From NCBI RefSeq assembly GCF_025685605.1, contig NZ_JAGTUT010000001.1:620001-684000 (forward strand): DNA of 64,000 nt. The letters are read 5' to 3'. Each line of letters opens with the position of its first letter. Position 1 is the stretch's first letter. Below the pieces are notes generated by a model, which saw nothing but the letters and a program-made list of their open reading frames with translations, did not search any database and was not told the origin of the DNA. Shown here piece by piece: positions 1-64,000 of this stretch. This DNA is from Granulicella arctica. GTDB lineage: Bacteria > Acidobacteriota > Terriglobia > Terriglobales > Acidobacteriaceae. The translations under genes were made by a program, and so were the position numbers.

Positions 1-1
1 T

Positions 2-1573
2 ATCCAGTTCTACACGTGGGGCGAGCGGGAGTGCTGCCTCAAGCGCGGGAGCACCTCGGCCACGGTGCGCGATCCGCTAGGGGCGCTGCAGCTCAAGGTG
101 GGCGATGTTCTTGTCCTGGAGGAAGTGATCAGCCCGACCACTGGGCTGACGTACGATGCCGATCCCAAGAAGCGTTGCGCTGTGCGGCTGACCGCCGTGA
201 CACCCGCGCAAGATCCTGTCTATCCGGATGACGCAGGAAAGCCTGCGTCGCTGCTGGAGCTGGAGTGGGGCAAGGAAGACGCGTTGCCGTATGCCTTTTG
301 CCTTTCGGCGATAGGGCCTGCGCCTGGGTGCGCTTACATCGACAACGTTAGTGTGGCACACGGGAACGTTGTGCTGGTAGACCACGGCCAGACCCAGCCG
401 CCGATAGATCTGGGACAGGTTTCGACCCTGAGCAGCAGTGCAACCTGCGATTGCGCGGGCGAGCCCTCGGACGTCCGCACGTATCCCGGGCAGTTCAAAC
501 CGACGCTTCCGGACAGTCCTGTTACGTATAGCGAGGCGCTCCCGACTGACGGCACAACAGTTGCTTCCGCAACGGCGCTGGTCACCCAGGACGAGCGCGA
601 AGCTACGCCGCAAGTCACGTTGACTTCCGATCCCGCGCAAACCTGGACCGCGAAGAACGACCTGATCGAGAGCTCTCCTTCCGACAACGACTTTGTTGTG
701 GAAGTGGACAGCGGCGGCTTCGCACACCTCCGCTTCGGGGATGGTGAGCTGGGCGCACAGCCTCCAGCCGGGATGACGTTCAGCGCGACATACAGGGTGG
801 GCAATGGCACAGCTGGGAACGTGGGCGCGGAAGCGATCTCACGCCTGGTGCTGAAGGACTACAAGCTGGACGGCTCTTCCATCACCGTGCGGAATCCCCT
901 GCCCGCGTCGGGCGGCATGGACCCCGAGCCGATGGAAGACGCAAAGATGTTCGCGCCAACGGACTTTCGCCAGGTGCTGCAGCGCGCCATCACGGCGGCG
1001 GACTACCAAACGCTGGCCGAAGAAAACAAGCAGCTGCAGGGGGCTTCCGCAGAGCTGGTGTGGACGGGCAGCTGGTACGAGGCCGACGTGGCCATCGACC
1101 CGCTGGGCACGGAGACGGCCAAGCCTACGCTGTTGAAGAACATCAAGACTTCGCTTGAAGCGTATCGCCGGATCGGCCAGGACCTTGCGGTCAAGGCCGC
1201 GCGTTATGTGCCGATCTACCTAGAGCTCGCGGTGTGCGTGGAGCCCGACTACCTGCAAGCGCATGTGAAGTCTGCTTTGCTGGATGTGTTCAGCCAGCGC
1301 AAGCTGGCCGGCGGCAAACTCGGCTTCTTCCACCCGGACAACATGACCTTCGGCGAGGACATCGACGTGAGCCGCATCGTGGCTGCGGGACAGGTGGTGC
1401 CGGGTGTGGAATGCGTGACGGTGAAGAGGCTGCACCGGCTGTTCGAAAAACCGAACCACGAGCTGCAAAACGGTGTGCTGCCGCTGACGAACGATGAGAT
1501 CCCGCAACTCGACAACGACCCAAGTTTCCCTGAACACGGTGTGCTCAAGCTCGCCATGCGCGGAGGCAGATAG
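2..1573 (+). CDS. Putative baseplate assembly protein (gpJ-like), 5'-truncated by window edge
   Basis: The reading frame is open from base 2, with coding-like sequence (IQFYTWGERECCLKRG) before the first in-frame start codon at 65, so the true start lies outside the window; 523 residues are visible. The protein has the J-type baseplate module: FGDGELGAQPP followed by a YRVGNGTAGNV segment (window residues about 240-270), then an SGGMDPE segment. Its C-terminal part (DVSRIVAAGQVVPGVECVTV) is typical of the putative baseplate assembly proteins of contractile injection systems. In such machines J-like proteins form wedge subunits of the baseplate. The gene lies 2 bases before a second protein with the same GDG module, and both belong to one + strand operon. 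Function is by family resemblance; whether the machine is intact cannot be judged here. Confidence 0.85.
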   Translation: MQFYTWGERECCLKRGSTSATVRDPLGALQLKVGDVLVLEEVISPTTGLTYDADPKKRCAVRLTAVTPAQDPVYPDDAGKPASLLELEWGKEDALPYAFCLSAIGPAPGCAYIDNVSVAHGNVVLVDHGQTQPPIDLGQVSTLSSSATCDCAGEPSDVRTYPGQFKPTLPDSPVTYSEALPTDGTTVASATALVTQDEREATPQVTLTSDPAQTWTAKNDLIESSPSDNDFVVEVDSGGFAHLRFGDGELGAQPPAGMTFSATYRVGNGTAGNVGAEAISRLVLKDYKLDGSSITVRNPLPASGGMDPEPMEDAKMFAPTDFRQVLQRAITAADYQTLAEENKQLQGASAELVWTGSWYEADVAIDPLGTETAKPTLLKNIKTSLEAYRRIGQDLAVKAARYVPIYLELAVCVEPDYLQAHVKSALLDVFSQRKLAGGKLGFFHPDNMTFGEDIDVSRIVAAGQVVPGVECVTVKRLHRLFEKPNHELQNGVLPLTNDEIPQLDNDPSFPEHGVLKLAMRGGR

Positions 1574-1575
1574 AG

Positions 1576-4500
1576 ATGTCCAACACGAACTGTGGCTGTT
1601 CCGAATCCACGTGCAAGTGCTGCGAGGGTGTCAGCGTTTTGACGCCCGAGTCGGAGTACAACCGCCCGGGCCTGCCCGCGCTGACCTACCGGGCGGGCAC
1701 ACACGGATCGTTCCTGGAAACGATGAAGGCCCGGCTGGCCGGCCTGACCTTAAAAGCCGTCGGCAGCGATGGGCAGACGCAAACCACGTTCCGTCCGCTG
1801 CAAGGCTTGACCACGCGTGACGAGAGCGACCCGGCGATCGCGTTGCTGGATAGCTGGGCGACGATAGCCGATGTGCTGACTTTTTATCAGGAGCGCTTTG
1901 CGAATGAAGGCTACCTGCGCACCGCGGTGAAGCGACGCTCGGTGCTGGAGCTGTCGCGGTTGGTGGGCTATACCCTCCGGCCGGGCGTGGCCTCTTCGGT
2001 GTACGTGGCCTACACGCTGGACGACAACCAGACAGACCCGGTCACCATCCCGGCAGGCAGCCGCTCGCAGAGCATTCCCGGTCCGGGCGAGATGCCGCAG
2101 TACTTCGAGACAAACGACGACCTGCTGACGCGCAAGGAGTGGAACGATCTGGAGGTGCGGGCCACGCGGCCCCAGGTCATCAATCTCAGCAACGCGTTGG
2201 AGATCAACACTCTCTACGTAAGCGGGTTGACCACCAATCTTCGGACAGGCGATCTGTTGCTGCTTTCCTTCGGCACCGACGATTTCCGGAACGTCGCCCG
2301 AAGAGTGAAGTCGGTGGACACGCAGATGCCCAACAACGTGACGGTCGTGAACCTGCAGCCGCTATCGCCGGATGTGCTGGCGACGGTCCATCTCCTGGCG
2401 CAGGTGATTGAGGCAGTCAAGACCCTGGTCCCTGCTACTCCGGGCTCCACGAATGCTCCTGCGAATGCCACGCCCACCGCGAATGTTGCGGCACCAGCAG
2501 CCGCGGGCGCCGCGCAGGCAGGCAACGCCCCCGCAGCGCAGCCTCGCTCGCTTGCCGCTACGGCAGCACAGGCCCCCGCTGCGCAGGACGTTGCCGCGCC
2601 GAGCGCGGCGGCGCAGAGTGCGGCGGCGCAAAACGATGTTGCACAGAACGGCCAGGTCACCGAAGAGTTCGTGGCCGAGGGCGGTCCTACAGAAGTGATC
2701 GAAAAAGCCGAGCTTCTGCTGAACGATGTCTTCCTCGACATTCCGTCCGACCCAAACACATGGTTCACCCTGTTGACGGCCGCGGGCGGGTACTACGGTT
2801 CTTCTTCGGCCCTGCAAGCGATCCTGCAGAATTTCAACACTGCGGTCACGGCTGCACTGGCAAACCTGCCGGGCGCTTCTGTTCCCACCTATACGACGCC
2901 GGCCGTATTCGTTCCCACCCTGCTGAAGCCCGTGAACCTGCAACCGGCAAGCACGGCCCAGCTCAGCCGGACGATCCAGGTGCAGATGCAGGCGAACTCC
3001 GACGTGCATCCGCAACTGCTGCTCACCTTCGCACCTACGCTCGAAAATACGCTGTACCAGGCGTGGGAGAACGCCAATATCAAATCGATCTCCCCGGCGT
3101 TGCAGGGTCTCTATGCGGTGCGGGTTTCGGCGCCCTTGTTCGGCTCCTCGGCGCCGGCGTACATCTATGACCCGACAGCCACGTCCCCCTGGAGCGCTCC
3201 TCAAATCGACAACAGTGAAGCGCCCACAACGCTGTTCCTCGACCGTCCTTATCCGACGATCCTGGCAGACAGCATGGTGGTCATCCAGCAGCCGTACGGC
3301 AGCGGTATCAGGCGTGACGTGCGCAAGGTGGTGTCGGCGCAGACCACGCCGCGCACTGCATATGGCGCCAGCGGGAACTCGACGCGCATCGACGTGGACC
3401 GCCAGTGGTGGAATGCCGATGAGATGGGCACACTGCGTGGCACCTATGTCTATGGGCAGACCGACGAACTCACGCTGGCAGAAGAGCCCCTGCCCGATAC
3501 GGTTTCCGGGTCTGAGATCGAGTTGGCCAACTTGTACAGAGAGCTCACTTCAGGGCGCTGGGTCATCGTTTCCGGTGAACGGGCCGATATCCCTGGGGTT
3601 TCGGGCGTGATCTCCAGTGAGCTGATCATGATGTCCGGGCTGGTGCATGGCACCGATGCGGATATTCCGAACGACAAGGTCCACACTACCCTGCTGCTGG
3701 CTACACCGACCGCTTACACCTACAAACGCTCGACGCTGACGATCTATGGCAACGTGGCGAAAGCCACGAATGGGCAGACACGCATGGAAGTGCTGGGCAG
3801 TGGAGATGCGACCCAGACCTTTGCCTCTCATGTGTTGAAGCAACCGCCGCTGACGTATGTGTCCGATCCCAATCCCACCGGCGTGAAGAGCACGCTGGCC
3901 GTGTATGTGAATAACGTGAAGTGGACGGAAGTTGCGACCATGGCAGGCGCCGGGCCGGCGGACCGCGTGTTCACGACCACAACGGACGACAACGCGAATA
4001 CGACCGTGATCTTCGGCGACGGTGAGCATGGGGCGGTGCCTCCTACGGGCGTTCAAAACCTGAATGCCGTATACCGCAGCGACCTGGGCCCGGCGGGCAA
4101 TGTGCGGGCCAGCCAGATCAGCATGCTGGTGAGCCAGCCGCTTGGCGTGAAGGGTGTCACCAATCCACTTGCGGCGTCCGGAGGAGCAGGGCCGGAGAGC
4201 CGCGACCGGGCACGCAGCAATGCGCCGCTGGCCGTGATGTCGCTGGACCGGTTGGTGTCTGTAGAAGACTATGCCAACTTCACCCGCACCTATGCAGGCA
4301 TCGGCAAGGCGGCTTCGCGCAAGATCAGCAACGGGCAAAGGCAGTTGGTGCATGTGACGATCGCCGGTGCGGAAGACATTCCCATCGACACCACTTCAGA
4401 TCTTTACCGGAACCTGCTGCTGGCGCTGCACAACTACGGGGACGTGGCCCTGCCTGTGCAGGTAGACCTGCGCGAGCTCAAGATCCTTGTGCTCAGCGTG

Positions 4501-4896
4501 AGCGTGAAGATCCTGCCTGCGTACAAGTGGGAGATCGTTTCGGCGGCCATCCGCACTGCGGTCCTGGCGGAGTTCGGCTTCGATGCGCGCGATCTGGGGC
4601 AGCCGGCGTTGCTGTGCGATCTGATTGCCGCGATCCAGAACATCGAGGGCGTCGACTACGTGGATGTGATCGCCTTTGGCGGCATTCCTGAGAAGGAGCC
4701 AGATGGCAATGGCGGGCGCAAGCTGCTCACGCTGGACGAACTGGCGACAGCGGCTCAAGACATCGCCAACTCACGTATTCCGAAGCAGGTTGCCGCCAAT
4801 TTCGCAGACTTTGAAAAAGGCGGCATCCGTCCGGCCCAACTCGCGGCCTTTACGCCCAACGTTCCCGACACACTCATCCTGAACCAGGTGCTGTGA
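1576..4896 (+). CDS. Putative baseplate assembly protein, 1106 aa, with Ala-rich insertion
   Basis: This is the second baseplate-type protein of the cluster. A GGAGG about 10 bases upstream supports the ATG at 1576. The N-terminus has a compact cysteine cluster (NCGCSESTCKCCEG), followed by the NRPGLPALTYRAGTH segment usual in long baseplate proteins of contractile injection systems. The J-like module lies near residues 810-880 (FGDGEHGAVPP, then GPAGNV and ASGGAGPESR). Residues about 285-360 are an Ala/Pro/Gln/Asn-rich low-complexity stretch that reads as a flexible insertion inside the otherwise folded chain. The protein probably forms the large wedge component beside the upstream gene product. 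The next gene begins at the stop codon or 8 bases beyond it, so translation is likely coupled. Family assignment is firm; the role of the insertion is unknown. Confidence 0.85.
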   Translation: MSNTNCGCSESTCKCCEGVSVLTPESEYNRPGLPALTYRAGTHGSFLETMKARLAGLTLKAVGSDGQTQTTFRPLQGLTTRDESDPAIALLDSWATIADVLTFYQERFANEGYLRTAVKRRSVLELSRLVGYTLRPGVASSVYVAYTLDDNQTDPVTIPAGSRSQSIPGPGEMPQYFETNDDLLTRKEWNDLEVRATRPQVINLSNALEINTLYVSGLTTNLRTGDLLLLSFGTDDFRNVARRVKSVDTQMPNNVTVVNLQPLSPDVLATVHLLAQVIEAVKTLVPATPGSTNAPANATPTANVAAPAAAGAAQAGNAPAAQPRSLAATAAQAPAAQDVAAPSAAAQSAAAQNDVAQNGQVTEEFVAEGGPTEVIEKAELLLNDVFLDIPSDPNTWFTLLTAAGGYYGSSSALQAILQNFNTAVTAALANLPGASVPTYTTPAVFVPTLLKPVNLQPASTAQLSRTIQVQMQANSDVHPQLLLTFAPTLENTLYQAWENANIKSISPALQGLYAVRVSAPLFGSSAPAYIYDPTATSPWSAPQIDNSEAPTTLFLDRPYPTILADSMVVIQQPYGSGIRRDVRKVVSAQTTPRTAYGASGNSTRIDVDRQWWNADEMGTLRGTYVYGQTDELTLAEEPLPDTVSGSEIELANLYRELTSGRWVIVSGERADIPGVSGVISSELIMMSGLVHGTDADIPNDKVHTTLLLATPTAYTYKRSTLTIYGNVAKATNGQTRMEVLGSGDATQTFASHVLKQPPLTYVSDPNPTGVKSTLAVYVNNVKWTEVATMAGAGPADRVFTTTTDDNANTTVIFGDGEHGAVPPTGVQNLNAVYRSDLGPAGNVRASQISMLVSQPLGVKGVTNPLAASGGAGPESRDRARSNAPLAVMSLDRLVSVEDYANFTRTYAGIGKAASRKISNGQRQLVHVTIAGAEDIPIDTTSDLYRNLLLALHNYGDVALPVQVDLRELKILVLSVSVKILPAYKWEIVSAAIRTAVLAEFGFDARDLGQPALLCDLIAAIQNIEGVDYVDVIAFGGIPEKEPDGNGGRKLLTLDELATAAQDIANSRIPKQVAANFADFEKGGIRPAQLAAFTPNVPDTLILNQVL

Positions 4897-4904
4897 GGAT
4901 TTCC

Positions 4905-7160
4905 ATGACGACCTCGACTGCCACAACGTTTCCATCCACCGATCCCCGCATCGACCGGCTCTACAAGCTGCTTCCCTCGATCTATCGGATTCGCGACGCG
5001 GAGCAAAACTACCCGCTGCAGGCTTTGTTGCGCGTCATTGCGGAGCAGGTCAATGTTGTGGAAGACGACATCCTGCAGCTGTATGACAACTGGTTCATCG
5101 AGACCGCGCAGCCGTGGGCGGTGCCTTACATTGCCGACCTGATCGGCTATACGCCGGTGAGCACGGCCGGGTTGACTTCAGTGAGGGGGACGAAGCGGAC
5201 CCAGGCGCTGGCGGAGATCCTGGTGCCGCGCCGGGAAGTCGCCAACACGATCCGCTACCGGCGGCGCAAAGGCACGCTGCTCCTGCTGGAGGACCTTGCC
5301 TATGACGTCGCTGGCTGGCCTGCGCGCGCGGTGGAGTTTTTAAAACATCTGGGCTGGAACCAGAACATCGATCACCCGCACATGGAGCGAGGGCACACGG
5401 TGGACGTGCGGCTGCTGCGCGAGTTGGAACGGCTCAATGGGCCGTTCGACCGGATGGCGCACACCGTGGACATTCGCCGCATCGACTCCGCGCGGACGGT
5501 GGGTCGTACCAACATTCCTTCGGTGGGGGTGTTCGTGTGGCGGCTTGGGTCTTATTCCGTGACGCGGTGCCCGGCGTACTGTGCGGAGGAGGCTGGACCT
5601 CACTGCATGACCTTCAGCCTGCTTGGGCAGGACGCGCCGTTGTTCATCGACCCGAAAGAAGGCCAGACACCGGGCGAGGTGACCACAGAGCTTAACGTGC
5701 CCATCGCGATCCGTCGCACAGAGTTCCTTGAGCAGAAGGCCGACCTGTATGGCGCAGACAAGAGCGTGTGCATATGGGCGGAAGGCTGGAACGGGCTGGA
5801 TGCGGATACGCCCGTCCCCATTGACTGGATCGTGCCGGCGGACCTGAGCGGCTGGCAGTATGTTCCATGGCCGAAGACTGTGGCGCTGGACCCGCACACT
5901 GGACGCTTCGCGTTCCCGCCAAGTCAACTGCCGAAGAAGGGCTGCCGTGTGACGTATCACTACGGGTTCAGCGCGGGCATCGGCGGAGGTGAGTATGACC
6001 GGCCTATCTTCAACCCAGCGCAGCGTGTGGCCGCGGACTCGACGCCTCCACCGTTCAGCCTGTATCGCGTGGGCAGGGACCAGACGTTTCACCGCATTGG
6101 AGACGCGCTGGACCAATGGAAGAAGGACGCGCCGGTCGACGCGGTGATCGAGCTGACCGATACTACGGTATATGTTGAGCCGATCTATGTGACGCTCAAC
6201 GAGGGACAGACCCTGCAGCTGCGCGCCGCCAACCGCACGCGGCCGGTGATCCGTCTGCTGGACTGGCAATCGGACCTGCCGGATGCGCTTTCGGTCACGA
6301 TGGGGCACGGCAGCCGGTTCACGCTGGACGGCCTGCTCATCACGGGGCGCGCGGTGCAGATCACAGGGGCGGGCGATGAACCTCCGCAGAACGCGGCACT
6401 GCCTGAGTGCTCCGCGGAAGTGGTAATCCGCCATTGCACGCTTGTTCCCGGATGGGGGATCGACTGCGACTGCAACGCGAAGCGTCCGGCGGAACCTTCA
6501 CTGGAGCTGTATAACGTGAGGGCGCGGGTGCGGGTGGAACATAGCATCCTGGGGGCCATCCAGGTCAACGAAAACTCAGTGACCTATGATCCCATTCCGA
6601 TGAAGCTGACCGACAGCATCCTGGATGCGGTCAATCCGCAAGGCAGGGCGATCGGCGTGCCAGGCGGCGATGGGCCCGCGTATGCCGTGCTGACGATCCA
6701 GCGCTGCACGGCGTTCGGCATCGTGGACGTGCATGCCATCCAGCTGGCGGAGAACAGCATTTTCAATAGCTGCGTGAATGTGGCACGGCGGCAGCTTGGG
6801 TGCATGCGTTTCTGCTATGTGCCCGCAGGCTGCCGGACACCGCGGCGCTACCATTGCAAACCGGACGGCGTGATCCAGCAGGTGAAGGCGGAGCAATCCA
6901 ACCTCGCTCTACAGGCGGCGGACATCGCCGCGGAAAAGCTGCGTGTGCAGCCGCAGTTCACCAGCACGCACTATGGCTCGCCGACCTATGCGCAACTGGC
7001 GCTGACGTGCGCGCCGGAGATCCTGGCCGGCGCTGATGACGAGTCAGAGATGGGCGCGTTTCACGACCTCTTTCAGCCGCAACGCCGCGCGAATCTGCAG
7101 GCGAGGCTGGAACAATTTACACCCGCAGGAATGGACGTTGGGATCATTTGGGGTAACTGA
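4905..7160 (+). CDS. Phage tail protein I-like / beta-helix tail protein of contractile injection system
   Basis: The N-terminal about 150 residues (LYKLLPSIYRIRDAEQ, then a VEDDILQLYDNWFIETA segment and PYIADLIGY) resemble the P2 gpI-like tail domain that links baseplate wedge to fibre. The remainder, from about residue 400, has repeated short strands with hydrophobic spacing and phrases such as FTLDGLLITGRAVQI and VEHSILGAIQVNE, as in parallel beta-helices of fibre-like or carbohydrate-binding proteins. A Cys-rich turn (CMRFCYVPAGC) follows. AGGA at 4896-4899 lies 5 bases before the ATG at 4905; a GTG at 4893 overlapping the upstream stop is the alternative start. The product is likely a baseplate-to-fibre adaptor or tail fibre. 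The ligand is unknown. Confidence 0.8.
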   Translation: MTTSTATTFPSTDPRIDRLYKLLPSIYRIRDAEQNYPLQALLRVIAEQVNVVEDDILQLYDNWFIETAQPWAVPYIADLIGYTPVSTAGLTSVRGTKRTQALAEILVPRREVANTIRYRRRKGTLLLLEDLAYDVAGWPARAVEFLKHLGWNQNIDHPHMERGHTVDVRLLRELERLNGPFDRMAHTVDIRRIDSARTVGRTNIPSVGVFVWRLGSYSVTRCPAYCAEEAGPHCMTFSLLGQDAPLFIDPKEGQTPGEVTTELNVPIAIRRTEFLEQKADLYGADKSVCIWAEGWNGLDADTPVPIDWIVPADLSGWQYVPWPKTVALDPHTGRFAFPPSQLPKKGCRVTYHYGFSAGIGGGEYDRPIFNPAQRVAADSTPPPFSLYRVGRDQTFHRIGDALDQWKKDAPVDAVIELTDTTVYVEPIYVTLNEGQTLQLRAANRTRPVIRLLDWQSDLPDALSVTMGHGSRFTLDGLLITGRAVQITGAGDEPPQNAALPECSAEVVIRHCTLVPGWGIDCDCNAKRPAEPSLELYNVRARVRVEHSILGAIQVNENSVTYDPIPMKLTDSILDAVNPQGRAIGVPGGDGPAYAVLTIQRCTAFGIVDVHAIQLAENSIFNSCVNVARRQLGCMRFCYVPAGCRTPRRYHCKPDGVIQQVKAEQSNLALQAADIAAEKLRVQPQFTSTHYGSPTYAQLALTCAPEILAGADDESEMGAFHDLFQPQRRANLQARLEQFTPAGMDVGIIWGN

Positions 7161-7214
7161 CCGGACAGCAGAAAGCAGACCCGAGGCCGACAGCTTCGCA
7201 AGGAGAGATAAGAG

Positions 7215-8780
7215 ATGAAAGACGACTTCACCCGAGACACTTTTGATCCGAGCAAACACTTCAGCCGGGTCCTGATGCAGCAAGGCAGAGTGACGCTGGA
7301 CGCCGACCACAACGAGCAAACCGACATCCTGCTGCACCTGCTGCGCACGCTGACCCGCGATCTGCTCGGCCCCTATGCAGCGCCTTCCGCGGAGGGAGGA
7401 TTCAAGCTGACGGCGAACGGGGCGGCGCTTACGATCAGCGCCGGCCGCATGTACGTCGACGGCATCCTGGTGGAGAACGACGAGGACTGCGATTACACCA
7501 AGCAGCTCGACTACCCGCTGCCTGATAACGACCCGCTGGCGACCGCGCTGCTGAAGACGCTCACGTCCAACTTCTGGCTCTACCTGGACGTGTGGGAGCG
7601 GAACATCACGTGGATCGAGGATGATTCCATTCGCGAGAAGGCCCTGAACGGACCGGACACCTGCGCACGCTCCAAGGTGGTGTGGCAGGTGAAGGCGATC
7701 TCGACCGATACGCTGGGCCAGACCACGGGGACGACCGACTCGATACAGAAGCAACTCAGCGTGCTGAAGCAGGAGCTTTCACAGACTGACAACGAGGACG
7801 AGCAGGAACAGATCGAGAGACAAATGCAGGTGCTCGAGCAACAGTTGGCAGGCGCCAGCCCTACGCAAAGCGTGCCTACTTGCGACGGCCCGCTTTCCCC
7901 GCTGAGTGGGCTGAGTATGGCATCCATGACGGCGCGGCTGGATCCTGGGCAACAGATCCAGGACCCGTGCCTGACCTCGCCGGCTTCGCAGTATCGCGGC
8001 GCGGAAAACCAGCTCTACCGGGTAGAGGTACACACGCCCGGCACGGCCGGAACCGCGACTTTCAAGTGGTCGCGCGATAACGGCAGCGTGGCAACCACGT
8101 GGCTGGGAGGCTCAGGCAATGACTTCCAGGTGGGGGCGACGCGCGGCTTCGCTTCCGGCTCATGGGTGGAGTTGGGGGACGACACGCTCGACCTGCAAGG
8201 ACAGCCGGGGACACTGGTGAAACTGGCAAAGGTGGACGGCGGCGTGCTTTCGGTGAATTCTTCCACGCCTGCCTCGCTGACCGGCTGGAGCGACGACTAT
8301 GTGAACCCGAGGATCCGCCGCTGGAACCAGCAAGCGTCCGACGCGCAGCAACTGGTGGCCGGGGCAATACCGATCACCGAAAGCCTGCCGAGTGCGCCAG
8401 TGTGGATTGACCTGGAGGATGGCATTCAGGTGATGTTCGCGCCCGGAGGCACGTATCGCACCGGCGACTACTGGCTCATTCCGGCGCGTGTGGCCACAGG
8501 GCAGATCGAGTGGCCGAGCACCCCGGATAGCAACAACAATCCAGTGCCCGATGCATTGGCTCCTGATGGGATCGAGCATCATTACGCGCCGCTGGGCTTC
8601 GTCAACTGGTCCAATGGCACCTTGCAGTTCCGGGCGTGCCGGTGTGAGTTTTCGCCCATCAACAGCTGCTTTGGGAAAGGCAGCATCGCGGCTGGCGCGC
8701 AACTGCTGAAGACGGCCAATACACGGGCGACCCTTTCCGCAGAAGTGCAGCGCACCAAACGGGTATCCAAAGCGAAATGA
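7215..8780 (+). CDS. DUF6519-type protein of the injection-system cluster
   Basis: This 521-residue protein starts with a strong AGGAGAG ribosome site just upstream. The N-terminus (KDDFTRDTFDPSKHFSRVLM, then QGRVTLDADHNEQ) matches, from memory, the DUF6519 proteins often encoded beside baseplate genes of extracellular contractile injection systems. A Gln/Glu-rich stretch near residues 175-215 (QKQLSVLKQELSQT and following) is a probable short coiled coil. The rest is Gly/Thr/Asp-rich with strand-like spacing, compatible with a fibre or beta-sandwich structural protein. There is no signal peptide. The stop overlaps the next start as ATGA. The exact role is not known; it could be a tail-fibre or spike-associated component. 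Confidence 0.7.
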   Translation: MKDDFTRDTFDPSKHFSRVLMQQGRVTLDADHNEQTDILLHLLRTLTRDLLGPYAAPSAEGGFKLTANGAALTISAGRMYVDGILVENDEDCDYTKQLDYPLPDNDPLATALLKTLTSNFWLYLDVWERNITWIEDDSIREKALNGPDTCARSKVVWQVKAISTDTLGQTTGTTDSIQKQLSVLKQELSQTDNEDEQEQIERQMQVLEQQLAGASPTQSVPTCDGPLSPLSGLSMASMTARLDPGQQIQDPCLTSPASQYRGAENQLYRVEVHTPGTAGTATFKWSRDNGSVATTWLGGSGNDFQVGATRGFASGSWVELGDDTLDLQGQPGTLVKLAKVDGGVLSVNSSTPASLTGWSDDYVNPRIRRWNQQASDAQQLVAGAIPITESLPSAPVWIDLEDGIQVMFAPGGTYRTGDYWLIPARVATGQIEWPSTPDSNNNPVPDALAPDGIEHHYAPLGFVNWSNGTLQFRACRCEFSPINSCFGKGSIAAGAQLLKTANTRATLSAEVQRTKRVSKAK

Positions 8781-9694
8781 GGGCGGTGTGGTCGTTCTGG
8801 ACGAAGCCGTTTCTGGCGGAGCGGCACAGTAGCTGGGCCAGTGAGCTGCACCATTGGCTAGCATGGGGGCTGTCTCTGGCGGCGGCCTCCAACCACTACC
8901 CGGAGACGGTGCTTGTGACGGATGACGCAGGCGCACGCCTGCTTGTCGACACGCTCGAACTGCCGTTTGCTCATGTGTCGACCGGATTGAACTCGTTAGG
9001 AAATGAGGACCCGGGCTGGTGGTCGCTGGGCAAGATGGAGGCTTACAGGCTTCAGCAAGAGCCTTTCGTTCATATCGACACCGACGCTTTTCTTTGGAAG
9101 CCCTTGCGGCCGGACCTGGAAGCTGCGGACGTCTTTGCCCAGAACCCTGAGCCCGTTGTTTACGGGCGCTCGTGCTATCACCCTGAAGACTTCGAGAGCG
9201 CGTTGGGTCGACCGGACAGCGGATGGATGCCGGCGGAGTGGGACTGGTACCGGCAGGCCTCGCTGGGGCACGGCCGGGCGGAGTGCTGCGGCCTCTTCGG
9301 CGGGAACAGGCTGGACTTTATCCACCACTACGTCTCACAGGCAATGCGGCTTCTGCGCCATCGCCACAACGTGCGTGCCTGGAGGAACTTCGCGGACAAA
9401 GACGGCAACATGATCTTGCTGGAACAGTATCTGTTGACAGCCTGCCTGGAGTATCACCGCTCCTGCGCCGACTCCAGCTTCCACGGCATCGACATCCGCT
9501 ATGTCTTCCCCTCGATAGACGAGGCCTACACGGCCGAAAGCGCAAGCGAGGCGGGATTTACGCACCTGGCAGCCGGGGCAAAACGCGATGCCGAGGTCGC
9601 TCGCGATCTGCAAGACGCTACCGAGCGCGAGTTGCCCGAGTACTTCGCGCGATGTGTGGACATGGTGCGTACACCCGAAGCGGTCGCTTGCTGA
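8777..9694 (+). CDS. DUF6734-type protein, possible glycosyltransferase fold
   Basis: This 305-residue protein begins inside the upstream stop codon (ATGA), so it belongs to the injection-system operon. The opening (MRAVWSFWTKP, then HHWLAWGLSLAAASNHYPET) and a PFVHIDTDAFLWKPL segment near residues 95-108 resemble the DUF6734 family. The DTDAF phrase looks like the DxD metal and nucleotide-sugar motif of GT-A glycosyltransferases. There is no transmembrane helix or signal peptide, so it would act in the cytoplasm. It could modify a tail or fibre component or a neighbouring polysaccharide. The assignment to DUF6734 is from sequence memory, and the glycosyltransferase idea is inference from one motif. 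Confidence 0.6.
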   Translation: MRAVWSFWTKPFLAERHSSWASELHHWLAWGLSLAAASNHYPETVLVTDDAGARLLVDTLELPFAHVSTGLNSLGNEDPGWWSLGKMEAYRLQQEPFVHIDTDAFLWKPLRPDLEAADVFAQNPEPVVYGRSCYHPEDFESALGRPDSGWMPAEWDWYRQASLGHGRAECCGLFGGNRLDFIHHYVSQAMRLLRHRHNVRAWRNFADKDGNMILLEQYLLTACLEYHRSCADSSFHGIDIRYVFPSIDEAYTAESASEAGFTHLAAGAKRDAEVARDLQDATERELPEYFARCVDMVRTPEAVAC

Positions 9695-10054
9695 AATAGC
9701 CCGAAGCGGCGTCGATCCCGTGCGTAATAGGACGAACCTAACGATCGCTGAAACACCTGAATATACTGTGGGTATTGTGCGAAGGCTTGAAGTGTTTTGC
9801 TGTGCCTGGATAGCTGTGGTCTTGTGTGCGGGGACGGCCTGCGGTGCTCAAGTCCGTGGGATGGCACCTGGACTATGAACCAGACCAAGAGCACCATGAA
9901 GCCCACGCCGTTTTCCCTTGAATAAGCAGAGGGGAGATATGTGCTGCATTACGACTACGTGTACACCTTCGCTTGTGACGGGGAAAATATTCCTCAGATT
10001 CCGGTCTAGCGGTGCGCTGCCGAGAAAGTCCGGGCAAAATGGTGTTGAACCTCT
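9695..10054. other. Gene-poor stretch after the injection-system cluster
   Basis: No convincing intact gene is visible. A GTG-started 33-codon frame at 9777-9878 encodes a signal-peptide-like stretch (VFCCAWIAVVLCAGTACGAQ) and then stops, which could be the 5' stub of a lost secreted protein. A second short frame with a good GAGGGGAG site begins with the ATG at 9940 but encodes nothing I recognise. Confidence 0.4.
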
Positions 10055-10430
10055 CCGTTCCGCCCCCGCATCAATCGCGTCGTGCGCGAACTTTTAAAAA
10101 ACTCCGGAATGTCATGGTCTACTTCCGTGTTTGTCTTGGTGGAAAAGAACGTGAGTTGATGCGTGTGGATGGTAGCAATCAGAAAGTCTGCATAGACCTT
10201 GCCGTTGCGGATGGAGGCTAAGATATCCCGCTCATCTTTGCCGTCGATTCCGTTGTCCATTCCGCCCGGGTTTGGTCCGGCCTCAAACCAGTTGTCAAAG
10301 TATTTGAATCGGTCCGGTTCTGGAGTCGATGCCGACGGGGCTGCGACGTCATGCTGTAGATTGCGCCTGCAATCGTACGCATCTGGCTGAGCTGGTCCGG
10401 CGTGATGACCCACAAATTTCCCCAATGATA
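10055..10430 (-). pseudogene. CapA-family (poly-gamma-glutamate/capsule synthesis) pseudogene
   Basis: Three frames on the - strand carry consecutive pieces of one CapA-like protein. The first is WGNLWVITPDQLSQM at about 10424-10338. The second spans about 10344-10093 and includes FKYFDNWFEAGPNPGG and ADFLIATIHTHQ followed by EVDHDIPEF. The third is FAHDAIDAGAE near 10090-10058. In intact CapA proteins these segments sit in this order, with the DFLIATIH strand and the AHDAIDAGA helix close together in the metallophosphatase-like domain. At least two frameshifts are needed to join them, and the N-terminal part and the conserved C-terminal GHGPH region are missing or unrecognisable. The gene is therefore dead. 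It lies just downstream of the tRNA-Gln 3' end, as foreign DNA often does. Confidence 0.65.
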
Positions 10431-10590
10431 CCCACATCCGTACCCGCAGAAAAGGCTGGCTGTCCTCGCACCAGCTGGCACCTCCTAAGACGACGATCCT
10501 CGTCCGCAAACAACCCATAGATTTCGATAAGTAATTTATTTTGCACAACTTGCATGGATCAAGAGGGTCCGAACAGGTGCGAGGAAGGAT

Positions 10591-10619
10591 AAAGAAAAAC
10601 GCGCCTCCCAGAGGCGTTT
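10591..10619 (-). terminator. Rho-independent terminator of tRNA-Gln
   Basis: On the - strand a GCCTC/GAGGC stem (10611-10615 with 10603-10607), extended by AAAC/GTTT, is followed by a run of five T (10595-10599). It lies 10 bases past the tRNA 3' end. Confidence 0.7.
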
Positions 10620-10628
10620 ACATGCTTT

Positions 10629-10702
10629 TGGTTGCCCCCCAGGGATTCGAACCCCGATCGAGCGAGTCAGAGTCGCTAGTCCTACCATTGAACGAGGGGG
10701 CA
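10629..10702 (-). tRNA. tRNA-Gln (anticodon CUG), CCA encoded
   Basis: The - strand sequence folds into a complete cloverleaf. It has an acceptor TGCCCCC/GGGGGCA with discriminator A and an encoded CCA (10629-10631). The D stem is GTTC/GGAC with loop AATGGTA, and the anticodon stem is AGCGA/TCGCT with loop CTCTGAC. The T arm is CGGGG-TTCGAAT-CCCTG. The loop places CTG at positions 34-36, which reads the Gln codon CAG. Loop sequence and U1-A72 closure agree with bacterial glutamine tRNAs. Confidence 0.95.
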
Positions 10703-10772
10703 ATGCAGGGATGGTGCCTCTGCGAGGTCATGAGCTTTGGGAACTCTTGACCGCCTCTCAAAGTGTACTGTG

Positions 10773-11567
10773 TCAGTCGTTTGGGGTCAACGCAACGAGT
10801 TGGCGATGGCGTGGGAAGAGCTCCGGATGGATAGCTGACGCGATGCACGCCAGGCCTTCAAGGAGCGTCGGTGCTGGCGTATTCAGGTACTCGTCGGGGA
10901 TGCAGAAGACGCTGCCACTTCGCACGGCGCGTAGAGGTTGCCAGTTACGCTGAACAACGACCTTTGCGAGCGGCACGCGGTTCCCTGCTCCGCACCACGC
11001 AAAGAGGAGGGTATCGGGGTCGGCGTCGGCGACCTCCTCAGGCGTGGTGTGGGTGCCGGGCGCCCCGATAAACGTGCCGCCCGCAGCCTCGATGAGTTCA
11101 GCGACCCAAGGCTGGGAATGGATCATAGGCTTTCCCCACTCCTCGCAGTAGACGCTCCTCGTGGGCGCAAATGCTACCTTCTCGCGCGTGGCTGCAATAG
11201 TCTGCTGCATCAGCCGGATCAGGCTTTCGGCTTGATCGCAGGCTTCAACCACACCGCCGATCAGGCGAATGTCGTTGTAGATGTCGGCCAGGTTGTGGGG
11301 TGCGAAAGCGAGGACGGGAAGGCCGGATTTCAGGATGGCCGCCAGCGACTCCATACGATACGGAACGCTGGCGACAACCAGGTCGGGGTGCGTGGCAAGG
11401 ATCTCGTCCGTGTCGGCAGTCCAACTATCGTGGAGGACGGGAATATTTCGGGCGGCTAGTTCAGGGAGCGCCTGCAAGCAGTACTTCGTTACGGCGCAGA
11501 GTGTGTCGAGCTTGCCCAGCGCGTGGAGCGTCAAGGTGACTGAAGGCTGAAGGCTGGCTATCCGCAT
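10773..11567 (-). CDS. BtuF-like (cobalamin/siderophore) substrate-binding-type protein without signal peptide
   Basis: This 264-residue protein has the type III periplasmic-binding-protein pattern: MRIASLQPSVTLTLHALG at the N-terminus, a DEILATHPDLVVAS strand-helix near residue 55, and an AAGGTFIG segment near 155. That architecture is seen in BtuF and FhuD proteins that bind cobalamin or ferric siderophores. There is no signal peptide or lipobox, so as annotated it would be cytoplasmic. No permease or ATPase gene is nearby. It follows the VOC gene by 21 bases in the same direction, so the two are probably co-transcribed. Cobalamin binding is a guess from the usual annotation of leaderless members; the ligand is not shown by the sequence. 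Confidence 0.75.
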   Translation of the reverse strand: MRIASLQPSVTLTLHALGKLDTLCAVTKYCLQALPELAARNIPVLHDSWTADTDEILATHPDLVVASVPYRMESLAAILKSGLPVLAFAPHNLADIYNDIRLIGGVVEACDQAESLIRLMQQTIAATREKVAFAPTRSVYCEEWGKPMIHSQPWVAELIEAAGGTFIGAPGTHTTPEEVADADPDTLLFAWCGAGNRVPLAKVVVQRNWQPLRAVRSGSVFCIPDEYLNTPAPTLLEGLACIASAIHPELFPRHRQLVALTPND

Positions 11568-11588
11568 GCCTGCTGATTGTTACACCTG

Positions 11589-11975
11589 CTACGTCGCGTC
11601 GGCGGCTTCGCTGACGATGATGAGCGCACCATCTGCGTCGAGGATGTGGAACTCGCGGATCCCCCACGGCTTGATCTCAGGGGCGCGAGTGCGCGTTGGC
11701 GGATGGGTGGCGCTTACCTGTTCCCAGTAGGCGTCGAGGCCCTCGACGCGCAGACGAAAGGAGGTATGCCTTGCAGTCGACGCTAACGCTTCCGCATCAG
11801 CAGCCGGAACAAAATGGACACTCTGATCGAGAAGTCCGGCGACTCCGTATGAACCATCTTCAGCGACGAAGAGTGCGTTGAAGCCCAGATGACGGACGTA
11901 GAACTCTACCGCCGCCTTGACGCTGGCGACCGCGACGATCGGCGAAATCCCATGCACTACCCGTGGCTGACTCAT
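11589..11975 (-). CDS. VOC (glyoxalase/bleomycin-resistance) family protein
   Basis: This 128-residue protein has a single vicinal-oxygen-chelate module: GISPIVAVASVKAAVEFYV at the start, then LGFNALFVAEDGSYG, and a C-terminal WGIREFHILDADGALIIV strand pair. Family members form dimers that bind a metal or a ligand such as a glutathione adduct or antibiotic. The ATG at 11975 is preferred to an upstream in-frame start at 12062, because the extra 29 residues do not look conserved. The FHILDADG strand is where a metal-ligand Glu usually follows; none is seen, so a binding rather than catalytic role is possible. The substrate is unknown. It is probably co-transcribed with the BtuF-like gene. Confidence 0.85.
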   Translation of the reverse strand: MSQPRVVHGISPIVAVASVKAAVEFYVRHLGFNALFVAEDGSYGVAGLLDQSVHFVPAADAEALASTARHTSFRLRVEGLDAYWEQVSATHPPTRTRAPEIKPWGIREFHILDADGALIIVSEAADAT

Positions 11976-12226
11976 GCTTCTCTCGGTCTGCCCACTTGAC
12001 AAATAGTTAGTCCGCAGGCGAGCACAATTATCAGATATCTGGCCTGATTGCCTCCAGCCCACTCTAAGTCATTTAGAAACTTATATTTACCTGTAACCCT
12101 TTTAGATGCCTATAGTTACGAACAGTAGAGACAACTAAGGCGTTCCATATAAACGGGTTACGGCCAGCATCTAAACCCGCCTTTTTCCGCTCTACAAGAT
12201 AATGCAGCTGCGAAATTACCGCGAAG

Positions 12227-13456
12227 CTATTCGACAGGGAGCTTAGCGCGATAACCATCGCGGGCAATAACCGAATACTTCAGAGGCTTCTGCTTCTCGT
12301 CCTGCATCTGGAGCGGATGGCCTTCGTTGTCGACGAGGAGGACCTTTACCTTGCGATAGCTGCCGTCGTTCTTGTTGTTGGTCGGCCGATAGGTAAGAAC
12401 GTACTCGTTTCGAATGGAATCGTTGATCTGGGAGAATACGTCTGGCAGCGCGCCTTCGAAGATGGGGCTGAAGCTGAGGCCGCCCGTCATGGAGGCGAAG
12501 GTCTTGAGCTGATTCTGAGCCTGGAGATAGTTCAGGTCGCGGATGCCGCCGCTCATGCCGCCGCGACCACCGTACAGCTCATTTGAGAAAGCCCCCGTGC
12601 CGATCGTGAAGATGGTGACGTTGGGGGTGGCCTTGATCTTGGCAAGCATCTTGTCGAGGGTAATCTTCGAGAACGTATCGCGCCCGGAGCCGATCATGAC
12701 AATGTACTTGCGACCCTCAATGCGACTGACACGATCAAGCGTTTCGTAGAGGGCGTCAAAGGTATTGGTATCGGAGAAGCCCGGGATGGTAAGAGTCTGC
12801 AGCGACTGGGCGACGATGTCCTTGTTATTGGTGAAGTCGGTGAGGATGTGGGTGCGGAGGTCGAAGGTGATGACAGCAATGTAGTCGTCTGGCCGCAGCG
12901 AGCGGAAGAAGCTGTATGAGGCGTTCCGCATGTCGTAGATGAGCCGGTAGCTGTTGGAGGCGAACTCAAGCAGCATAACGGCGGTGATGGGCGTTTGGGA
13001 CATCCGAACGTTTTGCACAGGCTGCTCGACGCCATCTTCGAGCACGAGGAAGTTTGCGGGTTTCAGTCCGGGAACGAACTGGTGCGTCTTATCGAGGACG
13101 ACATTCACATCAAGATTGACGATGGGCACATCGACGCGCAGGGAGTAGGTCTCGTTATTAGGGTTCTTGACCTTGGGAGCCTCGGGCGCGGCTGGCGGAG
13201 GCGGTTCGTCGGCGTCTTTCTTCTTCCGGAGGATGATGGAGCCGTTGTCAGTCTGAGGGCCGGCCTCATCAGTCGGCGGGTTCGCTGGGCTTTGCTGCTG
13301 TTGGCGAGTTGCAGCGGGCGTTTGCGCGTCTGCTGAAGCAATCGGCAGACCTGACGAGAGCAGAGCGAGGAAACAGCAGAGACCGAGCCGTACGGCGCGG
13401 CGGGGGACCGAAAGCGCGAGGGGAAGCGGGGTAGCTGCTGTTTGGGGGCTCATCAT
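12227..13456 (-). CDS. Secreted VWFA-related (acidobacterial) domain protein
   Basis: This 409-residue exported protein has an N-terminal signal sequence (LGLCCFLALLSSGLPIASADAQ, cleavage near residue 45). A Pro/Gln-rich linker of about 60 residues with PPPPAAPEAP follows, and then the von Willebrand A-like fold. The segment YSLRVDVPIVNLDVNVVLDK, followed by GLKPANFLVLEDGVEQ, is the hallmark of the VWFA-related domain abundant in Acidobacteria. The domain continues through TAVMLLEFASNS, YIVMIGSGRDTF and TIFTIGTGAF. The usual MIDAS DxSxS is replaced by EFASNS, so metal binding is uncertain. It is divergently transcribed from the S55 peptidase gene with about 90 bases between. The role is unknown, probably extracytoplasmic protein interaction. 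Confidence 0.85.
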   Translation of the reverse strand: MMSPQTAATPLPLALSVPRRAVRLGLCCFLALLSSGLPIASADAQTPAATRQQQQSPANPPTDEAGPQTDNGSIILRKKKDADEPPPPAAPEAPKVKNPNNETYSLRVDVPIVNLDVNVVLDKTHQFVPGLKPANFLVLEDGVEQPVQNVRMSQTPITAVMLLEFASNSYRLIYDMRNASYSFFRSLRPDDYIAVITFDLRTHILTDFTNNKDIVAQSLQTLTIPGFSDTNTFDALYETLDRVSRIEGRKYIVMIGSGRDTFSKITLDKMLAKIKATPNVTIFTIGTGAFSNELYGGRGGMSGGIRDLNYLQAQNQLKTFASMTGGLSFSPIFEGALPDVFSQINDSIRNEYVLTYRPTNNKNDGSYRKVKVLLVDNEGHPLQMQDEKQKPLKYSVIARDGYRAKLPVE

Positions 13457-13544
13457 CTGAAACTTTACTCCGAATTCTGTGAGTCGGGCACGTCCAATGG
13501 AAGCGGCGTTTGGTGCTGAGGCGGGAACACTCTAGTCTGAGGAT

Positions 13545-15305
13545 GTGAACAGGCCTTCCAGACAGACCCTCCAGAGAACTTTGGTGCCAGTCGGCGTTGC
13601 GATACTTTGGACGTTTGTGAGTGCGGCGACGTCATCCGGCGCGCAGTCCCCGAACGACGGGCCGCCGAAGGAAACGCGCTTTTTCCCATTGGCTGAAATT
13701 AAACGCGGGCAGATGGGTGTAGCGTACACGGTGTTCGAGGGGGTGCTGCCAGAGCCGATGCAGGTGGAGATCCTAGGCGTGCTGAAGGACTCGCTGGGGC
13801 CTGGGCGTGACATGATCCTGGCCCGCCTGCATGGCACGAAGCCGGAATACACGGGCGTAGTAGCGGGGATGAGCGGCAGTCCGGTGTATATCGACGGCAG
13901 GCTGGTGGGTGCTCTAAGTTACCGGATAGGGCAGTTCAGCAAGGAACCGATAGCCGGAATAACACCCATCGCGGAGATGCTCGATGTACGCGATATACCG
14001 GCGGGACCGCGGCCAAAGGTGGATGGCCAGCCCGAGATGCAGGCGATGGAGACCCCGCTGATGTTTTCGGGCTTTAGCCAGCAGACGGTGGATCTATTCG
14101 GGGACCGGTTCCGGGCTTTGGGGCTGACGCCGGTGGCAGGGCTTGGTGGAGCGGACGCTGAGACGAAGCAACCGGAGCCGCTTATTCCTGGATCAGCGGT
14201 AAGCGCGATCCTGGTACGCGGAGATCTCTCGGTCTCGGGGACGTGTACCGTCACGTACGTTGACACGACACGGCTGCTGGCCTGCGGTCATCCGATTACC
14301 CAGAATGGGCCGGTCTCGATGCCGATGACCAAGGCGACCGTTGTAGCGACGCTGCCTTCCCCAATGAATGCCTTCAAGATCGTCAATACGACGGAGACGG
14401 TAGGTTCATTTACGGAGGACCGTGCCTCGGCGATCCTCGGCCGATTCGGTATAGCAGCGCGAATGATCCCCGCTGTGGTCGAGGTCGTGAACGCCGGGAG
14501 CACGAAGGTCTTCCACTTCGAGGTGCTGGACGACAGGCAATTGACACCGTCGGCCATGTTGAGTTCGGTCTACCAGACGATGCAGGGTACGAACGCCGCT
14601 GCGGCCGAGCAGAGCTACCTGTTGACGGGGGAACTTACTGTAGCTGGACAGCCGGGCGTGAGGCTGCTCGGCATGATGGCTCCAACTGGCCAGAATACCG
14701 GTGCGATCACAACGGCGCTCTATATCAACGACCGGTTCAGCAAGATCTACGAAAATGCAGTTAATCAGCCGGTAGTGACGGGACTGAAGCTGCGGTTGGA
14801 GGTCCAGCCAGCGCGGCGAACAGCGGTCGTAGAAGCGGCACGGCTGAGCAAGGTAGAGGCTCGCGCCGGTGAGACGATTGAGGTCGAGGTGACCCTGCAC
14901 CCCTACCAGGCGGCGGCCAGGGTGGTTCGGGTGCCTATAACGCTTCCTGCAAGTCTCGCATCGGGGACGCTGCGCGTGGTGGTGAGCGACGGCGCAAGCC
15001 TGGACAAACTTATGACGGGGAATGGAGTGTCGAGTCATGCTGTCGGACTGGCTGACACCGTGGCAGGCATGAATCGGATGCACGAGAACGATCGCGTCTA
15101 CGTGACGCTGCTGGCCCATACAGCGCAGGCGGTACTGGAGACGAGGGCGCTTCCGGAGATTCCACTTTCGATGGCGAACGTGCTCGAACCCTTGAAAAAT
15201 GATGCAGGGATGCAGCTTACGGGGGAGAGTGCTGTGGAGCTTGGATCGGCAGAAGCCGGCTACGCGGTTACGGGATCGCACGTACTGCGGCTTCTTGTGA
15301 GGTAG
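13545..15305 (+). CDS. S55 (SpoIVB-type) serine peptidase domain protein, exported
   Basis: This 586-residue protein has an N-terminal hydrophobic signal (LVPVGVAILWTFVSAATSSGAQ). The S55 peptidase domain follows: a GQMGVAYTVFEG segment near residue 56 and GVVAGMSGSPVYIDGRLVG at about 104-122, where Ser112 of GMSGSP is the likely nucleophile. LLACGHPITQNG near 245-255 supplies the likely catalytic His. In Bacillus this domain, in SpoIVB, triggers sigma-K activation; in Gram-negative Acidobacteria its target is not known. The remaining 250 residues form strand-rich, PDZ- or Ig-like C-terminal regions. The start is the GTG at 13545. It faces the VWFA gene across a short divergent promoter region. 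Confidence 0.8.
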   Translation: MNRPSRQTLQRTLVPVGVAILWTFVSAATSSGAQSPNDGPPKETRFFPLAEIKRGQMGVAYTVFEGVLPEPMQVEILGVLKDSLGPGRDMILARLHGTKPEYTGVVAGMSGSPVYIDGRLVGALSYRIGQFSKEPIAGITPIAEMLDVRDIPAGPRPKVDGQPEMQAMETPLMFSGFSQQTVDLFGDRFRALGLTPVAGLGGADAETKQPEPLIPGSAVSAILVRGDLSVSGTCTVTYVDTTRLLACGHPITQNGPVSMPMTKATVVATLPSPMNAFKIVNTTETVGSFTEDRASAILGRFGIAARMIPAVVEVVNAGSTKVFHFEVLDDRQLTPSAMLSSVYQTMQGTNAAAAEQSYLLTGELTVAGQPGVRLLGMMAPTGQNTGAITTALYINDRFSKIYENAVNQPVVTGLKLRLEVQPARRTAVVEAARLSKVEARAGETIEVEVTLHPYQAAARVVRVPITLPASLASGTLRVVVSDGASLDKLMTGNGVSSHAVGLADTVAGMNRMHENDRVYVTLLAHTAQAVLETRALPEIPLSMANVLEPLKNDAGMQLTGESAVELGSAEAGYAVTGSHVLRLLVR

Positions 15306-15455
15306 CGACAGACAGATTGCGCAAATTGATGACTTGTGCAGGTACGAAAGTGCCTAAAGTGCTGGGGATTCTTCTGCAAAACTGTTTCTTAAGGTGTTGT
15401 AGCATCAGAGAGTTCGTGGGCGGTCTCGGCCGCACGCCAAGAGGGAAAGACTTCA

Positions 15456-16463
15456 ATGAATGAAATTCATGGTTTAGCCGTGCACGCGGCCGGTGCACAG
15501 TTGCTGGCGTACAAATATGATGCTGGAGAGTTGAAGCCGAATGAGGTGGAGGTACGCATCTCGCACTGCGGCGTTTGCTTCAGCGATATCCACCTGATCG
15601 ACAACGACTGGGGCATTAGCAAGTATCCCTTTATTCCCGGCCATGAGATTGTCGGGACAGTAACGGCAGTAGGTTCCAGTGTGACGGATCGTGCAGCAGG
15701 CGAACGCGTTGGCATTGGCTGGCAGGCCGATAGCTGTGGCGTTTGCGAGTGGTGCCGCCAGGGCGATGAGCACCTGTGCGCAAAAGCACAGCCAACCTGT
15801 GTGGGCCGGAATGGCGGCTACGCGGACAGCGTACGAGTGAACGCGAAGTTCGCTATTCCTGTGCCGAAGGTCCTTGAGAGTGAGAATGTAGCCCCGCTTC
15901 TTTGCGCCGGAATCACGGTGTACAGCCCGTTGCGCAACCACGGTATTCGTCCTTCATCGCGTGTGGGAATCATCGGGATCGGTGGTCTGGGACACATCGG
16001 ATTGCAGTTTGCGAAAGCATTTGGCGCTGAAGTGACCGCATTCTCGACCTCGAAGGATAAAGAGGAAGAGGCAAAGACGCTGGGCGCTCATCACTTCGTC
16101 AACACCCGTGACACGGGCGCACTGAAGAAGATCGCAGGCTCGTTTGACTTCCTGCTCTCGACCGTAAGTGCCGATCAAGATTGGCAGGCGTATGTGAATG
16201 CCCTTCGCCCCAAGGGAACGATCTGTGTGGTGGGTGCTGCACCTTCGCCGTTGCAGATCCAGGCGTTCTCGCTCATCAGCGGACAGAAAGCAATCTCAGG
16301 TAGCCCGACCGGCAGTCCGCGCGACCTGCACGAGATGCTTGATGTTGCAGCGCGACACAACGTAAAGGCCATTACGGAGAAGTTTGCGATGGCGAAGGCA
16401 AACGATGCGGTCGCCAAGGTGAAGAAGAACCAGGTTCGGTATCGCGCGGTGCTGGCAAATTAG
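15456..16463 (+). CDS. Zinc-dependent NAD(P) alcohol dehydrogenase (CAD/YahK-like)
   Basis: This 335-residue protein has a complete medium-chain dehydrogenase layout. Catalytic zinc ligands are Cys41 in HCGVCFSDIH, His63-Glu64 in PGHEIVG, and Cys150. The structural zinc site is Cys94, Cys97, Cys100 and Cys108. The Rossmann motif GIGGLGH lies near 174-180. These features fit cinnamyl-alcohol-dehydrogenase-like aldehyde reductases such as YahK, which reduce a broad range of aldehydes with NADPH. A GAGGGAAAG precedes the ATG. It stands alone between the S55 gene and a terminator, so it is probably monocistronic. Substrate and cofactor preference cannot be read from the sequence. Confidence 0.9.
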   Translation: MNEIHGLAVHAAGAQLLAYKYDAGELKPNEVEVRISHCGVCFSDIHLIDNDWGISKYPFIPGHEIVGTVTAVGSSVTDRAAGERVGIGWQADSCGVCEWCRQGDEHLCAKAQPTCVGRNGGYADSVRVNAKFAIPVPKVLESENVAPLLCAGITVYSPLRNHGIRPSSRVGIIGIGGLGHIGLQFAKAFGAEVTAFSTSKDKEEEAKTLGAHHFVNTRDTGALKKIAGSFDFLLSTVSADQDWQAYVNALRPKGTICVVGAAPSPLQIQAFSLISGQKAISGSPTGSPRDLHEMLDVAARHNVKAITEKFAMAKANDAVAKVKKNQVRYRAVLAN

Positions 16464-16485
16464 TTAGGTTTGAACCAGTTAGAGA

Positions 16486-16520
16486 ATGGGCGGTAGCTTC
16501 GGCTGCTGCCCATCGTTTTT
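16486..16520 (+). terminator. Rho-independent terminator after the alcohol dehydrogenase gene
   Basis: A 12-bp stem (16486-16497 with 16502-16513, two G-U pairs) closes on a TTCG tetraloop and is followed by a run of five T. Confidence 0.85.
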
Positions 16521-16548
16521 GGGAGTCGTCCATTAGACTCAAAAGACG

Positions 16549-18741
16549 ATGGTGCGAAGGTTTTTTACTGGATTGACGATGCTGGCGGGGCTGGCATGCG
16601 GGGCGATGGCGCAGGGTACAAAGCTGTGGAGCGTCGACCGGTACGAGGACCTCGCGAAGGGAACGTCCGAGGGCGTCGCAATCCGCAGCGATGGCAGGCT
16701 TGAAGCAGGACCCGCGACGTCGCTACTCGCCGCGACAGGTGGAAACTACGTCTGGTCGCTGACCGCGGATGCTGCAGGCAATGGCTATGCGGGCGTAGGC
16801 GGGACATCTGCTGGATCGGCTGCCGTGCTGAAGATTGGTCAGGACGGAAAGACGAGCAGGATCTTTGAAGGAAAAGAACTGGGTGTTCAGTCGGTACGCG
16901 TGCTGACGGATGGCACGGTAGTCGCTGCCACCTCTCCGGATGGAAAGGTGTATCGAATCCCGGCTGGCGGTGGCGCCGCGACAGTGCTGTTCGATGCGGC
17001 GACCACGGCAGAGAAGCCGAAGTATCTATGGGACACCGCGGAGATTGGCGACTCGCTCTTCATCGCAACGGGTGCGCCTGCCGCGGTCTATCGGGTGCCG
17101 GTTAGAGGCGGAACGGCCGAACTACTTTTCCGGACGACAGATCAACACATTCGCTGCCTGATGGTGGCCAGGGATGGGGTGCTCTGGGCGGGCTCCGATG
17201 GGGCAGGTGTGATCTACCGGATCGCGACAACAGCGCGGGACGCGAAGCCGTTTGCCGTCTACGCTGCGCCCAAGCGAGAGATTACAGCGTTGGCGATGGA
17301 CGCGGCGGGTGTCGTCTACGCGGCAGGGGTGGGAGCGAAGGGGCCGACTTCGCTGGCTCCGCTGCCAGTAACGGGCAACGTTGGGGTAAGCCTCACCATC
17401 CTGCAGCCTGGGTCGGCCAGCGCTGCGAGCGCGAACACGGTGATTCCTGAAGGCTCCGAGGTCTACAGGATCGGCCTGGATGGTGCTCCTTCGAAACTGC
17501 TCGCGCTGAAGGATGACGTTGTCTATGGGCTGGCGTTCCGAGGAGAGGCTCTGCTGGCGGCCACCGGAAATCGTGGCCGTGTGTACAGGGTAGACACCCA
17601 GGTGCCGGGACGGTTCACCGACGTGGCACACCTCGAAGCATCGCAGGGAATGGCGTTTGCTGCGGTAAAAGACGGATTGCTGGTGGGCACAAGCAATAGC
17701 GGGAAGGTCTTCAAGCTGCGGGATCGCCTGACCTCTCCTGCGGTGTACACGAGCGCGGTCTTCGATGCGCAGGGATTCTCACAATGGGGCCGCGCCGAGG
17801 TGCGATCCGAAGTGCCGGCAGCATTCGATTTGTATGCGCGGAGCGGCAATGTCGAAAGCCCGCTGATGGGCTGGAGTGAGTGGATGAAGGTTGCGCCGGG
17901 AGCAGCGTCGATCGGCGTACCTCCTGCACGCTTTGTACAGTGGCGAACAGTTGTTCGTGAGGGCGGAACGATTGGTGCAGTCGCTCTGAATTACCTGCAG
18001 GCTAACACCGCACCTGTGGTCGACGAGATTGCTGTACAACCGGGGACGCGTGTGGCCGTGGGTACGGGATCGGCTCCGGCAACGACGATGCAGATCAGCT
18101 TTCCGGCTCAAAACTCCTCGACGCCTGTACTGACGTTCCCTATCGAAAGCGGCACAGGACCACTGACCGCACAAAAGGACAAGACCGGCGTGACGGTTCG
18201 CTGGGCAGCGCACGATGACAATGGGGACGACCTGATGTTCGCCGTCTTCTACAAGGGTGTAGGAGAAGCGAACTGGCACCTGCTAAAAGACCGCATCTCC
18301 GACCGGTTCTACAGCTTCGACGCTTCCCTGCTGCCTGACGGAAGCTACACGCTGAAGGTCGAAGCGAGCGACGCGCCGGTCCATACGGATGCCGCATCGC
18401 TGAAGAGCGAGAAGGTAAGCGACGTGTTTGTTGTAGATACGACGCCGCCGATGCCGGGCGCGTTTGCAGCGACAGTAGAAGGGACGAAGGTGCGCGTCAG
18501 GCTCGAGGTTCACGATGCTACCTCACCCATCGCCCATGCCGAATACTCGATCGACGCCGGACCGTGGCAGTACGTCGAGCCGGTCGGGAAGGTGTCCGAT
18601 GCAATGACCGAGCGGTACGATTTTCTAGCCGCGATTCCAAATACAACGGCGACTGTTACAGACGCGAAGGAACACCTGGTCGCTGTGCGCGTGTATGACC
18701 GGTATGAGAACGTCGTTTCTGTGAAGACGGTCCTGAGATGA
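16549..18741 (+). CDS. Exported beta-propeller-like protein of unknown role
   Basis: This 730-residue protein has a clear signal peptide (FFTGLTMLAGLACGAMAQ). The first about 400 residues show repeating strand units of the type DGTVVAATSPDGKVYRI, GDSLFIATGAPAAVYRVP and DGVLWAGSDGAGVIYRI, about 45-50 residues apart, as in WD40 or NHL-like propellers. The last about 250 residues resemble fibronectin-III or Ig-like modules (WAAHDDNGDDLMFAVFYKG, then a DGSYTLKVEASDAP segment). No catalytic motif is seen. The stop overlaps the next start as ATGA, coupling it to a membrane channel gene. It is probably periplasmic or outer-surface. I know no named function. Confidence 0.7.
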   Translation: MVRRFFTGLTMLAGLACGAMAQGTKLWSVDRYEDLAKGTSEGVAIRSDGRLEAGPATSLLAATGGNYVWSLTADAAGNGYAGVGGTSAGSAAVLKIGQDGKTSRIFEGKELGVQSVRVLTDGTVVAATSPDGKVYRIPAGGGAATVLFDAATTAEKPKYLWDTAEIGDSLFIATGAPAAVYRVPVRGGTAELLFRTTDQHIRCLMVARDGVLWAGSDGAGVIYRIATTARDAKPFAVYAAPKREITALAMDAAGVVYAAGVGAKGPTSLAPLPVTGNVGVSLTILQPGSASAASANTVIPEGSEVYRIGLDGAPSKLLALKDDVVYGLAFRGEALLAATGNRGRVYRVDTQVPGRFTDVAHLEASQGMAFAAVKDGLLVGTSNSGKVFKLRDRLTSPAVYTSAVFDAQGFSQWGRAEVRSEVPAAFDLYARSGNVESPLMGWSEWMKVAPGAASIGVPPARFVQWRTVVREGGTIGAVALNYLQANTAPVVDEIAVQPGTRVAVGTGSAPATTMQISFPAQNSSTPVLTFPIESGTGPLTAQKDKTGVTVRWAAHDDNGDDLMFAVFYKGVGEANWHLLKDRISDRFYSFDASLLPDGSYTLKVEASDAPVHTDAASLKSEKVSDVFVVDTTPPMPGAFAATVEGTKVRVRLEVHDATSPIAHAEYSIDAGPWQYVEPVGKVSDAMTERYDFLAAIPNTTATVTDAKEHLVAVRVYDRYENVVSVKTVLR

Positions 18742-19391
18742 TGGCTGCGCTACGGTCGTGGTTTCCGAAGTACCGGCAGGATCTGCTTCTGCTGGTCGTC
18801 GACCTTGTAGGAACATCTGTGTTCGCAGTCGAGGGTGCGATGACAGCGATTCGGGCGGACCTCGACCTGCTGGGGCTGCTGGTTCTCTCATTTGCCACGG
18901 CGCTCGGCGGTGGCGTGATCCGCGATGTGCTGATCGGTGCCGTGCCCCCGAACAGTATTCGCGACTGGAGGTATGCTGCGACGGCGCTCACGGGTGGCGG
19001 TGCCGTGTTCTTCTTCTACCAGTACGTGCAGCAGGTACCGACCGGGCTGATGGTCACGCTGGATGCGGCTGGGCTTGGGCTGTTTGCCGTGGCCGGTGCT
19101 GGCAAAGCGCTGGAGTACGGGATTCATCCCCTGCTCGCGATCGTCATGGGAGCGATCACAGGCGTGGGCGGTGGCACGGTGCGGGACGTACTGTTAGCGC
19201 GCGTTCCAGGGGTGTTGAACTCGGATGTGTACGCTTCAGCAGCGCTCGCTGGTGCGATCGTCATGGTGCTGATGATGAAGGTCAAGCTGCCACGAGGCTT
19301 AGCCATGAGCGCAGGTGGCAGCGTATGTTTTGCGCTGCGGTTGATAGCTGTTTCGCGTCATTGGAACCTTCCACGCGTGATGGCTCACTGA
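18738..19391 (+). CDS. TRIC / UPF0126 (YicG-like) family membrane protein
   Basis: This 217-residue protein has about seven hydrophobic segments and two copies of the family repeat. Repeat 1 has LVGTSVFAVEGAMTAIRADLD and the ALGGGVIRDVLIG turn. Repeat 2 has LGLFAVAGAGKALEYGI and the GVGGGTVRDVLLARVPG turn. The internal duplication with paired GGG-RDVL motifs is diagnostic of the bacterial trimeric intracellular cation channel family, formerly UPF0126. Animal TRIC proteins conduct potassium; bacterial members are thought to form cation-permeable trimers, and a glycine-transport role has been proposed for some. Its ATG overlaps the upstream stop, and the next gene starts 26 bases later, so all may share a transcript. 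Confidence 0.85.
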   Translation: MMAALRSWFPKYRQDLLLLVVDLVGTSVFAVEGAMTAIRADLDLLGLLVLSFATALGGGVIRDVLIGAVPPNSIRDWRYAATALTGGGAVFFFYQYVQQVPTGLMVTLDAAGLGLFAVAGAGKALEYGIHPLLAIVMGAITGVGGGTVRDVLLARVPGVLNSDVYASAALAGAIVMVLMMKVKLPRGLAMSAGGSVCFALRLIAVSRHWNLPRVMAH

Positions 19392-19417
19392 AAGAAGAAG
19401 AGTAAGCTGAGGGTCGG

Positions 19418-20668
19418 ATGCGGTTTGAGTTCTTCATAGCGGCGCGGTATCTCCGGGCAAAGCGGCGGCAGGCAATCGTGGGCGTGATCACAACCATCTC
19501 TGTGATCGGCGTTGCGGCCGGCGTAGCTTCGCTGATCATCGCGCTGGCGATCACGAACGGGATGCGACGAGACCTTCAGGAGCGATTGGTTGGCTCGACC
19601 GCGCATGTAGACCTGATGCGTGTAGCCGGGGACGGCATTCGTGATTGGCAGCCTCTGCTGCAACGCCTGCGAAGCCTGCCGCATGTGACGGCGGCCGCTC
19701 CTGGGCTATATGGACAGGTACTGATCTCGCGTGGAGCACGGAGCGGCGGCGGCCTGATTAAAGGGATCGTCCCCAAAGATGAACGGACGATCGGGAATCT
19801 CTTGCAGGCCGTAAACGATGGATCATCCGAAGAACTGTCGGCTCCCCTTTCAAGTGATCCTGCCGGTCAGCAGGCGTTGCCGCCGATCGTTGTCGGCAAG
19901 AATCTCGCAGAGACACTGGGTGCGAAGGTTGGTGATACCGTGCTCGTGACAAGTCCGCAGGGAGAGTTGACGCCGCTCGGCCTGGTGCCGCGCTATCAGC
20001 GTTTTCGGCTTGTGGGGATCTTCAGTTCGGGTTTTTACCAGTACGACTCCAGCTACGCATTTCTGCGACTGACGGACGCCCAGCGACTCTTCTCGGAACC
20101 AGACCTGATCTCCGTCATCAGCTTCAAGGTCGATGATCTTTACCACGCAGACACGATTGGTCGCGCGATCGAAGCAGCCGCCGGCAAGGGCTTTCAGACC
20201 ACAAATTGGATGGAGCAGAATCGCGAGTTGTTCCGGGCATTGAAGCTTGAACAGGTGGTAACGTTCATCGTGCTTGCGCTGATCGTGTGTGTGGCCGCGC
20301 TCAATATCCTTATCGCGCTCACGATGATGGTAATGGAAAAGACACGCGACATTGCGGTGCTGATGAGCTTCGGTGTACGAGCCGAACAGGTGCGGAGAAT
20401 CTTCCTCTTGCAGGGTTTGCTCATTTCGGTGATCGGCACCGTGCTTGGGCTGATTGTCGGTTATGGGCTAAGTTGGGCTGGCGGTCACTATCAATTCATC
20501 AAGCTGGATGCGGCAGTGTATTCGATCGATTATCTGCCATTCGCGCCCAGGGTGGTGGACGCGCTGATCGTTGCGGGCGTGTCGCTAGGCGTCAGCTTGA
20601 TTGCTACGCTATATCCAAGTGCGAGTGCAGCGCGCGTGCTGCCTGCGGAGGCTTTGCGCTATGAGTGA
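19418..20668 (+). CDS. Lipoprotein-releasing ABC permease (LolC/LolE family)
   Basis: This 416-residue protein has the N-terminal segment of Lol permeases (FFIAARYLRAKRRQAIVGVI), a first transmembrane helix near residues 20-48, a periplasmic domain of about 220 residues, and three C-terminal helices from about 270. The last region includes LIALTMMVMEKTRDIAVLMS, the coupling element that contacts the ATPase. In Proteobacteria LolCE with LolD extracts lipoproteins from the inner membrane for LolA. A single permease gene here suggests a homodimeric LolF-like form. The stop overlaps the following gene by 8 bases, and the ATPase gene comes after that. Confidence 0.9.
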   Translation: MRFEFFIAARYLRAKRRQAIVGVITTISVIGVAAGVASLIIALAITNGMRRDLQERLVGSTAHVDLMRVAGDGIRDWQPLLQRLRSLPHVTAAAPGLYGQVLISRGARSGGGLIKGIVPKDERTIGNLLQAVNDGSSEELSAPLSSDPAGQQALPPIVVGKNLAETLGAKVGDTVLVTSPQGELTPLGLVPRYQRFRLVGIFSSGFYQYDSSYAFLRLTDAQRLFSEPDLISVISFKVDDLYHADTIGRAIEAAAGKGFQTTNWMEQNRELFRALKLEQVVTFIVLALIVCVAALNILIALTMMVMEKTRDIAVLMSFGVRAEQVRRIFLLQGLLISVIGTVLGLIVGYGLSWAGGHYQFIKLDAAVYSIDYLPFAPRVVDALIVAGVSLGVSLIATLYPSASAARVLPAEALRYE

Positions 20669-21122
20669 ACCACGGTTAAAGTACGGGCAGTTGGCACCGG
20701 AGGGGCTGGCGAAGATGACGGCGCTGGAGCACTACCTGAACGCTGAGAGCGGCCTCCATAAGGTCTTGTTGGACCTGCTGCGGCTTCGAGTGTCGGCCAT
20801 GAATGGATGTGAATACTGCATTCGACTGCATACGGCGGAGCTGCGGAAGCTGCTTGAGACCGGCGAGCAGATTGATGGCCTGGCAGAATGGCGAAGCTCA
20901 TCGGCTTACACCGAGCGGGAGCGAGCGGCGCTGGCCTGGGCCGAGGCCCTAACGAACATTCAGGATGGGCATGCGCCGGACGCGATTTACAACGAAGTTC
21001 GTGCTCACTTCAGCGATGTAGAGACCGTCAATCTGACGCTGGTGATTACAACTATCAATGCCTGGAACCGGATCGCGATCGCTCTTGGTTCCCACTCGAA
21101 CCGCTCGGAAGTGACCGCTTGA
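20661..21122 (+). CDS. Carboxymuconolactone decarboxylase / AhpD-like protein inside a Lol operon
   Basis: This 153-residue all-helical protein carries the AhpD-type thiol motif as MNGCEYCIRLHTAEL at about residues 48-62: two cysteines in CxxC spacing, with a downstream His. AhpD-like proteins use this pair as a peroxide-linked thiol-disulfide oxidoreductase; other relatives are decarboxylases. The ATG at 20661 overlaps the permease gene by 8 bases, and the last bases overlap the TTG start of the ATPase gene, so the three are translationally coupled. This start is chosen over upstream frames because it begins with a normal MSEPR peptide. What an AhpD-like protein does between transporter halves is not known. 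Confidence 0.85.
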   Translation: MSEPRLKYGQLAPEGLAKMTALEHYLNAESGLHKVLLDLLRLRVSAMNGCEYCIRLHTAELRKLLETGEQIDGLAEWRSSSAYTERERAALAWAEALTNIQDGHAPDAIYNEVRAHFSDVETVNLTLVITTINAWNRIAIALGSHSNRSEVTA

Positions 21123-21874
21123 GCGAGCCACGGGTACAGTTCCGCCACGACGGAGGATCGCTGGAGCCGCTGCCGCTTGCGGCAGAGCACCCCGTGGTTC
21201 TGCGCGCCGCCGGGCTGACGAAGACCTACAGCACCGGGCGGGGTGAGTTGGAGCTGTTTCGAGGCCTTGATCTCACCATCCGCCAAGGCGAGATGGTCGC
21301 GATTGTTGGCGAGAGTGGCAGTGGTAAGAGTTCCCTGCTCCACCTGCTGGCGGCGCTCGATACGCCCAGTGCGGGCGATGTCTGGTGCGGGCAGACGCGA
21401 CTTAGCTCCTTCACCAAACGGCAGGCGGCTGAATTCAGGAATCGCGATATCGGCTATGTCTGGCAGTTTCATTACCTGCTGCCGGAGTTTACCGCGCTTG
21501 AGAACGTCGCTATGCCGCTGCTGGCACGCGGCACGAAGCGGGCTGAGGCGATGGCGGCGGCGCTCGTCTGGCTGGCCGAGGTAGGGTTAGGCGATCGTGC
21601 CGAGCATCGTTCGGGCGAGCTGAGCGGCGGAGAGCAGCAGCGGGTGTCGCTGGCCCGGGCGCTGGTGACGCAGCCAAAGCTGCTGCTGGCCGATGAGCCG
21701 ACCGGCGACCTCGACGGACGGACGGCCGAGGCGGTCTTCGGGCTCATCCAACGGCTGCATGGCGCTCACGGGCTGACAAGCGTCCTGGTTACCCACAACG
21801 TTGAGTTTGCCGAGCGCTGCGACCGGCTGCTCCGGTTGCGGGACGGAAATCTGACTGAGGATCCTGCTCGTTAA
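21119..21874 (+). CDS. lolD: Lipoprotein-release ABC transporter ATP-binding protein (LolD-like), TTG start
   Basis: This 251-residue ATPase has a Walker A GESGSGKS near residues 64-71, a Q-loop in [11 protein letters not shown], the signature LSGGEQQR, a Walker B LLLADEP followed by TGDLD, and the H-loop VTHN. The [14 protein letters not shown] segment is typical of LolD. The frame is open far upstream through the preceding gene, but homology starts near the TTG at 21119. That TTG overlaps the previous stop (TTGA) and has GGAAG 8 bases upstream. It drives the permease at 19418, two genes back. The N-terminal about 25 residues are longer than usual and begin SEPR, like the AhpD-like protein. 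Confidence 0.9.
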
Positions 21875-21979
21875 ACGTCTAACTCCTGGACAGGTACCGA
21901 AGTGGCTTCGGGGTGAGTTTCGCACCGGATTTGCAGATAGCCCATCCAATGGTTGTTGATGTAGCGTACATGTAAGTTT

Positions 21980-22017
21980 CGCCGGGGTTTTGCCCGGCGG
22001 GAGTGTACGGATACACT
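21980..22017 (+). promoter_or_regulatory. Hairpin and palindrome upstream of clpC
   Basis: A 7-bp GC stem (CGCCGGG at 21980-21986 with CCCGGCG at 21993-21999) is followed two bases later by a perfect inverted repeat AGTGTA-CGGA-TACACT (22002-22017). The first could end the Lol operon, although no clear T run follows. The second has operator-like symmetry about 135 bases before the clpC start. Neither is assigned to a known regulator. Confidence 0.35.
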
Positions 22018-22152
22018 ATATGTAGGTGATGGATGCTCCGCCTGTTGGCAGCAGCCTGAGTGTTCCGGCTAAGTGATGCGGAATGTGACTGGACTAATGG
22101 TGCTATGTGTAGCCCCCTTGGGCGCATGTGGTGGCCGGCTTGAAGGGGGAAC

Positions 22153-24624
22153 ATGTTCGAACGCTACACGGAGAAAGCACGTCGCGTCATATTCTTTGCA
22201 CGATATGAGGCTAGTCAGTTTGGGTCCCCTTACATTGAGACTGAGCACCTGCTGCTCGGCCTGCTTCGAGAAGATAAAGCGTTAACGAATCGCTTCCTCC
22301 GGTCGCATGCTTCGGTCGAGTCGATTCGCAAGCAGATTGAAGGACATACGACGATTCGGGAGAAGGTCTCGACCTCCGTCGACCTGCCCCTTTCGAACGA
22401 GTGCAAACGGGTACTTGCCTACGCAGCCGAAGAGGCCGAACGGCTTTCGCACAAACATATTGGCACTGAACATCTACTGCTTGGGCTGCTCCGCGAGGAG
22501 AAGTGCTTCGCTGCGGAGATCCTGACCGAGCGCGGTCTGCGGCTTCCGGCCATCCGCGAAGAGCTACAGCGAACGACGCAGGAGAAGGCACCGTCAAGCT
22601 CTGGCAGCGGCAAGGGACAGCGCGGCGAGCAAAGCATGCTGGCCGAGTTCTCTCGCGATCTGACGCAGTCAGCCATGGATCAGCAACTCGACCCGCTGGT
22701 TGGACGAGATACGGAAGTGGATCGCGTCATCCAGATTCTGTGCCGCCGCACGAAGAACAACCCTGTGCTGATCGGTGAGCCGGGCGTCGGTAAGACAGCC
22801 ATCGTTGAGGGACTTGCCCAGAAGATTGCTGACGGAGAGGTGCCAAGCTTTCTGGCCGACAAGCGGGTTCTGGCGCTCGACCTTTCGCTCATCGTTGCGG
22901 GAACGAAGTATCGCGGGCAGTTCGAAGAGCGGCTGAAGACGATCATGAAGGAGTTGATGGAGAATCAGAACTCCATCGTCTTCATCGACGAGCTTCACAC
23001 GTTGGTTGGCGCGGGATCGGCTGAGGGTTCGCTCGATGCTGCAAACATTCTGAAGCCGGCTCTCAGCCGTGGCGAGATTCAGTGCATTGGTGCGACGACT
23101 CCAGCGGAGTATCGCAAATCCATCGAGAAGGATCGTTCGCTCGAACGTCGCTTCCAGGCGGTCAAGGTTCCACCTCCCAACGAGGAGGATGCGATCAAGA
23201 TCATCATGGGCATCAAGGACAAGTACGAGAAGTTCCACGCTGTCAGCTATACGGATGAGGCGATCAACTTCTCGGTCACCCATTCGAGCCGGTACATTCC
23301 TGATCGCTTCCTACCGGACAAGGCAATCGATCTGATCGACGAGGCTGGTGCGCGGGTGAAGTTGCGTCAGACTTCCCTTCCCGAGGAGTTGACCGAGGTT
23401 CAGAAGCGGATCAAGTTCATCGTTCACCGGATGGAGAATGCCATTGCGAACCATGAGTTCGAGAAGGCCCGTTTCTATTCTGACGAGGAGCGTAAAGAGC
23501 GCGAGAACCTCAGGGCGCTTCGAGACAAGTACCACCTTGATGATTCCTCGGCGGGTATCGTAACGCGCGAGGATATCGAGGATGTCGTCAGCCGCTGGAC
23601 GGGCGTTCCGATCACGTCGCTCAAGGAAGAAGAGACGCAGCGCCTGCTTCGCGTGGAAGAAGAGCTGCACAAGCGCGTCATCTCGCAGGACAAGGCAATC
23701 TCCGCGTTGTCGCGGGCGATCCGCCGGTCGCGTGCAGGCCTGAAAAATCCGGCTCGTCCCATCGGCAGCTTCCTGTTCCTTGGACCGACCGGCGTAGGTA
23801 AGACGGAGATGGCGCGGACGCTGGCACAGTTCCTCTTCGGCAGCGAGAAGGCGCTCATCCGGTTCGACATGTCAGAGTTCATGGAGAAGCACTCCGTGAG
23901 CAAACTGATCGGCTCGCCTCCGGGCTACGTCGGCTACGAGGAGGGCGGTCAGCTCACCGAGCGCGTCAAGCGAAACCCCTACTCGGTCGTGCTGCTGGAC
24001 GAGATCGAGAAGGCCCATCCGGATGTCTTCAACCTGCTGCTACAGGTCTTCGAAGACGGTCAGTTGACGGATGGACTCGGCAACACGGTCGACTACAAGA
24101 ACTGCATCATCATCATGACCTCGAACATTGGAGCGAAGCACCTGCAGAAGCGGCAGGGGCTTGGCTTCCAGAGTGAGAAGGAAGACATGGTTCTCGACAA
24201 GATGGAAGAGCTTGTCCGGAGCGAAGTAAAGCGCACCTTTAATCCGGAGTTCCTGAACCGCCTGGACGAGATCATCATCTTTACGTCGCTGTCGGATGCG
24301 GACCTGATGCAGATCCTCGAACTGCTGGTGCAGCAGCTCAATACCAACCTGGTGCATAAGGCCATCACGATCTCGGTGAACGACGATGCCAAGAAGTGGA
24401 TTCTCGATAAGACCGTTTCAGACCGCACGTATGGGGCCCGTCCTCTGCGTCGCGCGCTGCAGCGGTATATCGAAGATCCGCTGTCCGAGGCGTTGATCGG
24501 TGGCCTGCTCGCGGTACGACCGGCGTTCCTTGAGGTGTACATGCAGAACAACCAGCTGTTCTATCGGCCGATTGCGTCGGACGGCGAAGAGAAGGTCGCT
24601 GGCCTCGCACTTACGGCTGTCTAA
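22153..24624 (+). CDS. clpC: ATP-dependent Clp protease ATP-binding subunit ClpC
   Basis: This 823-residue protein has the full ClpC plan. The N domain contains two Clp repeats ([19 protein letters not shown] at the start and its copy near residue 80). The first AAA+ module has GEPGVGKTA near 208. A UVR-type middle segment, [20 protein letters not shown], lies near 435-455. The second AAA+ module has GPTGVGKTE near 546 and [17 protein letters not shown]-type pore and substrate elements. It unfolds substrates and feeds them to ClpP, encoded about 9.5 kb away. The UVR segment distinguishes ClpC from ClpA and ClpB. An AAGGGGG ribosome site precedes the ATG. A strong terminator follows, so it is probably transcribed alone. 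Confidence 0.95.
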
Positions 24625-24642
24625 ACCCGTCAATGAACCTGA

Positions 24643-24670
24643 GAAAGCCCCGGCTGCGACCGGGGCTTTC
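24643..24670 (+). terminator. Bidirectional terminator between clpC and the M13 protease gene
   Basis: A perfect 11-bp stem (24643-24653 with 24660-24670) with a 6-base loop ends in CTTTC on both strands, between two convergent genes. Confidence 0.85.
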
Positions 24671-24698
24671 CTATGTCTGGACGCCCTTCCGCAGAGCT

Positions 24699-26723
24699 TT
24701 ACCAGAGGGCGCAGCGGTCTTCGCCTTCGCGGACCATCGCGTCGCCAGCTTTGCAGGAGAAGGCTTTCTCGAACTCCGGCATATTGCTGAGCGGGCCCAG
24801 GACGCGGTATTTGCCCGGCGGATGTGGGTCAACCGAGACGGACGTTCGAGCGGCCTCGGGGCGGACGAGTGCGCCGCGCCATTGCGCTTCGGCCAGGAAG
24901 AACTGCTGATCAGGCGTGAAGCCGTCGACCATTGGCTCAGGACCTTTGCCCTCGCGGGAGCGCTTGTAGGCGCGATAGGCCAGGTTGACGCCGCCGAGAT
25001 CGCCTAATGCTTCGCCGGTCACGAGCTTGCCTTGCAGGTGGAGGCCCGGCTCTACGAAGTAGCCGTCATACTGATTTGTGGTGCAGGCAGTGCGGCCCTC
25101 GAAGTTCTTGTAGTCGGCGTCGGTCCACCACTTCTCGAGCTTGCCGTCGGCGGCGAATTGCGCGCCTTCATCGTCGACGCCGTGCGAGATCTCGTGGCCG
25201 ATGCCGACTCCGACAGCGCCGTAGTTGATCGCGTCGAGGCCCTTGGGATCGAAGCCGGGCGGCTGCAGATAACCGGCGGGAACGACAACCTCGTTCATAG
25301 AGGGGTTGTAGTAAGCGTTCATGGTCGGCGGGGTCATGCCCCAGAGGCCGCGGTCGACTGGCTTGCCGATCTGGTCGAGATCCTGGCGAACCTCGTAGCG
25401 GCTTGAGCTTAGTACGTCATCGAGATAGGTGGCGCGGTCGATGGTGACGCCGGCGTAGTCCTTCCACTTATCCGGATAGCCGATCTTGATGTTGAGGGCG
25501 GTCACCTTCTCAAGCGCTTTGGCCTTGGTCGGCGCGGTCATCCAGTCACGGGTCTCGATGGAGCGCTTCAGCTCGTCGACGATGTTGACGGCCATCTCGC
25601 GAGCGCGGGCTTTGGCTTCGGGAGGAAGGTAGCGGTCGACGTATTCGTGGCCTAGCGCCTCGCCGAGATGGTTGTCAGTTGCGATGACGCAGCGCTGCCA
25701 GCGCGGGCGCTGCTCTTTGACGCCGGTGAGGACGGTTCCATGGAAGGCGAAGTCCTCTTCCTGAAAGGGCGCGGACAGGTAGGGCGCTTCGCTGTTCAGA
25801 ACGTGCCAGCGAAGATAGGCGCGCCAGTCGTCGAGCGATGCGGTCGTGAGGAGAGTGTCGAAGGTCTGGAGCAGCCTGGGTTGGGTTATGTTGCTGTGAC
25901 CTTCTTTGGTGATGTTGAGGCTTGTGAACTCCTCATCCCAGGTGAAGTGCGGGGCGAGGGTTTTCACCTCGGCGATGGTCTTTGGGTTGTCGGTGATCTT
26001 CGGGTTGCGGAGTTCGACGCGGCTTAGTCGGGCTTGCGCGAGGGCGGTCTCGATCTTCATGACGGCGGCGACGGCGCGGGTTGCGTCTGCTTCGCTGGCT
26101 CCGGCGAGGGTGAGCATGGTCTGGACGTGGACGAGGTACTTCTCGCGGGCGCTCTTGAAGCGGGGTTCGTCGCGAAGGTAGTAGTCGCGGTCGGGGAGTC
26201 CGAGGCCGCCGATGCTGATCTCGGCGATGACCTGCTTGGTGTTGTGCAGATCCTGCGAGGAGGACAGGTCGAGAGGAGCGGCGATGTTGATCTGCTGGAG
26301 GTGAATGATCTCGGCGTTGAGGCTGCTTGCGTCGTGGATCGCTTCGATCTGCTTGAGGATTGGTTCGAGCGACCTGAGGGCTAGCGCGTTGACGCGGGAT
26401 TCGTCCATGCAGGCGGCGTAGAAGTCGCCGGTGAGCTGGCCGGGGGAGCCTTTAGGGAGGGTGGCGGCTTTGCTGGAGTCCTCTTCGGCGATCCCGCGGA
26501 GGCGGGCGCGCGTTTCATCCTGGGTGATGGTGCGGATCGCCCAGGTGGTCTGGATGGCGGGCATGGGATGTGTGGTGCGCCACTGGCCGTTGGCATAGGC
26601 GTCGAAGTCGGTGCAGGCACTGGCGCTGCGATCGATATTCTCTGCGGCGACGCCCCGGTTCTGGGCGACTGCGATCGTGGACAGGCTTAGTGCAGCCAGC
26701 AAGGCTGCAGTTTTGAGGGGCAA
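24699..26723 (-). CDS. M13 family (neprilysin/PepO-like) zinc metallopeptidase, exported
   Basis: This 674-residue protein starts with a signal peptide ([19 protein letters not shown]) and an ACTDFDAYANGQW segment typical of the M13 N-terminus. The zinc site is HEISH near residues 509-513, inside GIGHEISHGVDDEGAQF. The third ligand is the Glu of TGEALGDLGG near 567, where most M13 enzymes have ENIADLGG, so this helix is slightly unusual but keeps the E and D. The NAYYNPSMNEVVVPAG and VDPHPP motifs and a C-terminal CALW box complete the family signature. It should cleave short peptides in the periplasm or outside the cell. It converges on clpC. Confidence 0.95.
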   Translation of the reverse strand: MPLKTAALLAALSLSTIAVAQNRGVAAENIDRSASACTDFDAYANGQWRTTHPMPAIQTTWAIRTITQDETRARLRGIAEEDSSKAATLPKGSPGQLTGDFYAACMDESRVNALALRSLEPILKQIEAIHDASSLNAEIIHLQQINIAAPLDLSSSQDLHNTKQVIAEISIGGLGLPDRDYYLRDEPRFKSAREKYLVHVQTMLTLAGASEADATRAVAAVMKIETALAQARLSRVELRNPKITDNPKTIAEVKTLAPHFTWDEEFTSLNITKEGHSNITQPRLLQTFDTLLTTASLDDWRAYLRWHVLNSEAPYLSAPFQEEDFAFHGTVLTGVKEQRPRWQRCVIATDNHLGEALGHEYVDRYLPPEAKARAREMAVNIVDELKRSIETRDWMTAPTKAKALEKVTALNIKIGYPDKWKDYAGVTIDRATYLDDVLSSSRYEVRQDLDQIGKPVDRGLWGMTPPTMNAYYNPSMNEVVVPAGYLQPPGFDPKGLDAINYGAVGVGIGHEISHGVDDEGAQFAADGKLEKWWTDADYKNFEGRTACTTNQYDGYFVEPGLHLQGKLVTGEALGDLGGVNLAYRAYKRSREGKGPEPMVDGFTPDQQFFLAEAQWRGALVRPEAARTSVSVDPHPPGKYRVLGPLSNMPEFEKAFSCKAGDAMVREGEDRCALW

Positions 26724-26807
26724 AGGAGATCTCCTGGGATAGCCCCTTCACTGTAGCCGCTTGGCTTGGCGGCTTCAAATCAAATCTGTGGTGGAATCGC
26801 TGAGAAC

Positions 26808-26837
26808 GAAAAACCCCGGCGAGTTGCCGGGGCTTTT
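26808..26837 (-). terminator. Terminator after the YtxH-domain gene
   Basis: A 7-bp stem GCCGGGG/CCCCGGC (26832-26826 with 26820-26814 on the - strand) is followed by a T run (GGGGTTTTTCG). It lies 22 bases past the YtxH stop. Confidence 0.8.
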
Positions 26838-26858
26838 GCTTGGTCGGGCAGGCAGGCT

Positions 26859-27155
26859 CTAGAACATTGAGGTGACTGACTTGACTGCACCGCTGGAGCG
26901 ATCGACTGCTTCGTCGACGAGGTGATTGACCTTGGTGGTGGTCTGCTTGATGACCTTTTGGGCTTCTGTGCTTAGCTTCTCGGCCTGGTCTTTGAGGTAG
27001 TCGCCGGCATCTTCGAGATAATCGCCTGCCTCGTCGAGTCCTCTGCCGATCTGTTTGCGGGTCTTGACACCGGATTGCGGGGCGAAGAGGAGGGCGATGC
27101 CTGCTCCAAAGGTGGCGCCGATGCCCAGGGCGAACCAGAGATATTTGTTATTCAT
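26859..27155 (-). CDS. YtxH domain-containing small membrane protein
   Basis: This 98-residue protein has one N-terminal membrane segment, WFALGIGATFGAGIALLFAPQ, ending in the LLFAPQSGVKTRKQI turn that defines YtxH-type proteins. A charged amphipathic helix of about 65 residues follows (DYLKDQAEKLSTEAQ and similar), probably coiled coil. YtxH proteins are often stress-induced; their biochemical role is not settled. A terminator follows, and no neighbour shares its direction closely, so it is likely a single-gene unit. Confidence 0.85.
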   Translation of the reverse strand: MNNKYLWFALGIGATFGAGIALLFAPQSGVKTRKQIGRGLDEAGDYLEDAGDYLKDQAEKLSTEAQKVIKQTTTKVNHLVDEAVDRSSGAVKSVTSMF

Positions 27156-27270
27156 GCGGCGGGACCTCGTTTTCAGAATGAACTTCTACTGGTAGGAGTT
27201 GGCTTTGATTGTAATGGTTGGTTTTGTGGCGCGTTCGGGGTGGCATAGGTTCTACTTTTATTTCCCCCAG

Positions 27271-27307
27271 AGTCCAAAGTCTTCATTGCAGGTGCTTTAG
27301 GTCTGGA
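27271..27307. repeat. REP-like repeat, copy 1
   Basis: The element has a left half AGTCCAAAGTCTTCAT and a right half GCTTTAGGTCTGGA, with 7 bases between. The halves are imperfectly complementary (TCCA with TGGA), so the unit could fold. A second copy lies about 198 bases downstream with the same two blocks. Confidence 0.6.
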
Positions 27308-27468
27308 TTGGTCTGGGGACTGCATGCCGTAGTTTCAAGGCGGCTGGTTATTTGTGGCTTGCGTTTGTCAAGTTTTCGAGATGTTGGCGGGGGATGGTTC
27401 CGGATCGTTACGGAAGCTCGAGAACGTGTGGGCAGATTGGGTTGGGATTGGACTTTATTTTTTTCTAA

Positions 27469-27505
27469 AGTCCAAAGTCTTCATACGAGAGGCTTTAGGT
27501 CTGGA
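27469..27505. repeat. REP-like repeat, copy 2
   Basis: Same halves as copy 1 (AGTCCAAAGTCTTCAT and GCTTTAGGTCTGGA) with 7 unrelated bases between. It is flanked by AAAGTCC/GGACCTTT, which improves the inverted symmetry. Confidence 0.6.
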
Positions 27506-27688
27506 CCTTTCAGTGTCAGGTAAGGCTGATTCTGCGAGGGATGGGGGTCTCGCGGGCTTGCATTTGCCAAGTTCTGGGGGCGGATTCGGTTGAGATGACG
27601 GGATTTGTGGTTAGGGGATCGAAGCTCAACATCGATCAAATACCGACGTGAGCCTCCCTTTCGCGAAGGACAGGAAGAGGGTAACGGG

Positions 27689-28402
27689 TTAATCCAAGCC
27701 GGCTAGTGCTCTGGCCCGGACGAAGATGCGGGTGAACATGACTCGGTTGAGGCGGCCGGTGTTGGTGTTGCGGAGGGATGGGTGGTAGGTGCCGAGGAGG
27801 TGGAGGCCGTTGGGCAGGAGGTACTCTGCGCCGTGGGTGAACTTGTAGTCGGAGCGGCGGGTGATGATGCCTCGACCGAGGAGATAGGCGAGATGACCAT
27901 CCCACGCGATTTTTCCGAGCGCTACGACGACGCGGAGGCGGGTAAGGCTGGCGGCCTCGGCAGCGAAGTGAGTGGCACAGTTGCGAAGTTCTTCGGGGAG
28001 GGGCTTGTCGCCGGGCGGGGCACAGCGGACGACGGAGGCGATCCAGGCGTGGCGAAGCTTGAGGCCGTCGTGGCGGTGGGTCGCGGTTGGCTGGGTCGCG
28101 AGACCGAGGTCGTGGAGGACGGGGTACATGAAGGCTCCGGAGCCGTCGCCGGTGAAGGGGCGGCCGGTGCGATTGGCTCCGTGGGCTCCGGGGGCGAGGC
28201 CGACGATGAGAATGCGGGCCTTCGGGTCGCCGAAGCCGGGAACGGGTCGGCCCCAGTAGACGTGGTCCTGGTAGGCGCGGCGGCGGGTCTCGGCGATACC
28301 GGCACAGTAGGTGCGGAGCCGGGGACAGCGTTCGCAGGTGATGATGGCGTCGCGAACGGCATTGCCGGAGGGGTCGCGAACGGCATCGAACGTATGAGAC
28401 AT
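27689..28402 (-). CDS. Uracil-DNA glycosylase, family 5 (UdgB-like), Fe-S type
   Basis: This 237-residue protein has CERCPRLRTYC near residue 22, with further cysteines in VVRCAPPGD and NCATHF, giving the four ligands of a [4Fe-4S] cluster. Motif I reads GLAPGAHGANRTGRPFTGDG, which matches family 5 (UdgB): it lacks the family 4 GExPG glutamate. The second active-site motif is GTYHPSLRNTNTGRL. These enzymes remove uracil, hypoxanthine and related bases from DNA. The ATG at 28402 is chosen because the open frame upstream to 28624 does not look conserved. It is divergent from the aldose-epimerase-like gene. Confidence 0.9.
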   Translation of the reverse strand: MSHTFDAVRDPSGNAVRDAIITCERCPRLRTYCAGIAETRRRAYQDHVYWGRPVPGFGDPKARILIVGLAPGAHGANRTGRPFTGDGSGAFMYPVLHDLGLATQPTATHRHDGLKLRHAWIASVVRCAPPGDKPLPEELRNCATHFAAEAASLTRLRVVVALGKIAWDGHLAYLLGRGIITRRSDYKFTHGAEYLLPNGLHLLGTYHPSLRNTNTGRLNRVMFTRIFVRARALAGLD

Positions 28403-28611
28403 GCCTTCAACTGGCGGCGAAACGCCCCTTATGGGGCGAGGGAGACCCAACGGGAAGATCGGCAGCGGCGATGATGGGATTTTACGGGGCAAGCTCTGGT
28501 GGACTCGAAAGTGCGGTCGATACGGGAAGTGACACGTTGAGTTTAGTGGAAGAACAGAGACTTCGCTGCAAGGTAGAATCCTCGACAGCACACGATTGAT
28601 GAGGCATTGAC

Positions 28612-29967
28612 TTGGAAGATCCACGTATCAGCAGAATGTATCTGGCAATGATTGAGCGTTCGTTTGGGCGCGTGTTGGGGCGATTTCGAACAGGTGCCTG
28701 GCTGCGATCGAGTGTGACGTGGATTGTGCTGCTGGTGGTGGCCCTGGTTGGTACGGGAATTGCGATTCGCGAGAAGGGTCGCGGCCATCTGCATAAGCTG
28801 AAGACGGAGCTTGGAGAGAGGCCGCCAGTGGTGGTGGTGAGCACGCCGCAGCCCGGTGGGCAGGACGCGGTGGTGCTGACGCGGGCACAGCAGGAGGCGG
28901 GAATCACGCCTGAATTTCTGTCGGCGACGCTGCTGCCGGGACGCGGGATGAATGTGTTGCAGATTATGGCGTTTCTGCCGGGCAAGGGTGAGGTGCCGCT
29001 GCTGGACGCACCTTCGCTCCAGGATGCGGCGCGGTCGATGACCGGGATCGAAGGCGATGTGAACGGCGAGGTAAGCCTTGCAATGGGTGGAGCGATCGAG
29101 GTGCCGTGGGCGGGGCAGGTTTCAGGTGCGGCGCTGCCGGGCGGGACATCGGTGCTGGCGAACTGGCGGGGACGTGGGATTACGCTGCCGGTGAACTCCG
29201 CGCAGGGCGGGAGTGCGGGCGCGCAGGGGACGGGGACACAGAGTTCGGTGGGAGGATTGCTCCTGAAGGATGCTGCGGATTCAGCTTCGCCCTCGGTGAT
29301 GCCGGACGGCGGTGTGGTGCAGGGAGTCTTCAACGCGGGCAGCTTTGAGGGTCACTGGCCTTCGAAGACGGAGGTGCGGACGACGGTGCTGCTGAGCGCC
29401 AGGACGATGGATGTGACGATCATTGCTCGCAATGTGGGTTCGGAGCCGGAGCCGATGGGGATTGGCTGGCGACCGCGATTTGCGATTCCGGCAGGCCAGC
29501 GGTCGCAGGTGACGTTGAAGCTACCGTCGATGACCCGGGCGGAGACGAAGGATCGGGAGAGCGGCTTGCCGACGGGACGCCTGCTGCCGGTTGAAGGGAC
29601 GGAGTACGACTTTGCGAGCCGTAGCGGGGCGGCGCTGCAGGCGTCGAGCTTGAACGATACCTACGTCCACCTGAAGACAGGTGCGCTCTCGACAGGGGCG
29701 GAGGCCGAGATACGGAATCCGGCTGCTGGGTATGGGATACGAATCACGGCGCTGAGTCCGTCGATCAAGGCGATGCGGGTGTATGCACCGGCAGGCGAGT
29801 CGATGATCTCGATCGATCCGCAGACGAACTATGACGATCCGTTTGGCCGGGAGTGGTCGAAGGATGAGGATACGGGGATGGTCGTGCTGCAGCCGGGCGA
29901 GAGTATGCAGTGGAAGGTGCGACTGGAGCTGTTTCCGATCAGCGGACCGGCGATGGGACCGGGATAG
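28612..29967 (+). CDS. Membrane-anchored aldose-1-epimerase-fold protein, TTG start
   Basis: This 451-residue protein has one N-terminal membrane helix (VTWIVLLVVALVGTGIAI, about residues 35-53) and then an extracytoplasmic domain. The C-terminal third has galactose-mutarotase-superfamily signatures: GIGWRPRFAIPAG near 285, VEGTEYDFAS near 325, and a terminal MRVYAPAGESMISIDPQTNY segment followed by DPFGREW and LQPGESMQWKVRLELF. The first half has Gly/Ala-rich loops. The usual catalytic His is not evident to me, so it may bind rather than epimerise sugars. The start is the TTG at 28612 or the ATG at 28636. It precedes the tig-clp block in the same direction. Confidence 0.65.
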   Translation: MEDPRISRMYLAMIERSFGRVLGRFRTGAWLRSSVTWIVLLVVALVGTGIAIREKGRGHLHKLKTELGERPPVVVVSTPQPGGQDAVVLTRAQQEAGITPEFLSATLLPGRGMNVLQIMAFLPGKGEVPLLDAPSLQDAARSMTGIEGDVNGEVSLAMGGAIEVPWAGQVSGAALPGGTSVLANWRGRGITLPVNSAQGGSAGAQGTGTQSSVGGLLLKDAADSASPSVMPDGGVVQGVFNAGSFEGHWPSKTEVRTTVLLSARTMDVTIIARNVGSEPEPMGIGWRPRFAIPAGQRSQVTLKLPSMTRAETKDRESGLPTGRLLPVEGTEYDFASRSGAALQASSLNDTYVHLKTGALSTGAEAEIRNPAAGYGIRITALSPSIKAMRVYAPAGESMISIDPQTNYDDPFGREWSKDEDTGMVVLQPGESMQWKVRLELFPISGPAMGPG

Positions 29968-30133
29968 CTTCGGGGGAGGTTCAGGAGACGCAGCCGTTTG
30001 ACCCTGCCCGATGAAGACTCGTACAGTGGTATCAGGCGCTTGCTGCGTATTCGGGCCAGTTTCTACGATCAACGGGCTCCCCTCGCGTACACAACGCGGC
30101 ATATTTCTTAAGCAACATCTGGAAGGCATTGAC

Positions 30134-31582
30134 TTGACCTCGACTGAGATTACGGAAACAAACGACGCGGCTGAATTGCAGCCTGAAGCAGAACAGACCC
30201 ACGAGCTTGCAGTTGAAGCCGGGCATAGCCATGAGCATGACCACGCGGGACATACGCACGATCACCAGCACGGACCTTCGCTGAATCCTGAACTGATGAA
30301 GGAGATCGACGTCGAGGTACCGGCTGAAGAGGTTTCCAAGGCGTACAAGACGATCATCAAGCGCTACACGAAGCTGGCGCGCATCCCGGGCTTCCGTGCG
30401 GGCAAGGTGCCGGAGACGCTGGTGCGTTCGAAGTTCATGAAGGAGATCCGCCAGGAGGTTCTTGACAGCCTTGTAACGGAACGCTTCCGTACGGCAATCG
30501 ACGAGCAGAAGATCAACCCCGTGTCGCAGCCGCAGATGACGGACCTGCACCTGATGGAGGGCGAGCCGTTGAGGTTCAAGGCTGCGTTCGAGGTGATGCC
30601 AACGTTTGAGATCGCCGGGTATGACTCGATCAAGGTCGAGAAGCCCGAGGTGACGCTGACGGATGACGAGTATGAGAACGAACTGAGCCGTGCGCTCGAC
30701 AGCCATGCAACGGTCGAGACGATTGAAGAGGATCGTCCGCTGGTGGATGGCGACTGGGCCGAGATCGAGTTCAAGGGCCAGGTGAAGGACCTTGCGCAGA
30801 CGGTGACGGAAGATGGCGTCGAGAATGCAACGCCGGAGCAGGCACCGATTACAGGCGAGGATGTGCTGGTCGAGATCGGCGGCAAAAATACGCTGGCGGC
30901 GTTCAACGACTCGCTGCGTGGCGCGAAGCCTGGGCAGGAGCTGACATTTGAAGTGAGCTACCCGGCCGACTTTGGTGAGCCACGACTTGCTGGACAGACG
31001 GTGAGCTACGACGTGACGGTGAAGGCGATCAAGGCGAAGAGCTTCCCGGAGCGCGATGCTGAGTTCGCGAAGCAGCTTGGGAACTATGAGAGCTGGGATG
31101 ATTTCGAGACGAAGCTGCGGGAGCATGCGGCCGGACGCAAGAAGGACGGTCTCGAGAATCGCGCGAAGGAGATCATGCTCGAGCAGCTGGTTGGGATGTA
31201 CCAGTTTCCCGTTCCGGAATCGTTCGTGCAGCAGCAGGTGGATGCGCGGCTGGATCGCGGACTCCGGGCACTGGCTCAGCAGGGTATGAAGGCTGAGGAG
31301 ATGCGCAAGCTCGACTTCAACCGCCTGCGTGCGGCACAGCGGGATGAGGCTTTGAACGAGGTGAAGGCTTCGTTGATTCTCGATCGTGTGGCGGATGCAG
31401 AGAACGTCGAGGTGAGTGATGATGATCTCAACCGCGAGTTGTTGATGCTGTCGATCCAGTCGCGTGAGCCGCTTGAGACGCTGCGGGAGCGGTTGTCGAA
31501 GGATGGCGGATTGACACGGATTCGCGAGCAGATGCGCAGGGAGAAGACGGGCAACGTACTCTACGAGAAGCTGGCTTCGTAA
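30134..31582 (+). CDS. tig: Trigger factor (ribosome-bound chaperone), His-rich N-terminus, TTG start
   Basis: This 482-residue protein has the ribosome-docking signature as [16 protein letters not shown] (near residues 78-95), an FKBP-like PPIase domain near 190-280 ([11 protein letters not shown] and later [11 protein letters not shown]), and the helical SurA-like C-terminal arms. It holds nascent chains at the ribosome exit tunnel. The frame is open from 30011, but the TTG at 30134 has GGAAGG 7 bases upstream and gives a sensible length. Unusually, the extra N-terminal segment contains [17 protein letters not shown], which could bind metal. It heads a tig-clpP-clpX cluster, the common bacterial arrangement, followed by lon. 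Confidence 0.95.
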
Positions 31583-31646
31583 ACCGACAACAAACAGAAG
31601 CATGTTTCTCCGCTTCGCTTACGGCAAGGACAGAAGGAAGAGTGCA

Positions 31647-32237
31647 ATGGGATTAGTACCGATGGTGATCGAGCAGACGAGTCGGGGCGAACGTGCCTAC
31701 GACATTTACAGCCGTCTGCTGCGCGACAATATCATTTTTCTGGGCACGCCAATCGATGACAACATTGCGAATGTGATCATTGCGCAGATGCTGTTCCTGA
31801 GCGGTGAAGACCCGGAAAAGGACATCCAGCTCTACATCAACTCGCCAGGCGGATCGATTACGGCCGGTCTGGCGATCTACGACACGATGCAGTACATCAA
31901 GAACGATGTGGTGACGTTCTGCATCGGGCAGGCGGCGAGCATGGGCGCGTTCCTGTTGATGGCGGGCAAGAAGGGCAAGCGTTTTGCGCTGCCTAACTCG
32001 CGCATCCTGATCCACCAGCCGTCTATGGGCGGACTGAGCGGACAGGCTACCGATATCGACATCCACGCGCGGGAGATCCTGCGTATTCGCGAGATTACGA
32101 ACAAGCTGATGAGCCTGAGCACTGGTCAGTCACTGGAGCGGATCGAGCGGGATGTGGAGCGCGACTTCATTATGACGGCGCACCAGTCGAAGGAGTACGG
32201 CATCATCGACGACATCATCGACCGGCCACGAACGTAG
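31647..32237 (+). CDS. clpP: ATP-dependent Clp protease proteolytic subunit ClpP
   Basis: This 196-residue protein has the serine-protease triad Ser98 (GQAASMGA), His123 (LIHQP) and Asp173 (ERDVERD), by alignment with E. coli ClpP from memory. The N-terminal loop [20 protein letters not shown] is canonical for the processed form. The ATG at 31647 follows GAAGGAAG and is preferred to the in-frame start at 31602. ClpP forms the 14-mer chamber that works with ClpX (next gene) and ClpC. It lies 64 bases after tig and is separated from clpX by a strong hairpin. Confidence 0.97.
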
Positions 32238-32255
32238 TAGCTTAGTAGGGATTGT

Positions 32256-32286
32256 GACAGGCCGCGTCCTAACGACGCGGCCTGTC
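32256..32286 (+). terminator. Perfect 13-bp hairpin between clpP and clpX, no T run
   Basis: GACAGGCCGCGTC (32256-32268) pairs fully with 32274-32286 around a CTAAC loop. The following bases are TGCGTC, not T-rich, so it may be a partial terminator or an mRNA 3'-end stabiliser that sets the clpP to clpX ratio. Confidence 0.6.
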
Positions 32287-32390
32287 TGCGTCAGGACGGT
32301 GCGCGTTGCAGCCCAAAAGGGTGCGGGCCGTTCGGGTGTAAACTGATACGAAGTGAACGGGGCGGATCGACCGCAGGAGCTGTGCAAACC

Positions 32391-33677
<1,287 letters not shown>

Positions 33678-33679
33678 TC

Positions 33680-33718
33680 CTGCTGCGCCGACCTGCCTTG
33701 TGCGGGTCGGCGCAGCAG
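33680..33718 (+). terminator. Strong hairpin after clpX
   Basis: A perfect 14-bp stem CTGCTGCGCCGACC (33680-33693) with 33705-33718, and an 11-base loop, begins 2 bases after the clpX stop. Only a weak T run follows, as with the clpP hairpin. Confidence 0.65.
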
Positions 33719-33891
33719 TGTAGTTCCCTGTTCTACTGGCCAACTTGCACTGCATTTCTCACACTTTATTTGTGAAAGCCGCGATGACATCATCAGGTTC
33801 GGCACGGTTGTGTAGGACGCACTACAATCACTGGAGCCGCAAAGACTGGTCTGCATCGTAACCGGTTTTTAACCGTCTAATGGGGAGAATG

Positions 33892-36315
33892 ATGACTAAT
33901 CAACCAAAAGAAACGTTAAGCGGCGAGATTCGTAAGCTCCCGATGATGCCTATTCGGGACATGGTGATCTTCCCGCATATGATGACGCCGTTTGTCGTCG
34001 GTCGGGAGTCAAGTGTGCGGGCCCTGGAAGAGGCGTTGACGGGGGATCGGAAGATCTTTCTTGCGACGCAGCATGACGCGTCCGTGGATGAGCCAAGCGC
34101 GGACGATATCTACGAGACTGGCACGATTGGAAATATCGTCCAGAGCGTGAAGATGCCGGACGGCAACATCAAGGTGCTGGTGGAAGGTGTGGAGCGAGCA
34201 CGGGCGACCGAGGTTAATGATGAAGATGGATTCTTCGTCGCGACCGTGCAGACCGGACAGACCCAGCTTGAACTGACGCCTGCGGTTGAGGCGCTGATGG
34301 CTCGGGTGCATTCTCTTTTTGAGCAGTACGTGAAGCTGCAGCAGTCGTTGAACTACGAGACGATGGCGGCTAGCGTGCGTGCCGATGAACCGGCCAAACT
34401 GGCGGATACCATTGCGGCGAACCTGCAGCTTTCGATCGAAGAGAAGCAGCAGTTGCTCGATGTGTTCAATCCGGAGACGCGTCTTGCGCGCGTCGCGGAT
34501 GTGCTGGATGTGGCGATCGAGAAGCTGAATATGGACCGCACCATCCAGTCGCGCGTGAAGCGGCAGATGGAGAAGGCGCAGAAAGAGTACTACCTCAACG
34601 AGAAGATCAAGGCGATTCAGAAGGAACTTGGGCGCGGCGAGAAGTCCGAGTTCGATGAGTTGAAGAAGAAGATCGAGGCGGCTGGAATGCCGAAGGATGT
34701 CCTCGAGAAGACGATGCAGGAGTTGAAGAAGCTCGAGGCGATGCCGCCAATGTCGGCTGAATCGACCGTTTCTCGCAACTATATCGACTGGCTGCTGGCG
34801 GTGCCGTGGAAGAAGCGTTCGAAGGAGATTCGCTCGATCGAGCATGCCGAGCAGATTCTGAACGAAGATCACTACGGACTGGAGAAGATCAAGGAACGCA
34901 TTCTGGAGTTTCTTGCGGTACGGCAGTTGGTCAAGAATCCTAAGGGATCGATCCTTTGCTTTGTCGGACCTCCGGGTGTCGGCAAGACGTCGCTGGGTAT
35001 GTCGATTGCGAAGGCTACGGGACGGAAGTTCGTGCGGATGTCGCTTGGCGGCGTGCGGGACGAGGCTGAGATTCGGGGCCATCGCCGGACATACATCGGT
35101 GCCCTGCCCGGCCAGATCATCCAGTCGATGAAGAAGGCCGGCACGAAAAATCCGGTGTTCATGCTGGACGAGATCGATAAGATGGCCTCGGACTTCCGAG
35201 GCGATCCGGCGAGCGCCCTGCTTGAGGTTCTTGACCCGGAGCAGAATACTTCGTTCCAGGATCACTATCTTGATGTGGAGTATGACCTCTCGAATGTGCT
35301 CTTCGTAGCGACGGCGAATGTGCTGCATACGATTCCGGGACCATTGCAGGATCGTATGGAGATTCTCCGGCTGCACGGTTATACCGAGCTTGAGAAGCTG
35401 GAGATTGCGAAGCAGTATCTCGTGAAGAAGCAGCGCGAAGGTACGGGCCTGACCGAGGCGCAGATCAGCTTTACGGACGATGCCCTTCGGCTGCTGATTC
35501 GCGGTTATACGCGTGAGGCTGGCGTTCGTAACCTTGAGCGCGAGATCGGGAATGTCTGCCGCAAGGTGGCGCGTCGCGTTGTGAAGAACGGTGCAGAGCA
35601 TACGGAGATGATTACGGCGGACAATCTGCCCGACATTCTGGGTGTAACGAAGTTCCGCGATTCGCAGGTGCAGGAGAAGAGCGAGGTCGGCCTGGTGACC
35701 GGACTGGCATGGACGGAGGTTGGCGGAAGCATTCTGCAGACCGAGGTTCAAGTACTGGACGGCAAGGGCAAGATGACGGCAACAGGCCAGCTTGGCGATG
35801 TGATGCAGGAGTCGGCGCAGGCTGCTCTCAGCTACATTCGGTCCAGGGCGCATCATCTTGGACTGCCGAAGGACTTCTACCGCAATGTCGATATCCACGT
35901 GCATGTTCCGGAGGGAGCGATTCCGAAGGACGGACCATCTGCTGGCATCACGCTGGCGACGGGTCTGGCAAGTGCGCTGACGAAGATCAAGGTTCGTCGC
36001 GATATTGCCATGACGGGCGAGATTACGCTGCGGGGCAAGGTGCTTCCGATTGGCGGATTAAAGGAGAAGCTGCTGGCGGCACATCGCGCTGGGATCTTCG
36101 AAGCTATTCTGCCCGAAGATAATCGCAAGGACTTCGCGGATCTGCCGGAGTTGCTGAAGTCGACGATGAAGCTTCACTTTGTAGAGCAGATGGACCAAGT
36201 GCTGAAGATCGCTCTTGAGGAAGAACTTCCTGAGTTGCAGGAAGAGACGCCTGAGGCTTTGGCGGCGGTGATTCCGCCGGTGCTTCCTTCATCACAGCCT
36301 ACTGCTCACCAGTAA
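33892..36315 (+). CDS. lon: ATP-dependent protease Lon (LonA)
   Basis: This is a LonA of about 807 residues. The N domain starts [19 protein letters not shown]. The AAA+ module has Walker [12 protein letters not shown] near residue 363. The C-terminal peptidase domain has the catalytic Ser in [10 protein letters not shown] (near 683) and the Lys in [17 protein letters not shown] (near 726). No transmembrane segment is present, so it is the soluble LonA type. Start choice is uncertain: ATG codons occur at 33880, 33889 and 33892. GGGGAG at 33882-33887 best serves the last. It degrades misfolded and regulatory proteins. The gene lies about 210 bases after clpX and probably has its own promoter. 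Confidence 0.96.
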
Positions 36316-36334
36316 CTGGTGAGACATAACGAAG

Positions 36335-36368
36335 AAAGGGTCGAGCCAGCACTGGCTCGACCCTTTTT
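36335..36368 (+). terminator. Rho-independent terminator of lon
   Basis: A 15-bp inverted repeat (36335-36349 with 36352-36366) ends in a run of five T, about 20 bases past the lon stop. Confidence 0.9.
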
Positions 36369-36380
36369 CGTTGGATTTGC

Positions 36381-36533
36381 TTAGACTGCTCTGCGGCCAC
36401 CAGTTACGAAGTGCATGATGATCGAGATGACGGCGAAGATGAGGAGGAGGTGGATGAGGAAACCGCTGACGTGAAAGAGCGTGAAGCCACCGAGCCAAAG
36501 GACAACCAGAACCACTGCGAGAATCAGAAACAT
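36381..36533 (-). CDS. Lmo0937/DUF5670-type 50-residue membrane protein
   Basis: A 50-residue protein consists almost entirely of two hydrophobic helices, FLILAVVLVVLWLGGF and HLLLIFAVISIIMHF, ending in GGRRAV. This length and pattern match the small Lmo0937 (DUF5670) membrane proteins found widely in bacteria. The ATG at 36533 has AGAAGG 7 bases upstream on the - strand. The function is unknown. It converges on lon across the lon terminator. Confidence 0.8.
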   Translation of the reverse strand: MFLILAVVLVVLWLGGFTLFHVSGFLIHLLLIFAVISIIMHFVTGGRRAV

Positions 36534-36712
36534 TGCAGACCTTCTTTCTACTTGGTTTAAAGAAACAGGCGAGTGGTATCCGCCGCACCTTGTGAGAGCA
36601 GGTTGGAAGGTATTTACGTTGCTCTGTGCTGAAAAATAGACCCTAGATTGTGGTGATGAAACGAAAAAGCCCACATCCATCTGGACGTGAGCTTCGTGAG
36701 TACACGGTTACG

Positions 36713-37000
36713 TTAGCAGCAGCCGCCAGCGATTGAGGGGATGAGCATGACCTCGTCGCCGTCCTGAAAGGCGTAGGTTTCGCCGCCAAGGAAGCGGATG
36801 TCCTCATCGTTGACGTAGATGTTGATGAAGCGACGGAGCTTGCCGCCTTCGTCTTTGATCTGCGTGCTCAGTGCGGGGAAGGTCTGGTCGATGTCGGCGA
36901 TGAGGCCGGGCAGGTTGGTCGCGGCTGAGTCGAACTGCTTCTGACCATCGGTGTGGCGAACGAATGCGGTGGGAAGGACAACTTTGATCTTAATAGGCAA
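36713..37000 (-). CDS. MoaD/ThiS-family sulfur-carrier protein ending in GGCC
   Basis: This 95-residue ubiquitin-fold protein has IKIKVVLPTAFVRHTDGQ at the start, a central FINIYVNDEDIRFLGG strand, and a DGDEVMLIPSIAGG tail as in MoaD, ThiS and CysO. Sulfur carriers work through a C-terminal Gly-Gly that becomes a thiocarboxylate. Here two further residues, Cys-Cys, follow the Gly pair, so the tail would need trimming, as in carriers processed by a JAMM-type metalloprotease. Its start overlaps the PLP-enzyme gene by 11 bases on the same strand. It therefore probably supplies sulfur to that enzyme rather than to molybdopterin or thiazole synthesis. Confidence 0.88.
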   Translation of the reverse strand: MPIKIKVVLPTAFVRHTDGQKQFDSAATNLPGLIADIDQTFPALSTQIKDEGGKLRRFINIYVNDEDIRFLGGETYAFQDGDEVMLIPSIAGGCC

Positions 37001-38279
37001 GTGAGGCTCCTGCGGTGGCTAGTTCTGGTTCGGTGGAGGCATCGAGTTCCCGAAGGTATTCGTCGAAGTCGGCGATGCGTGGGCGGACGGCGCGCTCCTC
37101 GCGGTACTGGCCGCTGATGGCGTCGGTGGTTTTGAGGCCGTTGCCGGTGATGCAGACGACAGTGATGTCGTCGGGCGAGATGCGGCCGTGGGCATAGAGG
37201 CGTGCGGTGACGGCAGTGGTGACGCCGCCAGCGGTTTCGGTGAAGATGCCTTCGGTCTCGGCGAGCTCCTGCATGCCGGAGACGATCTCGATGTCGGAGA
37301 CGTCCTCTGCCCAGCCGCCGGTGGAGAGGATCATCTTGGCTGCGGCGGGACCGTCAGCCGGATTGCCGATGGCGAGGGAGCGGGCGATGGTGTTAGGGCG
37401 CTGCGGTTCGATATAGTCCAGACCCTGCTTGACCGCTTGTGAGATGGGCGAGCAGCCGGTGGCCTGCGCTCCGAAGAAGCGGACGGGCTTGTCTTCGACG
37501 AGGCCGAGGTAGATGAGCTCGTTGAAGGCTTTGCGAATCTTGCGGATGAGCGAACCGCCCGCCATGGGGCAGACGACGTTGTCGGGGAGACGCCAGCCGA
37601 GCTGTTCGGCGATCTCGTAGCCGACCGTCTTTGAACCCTCGGCGTAGTAGGGGCGGAGGTTGACGTTGACGAAGCCCCAGGCATATTCGTCGGCGATCTG
37701 GGTGCAGAGGCGGTTGACGTGATCGTAGTTGCCGTCGATACGGACGAGGCGGGCTCCGTAGACCTGGGTGTTGAGGATCTTTGCGGGCTCGAGATCGGCG
37801 GGGACGAGGATGGTGGCCTTGAGGCCGAGGCGTGCGGCCTGGGCGGCGACAGAGTTGGCGAGGTTGCCGGTCGAGGAGCAGCCGACGATATCGAAGCCGA
37901 ACTTCTGCGCGTTGGCGAGGGCGACGGAAACGACACGGTCCTTGAAGCTGAGCGTCGGGAAGCAGACGGCGTCATTCTTGACGTAGAGGTTGGTGGCGCC
38001 GATGCGCTTACCGAGATTTTTCGCGCGGATGAGCGGGGTGAAGCCTACCGGCAGGTCAGGCTGAAAGCCCTCGGGGATGGGCAGGAGCGCGGCATAGCGC
38101 CAGATGTTGAAGGGGCCGGCCTGGATGGCCTGGCGAGTAAAGGTTCCGCGCGCGGCTTCGAGGTCATAGACGATCTCAAGTGGGGCAAGGCAGTCAGGGC
38201 AGCCCGAGAGAGGACGATTGCCAAAGCGGCGGCCACACTCGTTGCACTTCAGTTCATACGCCGAACAGGAATATTCCAT
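36990..38279 (-). CDS. Threonine-synthase-like PLP enzyme with zinc ribbon
   Basis: This 429-residue fold-type II PLP enzyme begins with a zinc ribbon (LKCNECGRRFG, then LSGCPDCLAPLE). The PLP lysine lies in PTLSFKDRVV near residue 115, and the phosphate-binding loop is CSSTGNLANSVAA near 140. This fits threonine synthase of the bacterial and plant type, acting on O-phosphohomoserine. Genomic context points elsewhere: it is preceded by a SAM-I riboswitch and overlaps a sulfur-carrier gene. It could instead be a homocysteine-forming or cysteine-forming sulfhydrylase that uses a protein thiocarboxylate. The sequence alone does not separate these two roles. Confidence 0.85.
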   Translation of the reverse strand: MEYSCSAYELKCNECGRRFGNRPLSGCPDCLAPLEIVYDLEAARGTFTRQAIQAGPFNIWRYAALLPIPEGFQPDLPVGFTPLIRAKNLGKRIGATNLYVKNDAVCFPTLSFKDRVVSVALANAQKFGFDIVGCSSTGNLANSVAAQAARLGLKATILVPADLEPAKILNTQVYGARLVRIDGNYDHVNRLCTQIADEYAWGFVNVNLRPYYAEGSKTVGYEIAEQLGWRLPDNVVCPMAGGSLIRKIRKAFNELIYLGLVEDKPVRFFGAQATGCSPISQAVKQGLDYIEPQRPNTIARSLAIGNPADGPAAAKMILSTGGWAEDVSDIEIVSGMQELAETEGIFTETAGGVTTAVTARLYAHGRISPDDITVVCITGNGLKTTDAISGQYREERAVRPRIADFDEYLRELDASTEPELATAGASLAY

Positions 38280-38354
38280 TGCTTCGTCTCCGGTGAGAGA
38301 AGGATATGGCTACTCTGGCGCTGCTCTTTTCTGGGGATTGCAAACAGGAAGGTG

Positions 38355-38385
38355 AAAAACGGATGCAGTTCAGGTAAAGGACTGC
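38355..38385 (-). terminator. Possible riboswitch expression platform (terminator hairpin)
   Basis: On the - strand, GCAGT (38385-38381) pairs with ACTGC (38369-38365) around an 11-base loop, and a run of five T (38359-38355) follows a few bases later. The stem is short. It lies just after the SAM aptamer and about 75 bases before the start codon, so it could be the switched terminator. Confidence 0.4.
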
Positions 38386-38392
38386 GTGCTCC

Positions 38393-38500
38393 GAATCTCA
38401 TGTTCCCTGTTCCCAGGAGAGAGTTGACACCGGTACGCATGTTCTGTCCGGTTGTCGTGGCGTCAAAGGGCTCGTCCCTCAACCACTCTGCATGAAATTC
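38393..38500 (-). promoter_or_regulatory. SAM-I (S-box) riboswitch aptamer
   Basis: The - strand carries the S-box core: AGAGTGGTTGAGGGACGAG, then GCCACGACAACC, and GGTGTCAACTCTC, close to the SAM-I consensus. The P1 stem is 10 bp (38500-38491 with 38402-38393, one G-U). P2 has GTGG/CCAC with a GA-containing kink turn. P3 is ACCGG/CCGGT. P4 is CCTG-GGAA-CAGG. The aptamer ends 113 bases before the PLP-enzyme start. Binding of S-adenosylmethionine should lower expression of the downstream pair, placing them in sulfur or methionine metabolism. Confidence 0.88.
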
Positions 38501-38576
38501 AAATCTGCCGAAGCAGACTGGAATAGGTAAGTAATAGCACAGTGGCCTGTGCGGTGCAAGTGACGGGAGCCTGCGA

Positions 38577-39496
38577 TTAGCGTGGAGTCCACTGCGGATG
38601 GCTGGTGAAGAGGCCGCCGAGAAAACCTAACTGATAGACAAGAAAGGAGCCAAAGCAAATGCTGACCATGCCCGAAGCGAGGCCGAAATAATGGCTGAGC
38701 CGGGTGTACCGGTCTCCGGCGTAGGTGAGCGGCACGGCGATGGCGGCGGTCATGCACATCATCCCAAGCAGGGTACCGAAGCCGAAGATGAGGAGGTAGA
38801 TCGTGGCCCAGACGGGATCGTGGATGGTGGAGAGGACGAGGAGCGCGACGGCGGCCGATCCTGCGAGGCCGTGGACGAGGCCGATGACGAGGGCCTGAGA
38901 CCCTGGTAGAGGCTGAAGCGGCTTGTGGTGCTTGCGGGATTGAGGATGCTGGCGCCGGAGAAGCGGGTGGTGAACTTCTGCATGACGCCGGTGAGGTTGA
39001 GGATGCCGAGGAGGATCAGCATGATGGCTACGCTGAACTCCATCGAGAGGCCGAGGCGCGGGGGGATCTCGATGCCGAAGAGAATGATGAGTGAGCCAAC
39101 GATGAAGATGGTGATGGTGTGGCCGAGACCCCAGATGGCGCCAATCATGGCGGCGTTGCGGATGCTGCGCTGATTGCTGACGATGGTCGAGATGGCGACT
39201 ACGTGGTCGGCATCGGTGGAGTGGCGCATGCCGAGAAGCAGGCCCAACCCGGCGACGAAGAGCAGCGGGCCGAGCTTCTCCTTTGAGAAAGGATGCAGGT
39301 TGATGTGCGTGGCCGCGAAGGGATGGGCGGTCAGGAGTATGCCGATGAGGACGGTGATGACGGAGAGTACGGGATACCAGAGTTGTCCCGGTCTTCCGAA
39401 GGGCTGCAGTTCATGAACGCTGCCGGTGCTGTGAATGTGGCTGCCTCGTGCGGCGAGTTTGCGGCGGAAAAGAAGGTAGGAGCCGAGGCAGATCAT
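38577..39496 (-). pseudogene. High-affinity nickel/cobalt transporter (NicO-like) gene with one-base frameshift
   Basis: The first frame (39496 down to about 38894) encodes GLGLLLGMRHSTDADHVVAI, GAIWGLGHTITIFIVG and FSVAIMLILLGILNLTG, typical of NicO/HoxN-like transporters, and reaches LYQGLRP. The other frame continues LVIGLVHGLAGSAAVALLVL, and its last 61 residues lie at 38762-38577. Adding one C to the CCC run at 38891-38893 (- strand) would restore the expected LYQGLRPLVIGLVHG join, so a single base is missing. This is either a recent mutation, a slippage site or a sequencing error. The ATG at 39496 is the only in-frame start after a stop, and about 40 residues before it also look protein-like. 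Metal transport is inferred from family. Confidence 0.75.
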
Positions 39497-39646
39497 GAGG
39501 ACGCCGAGCCACGGCTCGAGTTGAGCCGGAACGGAGGAGCCGAAGAGAAGTGCACGATAGTTGATGTTCGGTCTCCTCCTGCTTCGGTTCGATGCGGTCG
39601 CGCGTCTGGAAGTTCTGCGTGCGTCGGCCTACTTGATCTCTGGAGA

Positions 39647-39703
39647 ATGATACCCGGACGAGCGGCTGGCGTGACACACCATGGTAGGCCCATCGGGTAT
39701 CAT
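39647..39703. repeat. 10-bp inverted repeat between nickel-transporter gene and pgi
   Basis: ATGATACCCG (39647-39656) and CGGGTATCAT (39694-39703) are perfectly complementary across 37 bases, in the divergent region. It could be an RNA stem in the leader of either gene or a pair of regulator half-sites. I match it to no known riboswitch. Confidence 0.5.
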
Positions 39704-39763
39704 CCATGAAGCCGCGCTGGTGCTTTTGGTGACCAGCCCGCAACGATTTTAAGGAGTATGTCG

Positions 39764-41398
39764 ATGACCACAAAATTGGCCCCGCTTAGCGAACGCCCGA
39801 GTTGGAAAGCCCTGCAGGCGCATCACGATACGATCCAAGCCACCACGTTGAAACAGCTCTTTGCGGATGATCCGGCGCGCGGCGAACGGCTGACTGCGGA
39901 GGCTGCCGGGATCTTTCTCGATTACTCGAAGAACCGGGTGACCGACGAGACGCTTGGACTGTTGACGAAGCTCGCGGAGGAGTCCGGGCTGGCGGAGCGG
40001 ATCAACGCGATGTTTACCGGCGAGAAGATTAATATCACGGAGAACCGCGCTGTGCTGCATGTGGCGCTGCGTGCGCCGAAGAGCGAGTCGATCGTGGTCG
40101 ATGGTGAGGACGTTGTGCCGCCTGTCCACGCGGTGCTCGATAAGATGGCTGGCTTTGCTGATCGCGTGCGAAGCGGCGACTGGAAGGGCCACACCGGCAA
40201 GCGTATCCGCAATGTGGTGAACATTGGGATTGGCGGTTCGGACCTTGGCCCGGTGATGGCGTATGAGGCGCTGAAGCACTACACGCAGCGCGATCTTACG
40301 TTCCGCTTCGTATCGAATGTGGACGGCACGGACTTTGCCGAGGCCGTGCAGGATTTGAATGCGGATGAGACGCTGTTTCTCGTCGCATCGAAGACCTTTA
40401 CGACGCTTGAGACGATGACCAATGCTCACTCGGCTCGGGACTGGTCGCTGGCGGGGCTGGGCGGGGACGAGAAGGCGGTCGCAAAGCACTTCGTGGCGAT
40501 CTCGACCAATGCCAAGGAAGTGGCGAAGTTTGGCATCGACACGGCGAACATGTTCGAGTTCTGGGACTGGGTTGGCGGACGCTATTCCATGGATTCAGCG
40601 ATTGGCCTGTCGACGATGGTGGCGATTGGATCGGACAACTTCAGGGCTATGCTGGACGGCTTCCACGAGATGGACGTTCACTTTAGGACGACTCCGTTTG
40701 AGAAGAACCTGCCGGTGTTGATGGGGCTGCTGACGGTCTGGTATACGGACTTCTTTGATGCGCAGACGGTGGCGATCCTGCCGTACGAGCAGTACCTGAA
40801 GCGCTTCCCTGCCTACCTGCAGCAGTTGACGATGGAGAGCAATGGCAAGCACATCACGCTCGATGGCGAACATGTGACGACGCAGACGGGGCCGATCTAC
40901 TGGGGCGAGCCGGGGACGAACGGGCAGCACTCCTTCTACCAGCTGATCCACCAGGGAACGCGGTTGATTCCGTGCGACTTCATCGGGTTCTACAAGACTC
41001 TGAACCCGCTCGGCCGTCACCACGACATCCTGATGGCGAACGTCTTTGCGCAGGCCGAGGCACTGGCGTTTGGAAAGACGGCGGAGCAGGTGAAGGCCGA
41101 GGGAACAGCAGATTGGCTGGTGCCGCATCGTGTGTTTGAGGGCAACCGGCCGTCCAACGTGCTGCTTGCAGATCACCTGACACCGAAGGTGCTGGGATCG
41201 CTGATCGCGCTGTATGAGCATGCCGTCTTCACGCAGGGTACGATCTGGAGCATCGACTCGTTCGACCAATGGGGCGTGGAGCTGGGCAAGGTTCTGGCGC
41301 AGAAGATCATTGGCGAGTTGGAAGGTACGGATGGTGCGGCATCGACGCATGACACGTCAACAACGAACCTTATCAACCGGTACAAGAAGAACAAGTAA
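39764..41398 (+). CDS. pgi: Glucose-6-phosphate isomerase
   Basis: This 544-residue protein has the two phosphoglucose-isomerase signatures. [18 protein letters not shown] lies near residue 150. The C-terminal [20 protein letters not shown] segment lies near 480 and is followed by the [10 protein letters not shown] motif with the active-site Lys. It interconverts glucose-6-phosphate and fructose-6-phosphate in the cytoplasm. AAGGAG at 39751-39756 is 7 bases before the ATG at 39764 and too close to the upstream ATG at 39758. It is the long (E. coli-like) type. It ends in a strong two-way terminator. Confidence 0.97.
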
Positions 41399-41409
41399 GA
41401 ATCATCACG

Positions 41410-41460
41410 CAACACAACTAAGGCCTGCCAGTGAGTTACTGGCAGGCCTTAGTTGTGTTG
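41410..41460. terminator. Bidirectional terminator, 23-bp perfect inverted repeat
   Basis: 41410-41432 pairs without mismatch to 41438-41460 around a GAGTT loop. It lies between the convergent pgi and outer-membrane-protein genes, 11 bases beyond the pgi stop and 10 bases from the other stop. Confidence 0.85.
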
Positions 41461-41470
41461 CTCGATCAGC

Positions 41471-43207
41471 CTAAAAGGAGATGGAGAGGCCAGCCTGCAG
41501 GGTGCGTGGCGTCTGGGCGAGATAGAGAGTTCGTCCGTCGGAGGAGAGGAACGGCTGGTAGCCCTGGGCGAGCAGATTGCTTACGTCGATGGACGCCTCG
41601 AGCCCTTGCGGTAGAACTCCTCCCCAGCGTACGGGCTGGCGTACGTGAAAGCTTAGGTATGACTGGTCGCTGAACTCGCGGTAGGCGTCGATTGCGGTGA
41701 CGAGATCTCGCGGCTGCCAGCGGTAGACCGCGCGAAGACGTGTGCCGGTGCCCGGCAGACTTCCCTTGAGAGCGACGGCGGCAGATTGGCCGGGACGCTC
41801 CTGCAGGCCGCTGAGCATGAGCGGCAGAGTTGCTGTGCCGGAACCGTCCCCGGCGAGCGCCGTGCCGGTGCTGTACTCGACCGCGGCCCAGACGGTCTGA
41901 CCCAGCGGTTGCGTCATCATGACATTGATGCCGCTCGCCTCGTACCCGGAGGTGAGGAGGCGAAAGCTGTCGGTCATCGTGTCTGAGATGGCGCCTACCT
42001 GAGCGCCACTGGAACTGGTTCCGGGTGAGTTCAGATCGGCTGTTGTGAGGGCGCCGGTGCCTGCCAGAGCAACCTGCGCCAATGCGTCACGATAGAGAGC
42101 GAGCTGGACCTGTCCGCGTCCTATTTTTCGACCGACCGAGATCTCCTGGTGCCTTCCCCGCTCTGTGCGCAACTTGCCATCGACGGTAGCGGCGACCGGA
42201 AGCTCAGACTGGACGGTGTTCAAACCGGAGAAGCCCTGCAGACTGCGAGAGGTTGCCATGCGATAGCCGAAGGTCCATCCTGCGGCAGGTTCGACCATGA
42301 CGCGAATGAATGGCTGGACGGCGAAGGCAGTGCCCGAGGTGTGCACGGAGTAGGTGGAGGTGCCGACTTCGATATTTACGAGGTCGCCAAGCTTCATCTG
42401 CTGTGCCGTGGCGATGTCCATGGTCTGGAGGCCAGCCGCGCTGCCAGCACTCATCAACTCGGGATGCGACTGGAAGCTTGAGACGATACGTGCCGTGCTC
42501 GCGAAGCCGACCTGACGCTCGAAGCCAGCGCTCACTGCTGTTGAAGGTCCTACGCCTGCCTGGGTGCGTCCTGCGCCTGAGTCGACCTGGAGAATGATGC
42601 CGGAGCCGTCGTCCTGCACCTTGTCCATCGTAAGAACACTGCGGAGGCCGCCGCCACCAAAGCCACCATCGCCGTTAGTCATGGCGGCCCTGCCGCGCAC
42701 AGTGGGCTCATGCTGCTCGCTTGCACTAGAGGAGACCATGACGAGCTGGCCGTCTTCGACCATGCGGAGAATGGGACGGTTTGCAGCCGAGCGAAGCGTC
42801 CACTTCCAGTCATCCGCAGGTTCATCCGCCTTGCGACGTTCGGCCGGGAGCCAGGAGGTCATATCGAATAGCGTGCTCATGGTGAGATTGACGACGGCGC
42901 GTCCGCCAGCCCTGAGCTGCAGATTGGGTTTTGTGGCGGGGGTGAAGAGGGCGGCAGTAGCCTGCACATGGTAGATTCCGGGCACGAGGTTGCTGACTAC
43001 GTAGTGTCCACGGAGATCGGTGAAGGCTCTGCCGATGAGTGAGGAGTCTGAAGCCGAGGTGATTTGCACCAGAACGCCAAGCTGCGCGGTGCCGGTTGTG
43101 TCTCGCACGATGCCTGACACGGCGGCACGCTGTGCCGAGCACAACGCTGAAGATGCGAGTAGCACCACCAGTGTGACGAGCACGAGTTCAACCTTGGAAC
43201 GTTGCAC
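41471..43207 (-). CDS. Outer-membrane protein with carboxypeptidase-regulatory-like domain
   Basis: This 578-residue protein has a signal peptide (LVLVTLVVLLASSALCSAQ). A carboxypeptidase-regulatory/Cna-B-like sandwich follows at about residues 28-110 (VSGIVRDTTGTAQLGVLVQI and GHYVVSNLVPGIYHVQA). The remaining 450 residues alternate short strands with Gly/Ser/Ala-rich loops and end in an aromatic-terminated strand (TLQAGLSISF), as in outer-membrane barrels. The layout resembles the acidobacterial TonB-dependent transporter-like proteins but is half their usual length, and I see no clear plug domain or TonB box. The role is probably an outer-membrane transport or adhesion surface; the substrate is unknown. 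Confidence 0.7.
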   Translation of the reverse strand: MQRSKVELVLVTLVVLLASSALCSAQRAAVSGIVRDTTGTAQLGVLVQITSASDSSLIGRAFTDLRGHYVVSNLVPGIYHVQATAALFTPATKPNLQLRAGGRAVVNLTMSTLFDMTSWLPAERRKADEPADDWKWTLRSAANRPILRMVEDGQLVMVSSSASEQHEPTVRGRAAMTNGDGGFGGGGLRSVLTMDKVQDDGSGIILQVDSGAGRTQAGVGPSTAVSAGFERQVGFASTARIVSSFQSHPELMSAGSAAGLQTMDIATAQQMKLGDLVNIEVGTSTYSVHTSGTAFAVQPFIRVMVEPAAGWTFGYRMATSRSLQGFSGLNTVQSELPVAATVDGKLRTERGRHQEISVGRKIGRGQVQLALYRDALAQVALAGTGALTTADLNSPGTSSSGAQVGAISDTMTDSFRLLTSGYEASGINVMMTQPLGQTVWAAVEYSTGTALAGDGSGTATLPLMLSGLQERPGQSAAVALKGSLPGTGTRLRAVYRWQPRDLVTAIDAYREFSDQSYLSFHVRQPVRWGGVLPQGLEASIDVSNLLAQGYQPFLSSDGRTLYLAQTPRTLQAGLSISF

Positions 43208-43342
43208 AGTTATTGGATCCTGCGCGTCGACGGCTTCTCTAGAAGAGGTGGACTCACAAACGAGACCGCACCTGGAATCATCTTTCGCAATCGGTCGTCA
43301 CATCGAATCCGCGTGACCGTATCGCACCTACCTGCACCTACG

Positions 43343-45073
43343 CTAATCAACTACAAACGGCGCAGATTCTGCGATCTGCTGCTTGGTAACTCCGTCATTG
43401 ATCTTGATGCTCAGTTCGTACTTACCCGGCTGCAGACTCGCCAGCGGAAGGCTTCGTTCCAGGGTGACCTGATCTGCGTTCGGGTTCGTCTTCGACGTCA
43501 GCTCCTGAGTATTCAGGATAGCTTTGTTCGTCGTCAAGTCCATGATCTGGTAGTCGATCGTCGCACCATTCTGTTTGCTCTTGTCGTCGATGCCAAGGTT
43601 GTAGACCTGCATCCAGAAGTTGAGGCTCTGCGCCCGATGGAATATGAGCGGAACAGCCACACCAGTCGGAACCCGGGGACGAAGGCGTGTGTTGCCGATA
43701 ACGAAGTTTCCTGCGCCGATATCCTTTGAAGGAACGCGCTCCATCTGATCTGCGAGGATGAGCGACGAGGTGGACAGCTTGTCATCATCGTACTTGGGAA
43801 CGTTGATGCTGCGGCGCCAGACGCCTACGTGATCCGGATTGTTTACATCCTTGATCGCGATGTCGATACGGTAGAGGCCGGGACGTAGAGGCAGCGCCTT
43901 CCAGTACACCGAGACATTGTTCTTCGTGCGTGCCAGCAGCTCGCTCGGAGTCGGAACGCTGACCGTCTCTTCGAAGGTGAGGATTGGCTTGTGGTTCAGG
44001 TTGGTGACGCGGCCGAGGATATTGACCGAGCCGGTTGCGACGCCATCCTTGTTGTTGTAGGTAATGTCGCCATTGCGAATCTGGAGGGTCAACGGCACCA
44101 AGACGGTGTCGTTGGTTACCTTTACGTAGTCGGTGCGTACATCGAAGAGGAAGGGCGGGCCGGTGAGAATCTTCGAGGTTGCGATGAAGGCTTCAAGGTC
44201 ATGGAACTTGATGACCGGTGGCGCCATGATCTTTGCGGCGAAGCTGATGCGGTCGAACTGTTTGCTCTGGTTCATCGACGACATTGGTCCAGCGCCCAAC
44301 TGCTCAAGACCGCCACCGGAGAAGCGGTCGGCCTTCTTGGACTGCCCCTGCTGCTCGGAGAGGGTTTCGCCGGCACCTGGAACGTGCTTCAAGGCATCCT
44401 TCTCAGAGCGATCGATGGTCATGTGATAGTCGCCGCACATGCAGGTATCGACGAATTCAACGTCGATGTTATCGCCGACGCCTTCGAGATAGCGGTAGTG
44501 CCAGACTTCAAAGGGGAAGGTCGAGGTGTTGCCGCCGCCCTCTTCCATGGGGCGCTCGTAGCTGCCACCGCTGGGATGAGAGTCGATGCTGTCGGCCTTG
44601 CCGTAGGCGATGTAGATGTGACCACGATCGGTGCGCCAGCCCGGCTTGCCAGCGGCAAAGTGCTCGTTGGCGTAGGCGATGCGTTGGTAGTGCTGCTCGC
44701 GGAATTCATTCTCGGGCGAGTCGGGGTTTGGGTTGCGACGGAGCCAAAACTGCTCGATGAACTGATCGCGCTCCTCATCGTTGCTCAAGCTCTTGAAGGT
44801 CTCAAGCTCCTGGTCGGTGATGATCCAGCGGACATCCTCGTTCACCCACTTCTTGTACTCGCCCTTCAACTCCTGCTTGACGGCCTTCTGACGCTGGATC
44901 TTTTCCTTGTCGGTCAGCGGACGTTTCAGCGGATCGGGCCTCTCAGAGGCGGGCGGACCCTGCACGACACCGTCCGGCGCGGTGGCCGGTACTTCCTGCC
45001 CGTGGAGGAGAACTCCCCCCGTCCATACGGTCAAAGCGAGAGCAGCAGAAAGAATAGAACGTGACGTTGTCAT
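43343..45073 (-). CDS. GWxTD domain-containing exported protein
   Basis: This is a protein of about 576 residues with a signal peptide (SILSAALALTVWTGGVLLHG). An N-terminal charged helix region follows, and then the GWxTD domain: KWVNEDVRWIITDQELETF, FIEQFWLRRNPNPDS, and GWRTDRGHIYIAYGKAD at about residues 160-176, which gives the domain its name. The C-terminal half has Ig-like strand pairs (LRPGLYRIDIAIKD, then LQPGKYELSIKIND). Such proteins are common in Acidobacteria and Bacteroidetes-like phyla; the biochemical role is unknown. The ATG at 45073 is preferred to a TTG at 45097 because it is followed directly by the signal sequence. Confidence 0.85.
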   Translation of the reverse strand: MTTSRSILSAALALTVWTGGVLLHGQEVPATAPDGVVQGPPASERPDPLKRPLTDKEKIQRQKAVKQELKGEYKKWVNEDVRWIITDQELETFKSLSNDEERDQFIEQFWLRRNPNPDSPENEFREQHYQRIAYANEHFAAGKPGWRTDRGHIYIAYGKADSIDSHPSGGSYERPMEEGGGNTSTFPFEVWHYRYLEGVGDNIDVEFVDTCMCGDYHMTIDRSEKDALKHVPGAGETLSEQQGQSKKADRFSGGGLEQLGAGPMSSMNQSKQFDRISFAAKIMAPPVIKFHDLEAFIATSKILTGPPFLFDVRTDYVKVTNDTVLVPLTLQIRNGDITYNNKDGVATGSVNILGRVTNLNHKPILTFEETVSVPTPSELLARTKNNVSVYWKALPLRPGLYRIDIAIKDVNNPDHVGVWRRSINVPKYDDDKLSTSSLILADQMERVPSKDIGAGNFVIGNTRLRPRVPTGVAVPLIFHRAQSLNFWMQVYNLGIDDKSKQNGATIDYQIMDLTTNKAILNTQELTSKTNPNADQVTLERSLPLASLQPGKYELSIKINDGVTKQQIAESAPFVVD

Positions 45074-45345
45074 GCGAGGAGGCACTCCTGTTACCAACTC
45101 ATATTGTATGGCCCCTCAGCAAGTTCAGACAAGACGCACGAGGTAACCAGTAGTAACCCCTGCTATCATCGCAGCATAGAACTCACAGACTGACGGACAC
45201 TCTTTTGACGACGAAGATTCTGGTTCGTTTTCATGGCAAATCAAATGTTGTCTTTCGTATGGAACGCGATAGTCTTTCTCTGCGTATCTAACTTCACTTA
45301 CAACGATTCCGAAGTATCCGCATCATGTGGTTACACGGACGAGAC

Positions 45346-46779
45346 ATGGACAAGAAAGCAGCAATGAGCGCCAAAAAGAAGATTCTTATCGTCGTCGTCG
45401 TTCTTGTACTCATCGGCATTGTCGTAGGCACGATCCTCAACAGCCAGGCTAACGTTACCAAGGTGGCAACCGGCAAAGCCTCTCGGCAGGATCTTGTCTC
45501 CATCGTGAGTGGAACAGGACAGATCAAGCCGAAGACCTACGTCAACATTGGCGCAACCGCCTTTGGACGTATCACCCACCTGAACGTGAAGGAAGGCGAT
45601 CACGTCAAGGCGGGGACGATTCTGGCAACGGTCGAGAGTGTGCAGCCGCAGGCGACTGTCGCCGCGCAGCGCGCCACTATTTCGTCATCGAGGACTGACG
45701 TGAACTCCTATGTTGCGGCGGAGAAGACCGCCGAGGCGAACATCCTGCAAGCCAAAGCAGATCTTGAGCAGAAGCAGCTCGACTATAACCGCTCGCTGGC
45801 GCTCTACAACGACAAGCTGATTGCGAAGCAGGACTTCGACGCGAAGAAGGCTGCATTCGACGTCTCCGCGGCGACGCTTGCACAGCGCGTAGCAACGCTT
45901 GCTCAATCGCAGGCACAGACAGAATCGCAGCGCGGCCACGTCGAGCAGGCAGTTGCCAGCCAGCGCTCCAACTTCGACGCGCTTGATAAGACGGTCAGTC
46001 GTGCCCCGTTCGATGGACTCGTGACCAACGTTCCTGTACGTGAGGGCGAGACGATGGTCGTCGGAATCCAGAACGCCGAAGGCTCCACCCTGATGACGCT
46101 GGCCGATATGTCGGTGATTACGGCCGAGGTCAAGGTGGACGAGACGGATATCGTCAACGTCGCACTGAATCAGCCGGTGGATGTGACAGTTGACGCCCTG
46201 CCGGGACGCGTCTTCAAGGGTCACGTTACCAACGTCGGCGACCAGGCGCTTCTCCGCACGACCGGCGTTGCAACCAGCCAGAGCACCACGGGTACGGAAG
46301 AGGCTAAGGACTTCAAGGTCGTGGTTACGCTTAACGAATCCACCGAGGAGCTGCGCCGCTCGATGGATGAACTTCGCCCCGGTCTTTCGGCCACGGCCAA
46401 GATCACGACGGCTCATAAGCCCAATGCGCTCACCATTCCGATCCAGGCGCTGGTCCAACGGGATGCCGAAACAGAGAAGGTTCTCGCCGACAATAACGGG
46501 AAGCAGCCGACGACCGCGGCACCCGACAACAACCGCGCCAAGGCTCCTCCGGCGCAGGGCGTTTACCTGCTTGTGACCCAGAAGAAGAAGGTGCGCGCAG
46601 TCTTCACACCGGTCACGACCGGCGTTACGGGTGCTACGGATATCGAGGTTCTCAGCGGGCTCAAAGAGGGTGACGAGATCGTGACGGGGCGCTATAAGGT
46701 CCTGCGGACGCTCAAAAGTGGAACCCCGGTGAAGGTCGATAATACCGTGGAGGTAACTACCTCGCCTGACGATAAATAG
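45346..46779 (+). CDS. Periplasmic adaptor (HlyD/MacA-type) of an efflux system
   Basis: This is a protein of about 477 residues with an N-terminal membrane anchor (ILIVVVVLVLIGIVVGTIL). A lipoyl half-motif is visible (FGRITHLNVKEGDHVKAG), then a long coiled-coil hairpin at about residues 115-215 (ADLEQKQLDYNRSLALYNDK). The second lipoyl half (APFDGLVTNVPVREGE) and beta-barrel domains follow. A Lys/Asn/Pro-rich insert (residues about 380-400) precedes the last domain. Adaptors of this type bridge an inner-membrane pump and an outer-membrane channel. In-frame ATGs at 45325, 45346 and 45364 are all possible. The next gene encodes a MacB-type ATPase, so an ABC efflux pump is likely. Confidence 0.9.
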   Translation: MDKKAAMSAKKKILIVVVVLVLIGIVVGTILNSQANVTKVATGKASRQDLVSIVSGTGQIKPKTYVNIGATAFGRITHLNVKEGDHVKAGTILATVESVQPQATVAAQRATISSSRTDVNSYVAAEKTAEANILQAKADLEQKQLDYNRSLALYNDKLIAKQDFDAKKAAFDVSAATLAQRVATLAQSQAQTESQRGHVEQAVASQRSNFDALDKTVSRAPFDGLVTNVPVREGETMVVGIQNAEGSTLMTLADMSVITAEVKVDETDIVNVALNQPVDVTVDALPGRVFKGHVTNVGDQALLRTTGVATSQSTTGTEEAKDFKVVVTLNESTEELRRSMDELRPGLSATAKITTAHKPNALTIPIQALVQRDAETEKVLADNNGKQPTTAAPDNNRAKAPPAQGVYLLVTQKKKVRAVFTPVTTGVTGATDIEVLSGLKEGDEIVTGRYKVLRTLKSGTPVKVDNTVEVTTSPDDK

Positions 46780-46857
46780 CGATCGTGGCGGCGCGGAACC
46801 TTCGCGAAGAAACGAACGTACTATCCTTGGAACGAACGAGAAGTCACGGAGAGCTGG

Positions 46858-47655
46858 ATGTCCACAGAAGCTGTACTTGATTCCACCCGCACCAATGTCA
46901 ACGGTCCCCATGAAGGCGATGTGATTGTCACTGACAATCTCTGGAAGACCTACGAGATGGGTGATCAGCAGGTCCATGCGCTACGAGGAGTGAACCTGCG
47001 CATTCGCCACAATGAGTATGTGGCGATCATGGGACCGTCCGGATCAGGAAAGTCGACGCTGATGAACCTGATCGGCTGTCTTGACTCTCCCTCGCAGGGC
47101 AAGTACTGGCTGAATGGACACGACGTCTCGAAGCTGAACGACGACGAACTCGCCCGAATCCGCAATAAGGAGATTGGGTTTGTCTTCCAGACCTTCAACC
47201 TGCTGGCCCGCGCCACCTCACTGCACAACGTCGAGCTGCCGCTGATCTATAACGGCACCCCGGCGGCTGAGCGTATTGCGCGGGCAAAAGAGGTTCTCGA
47301 GTCGGTGAACCTGGGTTCGCGCATGATGCACAAGCCCAACGAACTCTCGGGTGGCCAGCGTCAGCGTGTCGCTATTGCCCGTGCGCTTGTCAATCGGCCA
47401 TCGATCATCCTTGCTGACGAGCCTACCGGAAATCTTGACTCGAAGACCGGCGACGAGATTATGGCGCTGATGGACGACCTGCACGCCAAGGGTAATACGA
47501 TCGTTCTGGTGACCCATGAACCGGATATCGCAGAGTACGCTCACCGCGTCGTCACGATCCGCGACGGTGTCGTTGCGAGTGACCGTCTCTCCACGCGCGA
47601 CCGATCCGGGATCGAAGCGCGCATCGCCGCCGCTCCGGCGCATACCAACTACTAA
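46858..47655 (+). CDS. ABC transporter ATP-binding protein (MacB/LolD-like)
   Basis: This 265-residue protein has Walker [10 protein letters not shown], a Q-loop in [18 protein letters not shown], the signature LSGGQRQR, Walker [13 protein letters not shown] and an H-loop VTHEP. The family is that of MacB, LolD and FtsE ATPases. In typical operons a permease gene with the MacB fold follows; here the next gene is a secreted unknown, preceded by a terminator. The ATPase may use a permease encoded elsewhere. It lies 78 bases after the adaptor gene in the same direction. Confidence 0.92.
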
Positions 47656-47685
47656 GTACCAGGTTCCTGCATTGCCAACGTAAGC

Positions 47686-47731
47686 AGATCAGCCATGGTC
47701 ACCCTAATCCGGGCATGACCATGGCTGATCT
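47686..47731 (+). terminator. Hairpin terminator after the ABC ATPase gene
   Basis: A perfect 16-bp stem (47686-47701 with 47716-47731) with a 14-base loop lies 30 bases past the stop. The T run after it is weak. Confidence 0.7.
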
Positions 47732-47787
47732 TCATTGAGCGTGTGAACATGCGACGAGAATCGAGCCGGACCGTCTAAACTACTCCT

Positions 47788-50418
47788 ATGGCTTCTTTGT
47801 CGCGCGGTCTACACTGTGCCTTCCTCGTTCTCGTCACCCTTTCTGCGACGGGTGCGTTTGCCGATAACGCGCGCTTCGACCTCACAGGCCCCAAAGTCGA
47901 GGTTCGGGTAACGCGTGGCGGAAAGACGCTCCCCATCGCTGCGGTGCCCAATCTGCAGGTGGGCGACAAGCTTTGGCTGCATCCGGATCTGCCTCCAACG
48001 CAGTCCGTCCACTATCTTTTGATCGTTGCGTTTCTACGCGGCACGACCAATCCGCCGCCGGATGACTGGTTTACCCGCATCGAGACCTGGAACAAGAAGG
48101 TCCGTGAAGAGGGTGTCTTCATCACCGTCCCTGCGGAGGCTCAGCAGGCGATCGCCTTTCTTGCTCCCGAGACGGGTGGCGACTACAGCACCCTTCGTTC
48201 CGCCGTTAAGGGGCGACCGGGCATCTTTGTCCGTGCATCTCAGGATCTAGCCGAGGCCGGTTTTGAACAGGGGCGGATCGAGCGGTATGTTGCGGCAATG
48301 AAGCAGGTTCCGCCCTCGGATGCGAAGGCGCTGCAGGATCACTCCGCCCTCCTTGCGCGCACGCTCAACCTCAAGCCGAACGCCGATTGCTTCAAGCAAC
48401 CGGTTGATCTGCAGTACACCTGCCTAACGCAGAGCGGAAACCAGACGCTGCTCGACGATGGGCATGGCCAGACGCTCGCAGCAGCTCTCGCCAACGGCCC
48501 GGGATCGGACCTGATCAACCAGGCGAGCTACACGCAAGCCTTTGGGGCAGGCGTCTATAGCGCCTATGTCGGCGCGATCGTCGACCTGGTGCGCCTGACG
48601 AGTAGCCTCCACACTGCACAGTACCAGTACATTCCGGCTATCGCCTTCCCTGAGGAGGCTGATCTGAAGCTGCGGCTCAATACGCCGCCGTCCTTCCATA
48701 ATCCGAAGTCGGTTATTGTCATTGGACTTCCGGCGATTCAGGCGGCGGTTCCGCCACCGCTCCGGCCTGCCGATCCGAAGTTCGTGACTTGCCTGATCAA
48801 GCCATCGGTCGTGCTGCCGGTAGAGGGAGCACCGCTGGTCTTTGCGACTTCCTTCGCTCATGACATGGTGCTGCACATCAAGGATACCGACCCTAAGACC
48901 GACCTCTCGCTAACCCCTGATGCCTTTCAGGGTGGCCTGGTGATCGCCTCAGCGCCAGCGCGGAAGACGCTACCGGATGATCCGGTGAGCACCGCTGCAG
49001 CAGCCGTCAATACGCCGTCGGTCCCTCCGCCCGCTGCACCCGGGGACAAACCAGCAGCGCCGACGGGACCACCGCCCACGCCAATCCCGGTAGTTCCGCC
49101 GGGCTCAGTTGAGATTACTGGCACAATCAGCGGCTTCTGGGGATTTGACCCATTTACCGGACCGACCCTGCGGCTCCAGAACACGCCAGGCAAGGACTGG
49201 AAGATTGCGACGACCGACAACCTGATTATGGGGCGTGAAAATCACCTCGGCCTGCAGTCGAACGGAACCGCGTGCATCGACGCCATCACGCTTGACGGGG
49301 CCGTCGGCAAGGATGCGGAGACGAAGTGGAAGCAGGCTGACAAGCCCGACCATGTGGATGTCACTCTGACGTTGAAGTCGGCCGATCCCGGCGCGCTTCA
49401 TCTCTCCGTCAAGCAGTTTGGCGAGGCGAAGCCGGATATGGTGTCAGCCGAGAGCTTCTCTGAGCCTGCGAAGCTGACCGACCTGCAACTCCATGCTGGT
49501 GACAACTTCGTCGTACTTACCGGTGTCAGCCTGAACCAGGTGAAGCAGGTTGCCATAGAAAGCGCGACCTTCCTACCGGCCACGGACGGGTCTGGCGATG
49601 CGAGTTCGGTGTCGCTGCAGCTCAATCTACCCGCAGGTGCTGCTGCCCCCAAGGCTAAGGCGAATGACAAATTCACCGCGAACGTAACCTTGAAGGACGG
49701 CCGTGTGCTGACGCTGCCGGTCACCGTCTCTCCGGAGCGGCCGACCGTGACCCTGCTGAACAAGAACATTGCACAGCCTGCGAAGTCCGCCATCCAGCTT
49801 GCAAACCAGAACGACCTGCCTGTGGATGAGGAGATTACGTTCTCGCTTAAATCCGCCTCGAACTTCCCACGCACCGGTCAGATCGAGATTGCGAACGCGG
49901 ATGAATCGCTGCATGCCGCACTTACGGTGGCAGCTGGAACGCTCGTCCTGCAGAACCCGCACACGATCCTCGCTACGTTCGACCCGCTGAAGAGCTTTGG
50001 CACCTCGGCGTTCGGTCCATTGCGGCTACGTCCTGTGTCGCCGGAGGGCGTGAACGGCGACTGGCTGCCCCTGGCGACCCTGGTGCGTGTCCCTGTACTC
50101 AAGGAACTGCACTGCGTCTCCGACGTCAGCAAGCCCTGTACGCTGGCTGGGGCGAACCTTTACCTGCTTGACTCCATATCGAACGATCCGACGTTCACTA
50201 ATCCTGCTGCAATCCCGGAGGGGTTTGTAGGCAGCACGGTGCCGATGCCGCATCCGGTGAATGGCATCTTCTACATCAAGCTCCGGGACGACCCGGATAG
50301 CATCGATCCCGTGACATTGCCCATCCTTCTTGACAAGTCCACACCGACTGGCGATTCAACACAGTCCAGCATCGTATCGAACTCACACCTGCACCGCACT
50401 TCGACCTCCGTCCGCTAA
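47788..50418 (+). CDS. Large exported protein of unknown function
   Basis: This 876-residue protein has a signal peptide (HCAFLVLVTLSATGAFAD). The first 390 residues are mixed alpha/beta with a short conserved-looking start (FDLTGPKVEVRVTRGGKTLP). A Pro/Ala-rich linker at about residues 410-445 (VPPPAAPGDKPAAPTGPPPT) separates it from the second half. That half is strand-rich with repeated Ig-like phrases such as DHVDVTLTLKSADPGALHL and DGRVLTLPVTVSPERPTV. I see no catalytic motif, sorting signal or transmembrane helix. It is probably periplasmic or surface-exposed. I do not recognise the family. Confidence 0.75.
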   Translation: MASLSRGLHCAFLVLVTLSATGAFADNARFDLTGPKVEVRVTRGGKTLPIAAVPNLQVGDKLWLHPDLPPTQSVHYLLIVAFLRGTTNPPPDDWFTRIETWNKKVREEGVFITVPAEAQQAIAFLAPETGGDYSTLRSAVKGRPGIFVRASQDLAEAGFEQGRIERYVAAMKQVPPSDAKALQDHSALLARTLNLKPNADCFKQPVDLQYTCLTQSGNQTLLDDGHGQTLAAALANGPGSDLINQASYTQAFGAGVYSAYVGAIVDLVRLTSSLHTAQYQYIPAIAFPEEADLKLRLNTPPSFHNPKSVIVIGLPAIQAAVPPPLRPADPKFVTCLIKPSVVLPVEGAPLVFATSFAHDMVLHIKDTDPKTDLSLTPDAFQGGLVIASAPARKTLPDDPVSTAAAAVNTPSVPPPAAPGDKPAAPTGPPPTPIPVVPPGSVEITGTISGFWGFDPFTGPTLRLQNTPGKDWKIATTDNLIMGRENHLGLQSNGTACIDAITLDGAVGKDAETKWKQADKPDHVDVTLTLKSADPGALHLSVKQFGEAKPDMVSAESFSEPAKLTDLQLHAGDNFVVLTGVSLNQVKQVAIESATFLPATDGSGDASSVSLQLNLPAGAAAPKAKANDKFTANVTLKDGRVLTLPVTVSPERPTVTLLNKNIAQPAKSAIQLANQNDLPVDEEITFSLKSASNFPRTGQIEIANADESLHAALTVAAGTLVLQNPHTILATFDPLKSFGTSAFGPLRLRPVSPEGVNGDWLPLATLVRVPVLKELHCVSDVSKPCTLAGANLYLLDSISNDPTFTNPAAIPEGFVGSTVPMPHPVNGIFYIKLRDDPDSIDPVTLPILLDKSTPTGDSTQSSIVSNSHLHRTSTSVR

Positions 50419-50423
50419 CGCAG

Positions 50424-50453
50424 ACAGGGGCGGATCAAGTTGATCCGCCCTGT
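50424..50453. terminator. Bidirectional hairpin between convergent genes
   Basis: ACAGGGGCGGATCAA (50424-50438) pairs with TTGATCCGCCCTGT (50440-50453) with a single bulged G. It lies between the secreted unknown and the permease gene. No long T run follows. Confidence 0.6.
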
Positions 50454-50473
50454 GGTGAAGCTGTTGAGTCGAG

Positions 50474-52072
50474 CTACTTGCCTTGCGCTTCCAGGCTCTG
50501 CTGGAGCTTACTGTGCTTCCGGCTGTAGGTGAAGTAGACAACCAACCCAATGACTAGCCAGACGATCAAGCGGACCCAGTTCCAGACGCCCAGCTTGTAC
50601 ATCATGTAGCCGTTGAAGAGGATGCCGAGGATAGGCACGAGCGGAACCAGAGGCGTACGGAAGGGACGGTCGCGGCTGGGGTCCGTCTTGCGCAAAACAA
50701 TGATGGCGATGCAGACGATGACGAAGGCGAGGAGCGTGCCGATGTTCACCATCTTGCCGATGTCGTCGATCGGCGTCACGCTGCCGACGACTGCCGCGAG
50801 GCAGCCAGCGAGAATCGTGCCCTTCCATGGCGTGCGGAACTTGTGGTGAATATCACCAAAGAACTTCTTCGGAAGCAGACCATCGTGCGCCATGGCGTAA
50901 AGAACGCGGCTTTGGCCCAGCAGCATGACGAGCATGACGCTTGTGAGGCCAGCCAGTGCGCCGATGGTGATGATGTTCGAGGCCCAGCCCAGACCATGAT
51001 CCAGAAACGCGCGGGAGATGGGTGCTTCGATGTTGACGAGACGCCACGGCACCATGCCGGTCAGCACGGCAGCGACGCCAATGTAGAGCAGCGTGCAGAT
51101 CGAGAGCGATACGATGATGCCGATGGGTAGATCACGCTGCGGGTTCTTCGCTTCTTGCGCGGTCGTCGATACAGCGTCAAAGCCGATGTAGGAGAAGAAG
51201 ACGAGGCCGGCGGCAAGGCCGATACCGCTCATTCCGAACGGCGCGAAGGTGTGCCAGTCGGTGCCCCAGTTCCCCTTGGTGACATAGTGCGAACCCAGGC
51301 CGAGAACGAAGAGGACGATGCCAACTTTGACCGCTACGATGGTGGCGTTGAACTTGGCGCTCTCCTTGATGCCGACGACGAGGATCGCCGTAATCACGAG
51401 CGCAATCAGGAAGGCTGGGACGTTGATGCCAATTTCAACACCGAATATATGCGGTGCATTCAGCAGTGCGTGGGCGCGCATGGCGAGGTCGGTCGAACCG
51501 GAGTCCTTAACCAGCATCAATGCGTCCGTAAATGGCTTCGACCCGACAACGAAGTCGGGGTGCTGCGTGATTACGTCCTGTCGCGCGACGATGTCGGTTG
51601 CCAGACGGAGGCCGGTCCAATGGTCGTACGCGAGCCACAGCGGGAACTTCAGGTGAAAGATGTTCAGCATCTCCACGAAGTTGTTCGACCAGCCGGAGCT
51701 GACGGTGCTCGCACCCATGGCGTATTCGAGGGTGAGGTCCCAGCCGATGATCCAGGCGATCAGCTCGCCGAGCGTGGCATACGCATAAGTATAGGCGCTG
51801 CCCGCAAGGGGGATCATTGCGGCGAACTCCGCATAGCAGAGACCTGCAAATGCACAGCCAAGGCCGCTGAGCACAAAGGAAAGCATCAGGGCGGGGCCGG
51901 CGGTCTTCGCGCCCAATCCGCTCAACACGAAGATTCCAGCGCCGATGACGGCACCGATTCCAAGCGCTGTCAGTTGAACCGGACCCAGCACCCGTTCCAG
52001 CGTGTCGGCGCCCTTTTCGTTCGCCTCCGACATCATGTCATTCAACGACTTTTTGGCAAACAAATTTCCCAT
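50474..52072 (-). CDS. APC-family amino acid permease (cationic-amino-acid-transporter-like)
   Basis: This 532-residue protein has about 12-14 hydrophobic segments. The N-terminal GIGAVIGAGIFVLSGLGA is the APC substrate-site helix, and FAAMIPLAGSAYTYAY is the second signature. The extended C-terminal half (SRVLYAMAHDGLLPKKFF and later TPWKGTILAG) resembles the CAT/YfnA branch that moves amino acids. The ATG at 52072 is preferred over an open frame to 52165, because it is followed by the charged NLFAKKSLNDMM start and preceded by GGGAGACGAG. It starts 22 bases after the end of another APC permease gene. Substrate is unknown. Confidence 0.92.
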   Translation of the reverse strand: MGNLFAKKSLNDMMSEANEKGADTLERVLGPVQLTALGIGAVIGAGIFVLSGLGAKTAGPALMLSFVLSGLGCAFAGLCYAEFAAMIPLAGSAYTYAYATLGELIAWIIGWDLTLEYAMGASTVSSGWSNNFVEMLNIFHLKFPLWLAYDHWTGLRLATDIVARQDVITQHPDFVVGSKPFTDALMLVKDSGSTDLAMRAHALLNAPHIFGVEIGINVPAFLIALVITAILVVGIKESAKFNATIVAVKVGIVLFVLGLGSHYVTKGNWGTDWHTFAPFGMSGIGLAAGLVFFSYIGFDAVSTTAQEAKNPQRDLPIGIIVSLSICTLLYIGVAAVLTGMVPWRLVNIEAPISRAFLDHGLGWASNIITIGALAGLTSVMLVMLLGQSRVLYAMAHDGLLPKKFFGDIHHKFRTPWKGTILAGCLAAVVGSVTPIDDIGKMVNIGTLLAFVIVCIAIIVLRKTDPSRDRPFRTPLVPLVPILGILFNGYMMYKLGVWNWVRLIVWLVIGLVVYFTYSRKHSKLQQSLEAQGK

Positions 52073-52094
52073 GCGCGTTCTCGTCTCCCGATTT

Positions 52095-53612
52095 CTAAAC
52101 AGCAACTTTCTCTGCGGCAAGCCTCTTTGACCACAAAAGGTACACGGGAACGCCAAGCAGCACAATGATCAGCCCAGGCCACGTGTATTGAGGTTTGTAA
52201 CGCAAGAGTACAACACAAATCCACGTTGCCATCGCGATATAGAGCGCCGGCAGGACAGGATAGCCAAACGCCCTGTAGGGTCTGACGGCATCAGGCCGCG
52301 TACGACGCAGCACAAAGAGCCCAGCGATGGTCAGTATGTAGAAGATCAGTACGGCGAAGATCACGTAGTCCAGCAGCTGACCGTAGCTCCCTGAGAGGCA
52401 AAGCAGGCAGGTCCACGCCCATTGGACCCAGAGCGAGTTTACGGGCGTCTTCGACTTCGCGCTCAGCTTGCCGACTGATTTGAAGAAGAGTCCGTCGCGG
52501 CTCATGGCGTAGTAGACGCGCGCTCCTGCGAGAAGCATTCCGTTGACGCAGCCAAAGGTCGAGACGAGGATTGCCGCCGCCATCAGCTTCGCACCGAGAC
52601 CGGCGAAGGCAGACTCCATGACCGCCGTCGCGACCCGATCTTCTGCGGCGAACTGAATGCCCCGCCCTGCGATGGTCGTCGCTGCGGGGTCGCCGGCCAT
52701 CGGCAGGACGCTTAGGTAGACGAAGTTGCAGAGTACGTAAAGCAGCAGCACCACGCCGGTCCCGATCGCCAGCGACAAGGGCAGGTTACGCTTGGGATTC
52801 TGAATCTCTCCCGCCGTGAAAGTGACGTTGTTCCAGGCATCGGAGGAGAAGAGCGAGCCGACCTGGACCACAGCCACGATTGTCAGCAGACCGACATAGC
52901 TGGTCGCACCACCAGAACCAACCTTGACCGCGTGAAGCGTATGCCAGCCCGCGCCAGCCCAGAACTGATGCAGCCCCGCGCCGAAGTTGGCGGCGATTGC
53001 TGTTGTGTTTTTGGCGAAGATTCCTACCAGCACGACCGCTGCGAGGGCCAGCACCTTTGCCGAGGTAAAGACGTTCTGCACGGCTGCGCCCATCTTCACG
53101 CCGAAGGTATTGAGCAGCGTGAGCAAGGTGATGATCGCGATGGCTGCGAGGTTTGCCGTGTTGAGGCCGACGTTGCCCTGGCCCATGTGCCAGAGCCAGT
53201 TCTTCTGGCTGACGCTCGGGAAGAAGACACCGAGAAATTTGCCGAAGGCCACGCCGACCGCCGCAATCGTCCCTGTCTGGATGACCAGGAAGAGCGTCCA
53301 GCCGTACAGAAAGCCCCATAACGGACCGAGCGCTTCGCGCAGGTAGACGTACTGACCACCAGCCTTCGGCATCATGGCTGCAAGCTCACCGTAGCTTAGT
53401 GCGCCGATAATGGTCATCGCCGCCGTCACGAACCACGCTGCAATCAGCAGTGCAGGTGAACCAACGGCTCTCGACATATCCGCCGACACGATGAAGATGC
53501 CCGAGCCGATCATCGAGCCCATGACGATCGCGGTCGCCGAAAACAGACCCATGCCCTGCACGAACTGCGGCGAAGAAGCGGTCGACGGAGCCTCTGTTGT
53601 TGAAGTATTCAC
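52095..53612 (-). CDS. APC-family amino acid permease / antiporter-like
   Basis: This 505-residue protein has 12 predicted membrane segments, with the APC signatures GSMIGSGIFIVSADM near residue 33 and LAAMMPKAGGQYVYLREALG near 77. The sequence is clearly different from the following permease (GSMIG against GAVIG, different C-terminus). It belongs to the y+LAT/SteT-like branch that exchanges neutral or basic amino acids. The start is probably the GTG at 53612. It lies 12 bases after thiE and 22 bases before the second permease gene, so it is probably part of the same operon. Substrate not known. Confidence 0.9.
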   Translation of the reverse strand: MNTSTTEAPSTASSPQFVQGMGLFSATAIVMGSMIGSGIFIVSADMSRAVGSPALLIAAWFVTAAMTIIGALSYGELAAMMPKAGGQYVYLREALGPLWGFLYGWTLFLVIQTGTIAAVGVAFGKFLGVFFPSVSQKNWLWHMGQGNVGLNTANLAAIAIITLLTLLNTFGVKMGAAVQNVFTSAKVLALAAVVLVGIFAKNTTAIAANFGAGLHQFWAGAGWHTLHAVKVGSGGATSYVGLLTIVAVVQVGSLFSSDAWNNVTFTAGEIQNPKRNLPLSLAIGTGVVLLLYVLCNFVYLSVLPMAGDPAATTIAGRGIQFAAEDRVATAVMESAFAGLGAKLMAAAILVSTFGCVNGMLLAGARVYYAMSRDGLFFKSVGKLSAKSKTPVNSLWVQWAWTCLLCLSGSYGQLLDYVIFAVLIFYILTIAGLFVLRRTRPDAVRPYRAFGYPVLPALYIAMATWICVVLLRYKPQYTWPGLIIVLLGVPVYLLWSKRLAAEKVAV

Positions 53613-53624
53613 GTACCGTCAAAC

Positions 53625-54266
53625 CTATCGTAAAAGATCGATAAAGTCTCTTGCGACCTTCTCAAGTGACTCGCCCGGCACAAACAGTCCGCTGATCACT
53701 GCGACCGAATCAGCGCCAGCTTCGATGACGCTTCGCACGTTCTCTCGCGTGATGCCGCCGATTGCTACCAGTGGCTTCGTTGTCAGCGCCCGGGCGGTCC
53801 GCACCCCGGCCAGCCCGACGACGGGCTCCGCATCGAGCTTCGTGCTTGTAGCGAAGACTGGACCTACGGCAACGTAGGCCGCACTGCTGACGTCCGCCGC
53901 GCGCACCTGCCCGTCTGTGTGCGTCGACAAGCCGACCCAACGCTCTGCGCCGACCACGCGTCGAGCATCCTCGGGCAGCAGATCACCCTGGCCGACATGC
54001 ACGCCGCTCCAATCTGCAAGCACCGCCAGATCGGCTCGGTCATTGAGGATCAACCGGCACTCTGAATCCTGGAACTCATTGCGGATTACTGCTACATTGC
54101 GCAGGATGGTTTGTGGCCCTGCAGACTTGTCGCGATACTGCAGCAGGCCCACTCCCGCCGCCCGCATGGCTGCGGCGAACTGCTGGATCGATACATTCTT
54201 TGCAGCCAACACGTTCGCGTCGGCGATTACATAGAGCGAGGGGATCTCGGCATTAAGCCTTTGCAT
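53625..54266 (-). CDS. thiE: Thiamine-phosphate synthase
   Basis: This 213-residue TIM-barrel protein has [15 protein letters not shown] near residue 43, [21 protein letters not shown] near 72-92, [10 protein letters not shown] near 112, [13 protein letters not shown] near 130 and a GGITRENV phosphate loop near 168. These are the ThiE substrate and pyrophosphate sites: it joins the thiazole and pyrimidine moieties of thiamine. The ATG at 54266 overlaps the accC stop region by 14 bases. It sits after acetyl-CoA-carboxylase genes, away from other thiamine genes, and no TPP riboswitch is visible upstream. Confidence 0.93.
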
Positions 54267-55614
54267 CAGCCTGTCGTTCGAAGAAACGCTCCATGAACTT
54301 CGTATCAAACTGACCGGAACGGAACTCCGCATCGGCGAAGATTTTCTGGTGCAGCGGGATTGTTGTATGGATGCCCTGCACGACGAACTGCGAGAGGGCG
54401 CGCTGCATCTTGTTCATTGCCTCTTCGCGGTCCTTGCCGTGGCAGATCACCTTGGCAATCAGGGAGTCATAGTACGGGGGAACTACACCCTCCGCATACT
54501 GCGCCGTGTCGACGCGGACGCCATTGCCACCGGGGAGATTGAAGGCCGTGATCTTGCCTGCGCTCGGCGTGAACTTCTCCGGGTGCTCGGCATTGATGCG
54601 GCACTCGATCGCGTGGCCGCTAATCGTGACCGGCTTGGTCACAATATCGGTCAGCTTCTCGCCCGCCGCGATTCTAAGCTGCGCCTTGACGAGGTCAAGT
54701 CCCGTGACCATCTCGGTCACACAGTGCTCCACCTGGATGCGGGTGTTCATCTCGATGAAGTAGATTTTGCCATCCTCATCCATGAGGAACTCAATCGTAC
54801 CCGCGTTCCAGTAGCCGATATTTTCGAGCGCCTTCTTGATCGTCTTGCCGAGTTCGTCGCGCAGCTTCGGCGTGATCATCAGGCTCGGAGCCTCTTCGAT
54901 CAGCTTCTGGTGCCGACGCTGGATGGAGCATTCGCGCTCCCCCAGACTCATCACATTGCCATGCTCATCCGCCAGCACCTGGAACTCGATATGCCGAGGA
55001 CGCTCAATGAACTTTTCCATGTACATGTCGCCGTTGCCGAAGGCGTTGGCCGCCTCCTGCGAGGCTTGCTGGTACATTCCCGGCAGTTCTTCCGGATTCC
55101 GGCAGATGCGCATGCCGCGACCGCCGCCACCTGCGACCGCCTTCAGGATGACGGGATAGCCGACCTCCTTCGCCCACTCCAACGCTTCACCCTCGTTCGC
55201 GATGATGCCATCGGAACCGGGAAGGATCGGCACCTTGGCCTTTTTCATCGTCTGGCGCGCGGTGGACTTTTCGCCCATCATCCGCGTCACCTCCGGCGGG
55301 GGTCCGATGAACTTGATGTTGGAGGCCCGGCACACTTCGGCGAAGTTGGCATTCTCACTCAACAAACCGTAGCCCGGGTGAATGGCATCTACGTCGGCGA
55401 TTTCCGCTGCTGAAATGACGGCGGGCACGTTGAGATAGCTATCTGCTGAGCGTGGAGGCCCAATGCAGATCGCCTCGTCGGCAAAGCGCACATGGAGCGA
55501 GTTGCGATCAGCCTCGCTGTACACCGCAACCGTGCGAATCCCCATCTCCTTGCACGCGCTGATGACGCGCAATGCAATCTCCCCGCGATTGGCAATCAAT
55601 ACCTTACGAAACAT
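54253..55614 (-). CDS. accC: Acetyl-CoA carboxylase, biotin carboxylase subunit
   Basis: This 453-residue protein begins [20 protein letters not shown], the AccC signature. It has an ATP-grasp core with the glycine-rich [12 protein letters not shown] loop near residue 160, [14 protein letters not shown] near 209, and the catalytic [12 protein letters not shown] segment near 285. It carboxylates the biotin carried by AccB, the first step of malonyl-CoA and fatty-acid synthesis. GGAAGG precedes the ATG at 55614; the frame is open 10 codons further. It lies about 100 bases after accB and overlaps thiE. Confidence 0.97.
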
Positions 55615-55717
55615 GAATACCGAAACCTTCCACTCATCCAACAAAGGCCGTACAGTTGGCAGTTCAAATCCGCGGCCACCTGAAAAGTGTCACCGCCCTC
55701 ATCGTGCTTAACCTTCT

Positions 55718-56215
55718 CTATGTTGCTCGAATGGCAAAGAGTGGCTGACCATACTCGACCGGCTGACCGCTCGCGGCGATCCGCTTGACGACTTCGCCGG
55801 CAACGTCCGACTCGATCTCGTTCATCAGTTTCATCGCCTCAATAATGCAGAGCACCTGGCCAACCTCGACGATGTCACCGATCTTGACGAACGGCGAGGC
55901 GCCCGGCGAGGAGGACTCATAGAATGTGCCCACAATAGGCGACTTGACCTCATGCAGCTTCTCCTCCGGCTCGGCCACTGGGGCCGCAGCAAGAGGTGCG
56001 GCAGCAGCAGCAGGGGCGCTCGCCCCAGCCGTCGGGGCCGACGCCATCAGGCGGCTAAGCTGGGCCATGTCGAAGCTCGCGGCAGCGGGCGCAGGCTCGC
56101 CGATGAACTTGATCCGCATCTTCAGGTCGGTGCGTTCGACATCGAACTCCGCGATGCCATTTGCCTTCAGGAACTCGACAAGCTCCCGCAGCTCTTTCAG
56201 GTTGTTGCTCTCCAT
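55718..56215 (-). CDS. accB: Acetyl-CoA carboxylase biotin carboxyl carrier protein
   Basis: This 165-residue protein begins NLKELRELVEFLKANGIAEF, has an Ala/Pro-rich linker at about residues 41-83, and ends in a biotinyl domain with the biotinylation site Lys129 in EAMKLMNEI. It carries biotin between AccC and the carboxyltransferase. GGGAAGAGTTGGG precedes the ATG at 56215; an open frame extends 16 codons upstream. It lies about 50 bases after the Xaa-Pro peptidase gene and 103 bases before accC, the usual accB-accC order. Confidence 0.96.
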   Translation of the reverse strand: MESNNLKELRELVEFLKANGIAEFDVERTDLKMRIKFIGEPAPAAASFDMAQLSRLMASAPTAGASAPAAAAAPLAAAPVAEPEEKLHEVKSPIVGTFYESSSPGASPFVKIGDIVEVGQVLCIIEAMKLMNEIESDVAGEVVKRIAASGQPVEYGQPLFAIRAT

Positions 56216-56267
56216 CCCAACTCTTCCCGCGCCGTCCAGCGGCACATCTTTGAGGTCAATCAATACT

Positions 56268-57353
56268 TTACAACTGGATCCAGGCTTTCGGGCTTGGCGT
56301 CAGCACCTCGCCCCCCGTAGCTGTTACTAAGACCATATCCTCAATTCGCAGTCCAAAGCGACCCGGCATGTACACTCCGGGCTCGATTGTGATCACCATG
56401 CCTGCGACTAAGGGCTGTCTTTGCTTCATCGCGAGCCTCGGTCCCTCGTGAATCTCGAGCCCGACACCGTGTCCGGTCGAGTGTGTGAAGAAGGAATCGA
56501 GCTTGGCGCGCCGTAGAACACTGCGTGCTGCCTCGTCGATGTCGCCTGCACTCACACCCGACGCGACACTCGCTACCGCCGCCTCCTGCGCCTCGAGCAC
56601 CGCCTCATAGGCCTCCATCTCGTCCGGTAAAGCCTTGCCCATGTGAACTGTACGCGTCATGTCGCTCAAATACCCGTCGAGAATAACACCGAAGTCGAGC
56701 GTCACAAACCCGCGCCTGGGGAGCCTGGCCATCGTAGCCCGGCCGTGAGGCAGTGCCGAACGCTCTCCACTGGCCACGATGGTTTCGAAGGACATTCCCT
56801 CGGCTCCGGCGAGGCGCGCCTGGTGCTCCAGCTCTGCCGCAACCGCGATCTCGGACATTCCCGGCTCCAACACGCCGAGCATACCGTCGAAGAGCTTGCA
56901 GCCGAGCGCGGCCGATCTCCGCAGCAGGGCGATCTCGTCCGCATCCTTGATCTCGCGAAGTGAGGCGACCAGCGGCGCTGTCGGCTGAAACAATCCTCTG
57001 CGTACCTTGGCCGAAACAGCTTTCCGCATCGATTCCAGAGAGGCTACCGTCGTATGCGCCGCGTCGAAGCCGCACCGCCGCACGCCTGCTGCTTCGATCC
57101 ACGCGCAGGCAGCCGCAGTCGCAGCCTTCTTCTCGATGACGACCTTCGTCCCAAGAGCTTCGGCCTTCGCCTGGGCGATATACCGGCCATCGGTAAACAG
57201 CACTGCCTTGCCGCCAGTCAGCACCAGCGCGGCGTTCGAACCGGTGAACCCGGAGAGGTAGCGGACATCCGGTGGGTGCGTCACCAGCAGGGCGTCCACC
57301 GAGGCCTTCGTCGCCGCGGCCATGGCCTTTTTCTTACGAACCTTTAGATTCAT
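56268..57353 (-). CDS. M24-family Xaa-Pro aminopeptidase / dipeptidase
   Basis: This 361-residue protein has an N-terminal creatinase-like domain (ALLVTHPPDVRYLSGFTG) and the pita-bread metallopeptidase domain. Metal ligands are seen as LDFGVILDGYLSDMTRTV (the two Asp), STGHGVGLEIHEGP (His), IEPGVYMPG (Glu) and LRIEDMVLV (Glu). It removes proline-containing dipeptides or N-terminal residues next to proline. It is the first gene before accB in the same direction, an arrangement common in bacteria with accBC. An AGGAG lies directly before the ATG at 57353, closer than usual, so a start 10 codons later is possible. Confidence 0.93.
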   Translation of the reverse strand: MNLKVRKKKAMAAATKASVDALLVTHPPDVRYLSGFTGSNAALVLTGGKAVLFTDGRYIAQAKAEALGTKVVIEKKAATAAACAWIEAAGVRRCGFDAAHTTVASLESMRKAVSAKVRRGLFQPTAPLVASLREIKDADEIALLRRSAALGCKLFDGMLGVLEPGMSEIAVAAELEHQARLAGAEGMSFETIVASGERSALPHGRATMARLPRRGFVTLDFGVILDGYLSDMTRTVHMGKALPDEMEAYEAVLEAQEAAVASVASGVSAGDIDEAARSVLRRAKLDSFFTHSTGHGVGLEIHEGPRLAMKQRQPLVAGMVITIEPGVYMPGRFGLRIEDMVLVTATGGEVLTPSPKAWIQL

Positions 57354-57402
57354 CTCCTGAATTCTACCGAACCAGCGCCCATCTCACCCGGTATCATGAC
57401 GT

Positions 57403-58302
57403 ATGAGCGGAACCGCGCCCGAAATGCTGTCGCCTGTGCAACAACGGTCCTCAGCCTCGTTCACCCGTCGCGATTTCCTCGCAGGTCTTGGAGCGCTCTC
57501 GACCGGCCTCATGCTCGATGCCGGAGAGATTGGCCGCCACACGATCGAGGTCGTTCCCCGGACACTCAAGATCAATCGCCTGCCTGAGGCGTTTCACGGA
57601 TATCGCATCGTCCAGCTCAGCGACATCCATCTGGATGAGTTCACGGAGCGCACCTTCCTCCGGCTGGTCGTCCACCGCATCAACCAGCTTGCTCCGGACC
57701 TCGTCCTGCTCACCGGCGACTTTGCCTCACGCGACCCTTTTCCTATCCGCTACGGGCATGAGGCCATCCTGCACTGCGCCGACATTGTCAAGGAGCTGAC
57801 ATGCCCGCTCCGGTACGGCATCCTCGGCAACCACGATACCGGCATCGGCTCGCAGTTCGTGGTGGACACCTTCAAAGGAATTGGCATCCCGATCCTCGTC
57901 AATCAGCACCTTCCGATTGAGCGGAACGGCCAGCGCTTCTGGCTCTGCGGCGTGGATGACCCCGGCACCGCCGACCCGATCCTCGATCTCGCAATCCCCC
58001 GAGATCCTGACGGGCCCGTGATCCTGATGAGCCATCCGCCCGATTTTGCTGATGATGTCGTCAGGCATCCGCGCGGTCCGCTCGTCGACGTGATGCTCTC
58101 CGGTCACTCACACGGCGGTCAGGTACGTCTGCCCTTCATCGGCCCGCTCATTCTGCCGCCCATGGGGATGAAGTATGTTGCCGGACTATTCCGCTTCAAC
58201 AACATGCAGCTCTATGTGAATCGCGGCATCGGCACCGTTGGTCTGCCAATCCGCTTTAATTGCCTGCCCGAAATCACACACTTTACGCTCCAGGCTGGCT
58301 GA
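57403..58302 (+). CDS. Calcineurin-like metallophosphoesterase (YaeI-like), possible Tat substrate
   Basis: This 299-residue protein carries the five metallophosphoesterase blocks: LSDIHLDEF (near residue 71), LLTGDFASR, GILGNHDTG, LMSHPP and SGHSHGGQV. The order and spacing match the YaeI/Mpp group that acts on phospholipid-type or nucleotide phosphodiesters. The N-terminus has FTRRDFLAGLGALSTGLML, a twin-arginine-like signal with RR followed by a hydrophobic stretch, so export in folded form is likely. It is divergent from the peptidase gene with 49 bases between. Natural substrate unknown. Confidence 0.92.
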   Translation: MSGTAPEMLSPVQQRSSASFTRRDFLAGLGALSTGLMLDAGEIGRHTIEVVPRTLKINRLPEAFHGYRIVQLSDIHLDEFTERTFLRLVVHRINQLAPDLVLLTGDFASRDPFPIRYGHEAILHCADIVKELTCPLRYGILGNHDTGIGSQFVVDTFKGIGIPILVNQHLPIERNGQRFWLCGVDDPGTADPILDLAIPRDPDGPVILMSHPPDFADDVVRHPRGPLVDVMLSGHSHGGQVRLPFIGPLILPPMGMKYVAGLFRFNNMQLYVNRGIGTVGLPIRFNCLPEITHFTLQAG

Positions 58303-58341
58303 TTTGTCGGCGCCCGGCACGTCGTGGGCTACTATTCAGCC

Positions 58342-58725
58342 ATGCCGACATCTACCCAACACGCTGTAGCCGAATACTTCGCTGCGATTCGAGCCATGGA
58401 TGTCGAACGCTGTACCGCCGTCTTCGCAGACAACGCAGAACAGCATGATCCTGTTGGTACCCCTCCAAATATCGGGCACGATGCGATCCGTGCCTTCTTT
58501 ACGGGCATCTTTAGCAGCTTTCAGTCCGTCAGCCTGGCGGAGGATAGCGTCTTCGTGAATGGAAGCTCAGCCGCCGCCAAGTGGACCGGGAAGGGTGTAG
58601 CTCCAAGCGGGAAGTCAGTTAACTTTGAGGGCGTTGACGTGATCGATTGCGACGAAGCGGGAAAGGTCATAATGGTTCGAGCGTTCTGGGATCCAGCTCC
58701 CTTGATGGCTATTCTTGAGCCATGA
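58342..58725 (+). CDS. SnoaL-like / NTF2-fold small protein
   Basis: This is a protein of about 127 residues with the NTF2-like cone fold: AEYFAAIRAMDVERCTAVFA at the start, then EQHDPVGTPPNIGHDAIRAF near residue 35 and a C-terminal VIDCDEAGKVIMVRAFWDP sheet. Members of the SnoaL-like group are polyketide cyclases, isomerases or ligand-binding proteins. The ATG at 58342 is preferred to a GTG at 58324. No metabolic partner gene is adjacent. The function is not known. Confidence 0.85.
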   Translation: MPTSTQHAVAEYFAAIRAMDVERCTAVFADNAEQHDPVGTPPNIGHDAIRAFFTGIFSSFQSVSLAEDSVFVNGSSAAAKWTGKGVAPSGKSVNFEGVDVIDCDEAGKVIMVRAFWDPAPLMAILEP

Positions 58726-58751
58726 ATCGCCAGGCCTGCGTCGTTCGCAGC

Positions 58752-59009
58752 CTACCGAGCCCGGGCGACGGGCTTCTTCTGCTTCGGAACGACAGCGATT
58801 GGCGTGCTCGCGACCTTCACGCCACTCTTCTCGTCCATCCACGAGTCGAGCAGGGTCTTGCGAAAACGCCAGCGATTTCCCAGCTTGAACGCCGGGATAA
58901 ATCCTTCGGACGCATATCGGTAGAGTGTGTCTCCGCTGATGCCGAGGTACTCTGACGCCTGCCGGATGTCCATTACCTCACGCGTCATCGTCTGTACGGA
59001 ACCGGCCAT
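58752..59009 (-). CDS. Excisionase-type (MerR-like) HTH DNA-binding protein
   Basis: This 85-residue protein has the excisionase-family helix-turn-helix: MDIRQASEYLGISGDTLYRY, then GFIPAFKLGNRWRFRK. This is the usual binding unit of small excisionase-like regulators, some of which are phage Xis proteins and others chromosomal transcription factors. A Lys/Pro-rich tail (VVPKQKKPVARAR) follows. No integrase gene is visible in the window. AGAGGTG precedes the ATG. It converges on the SnoaL-like gene. Confidence 0.88.
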   Translation of the reverse strand: MAGSVQTMTREVMDIRQASEYLGISGDTLYRYASEGFIPAFKLGNRWRFRKTLLDSWMDEKSGVKVASTPIAVVPKQKKPVARAR

Positions 59010-59096
59010 GGAGACACCTCTGCCCCTTCTTTGTATCCTCTTTACGGATCGCTGACAAGACTTATCTCCCTTGTTCTAAGCGACCTGTCTCTATCC

Positions 59097-60101
59097 TTAC
59101 CGTCGCCACCAGTCAGCCCTGACCTGCTGTCCGCGAACGACTTCGACCGGCTTACCCGGCTGCGGCGACCAGAGCGCTGTTCCTCGCTCCGCGGCAACTT
59201 CATACATGCGCTCAATTGGCTGACGCCATCCGTGCAGCGCCAAGTCAAACAAGCCCCAGTGGATCGGCATCAGGAACCCGCCAGAGTTCATCGCCTCAAA
59301 GGCTTTGACCGCACCGTCCGGCCCGATATGAATGTCCTTCCACATCTCGTTGAACGCTCCGATTTCGATCAGGGTAAGGTCGAATGGACCATAGTCCGCG
59401 CCGATCTCCGCAAAGCCATCCCACCAGCCGGTATCCGCTCCGTAGTAGACCGAGTGTTCCGTCCCCTTCAATACGAAAGACGACCAAAGCGTCTCGAATC
59501 GGTTCGACAGGCTGCGCCCGGAAAAGTGCCGAGCGGGAAGCGCCGTCAGGTTTAAGCTCCCGACCGCCACACTCTCCGTCCAGTTCAGTTCGGTGATCTT
59601 CTCCGCCGCGACGCCAAACGCTCGCAAAAGCTCTCCGACACCCAGCGAGGTCACCCAGCGCGCGTCGGACTGCAACGCAGCCAACTGCTCAACGCTCTTC
59701 CGCCCGAGGTGATCGTAGTGATCGTGCGAGATCAGGACTACATCGATTTCCGGCAAGTCTTCAAGCCGCAGCGTGGGCGCGTAGAAGCGCTTTGGTCCTC
59801 CCCAGCTGACTGGACTGGCTCGCTCGTCCCACACCGGATCGATCAGCACCCGCGTGCCATCGATCTCGATCAGCGTCGAGGAGTGACCGAACCACGTTAC
59901 CCGGAGTCCACTCGCCGGGGCCGTTTGATAGACCGAAGTATCGGTAACAAAGGGCCCGATTGCCACCTTCGGCACTCGTTCCTCTTTGTTGGTCAGATAC
60001 ATCGGCAGGATCTTGAAGATCGTCCCTAGTCCGCCGACCGCCGTCTTTATAGGGTTGACGTACTTCCGCCCCACCTTACCTGCCCGCTGCAATAATCCCA
60101 T
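59097..60101 (-). CDS. MBL-fold metal-dependent hydrolase (NAPE-PLD/UlaG-like)
   Basis: This 334-residue protein has the metallo-beta-lactamase core: WFGHSSTLIEIDGTRVLIDP near residue 69, the zinc motif SHDHYDHLG near 122, ALPARHFSG near 188, and YYGADTGWWDG near 215. The order is that of the UlaG and N-acylphosphatidylethanolamine phospholipase D subgroup. It has no signal peptide, although an N-terminal segment (IFKILPMYL) may touch membrane. It follows the PQQ-type gene by 27 bases in the same direction, so they may share a transcript. Substrate unknown. Confidence 0.88.
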   Translation of the reverse strand: MGLLQRAGKVGRKYVNPIKTAVGGLGTIFKILPMYLTNKEERVPKVAIGPFVTDTSVYQTAPASGLRVTWFGHSSTLIEIDGTRVLIDPVWDERASPVSWGGPKRFYAPTLRLEDLPEIDVVLISHDHYDHLGRKSVEQLAALQSDARWVTSLGVGELLRAFGVAAEKITELNWTESVAVGSLNLTALPARHFSGRSLSNRFETLWSSFVLKGTEHSVYYGADTGWWDGFAEIGADYGPFDLTLIEIGAFNEMWKDIHIGPDGAVKAFEAMNSGGFLMPIHWGLFDLALHGWRQPIERMYEVAAERGTALWSPQPGKPVEVVRGQQVRADWWRR

Positions 60102-60128
60102 CTACCTAGAATGCCATGCCGCAGCGCA

Positions 60129-61682
60129 CTACTGCTGCGGAAGCTTCCAGGCGAACAGCACACCACCGCCGCTGGTCAGCAGGTATTGGCTGCCATCCAG
60201 CTCGTAGGTCGTCGGCGAACTGGCGATCGTCCCGCCAGCACCAGCATGCCAGAGCGTCTTTCCATCGCTGGTAGCGAGAGCGAGGAAGTTCCCATGGGAG
60301 TCACCCGAGAACGTCAGCCCGGACTCCGTCGTGAGCACGCCCGAGCCTGAGCCTCCTGGCCCGACCTCGTGTGTCCAGCGCGTCTTGCCTGTCTGGTAGT
60401 CGATGGCTTCGATCACGCCCTTGCTCCACAGACCGTAGTCGCCACCTGCCCAGCCATAAGTGCCGTCAGCGGGCTTCGAGAAGTAGATGCTCCAGCTTGG
60501 CCGTGCGTCGACGATAAACAGACCTGTCTTTGGATCGAAGCTCGGGGACCGGAAGTTCGTCGCCCCTCCCTCATCTGGAGCAATCAGCCGTCCATCGGGA
60601 GCAGGCTCCTTCTCCTTCGCCGGGATCGGCTGCCCCTTCTTATCGAGGCCCGTAGCCCAGTTCACCGGAGTAAACGGAACCGTCAGCAGATTCTTCCCGT
60701 CCGTTCGATCCAGCACGAAGAAGTAGCCGTTGCGTGAGGCCTGCATCAGCATCTTCCGCGGTTTTCCGTGGAAGTCGGCATCGACCAGCACCGGGACCTC
60801 GACCGCATCCCAGTCATGCGTATCGTGTGGCGACGGCTGGAAGGCCCATTTCAGCTTGCCTGTGTCGGGATTCAACGCCACGATGCTGCAGGTATACAGG
60901 TTGTCGCCCGGACGAGTCGAACCAGTCAACACCGGCGTTGGATTGCCCGTGCCCCAATAGATCAGGTTCAGGTCGGGATCGTACGTTCCGGCCATCCACG
61001 TTGTGCCACCTGTCGTCTTCTCAGTCGTACCCTCGGGCGGCGTCACGTCCCACTGCCACTGCGTCTTGCCTGTCTCCGGATCAACCGACCGCACAAACGT
61101 CGGCAGATTATCCAGGTCGCCGCCAACCCCGATGATGACGTGATTGCCCACGATCAGCGGAGCCATCGTCGCCCAATAGCCTTTCTCAACGTCGGCTATC
61201 TGGACGATCCAGCGCACCGAGCCATCCTTCGCATTCAGCGAAATCAGATGCGCGTCCGGCGAGGTAAAGAAGACATATCCTTTGTAAACGCCCACGCCTC
61301 GCTGACCGATATGGTCGCCCTTGTTCGGCGGATAGGTATAGTGCCACAGCATGTGCCCCGACCGGGCATCAACCGCCCAGACGTTATCGGGCAGCGTAAA
61401 GTACAGCACCCCATCTACCAGGATCGGCGACGACTTGATGACCGCGGTGCCCCCGGTCTGGAATGCCCAGGCAAGGCCCAGGTTCGCCACATTCTTTGGC
61501 GTAATCTGCGTCAGGCTGCTGTGCCGTCTGCCGGAGTAGTCGCCGTGGTAGCCGGGCCAGCTATCCGCTGGCGGCTTCAGCAGCGTTTCCGCTGTTACGT
61601 TCTGCCCGGCCAGCGATCGGACGCAGGGGAGCCACAGCATGGTGCCCGCAAGAAAAACCAGAGTCATCTTCAACAACTTCAT
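60129..61682 (-). CDS. PQQ-type quinoprotein dehydrogenase-like propeller protein, exported
   Basis: This 517-residue protein has a signal peptide (KMTLVFLAGTMLWLPCVRS) and eight-bladed propeller repeats containing the tryptophan docking pattern (LGLAWAFQTGG, VRWIVQI, TQWQWDVTP). Residues expected to bind PQQ and calcium are visible: an Asn in WGTGNPTP and an Asp in RPGDNLYTCSI. The vicinal disulfide Cys pair usual in methanol and ethanol dehydrogenases is not evident, and no cytochrome domain is present. It is also shorter than the classical enzymes (about 600 residues). It may be a soluble dehydrogenase for an alcohol or sugar, or a non-enzymatic propeller. Confidence 0.78.
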   Translation of the reverse strand: MKLLKMTLVFLAGTMLWLPCVRSLAGQNVTAETLLKPPADSWPGYHGDYSGRRHSSLTQITPKNVANLGLAWAFQTGGTAVIKSSPILVDGVLYFTLPDNVWAVDARSGHMLWHYTYPPNKGDHIGQRGVGVYKGYVFFTSPDAHLISLNAKDGSVRWIVQIADVEKGYWATMAPLIVGNHVIIGVGGDLDNLPTFVRSVDPETGKTQWQWDVTPPEGTTEKTTGGTTWMAGTYDPDLNLIYWGTGNPTPVLTGSTRPGDNLYTCSIVALNPDTGKLKWAFQPSPHDTHDWDAVEVPVLVDADFHGKPRKMLMQASRNGYFFVLDRTDGKNLLTVPFTPVNWATGLDKKGQPIPAKEKEPAPDGRLIAPDEGGATNFRSPSFDPKTGLFIVDARPSWSIYFSKPADGTYGWAGGDYGLWSKGVIEAIDYQTGKTRWTHEVGPGGSGSGVLTTESGLTFSGDSHGNFLALATSDGKTLWHAGAGGTIASSPTTYELDGSQYLLTSGGGVLFAWKLPQQ

Positions 61683-61856
61683 AAGCGATGAAACCTTTCA
61701 CGGCCACATACGGAGCCCGGGATCGTCGGCACTCGCCTCGGTTGCAAGGGGCAAGAAGCTCAATGAACGTAGCAGCAAACTTAGCAGGTTACCCCCTGCG
61801 AAGTGAAGCGCCGGGAAGAAAAGGTGTCTCAGGTAAGGATCGACGCACGTCCGCTA

Positions 61857-63407
61857 TCAGCTAAGAAATTGTTGCTCCTGCACCTTGATCGCCCCATGGC
61901 ATCCTTCTAGCGAATCGTATTCGACGCGGTTACGACCATTCTCCTTGGCTCGATAGAGGGCACTATCTGCCCCGCCGATCAGATCGAGCAAGGTGCCAGA
62001 GGTCGGAAACTCCATCACCGCCACGCCGATACTGATCGTCGCAAATGGTCCCACCGCCGACTCGTTCTCGATCTTCAGCGCGTCGACCGCCGCCTGCATC
62101 TTTCTCGAAACAGCTGCCGCCCCCTGTATGCCGGTCGTCGGCAGCAGAATGACAAACTCCTCTCCGCCGTATCGGGCGAGCATGTCGCCACTGCGAGGCA
62201 GTTCGTCGCGCATCGCTTGCGCAATCTTCCTGAGGCACCCATCCCCATAAAGATGGCCGTGGCGATCGTTGAGACGCTTGAAGTGGTCCACATCGATCAT
62301 CAACAGCGCGAGCGGCTGTCGCGTTCGTACTGCCCGGTCCCACTCATCTTCAAAAGTCCGGTCAAAACAGCGCCGGTTCGACAGACCCGTGAGGCTGTCT
62401 GTCAGCGAGATCTCCTCGAGGTGCTGCTGCGTCTGCAGAAGCTCCTGTTGCGTGCGAATAAAACGGCTCTGCAATGAGGTCGCCCGTATACAGTAGATCG
62501 CAAACCCGAGAATAAGCGAGCCGATGCCAATATGCTGATGAGTGCGCACGACCGCAAAACAGAGACTGAACAACGCTGCCGTAAAGATGGTCGGGCTGAC
62601 GTTGTCGACGAACATGACAAGCGGACGCCGGTCGAACGAAACCTCATCCTCGGAAGACTCTGGTGACTTCGTAAAGGCCGCAATCCCGAGGTAAAAAAAC
62701 GCCAAGTCTGTCCACAGATCGAAAAATCCGGTCAATCCATTCCTTGTTATGTAGGCGTAGTTCAACAGACTTACCGCAACGACGTAAAGCCACAGGTAGG
62801 TCGAGAGCACTTTGTAGAAGTAAGCCATGGCGCCGTCTTTGCGATGGGCAATGAACCGCAGCGTTGCGCCTCCGGCCAGCAACAGGGATTCGAGCGTGTA
62901 GATCAGCACCAGACGGCGTGCGCTGATAGGCTGTACCTGTTTGTGAGTAAAGGGCGATACAGAGAAGAAGGCTACGTAGATTAGGTAGGCCGTCATGCAG
63001 GCTTGAATGCCGTCGAGCCAGACAAACAGACGGCCGCCATCGCGGCGACTTGGTGTCGAGATAGCCAGAAGGATCGGCACGCCAAAGATCGCGATATCGA
63101 AGTCGGCAAACGAGGCTATCTCCGGGGAGACATGGAGAGAGAGTTCCTCAAACGAGAGGATGATGATTCCGGAAGCCCAGAGAAGGAGGCTCAGCCCGGT
63201 TAGTGACCAGGCAATCCGCGCGCTCGATGCTCCAGAGCGAAAATGTCTGCTGCACCCGACAAACGCCAGCAGCGGTGCCCCGACGACGAATGGATACGAA
63301 ACAAGCGCTGCGTGAGCCGGAAACAGCAGGATACAGAGCCAATGCAGGAGGATGAACCCGCCGGCGGCAGCAACCAACATCCTGAACTGTCTTGATCGTG
63401 TCAGCAT
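61857..63407 (-). CDS. Membrane-anchored GGDEF diguanylate cyclase
   Basis: This 516-residue protein has about eight hydrophobic helices in the first 330 residues, followed by a GGDEF domain. The domain starts LTDSLTGLSNRRCFDR, has DVDHFKRLNDRHGHLYGD, and reaches the active site RYGGEEFVILLP near residue 415. An RSGD motif 5 residues before it forms a complete inhibitory I-site (RxxD), so c-di-GMP feedback is expected. It should make c-di-GMP at the membrane. No EAL domain follows. The gene is isolated and its signal is unknown. Confidence 0.92.
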   Translation of the reverse strand: MLTRSRQFRMLVAAAGGFILLHWLCILLFPAHAALVSYPFVVGAPLLAFVGCSRHFRSGASSARIAWSLTGLSLLLWASGIIILSFEELSLHVSPEIASFADFDIAIFGVPILLAISTPSRRDGGRLFVWLDGIQACMTAYLIYVAFFSVSPFTHKQVQPISARRLVLIYTLESLLLAGGATLRFIAHRKDGAMAYFYKVLSTYLWLYVVAVSLLNYAYITRNGLTGFFDLWTDLAFFYLGIAAFTKSPESSEDEVSFDRRPLVMFVDNVSPTIFTAALFSLCFAVVRTHQHIGIGSLILGFAIYCIRATSLQSRFIRTQQELLQTQQHLEEISLTDSLTGLSNRRCFDRTFEDEWDRAVRTRQPLALLMIDVDHFKRLNDRHGHLYGDGCLRKIAQAMRDELPRSGDMLARYGGEEFVILLPTTGIQGAAAVSRKMQAAVDALKIENESAVGPFATISIGVAVMEFPTSGTLLDLIGGADSALYRAKENGRNRVEYDSLEGCHGAIKVQEQQFLS

Positions 63408-63603
63408 GTGGCCTCTACAACCTGCAATTGCAAGAAATCTCCTGACAAATAAATTCCGGGAGGCGGTGACCTTTACTTATATACGCTGCTTAGAATGTCT
63501 TGGATGGAATGACAATACTACAGTCATGACTTTCGCTGTTTGATGCATCGGCGGCTGCCGCAGAGACTTTACACACACTAAAAACTCGCCACTAGCGACC
63601 TCA

Positions 63604-63638
63604 GCAGTTAACAGGGACACGCAGTCCCTGTTAACTGC
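63604..63638. repeat. 15-bp perfect hairpin near the right edge
   Basis: GCAGTTAACAGGGAC (63604-63618) pairs fully with 63624-63638 around an ACGCA loop. It lies just past the end of the acyl-CoA-synthetase-like gene. No T run follows on either strand, so it may be a processed 3' end or a repeat rather than an intrinsic terminator. Confidence 0.5.
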
Positions 63639-63690
63639 CTCCGCAAGCCTGCGCTCTGGCTCCTCTGAGGCAAGCGCGATCAGTGCCGCT

Positions 63691-64000
63691 CTAGCGCGAC
63701 GCGGTTGCCTCATCGCTGTAAAACGCAGCGATTTCCGGGGCATACTGCTTTTCAACCACACGCCGCTTCAGCTTCAGGCTCGGCGTCAACGTCCCACTCT
63801 CGATGGTCCACTCGTCCGGCACCACGGTCATCCGCTTCATCGCTTCATACTGGGCCAGCCCGCCATTTACCTGGTCGACGATTCCCTGGTAGAGCTTCAC
63901 CACCTTAGGATCCTTCACCAGTGCCGCACGATCCGTCGCGGCCACTCCCTGCCCCTTGGCCCATCCTTCCAGCGCCGCGAAGTTGGGCGAGATCAGCACA
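63691..64000 (-). CDS. AMP-dependent acyl-CoA synthetase-like protein, C-terminal end only
   Basis: Only about 103 residues lie inside the window; the frame is open to the edge. The visible part (LISPNFAALEGWAK, then DQVNGGLAQYEAMKRMTVVP and TPSLKLKRRVVEKQY) is the C-terminal lid of long-chain acyl-CoA synthetases, including the LKLKRR lysine whose neighbourhood holds the adenylation-domain catalytic Lys. The family activates fatty acids with ATP and CoA. The N-terminal ATP site is not visible, so activity cannot be judged. Confidence 0.85.
   Translation of the reverse strand, partial: VLISPNFAALEGWAKGQGVAATDRAALVKDPKVVKLYQGIVDQVNGGLAQYEAMKRMTVVPDEWTIESGTLTPSLKLKRRVVEKQYAPEIAAFYSDEATASR

Follow-up and report, generated by a model that had tools for sequence, protein, structure and literature searches.

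In the Streptomyces MetM/MetO system, the thiocarboxylate of the carrier protein MetO is reportedly the sulfur donor, and the pathway is said to occur also in other bacteria and archaea. HcyS/MetY of Wolinella succinogenes is likewise said to be a protein-thiocarboxylate route, in which a MetY-fold enzyme uses an acyl-homoserine. MetM is a homocysteine synthase that converts O-phosphohomoserine (Hasebe et al. 2024, Appl Environ Microbiol 90:e01247-24, as described in the available part of PMC12172450), and the same text places a SAM riboswitch upstream of metM in S. albulus and presents metO of this species as a sulfur-carrier-type gene. It also describes a Microcystis homologue that has threonine synthase and deaminase activity, no clear homocysteine production and no SAM riboswitch (PMC12172450), an activity that calls for caution over part of the enzyme family. 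In their available parts, PMC5764234 mentions a protein thiocarboxylate pathway and names organisms without any known homocysteine route, PMC1779556 describes operons of ThiS/MoaD, E1, JAB and cysteine synthase genes (one acidobacterium included) and does not contain the phrase 'threonine synthase', and PMC12452182 reports, among others, T-box control of thrC and SAM-riboswitch control of hom1 in Bacillota. A term search of PMC1949818 gave no matches, and the available part of PMC11323500 has nothing on a threonine-synthase-like enzyme paired with a sulfur carrier; among the literature searched, as far as its available text goes, MetM/MetO is described solely in PMC12172450.

The locus considered here lies in a 64-kb window of the Granulicella arctica genome (the whole stretch of DNA analysed, to which all positions refer). 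Like metM and metO of S. albulus, with which it was compared by description (available part of PMC12172450), it combines a ThrC-like enzyme, a sulfur-carrier gene and an upstream SAM riboswitch; the pair thus very probably belongs to the known system, and because it matches MetM/MetO of Streptomyces the pathway is not new. It differs in belonging to the Acidobacteriota and in that its own genome also contains metX-metY, and its carrier bears a Cys-Cys tail, whereas the carrier of the actinobacterium Nonomuraea ends at Gly-Gly. With the CysO/CysM/Mec+ system of M. tuberculosis it shares the carrier family and, probably, the use of a phospho-amino acid with the carrier (PMC12910592, available part), but CysM makes cysteine and its substrate is O-phosphoserine, and G. 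arctica has a separate locus of that kind. Bacterial ThrC resembles the G. arctica enzyme in its fold, in a zinc-ribbon-like N terminus (in some) and probably in its substrate, O-phosphohomoserine, but differs in its substrate-loop motif and genomic partners. The likeness to HcyS/MetY would lie in protein-bound sulfur directed toward homocysteine; identity with that system was rejected, as the sulfur-acceptor enzyme of G. arctica is ThrC-like (PF00291) instead of MetY (PF01053).

The enzyme-carrier pair and its leader

All features of the pair are on the minus strand, in the order SAM-I aptamer, enzyme gene, carrier gene and terminator-like hairpin. An earlier note, drawn from the letters of the DNA, had placed a complete S-box aptamer before a PLP enzyme and had asked for an Rfam covariance scan. 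In that scan of the 64-kb window, model RF00162 matched the SAM-I aptamer (38395..38498) over its full length (1-108) at 69.7 bits, well above the gathering score of 44.4 (E 3.3e-14), and in a search of the whole 5.85-Mb genome this match, before the enzyme gene, was the only one; no second SAM-I was found. The aptamer is separated by 115 bases from the gene of a MetM-type PLP enzyme (36990..38279, 429 aa), a threonine-synthase homologue with four N-terminal cysteines that matches both the Pfam PALP family (PF00291, E 1.5e-66) and the NCBIfam thrC model (TIGR00260, 273 bits, cut-off 167). As the note had also held, this gene overlaps that of a ubiquitin-like carrier by 11 bases (36990-37000, counted from a TTG start inside the enzyme gene). 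The carrier (36713..37000, 95 aa) is of the MetO/CysO type and belongs to the ThiS family of Pfam (E 2.7e-11); its best solved relative is M. tuberculosis CysO (3dwg, E 1.7e-20), followed by a ThiS/MoaD family protein (4n6e, E 3.1e-16).

The carrier gene ends in the codons GGC GGC TGC TGC TAA, so that the Gly-Gly-Cys-Cys reading of the note stands. The Gly-Gly end (36722..36727), in which both residues are invariant in an alignment of 11 carriers, is expected to be the site of the thiocarboxylate, and the Cys-Cys tail (36716..36721) is expected to be cut off before activation. Carrier ends vary among relatives (GGAI, GGSF, GGCI, GGTI, GGRC... or plain GG), and the idea of a conserved functional GG-CC tail was dropped because the two cysteines are not kept. 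A terminator-like hairpin with a 13-pair stem and a T-rich tail (36666..36695) follows the carrier gene and probably marks the end of a two-gene operon; two overlapping sites were scored there, as compared to 0.1 expected in shuffled sequences.

A 66-nt fold that uses the 3' strands of the aptamer (38345..38410; -21.5 kcal/mol, z -3.65) is predicted as a possible expression platform, in which the strands CAGGGAACAUGAGA could pair with UUUUUCACCUUCCUG and thereby exclude P1. A rival, shorter hairpin (-8.4 kcal/mol) would end in UUUUU; it was not listed by a consensus terminator scan of the G. arctica leader, and the entire 219-nt leader has an unremarkable fold (z -1.57). No hairpin like that of G. 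arctica was found in leaders L003-L007. We searched for terminators 3' of the aptamer in 24 leaders, comprising that of G. arctica and 23 related ones. Nine of the 23 contain a clear terminator (L014, L017, L030, L134, L140, L142, L148, L167 and L205), L009 perhaps contains one, the hairpins of G. arctica, L008, L010 and L028 are weak or doubtful, and the search found none in L003-L007, L020, L021, L156, L181 and L212. The clear terminators argue for transcription control in those related leaders; for the G. arctica leader, such control is a prediction. Most likely, the switch of the pair is OFF at high SAM.

Relatives of the enzyme and the substrate loop

To place the enzyme in its phylum, we used 119 evenly drawn Acidobacteriota genomes, each at least 90% complete. 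A protein search found a homologue in 108 of these, and the 32 genomes scoring at least 322 bits were taken as the enzyme clade, the next match being at 240 bits. In clade genome G099 the enzyme gene is truncated by a contig end; 31 intact proteins remain. These orthologues have in common four cysteines (C12, C15, C27 and C30, G. arctica numbering) and the loop N-x-N-L-R-x-[YF]-Y. The substrate-loop motif of ThrC (NPxRxEG or NPYRLEG type) is taken as defining threonine synthase activity. This motif is absent from the G. arctica enzyme, whose loop reads NLRPYYAEG.

To look beyond the phylum, we scanned named genomes and obtained at least 589 confirmed relatives, the best 80 of which (L132-L211) belong to Nitrospirota, Nitrospinota, Planctomycetota, Omnitrophota, Methylomirabilota, Verrucomicrobiota, Armatimonadota, Chloroflexota, Cyanobacteriota and others. 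In 75 of these best 80 a carrier is present in the locus, and a model derived from 16 SAM-I sequences matches 34 of them, 33 with no less than 60 bits, always upstream and on the enzyme strand; Rfam agreed with this model on 13 of 13 loci, seven with the element and six without. As a stand-in for Streptomyces MetM we used Nonomuraea (L212), whose locus holds a SAM-I element (68.7 bits), the enzyme and a 91-residue carrier ending at GG, in the order seen in G. arctica and reported for Streptomyces metM/metO, and whose enzyme is 53.8% identical to that of G. arctica.

The loop was compared over 117 rows: the 31 phylum orthologues, Nonomuraea, the 80 named relatives and five ThrC proteins. The pattern [NS]x[NS][LIVMF]Rx[YF]YxEG is matched by 104 rows, and the 13 that lack it are the five ThrC rows and eight clade rows with DG in place of EG, one of which also has T for the second N. 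The loop arginine and tyrosine occur in 112/112 clade rows and in 0/5 ThrC rows. In a FastTree phylogeny (midpoint root, long branches), the 112 clade rows, Nonomuraea among them, stand apart from the ThrC rows with a support of 100, the Nonomuraea enzyme falls together with those of cyanobacteria, armatimonads and chloroflexi (support 88), and the closest named relatives of the G. arctica enzyme are the Acidobacteriota L167 and L205. The predicted structure of the enzyme (mean pLDDT 88.5) has the threonine synthases 2c2b and 2zsj as its best structural matches; this does not separate a threonine synthase from a homocysteine synthase. The enzyme is probably an O-phosphohomoserine-dependent homocysteine synthase.

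Methionine enzymes, substrate and sulfur source

Across the 119 genomes, MetY (TIGR01326, above cut-off) was found in 37, MetX-like proteins in 32 and MetA in seven. MetX was counted from 215 bits because the NCBIfam cut-off of 500 bits is passed by none of the 119 genomes and none of 14 control genomes; left uncounted were weaker matches, which reach 139 bits in G091, a clade genome, and lie at 149-175 bits in seven non-clade genomes. Among the matches listed, at least one of MetX, MetA and MetY occurs in 3/32 clade genomes (G000, G069 and G111) as compared to 40/87 others (Fisher's p 1.9e-4, which treats genomes as independent, whereas related ones are not). The remaining 29 clade genomes have none of the three enzymes at the bars used, and thus the evidence, which is comparative, points to O-phosphohomoserine as the substrate. 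Close relatives show the same pattern: at these bars, MetX and MetY are both missing from G033, G044, G055, G083 and G091, five other members of the genus whose enzyme gene is intact, and both present in G007, G065 and G107, three members of the family that do not have the pair. PF01053 enzymes are found in 119/119 genomes, counted with MetB, MetC, MetZ and gamma-lyase kinds pooled. Because these enzymes occur everywhere, a cystathionine route fed by O-phosphohomoserine is also possible in the clade genomes via a PF01053 enzyme. Such a route is known in plants.

SAM-I elements scored above cut-off at 58 sites in 45 of the 119 genomes, in a filtered search that may miss weak sites. Among the matches listed, 18 of the sites lie at most 2.4 kb upstream of a clade enzyme gene, one apiece in 18 clade genomes, and none was seen elsewhere in clade genomes; the other 40 precede metY (10), other PF01053 genes (10) and metX-like genes (3) or are unassigned (17). 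Judged by these positions, SAM-I in this phylum fronts enzymes that are alternatives to one another for the homocysteine step.

The G. arctica genome is itself one of the three clade exceptions, with adjacent metX and metY genes (L093). The earlier note had set a complete conventional pathway with riboswitches of its own against its proposal; this objection holds by half, as metX and metY are present but no riboswitch was found at their locus. Elsewhere in the genome, thrC adjoins thrB (L095) and a second ThrC-like gene is present (L096), so that threonine synthesis need not rely on the riboswitch-linked enzyme and O-phosphohomoserine should be available. A further locus (L094) holds a PF01053 enzyme, closest to cystathionine gamma-lyase models below their cut-offs, beside a CysK/CBS-like gene. 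The trimming protease that had been expected to be encoded outside the locus was located at L214, where a JAMM gene is flanked by a CysM-like gene on one side and by a carrier-ThiF-rhodanese fusion on the other, with a homoserine dehydrogenase gene nearby. Judged by its predicted products, this CysM-JAMM-CysO/MoeZ locus can supply both the trimming protease and the activating enzyme.

The pair is thus very likely a metM-metO operon under SAM-I control whose enzyme, judging from these comparisons, would make homocysteine from O-phosphohomoserine with sulfur from the carrier; a thiocarboxylate route with a ThrC-like catalyst, as the earlier note put forward, remains the best reading of its predicted activity. 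In this scheme, the JAMM protease would trim MetO back to its Gly-Gly end, and a MoeZ-type E1 with a rhodanese domain would adenylate it and convert it to the thiocarboxylate. The homoserine kinase of the threonine route would make O-phosphohomoserine, MetM would bind it and form a PLP vinylglycine-type intermediate, and the carrier sulfur would replace the phosphate to give homocysteine once released from the carrier.

Homocysteine could instead be made from free sulfide, with the carrier as an accessory or feeding another enzyme, which we regard as unlikely. The arrangement of the clade loci, viewed with their flanks, is what speaks for it: a carrier is directly downstream in 16/32 (G099 included), 15/32 have none adjacent, and at L087 a divergent carrier lies 2.5 kb downstream of the enzyme. 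(Locus L101, in G022, is a 3.8-kb contig.) Several clade genomes without an adjacent carrier (such as G013 and G027) have their best carrier match within a frame of ~500 aa, which is probably an E1 fusion. Against free sulfide, 32/32 clade genomes as compared to 23/87 others contain a carrier of the CysO/MetO type that scores 80 bits or more (among the matches listed, an association partly due to CysM-type loci in the same genomes), and the locus retains the carrier in nearly all of the best 80 relatives.

Still less likely is an ordinary threonine synthase, with SAM control exerted by way of shared aspartate-family precursors and the carrier serving another pathway. This would agree with the above-cut-off thrC match, with the ThrC fold of the model and with the enzyme genes of some relatives, which sit with genes for homoserine dehydrogenase, aspartate kinase or homoserine kinase. 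It is countered by the separate ThrC beside ThrB in G. arctica, by an additional homologue scoring 125 bits or more in at least 27/32 clade genomes (among the matches listed), by the replacement of the NPYRLEG-type loop with NxN[LI]Rx[YF]Y in the clade, by the inverse distribution with MetX, MetY and MetA among the matches listed, and by the association with SAM-I and the carrier across phyla. A CysM/CysO-type cysteine synthase acting on O-phosphoserine is highly improbable: CysO is the closest solved relative of the carrier, but the enzyme is ThrC-like and not CysM-like, the CysM-type gene lies in the separate CysM-JAMM-CysO/MoeZ locus and not beside this carrier, and the switch is of a SAM-sensing family.

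A metM-metO operon of this kind could provide the homocysteine step that is otherwise missing where a genome has none of MetX, MetA and MetY, and suggests that many annotated threonine synthases may be methionine enzymes; the loop motif, riboswitch and carrier context together offer a handle for their re-annotation.

Carrier tails and the JAMM protease

Co-occurrence with a JAMM-type protease, which the earlier note had suggested looking for, was seen, in that a match of at least 60 bits was found in 29/32 clade genomes as compared to 26/87 others (among the matches listed), again partly due to CysM-type loci in the same genomes. In the clade genomes without such a match (G018, G025 and G113), the adjacent carriers end exactly at GG. 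The bar was 60 bits for the phylum genomes and 50 bits for 49 further genomes, 45 of which passed it; Pfam's own cut-off is 25. When carrier-bearing loci were pooled (16 from the phylum and 45 further), JAMM accompanied 40/40 tailed and 15/21 untailed carriers (p 0.001, kinship ignored, among the matches listed). Of the six untailed loci counted as JAMM-less, those of G025 (32 bits), L152 and L162 are in genomes with weak matches of 31-32 bits, and with these three included, at Pfam's looser cut-off, the contrast becomes 40/40 tailed as compared to 18/21 untailed.

In six of the best 80 relatives, the carrier is followed by ~53 to 82 extra residues, and a Pfam NIL domain was found in four of four long-tailed carriers examined (L140, L149, L168 and L191). 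As their Gly-Gly is internal, NIL-fused carriers would need cutting to act as sulfur carriers. NIL domains are known in methionine transporters. They are also present in another homocysteine route (PMC5764234, available part), and that the NIL part of the carrier senses methionine is a guess. As a speculation held with considerable doubt, we propose a pro-MetO in which the tail would block the Gly-Gly end, such that a JAMM protease shared with the cysteine route would gate methionine synthesis; in Omnitrophota, Thermodesulfobacteriota, Myxococcota and others, a methionine-sensing NIL tail would control its own removal, a second feedback at the protein level in addition to the riboswitch. No description of tailed carriers, NIL-fused carriers or the inverse distribution with MetX, MetY and MetA in the phylum was found in the literature searched, whose coverage did not extend to the paper of Hasebe et al. 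How carrier processing is controlled is a question that these tailed and NIL-fused forms make testable. The carriers of L141 and L148 resemble the NIL-tailed ones by eye, and the carrier-NIL frame of L168 extends to the contig end.

Sulfur assimilation loci elsewhere in the genome

Outside the window, C1 of the same Granulicella arctica genome carries adjacent metX and metY genes (locus L093, positions 3773-6186), at which no riboswitch was found. Neither gene was found in the five other members of the genus that have an intact metM, the gene for the ThrC-like putative homocysteine synthase. The metX-metY pair is thus a candidate second route to homocysteine that could be either redundant or a recent gain. 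A further locus on C1, also outside the window, contains consecutive genes for a CysM-like enzyme, a JAMM protease and a carrier-ThiF-rhodanese fusion (L214, 3256-6155), and is, judged by this predicted gene content, a CysO-type cysteine locus.

Carriers fused to a NIL domain

Among relatives beyond the phylum, MetO-type carriers are fused to a NIL domain in L140 (6275-6787), L149 (6288-6800), L168 (3041-3472) and L191 (6248-6766), and by eye those in L141 and L148 appear similar. These fusions are spread over several phyla. As their Gly-Gly is internal and followed by the NIL domain, cleavage would be needed to free the carrier end.

Enzyme loci with unusual layouts

In the acidobacterial loci L075 and L078, metM lies 2.3-2.4 kb downstream of the SAM-I riboswitch; the intervening ORF in L075 has a start that by eye resembles a MoeB/ThiF E1, and that in L078 encodes 372 residues. 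No JAMM protease was found in either genome. A separate enzyme subclade (L081 and L083-L091, 10 rows) has no adjacent carrier, a divergent one being located 2.5 kb away in L087, and homoserine dehydrogenase or homoserine kinase adjoins some of its members. Enzymes of this subclade may differ in activity from the rest.

Neighboring and plasmid-borne genes

An Aliarcobacter plasmid record (L213) holds together genes for a threonine synthase, a cysteine synthase, an M67 (JAMM) peptidase and a MoaD/ThiS carrier, with transposases in the threonine synthase/carrier stretch and an encapsulin with cysteine desulfurase cargo close by. Within the window, positions 38577-39496 (minus strand) contain adjoining ORFs of 245 and 61 residues. 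The first matches NicO weakly (23.9 bits, below the cut-off), no NicO match was found for the second, and the two may be pieces of one frameshifted gene for a nickel transporter of the NicO/HupE type.
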